Position numbers and translations under genes: made by a program. From the IMG/VR virus record IMGVR_UViG_3300046733_001420, positions 1 through 23,229 of that record: a stretch of 23,229 nucleotides of DNA. One strand, written 5' to 3'. Every line of letters starts with the position of its first letter. The stretch's first letter is position 1. Below, in pieces: positions 1-23,229 of this stretch. The notes under the pieces were generated by a model. It saw only the letters and a list, made by a program, of their open reading frames with translations. It searched no databases and was not told where the DNA came from. The stretch is from a virus.

Positions 1-33
1 TTTATTAAAAAAGCGTGTCCTAGCGCAATATTA

Positions 34-43
34 TTCGTATATT
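34..43 (+). promoter_or_regulatory. Phage promoter-like motif TTCGTATATT ahead of the chaperonin operon
   Basis: This is an exact copy of a 10-base motif that recurs in most inter-block gaps of the window. It lies 22 bases before the first start codon and is followed after five bases by CTAAATAAATAA, which resembles the sequence after the copies at 6049 and 17205. The position suggests a promoter for the groES-groEL block. Promoter function is inferred from recurrence and position only. The first 33 bases hold no gene I can support; short open frames run in from the left edge but are too short to judge. Confidence 0.6.
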
Positions 44-65
44 CACGTCTAAATAAATAAGTTAT

Positions 66-386
66 ATGGCTAGAAAAGCAAAATCACTCACTACAATCTC
101 CGACCCTTTAATGGAACCCTATTTTATCACAAAAGATGAAATGTGTTTTACAGTTAACGAAAGAATAACTCCTAATAAAGATCATTTTAGATCAAAGGGG
201 AATGGGACTGAGTATTCAAAACCCCAGGGATATTATCCTGAATTTCAACAAGCACTTACTAAAATTGCTAAAGAAAAATTACATACTCGAAAGGATTACG
301 AATCACTCTCTGAGTTTTTAAATGAATTTAAATTAATAGAAACTAACATTAAAAATTATACAGATGGCCTTAGAAGCACTATTTGA
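66..386 (+). CDS. Hypothetical 106-aa phage protein upstream of groES
   Basis: I do not recognise this family. It is a soluble, charged protein with no membrane segment or cysteine pair. The central part is rich in Tyr, Lys and Gly (around residues 42-58, including KPQGYYPEFQQAL), and the C-terminal half looks helical. It is the first gene after the motif at 34-43, and its last 23 bases overlap the groES start, so the two are probably translationally coupled. Its place as leader gene of a chaperonin operon might mean a role in folding or late expression, but nothing in the sequence proves this. The ATG at 66 follows an A/T-rich leader ending in AAGTTAT, like several other starts here. Confidence 0.8.
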   Translation: MARKAKSLTTISDPLMEPYFITKDEMCFTVNERITPNKDHFRSKGNGTEYSKPQGYYPEFQQALTKIAKEKLHTRKDYESLSEFLNEFKLIETNIKNYTDGLRSTI

Positions 387-732
387 TGCGGTTATAGTTA
401 AACCTATCGAAATTGAAGAAACAACTTATGGGAATATTATAGTCCCCGATGTTGGAAAAGAAAAGAATGAAACTGGAGAAGTTATAGCCATAGGACCAGG
501 AAAACCAACAATTACAGGTGATTTTATCCCAACTATACTAAAAGTAGGAGATAAAGTAGTATTACCAACAATGGGATTCACTAAATTACCTTATGATGGA
601 GAAGAATACTATGTTGGCCCCGAAAACCAAATCTTGGCTAAGATTACTGAAACTATAGATGTTGCAGAAATATTAGAAGAAACTAAAGAATCATTAACTA
701 AAGAAGAAATTAAAGATTTATCAAATGAGTAA
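364..732 (+). CDS. groES: GroES-like co-chaperonin
   Basis: This 122-aa protein matches the GroES/Cpn10 fold. It has an N-terminal beta region (residues 6-14, LFDAVIVKP), a mobile loop with a hydrophobic tripeptide (GNIIVPD, about 23-29), the GEVIAIGPG segment, and VGDKVVLP near residues 60-67. GroES caps the GroEL ring and closes the folding chamber in the cytoplasm. The loop style (IIVPD followed by KEK) resembles Bacteroidota GroES. A highly charged C-terminal tail of about 25 residues goes beyond the usual length of about 95. The gene overlaps both its upstream neighbour and groEL, so the pair is made together. In T4 the analogous protein is gp31, which works with host GroEL; here the phage carries both partners. 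Confidence 0.93.
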   Translation: MALEALFDAVIVKPIEIEETTYGNIIVPDVGKEKNETGEVIAIGPGKPTITGDFIPTILKVGDKVVLPTMGFTKLPYDGEEYYVGPENQILAKITETIDVAEILEETKESLTKEEIKDLSNE

Positions 733-2347
733 ACAAGTTATATTAGGTTCAAAAGCTAGAACCAATTTAGTAAAAGGAATTGATATATTAGCAGACGCAG
801 TTGTATCAACCTTAGGACCAAATGGAAGAAATGTAGTAATAGCAAACGAACAAGGAGCCCCTCAATCAACCAAGGATGGAGTTACTGTTGCTAAATCAAT
901 TACATTAAAAGACCCCAATCAAGAATTGGGGGTACAGTTAGTAAAACAAGCTGCAATTAAAACAGCAGAAAAAGCAGGAGATGGTACAACTACTTCTACT
1001 TTATTAGCTAGAGAAATGATAAAAGCAGGATTGAATGCTTTAAACAATAATGAAAATGCAGTACAAATTAAAAGGGATATTGATACTACTGTTAAAGAAG
1101 TAGTAAATAATCTTAAAAATAATATTGCAGAAGATATTTCAGGTGAAGAACAATTAGAACAAATCGCAACGATTTCTGCTAATAATGATCCTGAAACTGG
1201 AAAGTTAATTGCTACCGCAATTGAAAAAGTTGGAATGGAAGGGGTTGTTCATATTGAAGAGTCTAAAACAGGTGAAACGTATTTAGAAACTGTTGAAGGG
1301 TTACAGTTTGATAGAGGGTATAAATCACCTTATTTTGTTACTAATAATAACACAATGACTTCTACATTAGAGAACCCCTTAATTCTAATTGCTGACCAGA
1401 AATTGACCCAAGTAAAAGAGTTATTACCTATTCTAGAAAGTGTATCCACCCAAGCTAGGTCACTTTTAATTATTGCTGAAGATATTGATAATGAAGCTTT
1501 AGCTACTCTTATTGTTAATAAAATGAGAGGTACAATGAAAGTATGTGCTGTAAAAGCACCTGATTTTGGAGATAGACGTAAACTGGTCCTAGAAGATATT
1601 GCCATTACAACTGGAGGTGTAGTTTTTGATAAACAAAAAGGAATGAAACTAGATAAATTTAGTTGGGATTGGTTTGGTGAAGCTCGAACAGTAACAATAG
1701 GAAAAGAACAAACAACAATTGTAGATGGAAAAGGAGGAATTGAACCAATTGAAGCACGTATTGAGGAGTTACAACAACAAGTCAGTAAAGCAACAACGGC
1801 GTTCGAAACAGAAAAACTTCAAGAAAGACTCGCGAAATTCACAGGAGGAGTAGCGATTATTCATGTAGGTGGAAACACTGAAACCGAAATGAAGGAGAAA
1901 AAAGATAGAGTTGATGATGCATTACATGCAACAAAAGCTGCTATTGAAGAAGGAATTGTACCTGGAGGAGGAACAGCATTATTATATGCCTCTTCAGGCT
2001 TAGAAGCTAAGACAACAGGGGCTCAAATTGTAATTGAAGCATGTGCTAAACCATTTAACCAAATTTTAGTTAATGCTGGTTATGATACCATTAAAGGACA
2101 AATTTTAGCAGACCAGTTGGTAAATTCAGGTAATGATACTTGGGCCGGATATAATATTAAAACAGACGAAACAGTAGATATGAAAGAAGCTGGTATTATT
2201 GATCCAACTAAAGTAGCTAGAACAGCACTACAAAACGCAGCATCAGTTGCGGGTACAGTATTACTTACAGAATGTACAGTAGTAAATGAACCAAGTGAAG
2301 ACAACAATCAACCCCAAATGGATCCTTCCATGATGGGTATGATGTAA
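725..2347 (+). CDS. groEL: GroEL-like chaperonin (Cpn60)
   Basis: A full-length 540-aa group I chaperonin. The ATP-binding motif GDGTTT is at residues 85-90, and the catalytic aspartate corresponding to E. coli Asp398 falls at exactly residue 398 in RVDDALHATKAA. The VPGGGTALL segment follows. The tail ends MDPSMMGMM, a short version of the Gly-Met tail of cellular GroEL. The apical, intermediate and equatorial regions all appear intact, so an active ATP-driven folding ring is expected. The start overlaps the end of groES by eight bases. Phage GroEL is much rarer than phage GroES-like proteins. It may serve folding of the capsid or other virion proteins, or replace host GroEL during infection; both are inference. 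Confidence 0.97.
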   Translation: MSKQVILGSKARTNLVKGIDILADAVVSTLGPNGRNVVIANEQGAPQSTKDGVTVAKSITLKDPNQELGVQLVKQAAIKTAEKAGDGTTTSTLLAREMIKAGLNALNNNENAVQIKRDIDTTVKEVVNNLKNNIAEDISGEEQLEQIATISANNDPETGKLIATAIEKVGMEGVVHIEESKTGETYLETVEGLQFDRGYKSPYFVTNNNTMTSTLENPLILIADQKLTQVKELLPILESVSTQARSLLIIAEDIDNEALATLIVNKMRGTMKVCAVKAPDFGDRRKLVLEDIAITTGGVVFDKQKGMKLDKFSWDWFGEARTVTIGKEQTTIVDGKGGIEPIEARIEELQQQVSKATTAFETEKLQERLAKFTGGVAIIHVGGNTETEMKEKKDRVDDALHATKAAIEEGIVPGGGTALLYASSGLEAKTTGAQIVIEACAKPFNQILVNAGYDTIKGQILADQLVNSGNDTWAGYNIKTDETVDMKEAGIIDPTKVARTALQNAASVAGTVLLTECTVVNEPSEDNNQPQMDPSMMGMM

Positions 2348-2378
2348 TAATTAATAATTAATAAATAAAAAGTAAAAA

Positions 2379-2546
2379 ATGACAAAAAATGAAATCTTTG
2401 AGATTATTGAAACAAATTTCAATATCTTAGCAGCGGAAAATGATGGAACAACTAAAGCAAGTCAAGGACGAGCTCGAAAAGCAGCACAAGCTATCAAACG
2501 TGTGATTACAGATTATAAGAAAGCATCTGTGGCTGAGTCCAAATAA
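2379..2546 (+). CDS. Histone H1/Hc1-like small DNA-binding protein
   Basis: A 55-aa ORF starting at the ATG at 2379 and stopping just before the next promoter-like motif. The C-terminal half (residues about 24-45: TTKASQGRARKAAQAIKRV and onward) has the Lys-Ala/Arg-rich helical pattern of the Bacteroidota histone H1-like Hc1 family, which typically shows KAAGTRxRKAxQDIK in the same place and is of similar length. Such proteins bind DNA nonspecifically. Here it could compact phage DNA or disturb the host nucleoid, by inference. It follows groEL by 31 bases and is probably the last gene of that operon. The family call rests on remembered motif similarity and is moderate. Confidence 0.65.
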   Translation: MTKNEIFEIIETNFNILAAENDGTTKASQGRARKAAQAIKRVITDYKKASVAESK

Positions 2547-2547
2547 T

Positions 2548-2557
2548 TTCGTATATT
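2548..2557 (+). promoter_or_regulatory. Phage promoter-like motif TTCGTATATT, near-leaderless position
   Basis: An exact copy of the recurring motif, placed directly after the stop codon of the Hc1-like gene. Only six bases separate it from the ATG at 2564. If it acts as a -10-like element, the transcript would start at or very near the start codon, giving a leaderless or almost leaderless mRNA. The other copies have leaders of roughly 20 to 42 bases. Confidence 0.58.
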
Positions 2558-2563
2558 ACCACA

Positions 2564-2830
2564 ATGAAAACAGAATTAATTGAAGGTAAAATATTAATTG
2601 CTAATAGAAAGCCACCTGGTGACAGGTGGCAGTTAGCAGATGAACCCGAAGGTAGGATTTACAAAAGTATAACAGATACCTTAGAAGCGTATATGCATAA
2701 AACAGGATTTAAAGGTCACTATCGATTAGAACCTCTAAATAGTAAATTGTATATTATAGAACAACAAGAAATAGAAATTAAACCAGAACCAATTAAAACA
2801 TATAACATATATGGGGAGTTCGGAGAATAG
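2564..2830 (+). CDS. Hypothetical 88-aa protein ahead of the clamp loader
   Basis: No family recognised. The protein is soluble and mixed-charge, probably alpha/beta, with segments such as GKILIANRKPP at the start and KLYIIEQQEIEIKPEP near the end. It is the first gene after the motif at 2548 and overlaps the clamp loader gene by 20 bases, so it is likely translated together with it. Its early codons contain a perfect GC-rich hairpin (2611-2630), which makes the mRNA here at least as interesting as the protein. It could be a replication accessory or mainly a translated regulatory leader. Confidence 0.75.
   Translation: MKTELIEGKILIANRKPPGDRWQLADEPEGRIYKSITDTLEAYMHKTGFKGHYRLEPLNSKLYIIEQQEIEIKPEPIKTYNIYGEFGE
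2598..2639 (+). promoter_or_regulatory. Two-tier RNA hairpin with GTGA (GNRA) tetraloop
   Basis: GCCACCTG (2611-2618) and CAGGTGGC (2623-2630) pair perfectly around the tetraloop GTGA, a GNRA loop. An outer stem TGCTAA (2599-2604) pairs with TTAGCA (2633-2638), and a T-G pair can extend it by one. The two stems are joined by an asymmetric internal loop (TAGAAA on one side, AG on the other). An 8-bp GC-rich perfect stem is unusual in such AT-rich DNA. No T-run follows, so it is not an intrinsic terminator. It starts about 35 bases after the ATG at 2564. A protein-binding translational operator is plausible; this is inference. Confidence 0.5.
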
Positions 2831-3755
2831 CCTATTAGTAGAAAAATATAGACCATCCAAGTTAGAAAACTATGTTGGAAATGAAAATATTAAAAAATCA
2901 ATATCTAAGTATTTAGAACAGAATGATATTTTAAATTTAATATTTTATGGACCCGCTGGTACAGGAAAAACTACTTTGGCAAAACTTTGTGTTCAAAATC
3001 TTGATTGCGATCATCTTTATATCAATGCCTCTGATGAACGAGGGATTGAAACGATTCGTGATAAAGTACAAAGCTTTGCAAGCGTTGCTTCTTTTAAACC
3101 ACTTAAAGTGGTTATTTTGGATGAAGCTGATTTTCTTACCATACAGGCGCAAGCTTCGCTCCGTAATATTATTGAAACTTTCTCACGTACGACAAGGTTT
3201 ATCATGACCTGTAATTTTGTAGAGCGTATTATTGATCCTCTACAATCTAGATGTCAAGTACTTAAAATTGTACCCCCAACTAAAAAAGATGTTGCTAAAC
3301 ATTTAGCTTGGATTTTAAACCAAGAAAGTATAGGTTATAACCCTGAAGATATAAAACTAGTAGTTAATCAATATTATCCTGATTTACGTAAATGTATTAA
3401 TACTTTACAATTAGCTAATGCTAAAGTAGAAGATGAATTACATCCTACAAATTATATGAATGTAATCCGTTTAGATAAATCTACATTAGTATCATCTAAT
3501 TATATAAATAAAGTTATTACTGAATTGAAAGGTAAAGCTGATTTTAAAACAATTCGTCAAATTATAGCTGATGCTAATGTAGATGATTTTGATGAATTAT
3601 TCAGAGCACTATATGAAAGGTCATCTGAATATTTACAAGATAAAGAAGGTACAGCATCTATTTTAATAAATGAACACCAATATAAAGCAAATTTCCGAAT
3701 CGACAAGGAAATAAATACAATGTCGTTAATTCAAAACTTAATAAATAATAAATAA
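2811..3755 (+). CDS. 44: Sliding-clamp loader ATPase (RFC small subunit / T4 gp44-like)
   Basis: A 314-aa AAA+ ATPase of the RFC type. It begins with the family signature VEKYRPSKLENYVGN, then Walker A GPAGTGKT (residues 47-54), Walker B VVILDEAD (100-107), a sensor 1 region (TCN, 133-135) and the SRC arginine-finger motif (146-148), which is diagnostic of clamp loaders. The C-terminal part is the helical collar domain. The complex opens the ring-shaped sliding clamp and loads it at primer-template junctions for the phage DNA polymerase. It overlaps the upstream gene by 20 bases, and the small subunit candidate lies one gene downstream. In T4 genes 44 and 62 are adjacent. The start at 2811 fits the usual N-terminal length of the family. 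Confidence 0.95.
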   Translation: MGSSENSLLVEKYRPSKLENYVGNENIKKSISKYLEQNDILNLIFYGPAGTGKTTLAKLCVQNLDCDHLYINASDERGIETIRDKVQSFASVASFKPLKVVILDEADFLTIQAQASLRNIIETFSRTTRFIMTCNFVERIIDPLQSRCQVLKIVPPTKKDVAKHLAWILNQESIGYNPEDIKLVVNQYYPDLRKCINTLQLANAKVEDELHPTNYMNVIRLDKSTLVSSNYINKVITELKGKADFKTIRQIIADANVDDFDELFRALYERSSEYLQDKEGTASILINEHQYKANFRIDKEINTMSLIQNLINNK

Positions 3756-3757
3756 TT

Positions 3758-4000
3758 ATGGAACAACCAGCTCAACAACCAGCTATTGATTTAAAAAACA
3801 CCACAGAAGTAAAAAATTCAAGTGGTGGGAGTGTATTTTTACAAGGAGTAATTTTACGTAAAGTATCTAAATTTGTTACAGGAACAAATGAAGATGCCTT
3901 AATGCCTATCCCTGTATTTTTTGACCCATCAACTAATAAAATTTTAACAGATTCAGTTCCTAGAGACTTAAGAGAGGAATTAGCTGATGAATTAGTTTAA
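3758..4000 (+). CDS. Hypothetical 80-aa protein between the clamp loader subunits
   Basis: Not recognised. A Gln/Pro-rich start (MEQPAQQPA) leads into a segment with SGGSVFLQGVILRKVSKFV and ends in an acidic helix (DLREELADELV). There are no cysteines and no membrane segment. It begins two bases after the clamp loader stop and its last base is the first base of the next ATG (TAATG), so it is coupled to both. Its position suggests a role in the replisome, for example binding the clamp, clamp loader or polymerase. That is inferred only from location. Confidence 0.8.
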   Translation: MEQPAQQPAIDLKNTTEVKNSSGGSVFLQGVILRKVSKFVTGTNEDALMPIPVFFDPSTNKILTDSVPRDLREELADELV

Positions 4001-4413
4001 TGAAAAGTATCTTTGATTGGTTAAAGTGTATTAATACTACTAAACCTCCTGTCGAGTCATTTTCTGAAAAAGATTGGGAGGTTTGGAATAGTTATATGAT
4101 ACATAGGTTTATTAGCATGAACCCAGATTATATTGAAGTTGTTAATTATGTACAGGATTTCCCCCCACAGGAGAAAAGAATGATATATTCTATTTATAAA
4201 GAATTTATCCCTAAAAATAATAAATGGAATAAATATATTAAATCCAAAACAAAACAACCTAATAAAGACTTAATAGACCATATCAAAAATTACTTCGAAT
4301 GTTCTTCTAAAGAAGCAAAAGAATATATAAATATATTGGCTACCCCCGAAATAAGTCGTATATTAACGAATAAAGGGTTAGATAAAAAAGAAATAAAACC
4401 ATTATTAAAATGA
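4000..4413 (+). CDS. 62: Probable clamp loader small subunit (T4 gp62-like)
   Basis: A 137-aa protein that fits T4-like gp62 by position and pattern. The central segment IPKNNKWNKYIKSK resembles the 'PKgkRygKWiK' region of gp62 proteins. The C-terminal part contains YFECSSKEAKEYINIL, close to the 'YygySxekAkealkIL' helix typical of marine T4-like gp62. gp62 has no ATPase motif of its own and forms the heteropentamer with four gp44 subunits; none is seen here. The stop overlaps the next ATG (ATGA). Sequence conservation in this family is low, so the call leans on context. A search by profile against gp62 would settle it. Confidence 0.7.
   Translation: MKSIFDWLKCINTTKPPVESFSEKDWEVWNSYMIHRFISMNPDYIEVVNYVQDFPPQEKRMIYSIYKEFIPKNNKWNKYIKSKTKQPNKDLIDHIKNYFECSSKEAKEYINILATPEISRILTNKGLDKKEIKPLLK
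4355..4364 (+). promoter_or_regulatory. Possible intragenic promoter-like motif GTCGTATATT (9/10)
   Basis: A one-mismatch copy of TTCGTATATT inside the end of the gp62-like gene, 45 bases before the ATG at 4410. It is followed by AACGAATAAAGG, somewhat like the A/T-rich leaders after the intergenic copies. It may give extra expression of the downstream genes, but a single near-match inside coding sequence can arise by chance. Confidence 0.25.
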
Positions 4414-4640
4414 CAAAAGAATTATACACTATGTTAAAAACATCTGCAGAAGCAGATAAAGCAAAAGCGTTATTATCACTTGAATTATTAGGTAATAAAG
4501 CAGTTGGTATTGGAGATCATTCAACCGAAGATTTTTATAAAAATGCTGAAGAAGCACTTATAAATCTAGTTGATGCTGATGATAGACTTGCAGTATTAAA
4601 TATATACTTTTCAGACAGTAAAGAACAAATCAATGGGTGA
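4410..4640 (+). CDS. Hypothetical 76-aa acidic protein
   Basis: Not recognised. It is mostly helical and acidic, with an Ala/Lys-rich helix (TSAEADKAKALLSLELL) followed by a GIGDHSTEDFYKNAEEAL segment. There is no membrane segment, zinc site or enzyme motif. It overlaps the gp62-like gene by four bases and the Nmad1-like gene by eight, so it sits firmly inside the replication operon. A structural or regulatory accessory is possible; no function can be read from the sequence. Confidence 0.78.
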   Translation: MTKELYTMLKTSAEADKAKALLSLELLGNKAVGIGDHSTEDFYKNAEEALINLVDADDRLAVLNIYFSDSKEQING

Positions 4641-5073
4641 TACTATAACAAAGTTTTATGAAATGGAAGAGGATGCTAAAAGAAGAAATATGAGCGATAG
4701 AGAAATTATGGATGCTAAAAGAGGTGTATCAGCAAAATTAAGTGTACAGGTATTCGAAAAAGAGTACCCTGAATTATCTAAGGAGTTTAAAAAAATTCAA
4801 AAAGAAATGTATGAAATGTTTGCCCGTAAGCATATGGACTATGGTTTAAATAATATTGCTTTAGGCGGAGATATCGTTAATAATAGCGATGATAAACAAT
4901 TCTCACTAACTGGGTTATGTATTAGATTAACCGATAAAATATCACGTTTAAAAAATTTACTAATTAATGGTAGGTCATTTGTTGAAGGCGAAGGTATGCA
5001 AGATACATTTATAGATATAGCCAATTATGGAATAATCGGTCTTTTGGTAGGTCGAGATAAATGGAAAAAATAG
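4633..5073 (+). CDS. Nucleotide modification-associated domain 1 (Nmad1/DUF1599) protein
   Basis: The 146-aa protein carries the family pattern in order: MFARKHMDYGLNNIALGG (residues 62-79), LTGLCIRLTDKISRLKNLL (92-110) and a final DTFIDIANYGIIGLLVGR (124-141). Nmad1 proteins occur in phages and bacteria and have been linked by genome context to synthesis or handling of modified nucleotides; the exact reaction is not established. The conserved polar residues in the three helices are like those of all-alpha nucleotide pyrophosphatase-type folds. It lies between clamp loader genes and a nuclease, and just upstream of the sugar island, so a link to modified phage DNA should be considered. Confidence 0.82.
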   Translation: MGDTITKFYEMEEDAKRRNMSDREIMDAKRGVSAKLSVQVFEKEYPELSKEFKKIQKEMYEMFARKHMDYGLNNIALGGDIVNNSDDKQFSLTGLCIRLTDKISRLKNLLINGRSFVEGEGMQDTFIDIANYGIIGLLVGRDKWKK

Positions 5074-5074
5074 T

Positions 5075-6046
5075 TTGGCTAAAAAAATTCCTAAGATTAT
5101 AAAGGAGATTAGAAATAATCCTCCAACACCCGTTAATTATGCATATCAAAAGAATATATCATATTCCCAGATGTCTATATTTAGAGGATGCCCCCATAGG
5201 TGGAAATTACAATATAAGGATAAAATTAAACGTTTTACTTCTTCAATTCATACTGTATTTGGGACGGCCATTCATGAAGTTATGCAACATTATTTAGATG
5301 TGGCATATGATAAATCATTTGCTGCAGCTGATAACTCAATTGATATGGAAGAATTTTTCCAAGAAAAATTTATAGGTGAATATCGAAATCAATATAATAA
5401 AAACAAAGACCAACATTTTTCCTCAGCCGAAGAAATGAGAGAATTTTTTGATGATGGGATGGGTATTTTAAATTGGTTTAAGAAAAAAAGATCTAGGTAC
5501 TTCTCTAAACGTGGTTGGCATTTAGTTGGTTGCGAAATACCATTAGTAATTGCGCCAAATAAAATGTATAACAACATATTATACGCGGGTTTCTTAGATG
5601 TCGTCATGTACCATGAGGAAACAGAGACATTTAAAATAATCGATATTAAAACAAGCACCCGTGGGTGGAGGGATCAGGATAAAAAAAATGAGGATAAACA
5701 ATATCAATTACTTTTATACAAACAATATTTCTCAGAACAGTATGGGATACCTTTAGATAAAATTGAAATTGAATTTTTTATTGTTAAAAGAAAAGTAATG
5801 GATTGGGATGATGAAAAAATAATGTCACCTCATCAAGCATATAGGGTACAGCAATTTAGCCCACCAAGTGGTAAAATTAAACTAGGACGAGCTAAAAAAG
5901 CTATAAATAATTTTATAAATGAATGTTTTAATTCTAATGGAGACATAAAAGATATAGAATATCCAAAATCCCCAAGTAAATGGAATTGTAACTTTTGCCC
6001 CTATAAAGTAGATAAAGAAAATTGTGGAGAAGGTATAATCTACTAA
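5075..6046 (+). CDS. PD-(D/E)XK nuclease with Cas4/AddB-like four-cysteine layout
   Basis: A 323-aa RecB-family nuclease. It has a YSQMSIFRGCPHRWKLQY start (residues 30-47), the GTAIHEVMQHYL motif with its His (63-74), GFLDVV (about 171-176), IIDIKTS carrying the D-x-K catalytic pair (about 187-193), and a QYQLLLYKQY helix. Four cysteines, Cys39 plus Cys305, Cys308 and Cys317, match the C-(n)-CxxC-x(n)-C layout that holds an iron-sulfur cluster in Cas4, AddB and Dna2. It probably degrades or trims DNA ends in recombination, replication or host DNA breakdown. The best start is TTG at 5075, one base after the previous stop; it encodes MAKKIPK. The upstream ATG at 5061 is out of frame and closes quickly. 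Confidence 0.88.
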   Translation: MAKKIPKIIKEIRNNPPTPVNYAYQKNISYSQMSIFRGCPHRWKLQYKDKIKRFTSSIHTVFGTAIHEVMQHYLDVAYDKSFAAADNSIDMEEFFQEKFIGEYRNQYNKNKDQHFSSAEEMREFFDDGMGILNWFKKKRSRYFSKRGWHLVGCEIPLVIAPNKMYNNILYAGFLDVVMYHEETETFKIIDIKTSTRGWRDQDKKNEDKQYQLLLYKQYFSEQYGIPLDKIEIEFFIVKRKVMDWDDEKIMSPHQAYRVQQFSPPSGKIKLGRAKKAINNFINECFNSNGDIKDIEYPKSPSKWNCNFCPYKVDKENCGEGIIY

Positions 6047-6048
6047 TT

Positions 6049-6058
6049 TTCGTATATA
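6049..6058 (+). promoter_or_regulatory. Promoter-like motif TTCGTATATA (9/10) heading the sugar island
   Basis: A one-mismatch copy of the recurring motif, just after the nuclease stop and 33 bases before the ATG at 6092. It is followed by TGTATAC and then CTAAATAA, the same downstream element seen after the copy at 34. It is the only intergenic copy before 17205, so it may drive the whole 11-kb sugar block. Confidence 0.55.
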
Positions 6059-6091
6059 TGTATACCTAAATAATGTTATAAAATAAAGATT

Positions 6092-6280
6092 ATGAGCGCA
6101 AAAAAAGATATGACACTAACGAGTGTTAAAGTCAAAAGCGATTTATTCGAGAATTTTAAAATTGAATGTGTAAAACGTAAATTTTCCTTCCAAAAACTTG
6201 CCGATCGGGCTTTGTTTTTGTATCTTACAGATGAAGATTTCCGTAAATCAATTAATAATCAAACTAAACTCGAACTATAA
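6092..6280 (+). CDS. Small ribbon-helix-helix-like protein
   Basis: A 62-aa protein with the pattern of an RHH/CopG-type DNA binder: a beta strand (TLTSVKVKSDLFENFK, residues 8-23), a first helix through residues 17-28, a turn, and a second helix (FSFQKLADRALFLYLTD). In RHH proteins the strand pairs in a dimer and enters the DNA major groove. It is the first gene after the motif at 6049 and 12 bases ahead of the first glycosyltransferase, so it could regulate this island. Phages also use small RHH proteins elsewhere, and the target cannot be seen from sequence. Confidence 0.65.
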   Translation: MSAKKDMTLTSVKVKSDLFENFKIECVKRKFSFQKLADRALFLYLTDEDFRKSINNQTKLEL

Positions 6281-6292
6281 ATCCAAAAAACA

Positions 6293-7732
6293 ATGAATAA
6301 AAGTTTTGAACATCTTCCTAAGGACAAAAGGAAGAAAATATTATTAATTTGTGATGATATAAGAGTACATTCTGGGGTAGCAACAGTTGCTAAAGAAATT
6401 GTAATTCATACTGCACACCATTTTAATTGGGTCCAAATAGCAGGAGCTATAAAACACCCTGATAAAGGGAAATTAATATCACTTGATGAAAGTATTAATA
6501 AAGAGTCAAAAATTGATGATTCTTCAGTTAGTATTTATCCTGTTGATGGTTATGGTACCCCCGATTTATTAAGAAATTTAATAAAAAAAGAATCACCTGA
6601 TGCTATTATGTTAATTACTGATCCGAGATATTTTGGTTGGGTTTTTAATATGGAAAATGAAATTCGTAAAACAACCCCAATTACCTATTTAAATATTTGG
6701 GATGATTACCCAGCACCCATGTATAATAAAGCATTTTATGAAGCTTGTGATTTGTTAATGGGTATTTCAAAGCAAACAGTTAATATTAATAAAATAGTAT
6801 TAGGAGAAGATAAGGGTAATAGGATTTTTAAATATATACCCCACGGTTTAAACCCAGATATTTATAAACCTATAAACCCTGAAGATAAAGAATTAAAAAA
6901 ATTTAAAATAAATTTCTTTAAAAAAGATATTCCTGAATTTGTAGTATTCTTTAACTCTAGAAATATTAGGCGTAAACAAATCCCCGATACCATGTTAGCT
7001 TTTAGAGCTTTTCTAGATACACTTCCAAAAGAAAAAGCGGATAAGTGTAGAATGGTTTTACATACAGAAGCTGTTACTGACCATGGGACTGATTTGTATA
7101 AGGTAGCAGAGTACTTCTTTACAGAAAGTTATCCTAAAGCAATCCAATTTTCCCATAAAAAGCTATCAACCACAGAATTAAACTATTTATATAACATTGC
7201 TGATGTTCAAATATTACTTACTTCTAATGAGGGTTGGGGCTTAACCCTTACTGAAGCCATATTAGCAGGTACTCCTATTATTGCTAATACAACGGGTGGA
7301 ATGCAAGATCAAATGAGATTTGTAGATGAAAATGGAAAATGGTTTACGCCAAGTGCTAATGTACCTTCTAACCATAGGGGTACTTATAAAGAACATGGTG
7401 AATGGGCATTCCCAGTTTATCCAACATCAAGATCAATTCAAGGTTCTCCTCCAACCCCCTATATTTTTGATGATAGATGTAGATGGGAAGATGCTACTGA
7501 ACAACTAATTAAAGTTTACAACTTATCTAAAAAAGATAGAAATAAATTAGGATTAAAAGGTAGAGAATGGGCTATTAGTAATGAAGCCGGTTTTACTTCT
7601 AAACATCAAGCAAATAGGGTAATAGAGGCATTTAATGAATTATTTACTAAATGGGAACCTAAAGAAAAATACCAGTTGGTTAATGCTACTGAATATAAAG
7701 GAAAATTTTTAACACATAAAATACACTATTAA
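6293..7732 (+). CDS. GT4-type (GT-B fold) glycosyltransferase 1
   Basis: A 479-aa retaining-type glycosyltransferase. The N-terminal Rossmann part contains ILLICDDIRVHSGVATVAKE (residues 16-35, the glycine-rich acceptor-side loop). The linker carries IPHGLN (182-187). The C-terminal donor domain carries FFNSRNIRRKQ (219-229) and the E-x7-E signature in EGWGLTLTEAILAGTP (Glu313 and Glu321). Such enzymes move a sugar from a nucleotide-sugar donor to a glycan or other acceptor; donor and acceptor cannot be read here. Its stop overlaps the start of the second GT4 gene (TAATG). It opens the sugar island. Confidence 0.9.
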   Translation: MNKSFEHLPKDKRKKILLICDDIRVHSGVATVAKEIVIHTAHHFNWVQIAGAIKHPDKGKLISLDESINKESKIDDSSVSIYPVDGYGTPDLLRNLIKKESPDAIMLITDPRYFGWVFNMENEIRKTTPITYLNIWDDYPAPMYNKAFYEACDLLMGISKQTVNINKIVLGEDKGNRIFKYIPHGLNPDIYKPINPEDKELKKFKINFFKKDIPEFVVFFNSRNIRRKQIPDTMLAFRAFLDTLPKEKADKCRMVLHTEAVTDHGTDLYKVAEYFFTESYPKAIQFSHKKLSTTELNYLYNIADVQILLTSNEGWGLTLTEAILAGTPIIANTTGGMQDQMRFVDENGKWFTPSANVPSNHRGTYKEHGEWAFPVYPTSRSIQGSPPTPYIFDDRCRWEDATEQLIKVYNLSKKDRNKLGLKGREWAISNEAGFTSKHQANRVIEAFNELFTKWEPKEKYQLVNATEYKGKFLTHKIHY

Positions 7733-9033
7733 TGAGTAAACCAAGTTTTGTAATAAGTTGTCCCTATGATACCTATTCAGGTTATGGTGCCCGTTCCCGT
7801 GATATAGTTAAAGCTATTATTAATACCGGTCGATATGAAGTAAAACTTTTACCTCAAAGGTGGGGTAATACTTCTTGGAGTTTTTGTAATGACCATTCTG
7901 AATGGGAATATCTAAATAGTTATAGAATAGATAAAATTGAATCTCAACCAGATATTTGGATGCAAATCACAATACCAAATGAATTTCAAGCTGTAGGGAA
8001 GTATAACATAGGATGTACTGCGGGTATTGAGGCTACAGTATGTAAACCTGAATGGATTGAGGGTTTAAATAGAATGGATAGTAATTGGGTTTCTTCTAAT
8101 TTTGCTAAAGGAATGTTTGAAAGTTTAAATTATGAAAAAAGAAATAAACAAACAAAAGTCTTAGAAGGAAATATAAGAGTGGAAAAACCAATTGAAGTAA
8201 TTTTTGAGGGTGCAAATTTAGATGTTTATAAACCTGTTTCAAAGGGTGATATAAAAGTAATTGATTTAGAAGATATTAAAGAATCATTTTGTTTTTTAAA
8301 TGTAGGACATTGGATACAAGGAGATTTTGGTCATGATCGAAAAAATTTAGCCTTATTAGTAAAATCTTTTTATGAAACATTTAAAGGACCCAATAAACCA
8401 AAACCAGCACTAATTTTAAAGGCATCTATGGGAGTAGCTTCTTATATAAGTAGAGATAATATTTTGGATAAGATTAAGTTTATAAAAAATACAGTTAATT
8501 CAACTTCATTACCTAATATTTATTTACTTAATGGAGAATTTAATGATAGTGAAATGAATGAATTATATAATCACTCTAAGGTTAAGGCTATGGTAAGTTT
8601 AACTAAAGGTGAAGGTTTTGGAAGACCTCTATTAGAATTTAGTCTAACAGGAAAACCTATTATAGCCTCAGGGTGGTCAGGACATTTAGATTTTTTAAAA
8701 CCTAATTTTAGCACCCTGCTCCCAGGAGAATTAGAAAATGTACATAGTAGTGCTGCTAATAACTGGTTAATAAAAGAAGCTCAATGGTTTAGACCTAATG
8801 AAGCTGCTATTGGGAAGAATTTAAAAGATTGTTATAAAAAATATAAACAATTTGTATTAAGGTCAAAACAACAAAAACAATTTAGTAAATCTAATTTTAG
8901 TTATGATAAAATGGAAAAATTAGTTGATAAATTGTTAAGTGTATCTGTACCTGAATTTCCTAAACAAGTAGATTTTCAATTACCTCAATTAGAATTACCT
9001 CAATTAGAATTACCTCAATTAAAAAAATTATAA
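7732..9033 (+). CDS. GT4-type (GT-B fold) glycosyltransferase 2
   Basis: A 433-aa relative of the preceding enzyme but clearly diverged, so not a simple recent duplication. It has an N-terminal YSGYGARSRDIVKAI loop (residues 15-29), a linker with FEGANLDVYKPV, an arginine/lysine-containing nucleotide-binding region (HDRKNLALLVKSF) and an E-x7-E motif in GEGFGRPLLEFSLTGKP (near residues 293-309). The C-terminus ends in a short Leu-Pro-Gln-Leu-Glu repeat that is not part of the catalytic fold. It probably adds a sugar to the same glycan as its neighbours. The stop is one base before the next ATG. Confidence 0.9.
   Translation: MSKPSFVISCPYDTYSGYGARSRDIVKAIINTGRYEVKLLPQRWGNTSWSFCNDHSEWEYLNSYRIDKIESQPDIWMQITIPNEFQAVGKYNIGCTAGIEATVCKPEWIEGLNRMDSNWVSSNFAKGMFESLNYEKRNKQTKVLEGNIRVEKPIEVIFEGANLDVYKPVSKGDIKVIDLEDIKESFCFLNVGHWIQGDFGHDRKNLALLVKSFYETFKGPNKPKPALILKASMGVASYISRDNILDKIKFIKNTVNSTSLPNIYLLNGEFNDSEMNELYNHSKVKAMVSLTKGEGFGRPLLEFSLTGKPIIASGWSGHLDFLKPNFSTLLPGELENVHSSAANNWLIKEAQWFRPNEAAIGKNLKDCYKKYKQFVLRSKQQKQFSKSNFSYDKMEKLVDKLLSVSVPEFPKQVDFQLPQLELPQLELPQLKKL
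8977..9024 (+). repeat. Short tandem repeat encoding (Q)LELP units at the GT4-2 C-terminus
   Basis: Two perfect 15-base units CAATTAGAATTACCT (8986-9000 and 9001-9015) are flanked by partial copies (CAATTACCT at 8977-8985 and CAATTA from 9016). They encode QLELP repeats at the extreme end of the glycosyltransferase. The repeat length is a multiple of three, so slippage would change tail length without breaking the frame. Confidence 0.85.
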
Positions 9034-9034
9034 T

Positions 9035-9472
9035 ATGAATTTTGATGAATTAAAAGAATGCACTAGGTGTGGGTCCGATGCCTGTTATAATCAAGAAGTA
9101 ACAAAAGATATTAATATTGAATATTGTATTGGATGTGGATTTCAACATAATTCAGCTATGATTAGTGGAAGTGAATTTTTAAAGGAACAATTAGAAGTAT
9201 TACCTGAATTATATAAAGAATTGATGGACGAAGAAGAAGAATCTGGGAAAATTTGGGTACCTACATCTGTAAATATTAATGATAAGGGAATGATATTTGC
9301 TAGTGGGAATGGAAGAGATAACTGGTATTGGGCTGCTGTAAAAGTAGTCCCTTGTACTATTGATGAAAAAAAGAAACTAAAAAGTGATTATAAAGCGGAT
9401 ATGTCTACTTTAAGTCGTTACGATGAAGGTGATTTTATGGATGCCTTATCATACATTGAAGTTATACCATGA
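9035..9472 (+). CDS. Zinc-ribbon protein, conserved phage type
   Basis: A 145-aa protein whose N-terminus forms a zinc ribbon with Cys9, Cys12, Cys31 and Cys34 (CTRCG and CIGCG). The rest contains SEFLKEQLEVLPELYKELMDEEE, then WVPTSVNINDKGMIFASG and a terminal DFMDALSYI segment. I recall a similar layout in proteins of T4-like marine phages with no assigned function. It overlaps the next gene by four bases. The location inside the sugar island, between transferases, may be incidental. A role in transcription or virion assembly is as likely as one in sugar chemistry. Confidence 0.75.
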   Translation: MNFDELKECTRCGSDACYNQEVTKDINIEYCIGCGFQHNSAMISGSEFLKEQLEVLPELYKELMDEEEESGKIWVPTSVNINDKGMIFASGNGRDNWYWAAVKVVPCTIDEKKKLKSDYKADMSTLSRYDEGDFMDALSYIEVIP

Positions 9473-9909
9473 AATTAGGAGATTTAACTGAAAAAATAAT
9501 ATCTGTATTTACTTTAGGTCAAGGTAAAAGGTTAGCTATGTATATAGCTAAATTAAGAGGTAAAGAAGATTGTGGTTGTAACAGAAGAAAAGAAAAATTA
9601 AATAATTTAAATTTTAAATCTATGTCAATTTCTCAAAAACCCCTTAATTTAGATTGGTCATCTAAATGGAATAAAATTAGGGGTCAAGTATCTTGTGCTT
9701 GTGAATTTAATTATGCTATCTTACAAGTTAAAGATAAACAAAATAATTTAATACATGAAGAAAAAATTATGGCTTCCCCTTATATGAGTGGTCAAATTAA
9801 AAATAAAGATATTTCCTTACCTTCATTTCTAACCCCTCATTCTTTTAGTTTAAAATTTCATAAAAAACACGAAAATACTTTTATTAATCCTGTAAATATA
9901 GATTTATAA
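9469..9909 (+). CDS. Hypothetical protein with CGC-RRKEKLN motif
   Basis: A 146-aa protein of unknown function. The N-terminal third is basic and helical, ending in the motif DCGCNRRKEKLN (residues about 38-49). I recall this Cys-x-Cys followed by an Arg/Lys helix from several phage proteins, but no function is known to me. The C-terminal part (from residue 50) is Lys/Ser-rich and has beta-like segments such as QVSCACEFNYAILQVKD. Two Cys pairs (CGC and CAC) could bind metal. It overlaps the neighbours by TAATG and ATGA junctions, so it is translated in the sugar operon. Confidence 0.75.
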   Translation: MKLGDLTEKIISVFTLGQGKRLAMYIAKLRGKEDCGCNRRKEKLNNLNFKSMSISQKPLNLDWSSKWNKIRGQVSCACEFNYAILQVKDKQNNLIHEEKIMASPYMSGQIKNKDISLPSFLTPHSFSLKFHKKHENTFINPVNIDL

Positions 9910-10541
9910 TGAGAATAAGTTATGGAATAACTGTTTGTAATGAACATGAAGAACTTCAACATTTAATAGAATTTATAAGCCCCCTTATAGATAAAGAAGA
10001 TGAAATAGTTATTGTTTATGATAATAATAGAGTAACTGGTGAAGTACTAGATGTAATAGACCACCACCAAGATAAAGTAAGATCTTTTCCATTTGATTTT
10101 AAGCAAAACTTTTTAGAAAATAAAAATTATATGAACTCCGAATGTACAGGTGATTATATATTTCAAATAGATGCTGATGAAATCCCAAATGAATATTTAG
10201 TTAAAAACCTAAAATTAATATTAGAATCTAATAAAGTTGATATTTTAATTGGCCCCAGAAAAAATATAGTTAAAAACTTAACTCAAAGTCACATTCAACA
10301 GTGGAGATGGAATGTAAATGAAAAAGGTTGGGTTAATTGGCCAGACCAACAAAAAAGAATATACCGTAATGATCCTAGTATAGCTTGGAGAGGCCATCAA
10401 GTCCATGGAATGATTACAGGGTATAAAACATATGCAACTTTACCTTTAAATGAGGAATTTAGTATTACTCATAATAAAACTATAGAAAAGCAAGAAGTAC
10501 AAAATGAAAGATATCATAAAATTGAAACCAAACAATTATAA
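9909..10541 (+). CDS. GT2-type (GT-A fold) glycosyltransferase
   Basis: A 210-aa single-domain transferase. It opens with a nucleotide-binding strand (SYGITVCNEHEEL, residues 4-16), continues with DEIVIVYDNN (31-40), and has the metal-binding DADE motif at 88-91 within GDYIFQIDADEIP. These are typical of GT2-family enzymes, which use Asp-x-Asp to hold the divalent ion and nucleotide-sugar. At 210 residues it is a compact member, with no membrane segments, so it would act in the cytoplasm. Its start shares a base with the previous stop, and its stop does the same with the next ATG. Confidence 0.87.
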   Translation: MRISYGITVCNEHEELQHLIEFISPLIDKEDEIVIVYDNNRVTGEVLDVIDHHQDKVRSFPFDFKQNFLENKNYMNSECTGDYIFQIDADEIPNEYLVKNLKLILESNKVDILIGPRKNIVKNLTQSHIQQWRWNVNEKGWVNWPDQQKRIYRNDPSIAWRGHQVHGMITGYKTYATLPLNEEFSITHNKTIEKQEVQNERYHKIETKQL

Positions 10542-11512
10542 TGAATTGTGCTTTACAAAAAAATAAAAAAGTTGGTATTAAAGTAGGTAGTAGGGGATTA
10601 GGTGATACTATAGCATCGATTCCCACAATACGTAAAATTTCTAAAGTTTATGATAATTTACCCCTAACTGTTTTTTCGCACCACCCTGAATTATTTAATG
10701 ACCATCCTTTAATATCTGAATCTCTACCTATGTCTTACCCAGAAAAAAATTATGAGATTCATAATACATTTAATCATATAGCAGGAGTAGACCATACATT
10801 AAATAACATTACAACATCATTCCGTCACCAAAATATGGATATTAGACAATTTCATGCCGTATCATTAGGGTTTGCCTTAACTCAAGAAGAAATGGAAATG
10901 GATCTCTATATCGAAGATAAAATAAATTTAGATTTTAGTGATTATGTTTTGATACACCCTACTACAACATGGGGTTCTAGAACTTGGGATTTAAATAAAT
11001 GGCAAAAACTAATCAATTTACTTAATAATGATAATATCCCAGTAATAGCTATAGGAAAAAATACAGTAGAACATGGGTATGGTACAACTGTAAAAGAGGC
11101 ATTACCTATTAAAATTGAGCTTGGACAAAATTTAATGAATAACCCTATAGTTGGATTATCCCATATAAGGTGGATGATGAATAATCAGGCAAAGTTATTA
11201 ATTACTATGGATACTGGAATTTTACATTTGGCAGGTACAACTGATGTTCGTATATTACAATTAGGAAGTTCGATACATTACAAATATAGAGCACCTTATA
11301 GAAAGGGTACCCAAGAATATAAATATAAATTTATAGGAGGATCTTGTAAAGAATTTTGTGCCAGTAATATGAAATATAATATTAAAATACATAATTCCAT
11401 TCAAAGTAATCCCCCATTAGCTAAATGTTTAGATAATAGGCCTACTTTTGAATGTCATCCCAATGTAGAAGATGTATATAAAATAATAAAACAACAATTT
11501 AATGAAAAATAA
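10541..11512 (+). CDS. GT9-like (heptosyltransferase-type) glycosyltransferase
   Basis: A 323-aa protein with the GT9 pattern. The N-terminal GSRGLGDTIASIPTIRKI (residues 16-33) corresponds to the 'GdlvltTPairalk' loop of heptosyltransferases. The C-terminal donor domain contains VLIHPTTTWGSRTWDLNKWQ and the late ITMDTGILHLAGTTDVRILQLG segment, equivalent to 'DSGpmHlAaALg.P.v.lfG'. GT9 enzymes usually add heptose to LPS cores or related sugars. Here the acceptor is unknown. An exact copy of the phage promoter-like motif lies in its coding sequence at 11247. It overlaps the dehydrogenase gene by 11 bases. Confidence 0.82.
   Translation: MNCALQKNKKVGIKVGSRGLGDTIASIPTIRKISKVYDNLPLTVFSHHPELFNDHPLISESLPMSYPEKNYEIHNTFNHIAGVDHTLNNITTSFRHQNMDIRQFHAVSLGFALTQEEMEMDLYIEDKINLDFSDYVLIHPTTTWGSRTWDLNKWQKLINLLNNDNIPVIAIGKNTVEHGYGTTVKEALPIKIELGQNLMNNPIVGLSHIRWMMNNQAKLLITMDTGILHLAGTTDVRILQLGSSIHYKYRAPYRKGTQEYKYKFIGGSCKEFCASNMKYNIKIHNSIQSNPPLAKCLDNRPTFECHPNVEDVYKIIKQQFNEK
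11247..11256 (+). promoter_or_regulatory. Exact TTCGTATATT inside the GT9 gene
   Basis: This matches the recurring motif at all ten bases and lies 245 bases before the dehydrogenase start at 11502. It encodes Val-Arg-Ile-Leu within a conserved part of the donor domain, so it may be dictated by protein sequence. If functional, it would give the second half of the sugar island its own promoter. Confidence 0.3.
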
Positions 11513-12332
11513 TAAATTTAAAGTAGGAATTATTGGGAATGGGTTTGTAGGGGAAAGCCAAGCCTTTGCTTTTTCCCCAACAAATGAAGTTAGAATTTAT
11601 GATATAGACTCTTTAAAATCTACTCATACTAAAGAAGAAATTGATGAATGTGAGTTTATATTTATATGTGTTCCTACACCCATGTATAAAGATGGATCCC
11701 AAGATATTTCATTTATAGAAAAAGTATTTAATGAAGCTGTTGAAGGGCCTATTTATATTATTAAATCTACTATATTACCAGGTACCACAAAATCATTATC
11801 TAAGAAATTTTCCCACCTTAATATAATTTTTTGTCCTGAATTTCTCACTGAAAGAACTGCAAAATTAGATATGTTAACCCAAGCAAGAATAGTTTTTGGG
11901 GGAGAAAAGGAAGACATTAAAAGAGTAAGGAAGTTATATGAAAATAGATTTATGAATCGTCATATAATTGAAACAGATTCAACTACAGCCGAATTAATTA
12001 AATATATGAATAATACCTTTTTTGCTACTAAGGTTAGTATTTTAAATGAATTTAAGTTATTAGCTGATAAATTGGGAGCAAATTGGAAGGATGCATTATA
12101 TGGGTTTGCCTCAGATGGTAGAGTAGGAGATAGTCATTTGCATGTTCCAGGACCAGATGGTAGATTAGGATATGGTGGCACTTGTTTCCCAAAAGATGTT
12201 AATGCCCTAATAACATTAGCTAAAGAATTAGGTACACCTCTTAATACTATAAAGGGGGGATGGATAACAAATTTAACAGTGCGACCTGAAAAAGATTGGG
12301 AAGCAGATAAAGGTAGAGCAGTAAGTGAATAA
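11502..12332 (+). CDS. UDP-sugar dehydrogenase-like protein lacking the C-terminal domain
   Basis: A 276-aa member of the UDP-glucose/GDP-mannose dehydrogenase family. Seen motifs: NAD-binding GNGFVG (residues 12-17), KSTILPGTT (88-96), CPEFLTE (111-117), the YMNNTFFATKVSILNE helix (168-183), and the catalytic cysteine in GGTCFPKD (Cys228, with Lys231 and Asp232). Complete enzymes are about 390-450 residues and carry a C-terminal UDP-binding domain starting near a GLAFKP motif. Nothing like it follows; the next gene begins at once in another frame and is a methyltransferase. So the NAD and catalytic domains are present and the UDP-binding domain is absent. It may still oxidise a sugar nucleotide, use another partner, or be inactive. 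Confidence 0.88.
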   Translation: MKNNKFKVGIIGNGFVGESQAFAFSPTNEVRIYDIDSLKSTHTKEEIDECEFIFICVPTPMYKDGSQDISFIEKVFNEAVEGPIYIIKSTILPGTTKSLSKKFSHLNIIFCPEFLTERTAKLDMLTQARIVFGGEKEDIKRVRKLYENRFMNRHIIETDSTTAELIKYMNNTFFATKVSILNEFKLLADKLGANWKDALYGFASDGRVGDSHLHVPGPDGRLGYGGTCFPKDVNALITLAKELGTPLNTIKGGWITNLTVRPEKDWEADKGRAVSE

Positions 12333-12333
12333 T

Positions 12334-12843
12334 ATGGAAAAATTAAAGCAAGAATTAAGTAAATTAGGTATAAATTTAAATAATTTAGATCATTGGTCTA
12401 TGTCTATAGAAGGATTTAAATGGATATTAGATAACATACCAAAAGAAAGTAATATTTTAGAAATAGGAGCGGGAAAAGGTACAATTGAATTAAACCGTTT
12501 TTATAATGTAACTACTATAGAAAACGATATAAATTGGGTTAACTCAGTAAAGGGGGTTAATTATATATACGCTCCTATAACTTCTGGGTGGTATAATGTA
12601 GAAATACTTAAAGAAAAATTACCTACGGATTATGATTTTTTAATTATAGATGGTCCCAAAGGATCCCCTAATAGGGTTCCCTTACTTAAAAATTTAGATT
12701 TATTTCATTTAGATTGTCCCATTCTTGTTGATGACGTACATGCTGAAGCTTCTTTACATATAGCTCAAGTTTTATCTAAAAAATTAAATAAAAAATTAAC
12801 AATACATAATGGTTGGCAGAAAAAATTTGCAACTATATTATAA
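12334..12843 (+). CDS. SAM-dependent methyltransferase-like protein
   Basis: A 169-aa Rossmann-type protein with motif I NILEIGAGKGTIEL (residues 40-53), an acidic residue at the end of strand 2 in VTTIENDINWV, and DFLIIDGPKGSPNRVPLLKN, which corresponds to the motif IV region. The protein is short, with no separate target-recognition domain. In a sugar island it may methylate a sugar hydroxyl, though a protein or small-molecule target is possible. I chose the ATG at 12334, which directly follows the previous stop, over the in-frame GTG at 12325 that would overlap it. Confidence 0.78.
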   Translation: MEKLKQELSKLGINLNNLDHWSMSIEGFKWILDNIPKESNILEIGAGKGTIELNRFYNVTTIENDINWVNSVKGVNYIYAPITSGWYNVEILKEKLPTDYDFLIIDGPKGSPNRVPLLKNLDLFHLDCPILVDDVHAEASLHIAQVLSKKLNKKLTIHNGWQKKFATIL

Positions 12844-12855
12844 AAACAATTTCAG

Positions 12856-13617
12856 ATGATAATAGATAATAAAGAAACTACTCAAAAGTTAATAGATTTT
12901 TTAAAGCAAGATAAACCCTTTACTTATTTAAGGTATGGAGATGGAGACTTTATTGCAATGTACCCGGAAAGTGTAGGTAAAACTATAGGAGCAAATAATC
13001 AATCATATATCAGTCAAGATGTTCAAGATCAACTTATAAAAGGATATTCAATAAATGAAAAAAACTATATAATAGGTACTCTACAAGATATTAGACATCC
13101 TCGAAGTATGAGAAATAATGTAGATTTTAATAAAATTAAAAATTTACCTATTCAACATCCTGATATTTTGTACAGTGCAATTGCATTACAAGAATCATTT
13201 TTAGATTATCCAGAACAATTTTTAGAATTTAGTCAATTGTTATCTAAAAAAAGAACTTTATATGTTAATCATTATATGGAAGATGTATTAAAAAAGTTTT
13301 ATGGAGATATAAAATTTTATGTACAAGTTCCTCAATTCAATGCTTGCAAGGGCTTTAAAGAAGTACTTAAAATAATTCAATCTATAAATAAAGAAGATTT
13401 TGATCAGATTATATTATCATGTGGGCAGTTATCTAGAGTATTAGGAAAAAGTTTATATGAGTTATACCCAAATAAAACTATAATAGATGTGGGTTCACTA
13501 TCGGATAAAATTATTTATGGTACAGAATCATTTCAAAAAATTAGAGTTAGGGGACATATTAGAAATAATGGACAATTAATTCAAGATAGATTAAAATATT
13601 TTATATCTAATTTATGA
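12856..13617 (+). CDS. GT-D-like glycosyltransferase (DUF1792-type)
   Basis: A 253-aa protein. Near the N-terminus FTYLRYGDGDFIAMY (residues 22-36) matches the 'RfGDGE' signature of the GT-D fold family formerly DUF1792. The later segment DQIILSCGQLSRVLGKSLYELYPNKTIIDVGS resembles the family's 'ilislGptatvLaydLa..G.qaiDiGh' region. GT-D enzymes such as those acting on streptococcal adhesin glycans use the RxGDGE motif for metal and nucleotide-sugar binding. Here the last acidic residue is Asp rather than Glu (RYGDGD). The stop overlaps the next start by four bases. Confidence 0.68.
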   Translation: MIIDNKETTQKLIDFLKQDKPFTYLRYGDGDFIAMYPESVGKTIGANNQSYISQDVQDQLIKGYSINEKNYIIGTLQDIRHPRSMRNNVDFNKIKNLPIQHPDILYSAIALQESFLDYPEQFLEFSQLLSKKRTLYVNHYMEDVLKKFYGDIKFYVQVPQFNACKGFKEVLKIIQSINKEDFDQIILSCGQLSRVLGKSLYELYPNKTIIDVGSLSDKIIYGTESFQKIRVRGHIRNNGQLIQDRLKYFISNL

Positions 13618-14399
13618 AAATAATAGAAGAATATCATGAGTTTACTTGGGATATGATTAGAGCTTTACCTAAAGCTTATCACACCTACAATCAAGGGTTA
13701 CCTGTAGAAGTCAAATGCAAACCCGGGTTATCCGAATTATATTACTTTGCTGATAAAGTAACCGAAATTAATAAATTTATTGCTTATAATGATTCTATTT
13801 CATATAATAACGAACCCCCGGAATATGCTTTGCAAAATTGGACCCCTCCCCCATTAAAAGAAAAATATAAGGGAAATGTACAATTTTCTAAACCAACAGT
13901 TACTATTCAAAATAAATATGCTTTAGAATGGTTTACTGGGGTTTATAATTATTTTCCTTTAGAAGTTCTTGGAGAATTATTTGATTTCTTAAAAGAAAAA
14001 TATGATATTATATATATTAGACCTAGGGGCAATACTAAAAATTATTACCAAGATGAAAATGAAATAAAAAGTTTTAATGATTATGAATATATTTACAATA
14101 ACCATCCTTACGTTTATACTATAGAACAATATTTACATCAATACCCTGATTCTAGCTATAATACTATTCAAATGATTTTACAATCCACCTCAGATAAACA
14201 CATAACAGTTTCAGGGGGGAATGCTTGTTTAAGTGCCTATTTTGGGGGAGATGTTTTTATATATGACAGCCCCGAAGGTAGAGGTGCAGGTAGGGGGGTA
14301 TGGAAAGATGATTCTTGGTTATCTATGTTAGGTGGGGCTAATATATTTGGGTTTAATAATTATAAAGAATTAATCAATAAAGTAAAATTAAATTGGTAA
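13614..14399 (+). CDS. Unassigned protein of the sugar island, possibly a glycosyltransferase
   Basis: A 261-aa soluble protein that I cannot place with confidence. It has a pattern compatible with the donor half of a GT-B enzyme. A strand and helix (VTIQNKYALEWF) is followed by LGELFDFLKEKYDIIYIRPRG, and near the C-terminus HITVSGGNACLSAYFGGDVFIYDSP resembles the 'i.pdGG.a.laA.fg.pvi.i' turn of ADP-heptose- or sialyl-type transferases. There is no transmembrane segment and no zinc site. The first gene half (residues 1-80) is Tyr- and Pro-rich and unlike known folds to me. Its gene overlaps the GT-D-like gene and ends three bases before the epimerase start. Confidence 0.75.
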   Translation: MKIIEEYHEFTWDMIRALPKAYHTYNQGLPVEVKCKPGLSELYYFADKVTEINKFIAYNDSISYNNEPPEYALQNWTPPPLKEKYKGNVQFSKPTVTIQNKYALEWFTGVYNYFPLEVLGELFDFLKEKYDIIYIRPRGNTKNYYQDENEIKSFNDYEYIYNNHPYVYTIEQYLHQYPDSSYNTIQMILQSTSDKHITVSGGNACLSAYFGGDVFIYDSPEGRGAGRGVWKDDSWLSMLGGANIFGFNNYKELINKVKLNW

Positions 14400-14402
14400 C
14401 AC

Positions 14403-15428
14403 ATGAATAGAACAATATTAATAACAGGTGTAGCTGGACTATTAGGTAGCCGTTTAGCTGATTGGATAATAGAAACCCAACCAGAAACTACAGTAATTGG
14501 AGTTGATGATTTAAGTGGTGGTTTTAAAGAAAATATCCATCCAAAAGTAAAATTTTGGCAAATGAATTTAATAGAACACCCTATTGAAAATATATTTGAG
14601 GCACACAATATAGATTATGTATTTCATTTTGCAGCTTATGCTGCTGAAGGATTATCTCCATTTATCCGTACTTACAATTATGATAATAACTTAAAAGCAA
14701 CTGCTCGCCTAGTTAATGAATGTATTAAAAATGATGTTAAAAGGTTAGTATTTACGTCTACATTAGCGGTATATGGTCATGGCTATGGTGGAATATTTGA
14801 TGAAAAACAACAACAGGCACCCATTGATCCTTATGGAGTTGCAAAGTATGCTTGTGAAATGGATATTCAAATTGCAGGTGAACAACATGGATTAGATTGG
14901 TGTATTATTAGACCACATAATGTATATGGTATTAAACAAAATATATGGGATAAGTACAGAAATGTATTAGGCATTTGGATGTTCCAATATTTAAATGGGA
15001 TGGATATAACTGTATTTGGTGATGGTGAACAAACAAGAGCATTCAGTTATATAGATGATAGTTTAGAACCTCTTTGGAATGCCGCTATTAAACCTGAAGC
15101 TAGTAAAGAAATAATTAACTTAGGGGGGGTTGAAGAAATTTCAATAAATAAAGCAGCCGAAACTTTAGTTGGTGTATTACAGAAAGAGGAGGGTATAGAC
15201 GATTTTAACATCCCAATCCGTTATTTAGAAGCAAGACATGAAGTTAAACATTCAATACCCACTCATCAAAAATCAGTTGATATATTAGGATTTGAACACA
15301 AAACTTCTTTAAAAGAGGGATTAACTGAGATGTGGAAATGGGCTAAACAACAACCTATGCGTGAAAGGTTTATATGGCCTAGTTATGAATTAGAAAAAGG
15401 AATTTATTCTTTTTGGAAAAGTAAATAA
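14403..15428 (+). CDS. NAD-dependent sugar-nucleotide epimerase/dehydratase (extended SDR)
   Basis: A 341-aa extended short-chain dehydrogenase. It has the GxxGxxG motif GVAGLLG (residues 9-15), an acidic nucleotide-binding residue in VIGVDDLSGG, a catalytic Tyr-x3-Lys (YGVAK, 144-148) with a preceding FTSTLAVYG serine/threonine, and the late TRAFSYIDD signature for the substrate domain. These fit UDP-glucose 4-epimerase-like enzymes (GalE/WbpP-like). It most likely interconverts or prepares UDP-hexoses for the neighbouring transferases. The exact substrate cannot be read. It starts three bases after the previous stop. Confidence 0.93.
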   Translation: MNRTILITGVAGLLGSRLADWIIETQPETTVIGVDDLSGGFKENIHPKVKFWQMNLIEHPIENIFEAHNIDYVFHFAAYAAEGLSPFIRTYNYDNNLKATARLVNECIKNDVKRLVFTSTLAVYGHGYGGIFDEKQQQAPIDPYGVAKYACEMDIQIAGEQHGLDWCIIRPHNVYGIKQNIWDKYRNVLGIWMFQYLNGMDITVFGDGEQTRAFSYIDDSLEPLWNAAIKPEASKEIINLGGVEEISINKAAETLVGVLQKEEGIDDFNIPIRYLEARHEVKHSIPTHQKSVDILGFEHKTSLKEGLTEMWKWAKQQPMRERFIWPSYELEKGIYSFWKSK

Positions 15429-15431
15429 TAA

Positions 15432-16454
15432 ATGAAAGTTTTAATTTGTTTTAGCACTTACTCTGAATGGATAAAATTAAAACCATTAATAAAATTAATG
15501 GATAATAAAGAATACAAACTCTTCTTTACAGGACAATATTCAGACTTGTTATCTAAGGTAAAAGTAGATTATACAATTAAATTACCCAAACCTTTAGATA
15601 ATAGTTTAAATTCTATAATGGCTGAATGTATGTTACAATTCCCAACATCCCAATTTGATACTGTGTTACTTCAAGGAAATAGTAGTGCTACATTAGGTTG
15701 TGCTTTAGCAGCTTATAATAAAGGTATTAGAACAATTCATTTAGAAGCAGGGTTAAGAACTCAGGATATAATAGGATCTTACCCAGAAGAAGGATATAGG
15801 CAAATGATATCTCGAATAACTGAGTTAAATTTTTGCCCTACAACAACTTCATTAGGTCATCTTATTAGTGAAAGAGTAGAAGGGGATGGGTTTGTAATTG
15901 GTAATTCGATTTTAGATAATTTAGTAGAACATGAAAGTAAAAGAGAATATACAAACCAAGTATTAGTAACTCTCCATAAAATAGAAAACCATAAATTATT
16001 AGATATTTGGTTTAAAAAAATAAATGAAATTGCCTTAAATAACCCTAATTTAGAATTTATTTTTCCTATACATCCTTTACCCATAATTAAAAAATATAAA
16101 TATTTACTTCCAAATATAAAAATTATAAACATCCTCCCCCATGATAAGTTTTTAAAAATATTATTAAAATGTAAATTAGTAATTACTGATAGCGGGGGAG
16201 TAATGCAAGAAGCAAGTTATTTTAATAAAAAAGTAATAGTATGTAAAAAAACATCAGAATATCCTGAAGGTTTTTATAGTGGTCATTTACATTTATGTTC
16301 TACCCCTGAAAATTTACCTCCTTTGTTTAATAAACTAATAAAAGATTACAAAATACAAATTAGATGTCCATACGGTGAAGGAAGAACCTCAGAAAATATA
16401 TATGAAATTATAAAACGTTCAGTCCCACATTTTAATAAACTAAATAATATATGA
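15432..16454 (+). CDS. UDP-N-acetylglucosamine 2-epimerase-like (WecB family)
   Basis: A 340-aa GT-B-like epimerase. Visible landmarks are VLLQGNSSATLGCALAAY (the nucleotide-binding strand equivalent to 'vhGDttstlagala'), IHLEAGLRTQD with the conserved His-x-Glu-Ala-Gly (about 102-112), SYPEEGYRQMISRIT (about 116-130), HPLP and the donor-side TDSGGVMQEASYF (about 251-263). The family converts UDP-GlcNAc to UDP-ManNAc or hydrolyses it. The usual Asp of 'GDt' is Asn in GNSS here, so activity may differ. It overlaps the downstream gene by four bases and follows the SDR gene by three. Confidence 0.88.
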   Translation: MKVLICFSTYSEWIKLKPLIKLMDNKEYKLFFTGQYSDLLSKVKVDYTIKLPKPLDNSLNSIMAECMLQFPTSQFDTVLLQGNSSATLGCALAAYNKGIRTIHLEAGLRTQDIIGSYPEEGYRQMISRITELNFCPTTTSLGHLISERVEGDGFVIGNSILDNLVEHESKREYTNQVLVTLHKIENHKLLDIWFKKINEIALNNPNLEFIFPIHPLPIIKKYKYLLPNIKIINILPHDKFLKILLKCKLVITDSGGVMQEASYFNKKVIVCKKTSEYPEGFYSGHLHLCSTPENLPPLFNKLIKDYKIQIRCPYGEGRTSENIYEIIKRSVPHFNKLNNI

Positions 16455-17200
16455 AATTAATAGTATATACAGCATTATTTGCAGATGAAAATATTCCTTT
16501 AGAGGAAGTTGGAGAATTTTATCCCTTTACACATAAAAAAGAGGATGTTAAATATATAGCTTTTACTAATAGAATGGATTTAGTATCTAACTTTTGGGAT
16601 GTTATGTATACCCCAATTGAAGAAGGATTATCTCCTAGAATGATGTCTAGAAAAGTTAAATGGAATCCAACTAAACATCTATTATTAGATTTTACTCATA
16701 CTATATGGTTAGACTCACAGTGCTATTTTAAAATTGAACCTAAAGCAATTGTAAATTATTTTTTACAAAGTGAATTCCATACCGCAATCCACCACCATAC
16801 AGATTTACAAAGTACATATTCAGAGGGAATGTTGCAATGTTACTATTACTGTCTGGATAAACCTTCAATTATTAACCCCCAAATGGAAAAATATTTTAAA
16901 GAGGGACTACCCTATAAGTATGACCATTATGAAACAGGTATTTTAATTAGAAAAAACTGTGATGAATCAAACCAATTATCAGAAAATGTTTGGAACGAAT
17001 TACAAAACTATAGCATTAGAGACCAATTAAGCACTCCTTATTGTGTATTTAAAGCTAGACAAAATGGGGATAAAGGTATAAAAACTATACCTGAATCTTT
17101 TACGGCTCATAAAGGAGGTTTACCTTTACCTAAATCTCAAATATTTTTTACTGTTCCAAAACCTACTAAATTACTCAAAGAAAATTTGGATGACAGATAA
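16451..17200 (+). CDS. DUF616/MUCI70-TOD1-like glycosyltransferase
   Basis: A 249-aa protein with the pattern of the TOD1/MUCI70 (DUF616) family. It has a RMMSRKVKWNPTKHLLLDF segment (residues 63-81) leading into HTIWLDSQCYF (83-93), equivalent to the 'yyKilpH.lFpeyeysIWiDgni' core. Then HHHTDLQSTYSEG follows, a DHYETGILIRK segment, and NYSIRDQLSTPYCVFK, close to the family's 'rDQlSfpYvlwk'. It is a GT-A-like transferase and the last gene of the sugar island. The family was characterised in plant cell-wall work; a phage copy suggests sugar addition to a surface glycan, which is inference. Confidence 0.8.
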   Translation: MKLIVYTALFADENIPLEEVGEFYPFTHKKEDVKYIAFTNRMDLVSNFWDVMYTPIEEGLSPRMMSRKVKWNPTKHLLLDFTHTIWLDSQCYFKIEPKAIVNYFLQSEFHTAIHHHTDLQSTYSEGMLQCYYYCLDKPSIINPQMEKYFKEGLPYKYDHYETGILIRKNCDESNQLSENVWNELQNYSIRDQLSTPYCVFKARQNGDKGIKTIPESFTAHKGGLPLPKSQIFFTVPKPTKLLKENLDDR

Positions 17201-17204
17201 ATCC

Positions 17205-17214
17205 TTCGTATATT
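17205..17214 (+). promoter_or_regulatory. Phage promoter-like motif TTCGTATATT after the sugar island
   Basis: An exact copy of the recurring motif, four bases after the DUF616-like gene stop and 29 bases before the ATG at 17244. It is followed by CCCAC then CTAATTTAAAAAGG, matching the downstream A/T element of other copies. It would begin a new transcription unit. Confidence 0.6.
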
Positions 17215-17243
17215 CCCACCTAATTTAAAAAGGTTATATATTT

Positions 17244-17594
17244 ATGCGACAGACTATCAAAACCCCACTTAAAATGAAAATGATTTCTTGTACACAATGT
17301 GGTTCTCCAATGCCAGAATTAAGATTAACTAAATTTGGTTACGATTTTTGTGTTAATTGTTCTACAGTAGGCACTAAACGTGGCATTCCCGTAATGAGAG
17401 GATCAGGTGATCATACCTGGACTGAAACTATTATTATGGAAGAGGATCAATATGAAGAATTTGTAGTAGCATCCGCACTTGAACGTGGAGATAAAAATGC
17501 TGCTAAAGCTGAGATGTTAAATATGGATAAAGAAGACCGCAATTTACAAGGCCCATTCCAAATAATCAATAATACAGATAAAGATAGAACTTAG
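17244..17594 (+). CDS. DksA-like zinc-ribbon protein
   Basis: A 116-aa protein with a C4 zinc site at Cys16, Cys19, Cys36 and Cys39. The segment CTQCGSPMPELRLTKFGYDFC looks like the C-terminal zinc finger of DksA/TraR proteins ('CpeCGeeIpeaRL.a.p...Cv.C'), which bind RNA polymerase. The rest of a DksA coiled coil is absent, so the match may be only to the finger. The C-terminal part (residues 60-110) is acidic and helical. It heads the block after 17205. Two in-frame Met codons (11 and 13) are possible later starts; I kept the first because of the AAAGGTTAT-type leader before it. Confidence 0.72.
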   Translation: MRQTIKTPLKMKMISCTQCGSPMPELRLTKFGYDFCVNCSTVGTKRGIPVMRGSGDHTWTETIIMEEDQYEEFVVASALERGDKNAAKAEMLNMDKEDRNLQGPFQIINNTDKDRT

Positions 17595-17596
17595 TT

Positions 17597-18214
17597 ATGC
17601 CTAAACCAAAACCATTATCTAAAGAAATGATAGTGGCGGCTCAAGCAAAAACTAAATCTAATATGGCCGCCGCAAGGTATTTGCATGTTTCTTATCAACA
17701 CTATAAGAGATATGCTAAAATGTATAAGGTATTTGAAGGTCATAAAAACCAAAGTGGTAAAGGTATACCTAAATTTTTAAAGGGTACGGGTAAAGAACCT
17801 GCACTTTTGGATATTATTGAAGGTAGAGTATCATCTGCTCATTTTTCCCCTGCAAAAATAAAGTATCGTTTAATAGAAGAGGGATATTTATCAGAGAAAT
17901 GCTCAATGTGTGGTTTCCAAGAACGTAGGGTACTCGATTATAAAATGCCCTTATTGTTACACTTCAAAGATAATAATAAATCAAATTACACACGCGATAA
18001 CATTGAGTTACTATGTTATAATCACTATTTTCTCACAGTTGGAGATATATTTACAGAGAAGGATGTTAAACAAATTGAATCACATCAAGAACACGTAGGT
18101 ACAACTGATAAAGTAGAATGGGAAGTAGACGATTATCACCTTCAACGTTTAAGGGAATTAGGATTAAGCAATGAAGAAGAAGATGATGTTAACCAATATA
18201 TTTCTAGAATATGA
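17597..18214 (+). CDS. HTH-HNH endonuclease-like protein
   Basis: A 205-aa protein. The N-terminus contains a helix-turn-helix-like segment (KSNMAAARYLHVSYQHYKRYA, residues 20-40). The C-terminal half carries a zinc-HNH region: Cys102-x2-Cys105, then LLLHFKDNNKSN with His122, and DNIELLCYNHYF with Cys140 and His143. The final zinc ligand is His here, where Cys is more usual in my recollection of related phage proteins. HNH proteins nick or cut DNA; in phages they act as homing endonucleases, packaging nickases or recombination enzymes. It starts two bases after the previous stop and overlaps the next gene by ATGA. Confidence 0.77.
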   Translation: MPKPKPLSKEMIVAAQAKTKSNMAAARYLHVSYQHYKRYAKMYKVFEGHKNQSGKGIPKFLKGTGKEPALLDIIEGRVSSAHFSPAKIKYRLIEEGYLSEKCSMCGFQERRVLDYKMPLLLHFKDNNKSNYTRDNIELLCYNHYFLTVGDIFTEKDVKQIESHQEHVGTTDKVEWEVDDYHLQRLRELGLSNEEEDDVNQYISRI

Positions 18215-18390
18215 AAAAAGCTAGACGCGCCAGGTCAATAAATAAAAAACATCATAAGATTACCCAGGATTATGATAAGCAAAAAAGTAAGCATTTAGAA
18301 AAATTAACTGATAAAATGCTCAAGAATGATGAAAAAGCAAACCAATTAAAATCAAAAACAATGAAAGGTGACTTTCTTAAAAACTTTTAA
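18211..18390 (+). CDS. Very basic 59-aa protein
   Basis: A small ORF starting at the ATG that overlaps the previous stop (ATGA) and ending two bases before the next ATG. The 59-aa product begins MKKARRARSINKKHHK and is roughly one third Lys or Arg, with no hydrophobic core. This suggests an RNA- or DNA-binding peptide or a scaffold-type protein. No family recognised. Tight overlap on both sides supports it as a real gene. Confidence 0.72.
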   Translation: MKKARRARSINKKHHKITQDYDKQKSKHLEKLTDKMLKNDEKANQLKSKTMKGDFLKNF

Positions 18391-18392
18391 TT

Positions 18393-18707
18393 ATGGAAAT
18401 GAAATTTAAACACAAATGGGAATTTGATACTACGGAAGAAATGAATGGTATCTTCAAAGATGGGATGAAGGAATTAAATGATCTAATTGTAGATATTGCT
18501 TTAGATAATTTAAAAACAAAACGAAAGCAAATCCCTGTAGTATCAATTTATACTAAGGATGAAGATATGATTTACGATATTATGATTGATCGTCCTGATA
18601 TGGTAGAAACATTAGAACAGAATTTAACTACAATGGAAGAGTACGAAGATTATGAGCGTTGTCAAAAAATTGTTAACGCTCTAGATTATTTAAAATCAAA
18701 ATCTTAA
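18393..18707 (+). CDS. Hypothetical 104-aa acidic protein
   Basis: Not recognised. The protein is acidic and mostly helical, with FDTTEEMNGIFKDGMKELNDL near the N-terminus and a Glu/Tyr-rich end (MEEYEDYERCQKIVNALDYL). There is one cysteine and no membrane segment. It starts two bases after the basic 59-aa gene, and the opposite charges of these neighbours hint at a possible pair, although that is speculation. The next gene starts two bases after its stop, so it is part of the lysis-region operon. Confidence 0.8.
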   Translation: MEMKFKHKWEFDTTEEMNGIFKDGMKELNDLIVDIALDNLKTKRKQIPVVSIYTKDEDMIYDIMIDRPDMVETLEQNLTTMEEYEDYERCQKIVNALDYLKSKS

Positions 18708-18709
18708 TT

Positions 18710-19285
18710 ATGAAAAATTTATTCAAAAATCTGTTTATTATTTTAGGTTTATCCCTATTGATGGCTTTTACTAACTATACTCGTCCCAAAAAGACACCTA
18801 TTAATACTATATTAAGTGCTCCTATAGTAAAGATAGATACAAAAATTAAACTAGAAGAAATTAAAATAAAAGGCCATACGGCCTTTTTAACTGCTCTAGG
18901 CCATAGGGAATCAGGCAATAGATATCATGTAGTTAACCGTTTTGGTTATATGGGTAAATATCAATTTGGTAAATCAACATTAAAAACATTAAAGATTAAA
19001 GTCACCAAAGAAGAGTTTTTAAATAATCCCAATTTGCAGGAAGAAGCAATGAGAAAACTACTTATATATAATAAAAAACGTCTTAAAAAATATATAGATA
19101 GGTTTGATGGACAAGTAATAAATGGTATATTAATCACCGAATCAGGATTATTAGCTGCGGCACACTTAGGGGGTGCTGGTAGTGTTAAAAAATGGTTCAG
19201 AACTGGAAAAATAAAACAAGATGGTAATGGTGTAAAAATAACTCAATATATGGAGCAATTTTCTGGTTATAGCTTATATTTATAA
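18710..19285 (+). CDS. Signal-anchored lysozyme/transglycosylase-like protein
   Basis: A 191-aa protein. Residues 7-20 (NLFIILGLSLLMAF) form a signal peptide or signal-anchor, followed by a flexible Lys/Pro-rich stretch to about residue 55. The catalytic domain contains FLTALGHRESGNRYHVVN (59-76) with a candidate catalytic Glu67, then GYMGKYQFGKSTLK (79-92), which matches the 'ESggn..avs..Ga.GlyQf' pattern of soluble lytic transglycosylases and related lysozymes. It ends with TESGLLAAAHLGGAGSV. It would cleave peptidoglycan outside the cytoplasmic membrane, either as an endolysin exported by Sec or in host entry. A terminator-shaped hairpin lies within its coding sequence. Confidence 0.85.
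   Translation: MKNLFKNLFIILGLSLLMAFTNYTRPKKTPINTILSAPIVKIDTKIKLEEIKIKGHTAFLTALGHRESGNRYHVVNRFGYMGKYQFGKSTLKTLKIKVTKEEFLNNPNLQEEAMRKLLIYNKKRLKKYIDRFDGQVINGILITESGLLAAAHLGGAGSVKKWFRTGKIKQDGNGVKITQYMEQFSGYSLYL
18868..18888 (+). terminator. Intragenic terminator-like hairpin in the lysozyme gene
   Basis: AAAAGGCC (18868-18875), loop ATAC (18876-18879) and GGCCTTTT (18880-18887), plus one more T, form a perfect 8-bp stem ending in a T-run. This is a standard intrinsic terminator shape, but it sits at codons 53-60 and encodes IKGHTAFL between the signal segment and the catalytic domain. The stem has only four GC pairs, so its strength is uncertain. Confidence 0.45.
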
Positions 19286-19297
19286 TCAAAAAAGATT

Positions 19298-19432
19298 ATG
19301 GCAAGAGTAGTTGTAGGTGATTATAGACCAAATAAAAGAAAAAAACGACCTGGAGTACATGCAAAAAGTAAATCCAGTAAGATGAAACAAAGTAAAAACT
19401 ATGTTAAACAGTACAAGGGACAAGGGAAATAG
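19298..19432 (+). CDS. Conserved small basic phage protein (RPGVHAKS motif)
   Basis: A 44-aa ORF starting at the ATG at 19298, 12 bases after the lysozyme stop. The product (MARVVVGDYRPNKRKKRPG then VHAKSKSSKMKQSKNY and a Lys/Gly tail) is very basic. The RPGVHAK segment followed by Ser/Lys repeats is a pattern I recall from small uncharacterised proteins in several phages of marine bacteria. No function is known. It may bind nucleic acid. The next ORF starts directly after its stop. Confidence 0.72.
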   Translation: MARVVVGDYRPNKRKKRPGVHAKSKSSKMKQSKNYVKQYKGQGK

Positions 19433-19433
19433 A

Positions 19434-19586
19434 ATGAATGTAACAGTAACAAGCTTATTTAATCATATGACCGATGCTGATTTTTTGGCATTACATGAAG
19501 CGGGTGAGCTAAAAAATTTCTGTTGGGCTTTATCTGTAGACTTACAATCAAAAGGCAATGAAAAAGATTACACTTACACAGCATGA
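19434..19586 (+). CDS. Hypothetical 50-aa protein
   Basis: A small ORF. I use the ATG at 19434, one base after the previous stop, rather than the in-frame ATG at 19401, which would overlap that gene by 32 bases. The product starts MNVTVTSLFNHMTDADFLALHEAGE and is probably helical, with one cysteine. No family recognised. The downstream small gene starts inside its end. Confidence 0.62.
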   Translation: MNVTVTSLFNHMTDADFLALHEAGELKNFCWALSVDLQSKGNEKDYTYTA

Positions 19587-19752
19587 ATGGTATGATGCCA
19601 TGAAACTTCCAACACCTCATAGGAATAAGAAAAAATACTATAGAAAAGAAAAACATAAGAAAAATGGGAACCAATTTGGTTCCCATAATTATTTTTCATA
19701 TATTTACAGAGTAAAATTAAGGTTATGGCTCTTTGGGAATTTAGAAATTTAA
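19558..19752 (+). CDS. Small basic protein gene that reads through a terminator
   Basis: A 64-aa ORF overlapping the previous gene by 29 bases and the next by 28. The first 38 residues or so (MKKITLTQHEWYDAMKLPTP and HRNKKKYYRKEKHKK) look like a genuine phage small basic protein. The remainder (NGNQFGSHNYFSYIYRVKL and onward) is encoded by the terminator hairpin, the promoter-like motif at 19695 and the start of the SWIM gene. So the natural end of this gene may have been lost by mutation, or the frame may be extended by chance. N-terminus moderately supported, C-terminus doubtful. Confidence 0.5.
   Translation: MKKITLTQHEWYDAMKLPTPHRNKKKYYRKEKHKKNGNQFGSHNYFSYIYRVKLRLWLFGNLEI
19664..19696 (+). 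terminator. Intrinsic terminator
   Basis: ATGGGAACC (19664-19672) pairs perfectly with GGTTCCCAT (19678-19686) around an AATTT loop, with A-rich DNA before and AATTATTTTT after. This is the clearest intrinsic terminator in the window. It sits just ahead of a promoter-like motif at 19695, so it separates the lysis block from the SWIM/ligase block. Confidence 0.78.
19695..19704 (+). promoter_or_regulatory. Promoter-like motif TTCATATATT (9/10)
   Basis: A one-mismatch copy of TTCGTATATT at the end of the terminator T-run and 20 bases ahead of the ATG at 19725. The leader then runs into TTAAGGTTATGG, similar to the starts at 20175 and 21518. The pairing of terminator and promoter supports a unit boundary here. 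Confidence 0.45.
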
Positions 19753-20165
19753 ATAAATATGGTAATTACAGAAAACGAATCATCCATACTGAAGGTGCAT
19801 TAAGTATACCTGGTAGTGGGTTTGGTCCTTCTGTATTAGCCAATAGATTTAAGTATGAGTATAAGCATGTATTATTACCTCCTAGTTTATTAAGCATAGG
19901 TGGTAAAAAGTATATTGTTCCTACATGGCAAGAAGTATTACCTGAAACTGAATTAAGTGATATTAATTGGATTAAACCTAAACCTAAAGTTAAACAAGAA
20001 CCTATTATTGAAACTCATACTAGCAGTAGCAATGCAGATAAAACGTATAAAACAGCATATTACCCCGAATCAGGTAAGTTTTATTGCGATTGCCCAGGTA
20101 GATGGAGAGCGTTTGATAACCGTTGTAAACACATAAAAGCATTAGAATTAAAAATAAATAAATAA
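19725..20165 (+). CDS. SWIM zinc-finger protein
   Basis: A 146-aa protein with a C-terminal SWIM finger: FYCDCPGRWRAFDNRCKHIKAL gives Cys121-x-Cys123 followed by Cys134-x-His136, the CxCx(n)CxH signature. SWIM domains bind DNA or proteins and occur in recombination regulators, MULE transposases and SNF2-type helicases. The N-terminal part (residues 1-70) is Tyr/Lys-rich and unassigned, and the middle is Pro/Lys-rich and likely flexible. It starts right after the terminator/promoter pair and lies nine bases before the ligase, so a DNA-repair or recombination accessory role is reasonable, by inference. Confidence 0.82.
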   Translation: MALWEFRNLNKYGNYRKRIIHTEGALSIPGSGFGPSVLANRFKYEYKHVLLPPSLLSIGGKKYIVPTWQEVLPETELSDINWIKPKPKVKQEPIIETHTSSSNADKTYKTAYYPESGKFYCDCPGRWRAFDNRCKHIKALELKINK

Positions 20166-20174
20166 ATAAAGGTT

Positions 20175-21440
20175 ATGACAGAATTACAAAATTTTATAGA
20201 TAATATGCGTGCTACAAGTAGTAGTACAGAAAAAGTTCAAATAATAAAGGATGCTGGTTCATTCATTCATGAAGTATTAGAATATACTTATAATCCTTAT
20301 AAACAATACCATGTTACAAGTAAAACTTGTAAAAAGAATAGTGATAAAGTAAGTTACACAGATTATACTTTATTTGAGTTGTTAGATAAATTAACTAATA
20401 GAGAAGTTACAGGCCATGCTGCAATTGAGTTAGTTAATGGGTTTGCTACTAAAAATGTTGATTGGTATTTAATTTATAAAATAATAGATAAAGATTTAGG
20501 TATTAGAGCAGGTGACTCAATAATTAATAAGGCAATACCAGGATTAATACCTACATTTAAAGTTGCATTAGCCAAAGAATATGATGGTAAATGTGATTGG
20601 CAAAATGATAATTGGTGGGCATCAAGAAAATTAGATGGTGTTAGATGTTTAGCTGTAGTTAATTATGAAGGTGAATGTACACTTTATTCTAGAATGGGTA
20701 AAGAATTAACTACATTAAATAAAGTTAAAGAAGCAATTGAAGCAACAGGTATTATTAATACTGTATTTGATGGTGAGATTTGTTTAATTGATGAGAATGG
20801 TAATGAAGACTTTCAAGGTGTAATGAAACAATTAAGACGTAAAGACCATCAGATTGAAAATCCTGCTTATATGATATTTGATATGATTCATAAACCTAAT
20901 TTTGATAATCAAAAAGGAGGTCCTATATTAAGTGAAAGATTATCAGCATTAAGAGGATTTTTACTTGGTAGATTTAATATAACTAATATTTTACGTTATA
21001 CATCCCAATTCCGAATAACAGATGGTAGACACTTTGATAAATGGGGTCAAATAGCAACTGATAATAATTGGGAAGGATTTATGATACGTAAAGATGTTAG
21101 TTATGAAGGTAAACGTACTAAAAACTTACTTAAAGTAAAGAAATTTTATGATGCTGAGTATGTTGTAGTTGATTATGATAATGATGATCATGAAGTAGTT
21201 AGAGATGGTAGATCAGAAACAATTAAAATGCTAGCTCAAGTATGGATTGAACATAAAGGACATAGAGTAAAAGTTGGTAGTGGTTGGACTCAAGATCAAC
21301 GTTTACAATATATGGATGGTTCAATTGTAGGTAAAGTAATTACTGTTCAATATTTTGAAGAAACTAAAAATGATAAAGGTGGAATTAGTTTAAGATTTCC
21401 AACTGTTAAAATTGTTCATGGTAATGAACGATCTATGTAA
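20175..21440 (+). CDS. ATP-dependent DNA ligase
   Basis: A 421-aa ligase. The adenylation motif I is KLDGVR with the AMP-accepting Lys152. Motif III is FDGEICLID (198-206), then FDMI, EGFMIR (300-305, motif IV) and LLKVKKF (318-324, motif V). The C-terminal part, GKVITVQYFEETKNDKGG and SLRFPTVK, fits the OB-fold domain. The N-terminal 130 residues form a helical domain as in T4-type and other phage ligases. It seals nicks using ATP in replication, repair and recombination. The start has an AATAAATAAAGGTTATG leader shared with neighbouring genes. Confidence 0.95.
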   Translation: MTELQNFIDNMRATSSSTEKVQIIKDAGSFIHEVLEYTYNPYKQYHVTSKTCKKNSDKVSYTDYTLFELLDKLTNREVTGHAAIELVNGFATKNVDWYLIYKIIDKDLGIRAGDSIINKAIPGLIPTFKVALAKEYDGKCDWQNDNWWASRKLDGVRCLAVVNYEGECTLYSRMGKELTTLNKVKEAIEATGIINTVFDGEICLIDENGNEDFQGVMKQLRRKDHQIENPAYMIFDMIHKPNFDNQKGGPILSERLSALRGFLLGRFNITNILRYTSQFRITDGRHFDKWGQIATDNNWEGFMIRKDVSYEGKRTKNLLKVKKFYDAEYVVVDYDNDDHEVVRDGRSETIKMLAQVWIEHKGHRVKVGSGWTQDQRLQYMDGSIVGKVITVQYFEETKNDKGGISLRFPTVKIVHGNERSM

Positions 21441-21465
21441 TTAGATTTGGTATATCTAAAAAATA

Positions 21466-21475
21466 TTCGTATATT
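21466..21475 (+). promoter_or_regulatory. Phage promoter-like motif TTCGTATATT after the ligase
   Basis: An exact motif copy in the 77-base gap between the ligase and the next gene, 42 bases before the ATG at 21518. It is followed immediately by a short TAGATAAA tandem repeat rather than the five-base spacer plus CTAAATAA seen elsewhere. Confidence 0.6.
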
Positions 21476-21511
21476 TAGATAAATAGATAAATAGATAAAT
21501 AAATAAATAAA
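21476..21511 (+). repeat. TAGATAAA / TAAA tandem repeat in a 5' leader
   Basis: Three perfect TAGATAAA units (21476-21499) run into three TAAA units (21500-21511), directly between the promoter-like motif and the AAAGGTTATATG start region. Repeats of this kind are prone to slippage and could change leader length. A similar AATAAATAAATAAAGG leader without the G-containing unit precedes the ligase. Confidence 0.8.
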
Positions 21512-21517
21512 GGTTAT

Positions 21518-21928
21518 ATGGATAAATTAATTGTTAAATTTGAAGGTAAAGAAGAACCAACAGTATATAATATTGTTACTTTTCTTAAAAATAAATCAAA
21601 ATTAAAAGAAGTATTATTTAGTAATGTTCAAGATTTGATTAGACACCCTTTAACTGAATGGCATGAAATAGTACATGCTGAAGTAAATCGTGGTGAAGGT
21701 GATAGTGAATCAAAACCATATGAATCCAAATATGAAAGAGAAAATATAGCATTACCTAAAGAAATGGCTAAGGAAATTGTTAAGGTAGCTACTTCACTTA
21801 AAGGTTGTACTATTAATTTTGTTGATAAATGTAATAAAGTATTAGATTTTGATTTACATGAAAAACTAAATAATAAATACGGATTTACAGGTGCTAAACG
21901 TTTATATAATATATTTAAATTAAATTAA
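21518..21928 (+). CDS. Hypothetical 136-aa protein
   Basis: Not recognised. The N-terminal part (MDKLIVKFEGKEEPTVYNI) looks beta-rich and the rest mostly helical, with a mid-protein acidic and Ser-rich stretch (NRGEGDSESKPYESKYERE, about residues 67-85) that is probably flexible. The C-terminal end includes FTGAKRLYNIFKLN. Two cysteines (CTINFVDKC) could be near each other. It is the first gene after the motif at 21466, and the next gene starts two bases after its stop. Low-complexity codon use (mostly A/T-ending) matches the neighbouring genes. Confidence 0.82.
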   Translation: MDKLIVKFEGKEEPTVYNIVTFLKNKSKLKEVLFSNVQDLIRHPLTEWHEIVHAEVNRGEGDSESKPYESKYERENIALPKEMAKEIVKVATSLKGCTINFVDKCNKVLDFDLHEKLNNKYGFTGAKRLYNIFKLN

Positions 21929-21930
21929 TT

Positions 21931-22314
21931 ATGGCTGAAAATAGAGGTAGACCAAGTGAAAATGTAGTTAAACTTACAAAATGGAATCTAGATACAGATG
22001 ATTCTATATGGAAATATGATATGGATAAGTCAACTAATGGTCCTTATTCAGTAGAACAAAAATTCCAAGCTGGGAATAAACCAGAAAAATTTAAAATTGA
22101 CCAAAAACCTTATGGTAAACATCCGGTTGTAATGGTATTTAAAACATCTAATCGTTCTAATGCTAAAACCAAAATTAAAGTATTTAATAAAAATATAGAT
22201 TATATTTTAAGTGCCAAAAAGTTACCTGGTGTACCTGAGAAGGCAGAAATAATTGATTTAGCTGTTGGTAAATCATTTATTAATAAGTATAAACAAAAAT
22301 ATAATTTAGCTTAA
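21931..22314 (+). CDS. Hypothetical 127-aa basic protein
   Basis: Not recognised. It starts MAENRGRPSENVVKL, where RGRPS resembles an AT-hook-like or signal-type element but is too short to call. The body is basic and mixed, with aromatic-rich DDSIWKYDMDKSTNGPYSVEQ and a C-terminal part containing KTKIKVFNKNIDYILSAKKLPG. It forms an operon with the preceding 136-aa gene (two-base gap). There is no membrane segment, cysteine pair or enzyme signature. Confidence 0.8.
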   Translation: MAENRGRPSENVVKLTKWNLDTDDSIWKYDMDKSTNGPYSVEQKFQAGNKPEKFKIDQKPYGKHPVVMVFKTSNRSNAKTKIKVFNKNIDYILSAKKLPGVPEKAEIIDLAVGKSFINKYKQKYNLA

Positions 22315-22316
22315 TC

Positions 22317-22326
22317 TTTATATATT
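22317..22326 (+). promoter_or_regulatory. Weak promoter-like element TTTATATATT
   Basis: An 8/10 match to the recurring motif at the start of the 43-base gap before 22358. It could be a weak promoter for the membrane protein gene, but simple A/T-rich sequence here makes chance likely. Confidence 0.2.
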
Positions 22327-22357
22327 TATAACAAAATATTAATCAATTAATTATCAA

Positions 22358-22660
22358 ATGAAAACAATTTTAATTATTTTAGTTTTATTAGTAGCAGCCG
22401 CTGCAGTATATTATTTCGGATTTTATAAAAAAGGAAAAATTAATGATCGTGATGGTGATTTTATTCCTGATGAGGTAGAAGATGCAGTTGAAGATGTTAA
22501 AGAAGTTGTTAAAGAAACTAAGCGTAGAGCTAAAGCTGTAAAAAAAGAACTTAAAGATGTTGCTAGTGCAGCTAAAGAAGTTATTAACCAAGCTGGTGAT
22601 GTAGCTGCTGCTGCAAAAGGAAAACCAAGACGAGGTAGAAAACCAAAAGCAAAAAAATAA
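22358..22660 (+). CDS. Membrane-anchored protein with EF-hand-like loop and basic tail
   Basis: A 100-aa protein in four parts. An N-terminal transmembrane segment covers residues 3-22 (TILIILVLLVAAAAVYYFGF). A calcium-loop-like DRDGDFIPDEVE (30-41) has Asp30, Asp32, Asp34, Ile36, Asp38 and Glu41, close to EF-hand or thrombospondin-type Ca2+ repeats. A long charged helix (42-75), likely a coiled coil, follows, then a basic end KPRRGRKPKAKK with an AT-hook-like RGRKP. The charge pattern predicts a single-pass membrane protein whose other domains share one side. Such proteins occur in Bacteroidota and some of their phages, from memory. Function unknown. Confidence 0.78.
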   Translation: MKTILIILVLLVAAAAVYYFGFYKKGKINDRDGDFIPDEVEDAVEDVKEVVKETKRRAKAVKKELKDVASAAKEVINQAGDVAAAAKGKPRRGRKPKAKK

Positions 22661-22663
22661 AAT

Positions 22664-23229
22664 ATGAGCAAATATAACTTAACAGATATTTTAGAACAGT
22701 ATAAAATCGGTTCAGGTTGGACTACAGATTTTGATTATGATGGGATGTTAAAGACCGGTTTAGGAACTAGTATTGATACTCCTATTGAAGTATTAAAGAA
22801 AATGTCTGATGACTTTGAGGATGTTAATTATCATAGAGAAAATAGCCATTTACAAGATGCTATTGACGCAATAGAAATTGGGGATATGAAGGAAGCTGAA
22901 GGTAGATTGAATGATTTTCATGTTGAAATTAGAAAAACCATTAAAGATCAAGGTATGGATATTGAGCCAACAGTAGGTAAATTTATGGCTTCTAAAATGG
23001 AAGAAGAAATGGCAGTATTCTCATCTGAAGAGGATGAAGATAAGTATATTGAAAAAATGACTAAAAAAACACTTGAAAAAGAAAAAGCTGCTAAAAAGAA
23101 AAAAGAAGTAGAAGAAGTATCTTCACGTGAAGGTTCTCGTATTGAAGGTTTACTTAGTATTCCTTTAAAAGCTAAATTCTTAGAAGCATTTCAAGATTTA
23201 TATTTTGATTTAGTTGAAGAAGATCCATT
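22664..23229 (+). CDS. Partial phage protein, runs off the right edge
   Basis: An ORF open from the ATG at 22664 to the last base (188 codons visible, no stop). The product starts MSKYNLTDILEQYKIGSG, has a middle DVNYHRENSHLQDAIDAIEIGDMKEA region that looks helical, a Lys/Glu-rich linker (KEKAAKKKKEVEEV) and a final IPLKAKFLEAFQDLYFDLVEEDP. Proteins with this start and the 'DVNYHRE.sHLxDAIeAI' segment occur, as I recall, in T4-like phages without an assigned function. It begins three bases after the membrane protein stop. Only the N-terminal portion can be judged. Confidence 0.8.
   Translation, partial: MSKYNLTDILEQYKIGSGWTTDFDYDGMLKTGLGTSIDTPIEVLKKMSDDFEDVNYHRENSHLQDAIDAIEIGDMKEAEGRLNDFHVEIRKTIKDQGMDIEPTVGKFMASKMEEEMAVFSSEEDEDKYIEKMTKKTLEKEKAAKKKKEVEEVSSREGSRIEGLLSIPLKAKFLEAFQDLYFDLVEEDP

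Follow-up and report, generated by a model that had tools for sequence, protein, structure and literature searches.

Evidence for a selected mRNA hairpin of changing pairing at the start of a small phage gene ahead of the clamp loader

Regulatory RNA within coding sequence is usually discovered through a conserved sequence or a single conserved fold. In the viral DNA analysed here (the window, 23,229 bases), the strongest 60-nt fold of the whole sequence (-23.4; mean -6.2, sd 3.4) falls near the start of a small gene, ORF88. This locus raises the question of whether the hairpin is selected as RNA or follows from the encoded peptide, and of what it may do in the mRNA.

The hairpin and its gene neighbourhood

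The region 2590-2650 folds at -22.8 kcal/mol, and none of 200 dinucleotide shuffles is as low (-9.7 ± 2.5, z -5.3). The inner stem pairs 2611-2618 with 2623-2630 in eight perfect pairs around a GTGA loop and is among the window's two strongest perfect short-loop stems. An asymmetric internal loop of 5 nt against 1 nt (2606-2610, AGAAA, opposite 2631, A) separates it from an outer stem. The fold confirms the inner stem, its loop and the internal loop as described in the first-pass annotation; the enclosing stem is also present, with a length of 8 bp (six Watson–Crick and two G-U pairs) instead of the 6 bp given there. Elsewhere in the clade of the window, a U-A pair occupies the window's U-G position. 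The helix has 16 bp with the internal loop, plus three weak pairs.

The hairpin begins 34 nt past the ATG at 2564 and 51 nt from the motif start at 2547, in agreement with the earlier estimates of about 35 and 50. It lies in codons 12-26 of ORF88 (nt 35-76) and thus shares with the betT-type class a stable hairpin placed in the first ~100 nt of the coding sequence. No match to Rfam covariance models is found at gathering score across the whole window, and no slippery heptamer for programmed frameshifting was noticed by eye ahead of the stem. An intrinsic terminator, a G+C-rich hairpin followed by a U-run, was considered and rejected, as it had been at first reading: no T-run lies behind the hairpin, the sequence past 2639 being ATGAACCCGAAGG. 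Elsewhere in the window, at 19664-19686, a perfect 10-bp hairpin (ATGGGAACCAATTTGGTTCCCAT) is followed by an AT-rich stretch with TTATTTTTC; it is terminator-like and lies inside a predicted short ORF.

Table 1. Features of the ORF88 locus in the window; start codons of ORFs are predictions
Feature	Position	Strand	Basis
groEL, upstream gene	725..2347	+	phrog_5725
Small lysine-rich ORF	2379..2546	+	weak Hc1 histone-like match, below Pfam cut-off
Promoter-like motif TTTCGTATATTA, directly before ORF88	2547..2558	+	motif; promoter role putative
ORF88, conserved small phage protein (88 aa), host gene of the hairpin	2564..2830	+	80 + 71 relatives
Two-tier mRNA hairpin	2598..2639	+	fold prediction; strongest local fold of the window; comparison with relatives
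Outer stem, 5' arm, pairing with 2632-2639, two G-U pairs included	2598..2605	+	fold
Inner stem GCCACCTG / CAGGTGGC, GUGA loop 2619-2622	2611..2630	+	fold; encoded by ..PPGDRW..
Outer stem, 3' arm	2632..2639	+	fold
gp44-type clamp loader ATPase, overlapping the ORF88 end	2811..3755	+	phrog_168
gp62-type clamp loader subunit	4000..4413	+	phrog_225; Phage_clamp_A weak
Second early-coding hairpin CTAAACCTCC..GGAGGTTTGG, 40 nt past the gp62 ATG	4040..4086	+	fold; other stems in relatives

The placement of the hairpin in the gene preceding the clamp loader holds, the end of ORF88 being overlapped by the gp44-type gene of a replication operon (Table 1). The window protein has no match in Pfam, NCBIfam or PHROG. 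Its AF2 model, of modest confidence (pLDDT 75), matches no solved structure, and no RNA-binding fold is found in it. Relatives of ORF88 occur in environmental viral contigs; the Flavobacterium phages immuto are the only isolated phages found to have one. There the gene (L081 4001-4231) follows queF, upstream of DNA polymerase and groES; gp44 is not adjacent and the hairpin is absent.

The promoter-like motif abuts or overlaps the ORF88 ATG, so that transcription from this point would yield an mRNA that has no leader or is missing the ORF88 start. Variants of the motif stand ahead of the ORFs at 66, 6092, 17244 and 21518, with a motif count only slightly above chance. In the form [AT]TTCGTATATT the motif precedes several genes (2547-2558, 33-44, 6048-6059, 17204-17215 and 21465-21476), and in relatives it often lies right behind terminator-like hairpins.

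Pairing and protein among relatives

The peptide encoded at the hairpin is ..IANRKPPGDRWQLA.., and PPGDRW with its neighbours could self-complement with no selection on the hairpin. The peptide itself favours pairing, as CCN CCN ... NGN TGG can pair through codon choice, and the GNRA loop is uninformative by itself because the Gly-Asp codons GGN GAY always yield G-N-G-A. Since the codons of PPGDRW (CCN CCN GGN GAY NGN TGG) are pairing-prone, the window hairpin is only moderately unusual, with 4 of 200 synonymous codon shuffles of the same peptide folding as low. The test therefore has to come from relatives.

We compared 151 loci, in which the environmental contigs are redundant, and counted the main site in 98 relatives distinct in gp44. 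At a threshold of z <= -2 against synonymous shuffles with the window's codon usage, the ORF88 site folds well beyond synonymous-codon expectation in 72 of these 98. The result stands with each contig's own codon usage, giving z values of -3.7 for the window-type contig G003 and, in the distant clade, of -8.6, -8.9, -5.2 and -4.9 for G001, G008, G002 and G007, respectively. Nearly every locus of the distant clade has a long multi-tier hairpin at this site, and about twenty of 42 loci have their strongest local fold, over up to ~10 kb, on these ORF88 codons.

The relatives use at least four different pairings, in which stems, registers and loops (GNRA tetraloop, CCA triloop, AAA triloop and others) differ completely. 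Type I (e.g. L103) is GNRA-capped and has three tiers with a one-base bulge and an internal loop. Type II (e.g. L122, and also L036 of the window clade) has a shifted register, a triloop and 21 bp, while type III (L071, L105, L106) is a separate hairpin further downstream. Other folds are seen in L067 and in L060-L066, the latter with a hairpin at ~+150. The helices of types I and II reach 20-21 bp with bulges; those of types III-V are shorter than 22 bp.

In the type I set, 33 sequences selected for this very fold, 88.9% of cells are paired (81.4% when shuffled), and Watson–Crick cells amount to 83%, against 48% (maximum 53%) in synonymous shuffles. Double-changed cells number 48, against 13 in shuffles; none of 500 shuffles is as high, and slid versions reach at most 18. 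Type II is 91.4% paired with few double changes. Because type I was selected by fold, a selection-free test weighs more. In all 69 usable relatives with P..RW, not chosen by fold, the third base of Pro and the first base of Arg pair in 44, against 26.6 in shuffles, with none of 5000 as high. A single compensated pair distinguishes L148 from L149 (GTCGCC..GGCGAT to GTCACC..GGTGAT), despite an amino acid change on one side. As the shuffles ignore relatedness, these covariation figures are strong indications and not exact probabilities.

The covariation among relatives that the first-pass annotation had named as a check is thus found, with compensatory double changes in excess of the controls in the type I set, as in a selected RNA secondary structure. 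The opposite pattern that it had considered, a protein kept while the pairing is lost uncompensated, does not hold overall; the hairpin is nonetheless absent from about one lineage in four. A hairpin arising purely from coding would agree with those relatives that retain the protein without it and with the modest excess of the window alone, but it is contradicted by the compensatory synonymous changes, the surplus of Watson–Crick cells, the different folds formed over the same codons and the z scores in the 72 rows. We regard it as scarcely credible; the synonymous shuffles reject a simple codon by-product at the level of the family, though not for the window by itself.

From this comparison we are highly confident that the hairpin is a selected RNA structure, which very probably functions as a control element within the mRNA. 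Since 14 of the 98 rows have neither hairpin nor upstream terminator, the element is dispensable in some phages.

The sense strand of the type I set contains 42 G-U against 5 A-C combinations, compared with 98:47 in synonymous shuffles (P 0.0006, the sequences being non-independent); with types I and II pooled, the binomial P is ~0.002. The stronger depletion of A-C mismatches than of G-U pairs points to sense-strand RNA. The hairpins at the start of gp62, described below, form stronger folds as sense RNA than as antisense (e.g. -23.7 against -17.8). Both the G-U/A-C bias and this strand asymmetry favour a role at the mRNA level. An inverted repeat acting as DNA, be it a protein-binding palindrome, a cruciform or a single-strand hairpin in replication, would suit the near-perfect inverted repeats among many stems and the about equal folding of the two ORF88 strands. 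It does not predict that the sense strand keeps G-U and avoids A-C beyond synonymous expectation, that gp62 stems are better as sense RNA, or that the location is always inside a gene start, and we consider it very unlikely.

Early-coding hairpins in gp62 and other genes

In T4, gp62 is the partner of the gp44 tetramer. The hairpin at the gp62 start recurs in relatives and is unrelated in sequence to that of ORF88; in the distant clade it takes the form GATTGGGACTCCTTCTC..GAGAGGGAGTCCTTTAATC. In both genes the stems start 30-50 nt after the start codon. L018, L026 and L034 are without the early gp62 hairpin and have instead a strong second hairpin over the HRFLSM codons (CATAGATTTTTATCTATG, extended to GGTTCATAGA..TCTATGAACC).

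In 616 ORFs from nine related contigs, the first 240 nt hold strong early-coding folds at ~3-5 times the density of the remainder; these counts are non-independent, since homologous genes recur among the contigs. The enrichment persists when only ORFs of at least 150 codons are counted. Genes with such folds include those for a 5'-3' exonuclease, a PD-(D/E)XK nuclease, QueE and QueD. The control phages immuto and P-TIM40, and weakly T4, are enriched too, and a clade-specific genome-wide system of early hairpins is accordingly not claimed.

Several individual sites were also observed. A 5'-3' exonuclease gene has a very strong hairpin ~235-285 nt in (L158:14445-15482, and G004 27904-28935, L173), with z about -10 and -9 and different bases in the two contigs. 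Small genes with an SDEDL-like peptide (L171:10744-10926; L160:16559-16975; G002 41050) have a strong hairpin whose pairs are changed between contigs. In T4 (L181), gene 62 contains a 20-nt perfect palindrome, GATTGGACAGCTGTCCAATC, at ~+60 to +80 over the codons DW.., a comparable place. With a z of only -2.1 and a heterogeneous picture in 12 other T4-type phages, it is no more than a lead towards conservation of this element in T4 proper.

Possible modes of action

Intrinsic terminators between groEL and ORF88 in related phages (e.g. L016, L044, L049) resemble the hairpin in being strong, G+C-rich and located at the same junction, but they are intergenic and have a T-run, which the in-gene hairpin lacks. 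Such a terminator-like hairpin with a T-run occurs in 12 of the 98 rows and the in-gene hairpin in none of these, compared with 72 of the 86 rows without a terminator; the two are thus found together in 0 of 98 relatives. On the tree, this reduces to ~5 independent contrasts (three with the two features opposed, as expected, and none with them alike; sign test 0.25), so that the mutual exclusion, striking in its counts, is not significant and is suggestive only. The exclusion would be expected if the hairpin paused or attenuated transcription in place of the intergenic terminator. Against this, no U-run follows the window hairpin, ORF88 and gp44 downstream still need to be transcribed, and the phylogenetic support is weak, making such a substitution quite improbable.

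The replication context had also suggested an mRNA operator at first reading. The part of this idea that stands is a selected mRNA structure in a replication operon, as supported by the covariation; an operator for a single RegA- or gp43-type repressor does not stand, given stems, registers and loops that differ between relatives, a GNRA loop forced by Gly-Asp and a location downstream of the AUG. A single conserved operator is rejected on the same differences in fold. In T4-type phages, regA sits after gp62. The ORF directly after gp62 in the window (4410-4640) matches phrog_1811, annotated in PHROG as of unknown function, and by PHROG it is not RegA-like. T4 RegA operators also belong to replication genes of T4-like phages, gene 44 among them, but RegA sites are A+U-rich, without structure and include the AUG (PMC3014915), whereas the ORF88 hairpin is structured, G+C-rich and 34 nt downstream of it. 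The gp43 operator of T4/RB69 is, similarly, an RNA hairpin near the start of a replication gene; it lies ~40 nt upstream of the start codon and has conserved loop bases (PMC3014915), unlike the downstream, intragenic hairpins with loops that vary across the family. A phage repressor dedicated to binding this RNA, whether RegA-like, gp43-like or ORF88 itself acting on its own mRNA, would be consistent with the replication operon, with the use of translational operators by T4 and with the GNRA-capped stem, one-base bulge and internal loop shared by type I folds. That apparently any helix will do speaks against a single repressor reading a specific sequence; together with the absence of loop or stem conservation across lineages and of an RNA-binding fold found for ORF88, this makes a repressor operator improbable.

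The hairpin could instead be a translational speed bump, a helix just past the footprint of the initiating ribosome that would stall the first elongating ribosome, block the start and throttle ORF88 and gp62. The spacing of the stems from the ATG in both genes fits this, as does the density of significant early folds, several-fold higher over the initial 240 nt of long ORFs; any helix would do, consistent with the varied pairings, and the homotetrameric state of T4 gp44 (PMC3012046) points the same way. However, in the account given in PMC8223075, hairpins designed beyond +13 did not change initiation or translation in E. coli (Espah Borujeni 2017). As far as that account goes, structures beyond +13 leave initiation unaffected, which favours a mode other than start blocking. 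Some lineages also carry the hairpin further downstream, and the enrichment in immuto, P-TIM40 and, weakly, T4 may reflect a general feature or, in part, miscalled start sites. On balance we find a speed bump rather unlikely. Should distance from the start codon be important, a role in translation would be no less natural than processing.

Our tentative proposal is that the hairpin is a selected, shape-dependent structure of the sense mRNA that may work at cistron boundaries by way of RNA processing or decay. The closest parallel is E. coli betT, where an RNase III model hairpin spanning coding nt 21-95 controls mRNA stability; proU and bdm are named alongside it (PMC4067347). Like the betT hairpin, that of ORF88 lies in the first ~100 nt of its coding region. 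It differs in that the window helix is shorter, that cleavage is here a proposal, and that the phage element is re-formed with different pairs across the clade and is present in two genes of the operon.

In the proposed mechanism, a hairpin built from synonymous codon choice inside the ORF88 start, with its sequence-unrelated counterpart at the gp62 start, would act as a 16-21 bp helix whenever ribosomes leave it free to close. This helix might be cut by host RNase III or a similar enzyme, or might alternatively form a 3' end that stops exonucleases. In either case it would separate the upstream mRNA (groEL; gp44) from the downstream mRNA (ORF88/gp44; gp62) and so set their relative expression. 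Processing or decay as the step, the enzyme involved and the advantage gained are all conjectural. The quoted minimum helix for RNase III is 22 bp, or two turns (PMC4067347), which speaks against processing for the window helix and types III-V, all of which are below it, while types I and II approach it. Varied pairings that argue against one repressor, the mismatch with RegA and gp43 sites, the reported lack of effect beyond +13 and the betT precedent lead us to rank processing or decay first, as a provisional choice, ahead of the speed bump and with the other modes below.

What is kept at ORF88 is a hairpin at a place, while its pairs, register and loop vary between relatives and the protein remains constant. 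Hairpins of this kind escape Rfam-type searches. More speculatively, and with a probability that we consider low, sequence-independent, start-proximal intragenic hairpins rebuilt from synonymous codons may form a class in this clade, perhaps widely in T4-like phages, that serves as expression insulators at cistron boundaries and replaces terminators. If so, insulator hairpins would stand in for terminators in genomes too compact for intergenic DNA. Natural variants are on offer at the starts of ORF88 and gp62 for studying how structure in early coding sequence controls mRNA and, if confirmed, the hairpins would be a compact phage way to set the relative expression of neighbouring replication genes.
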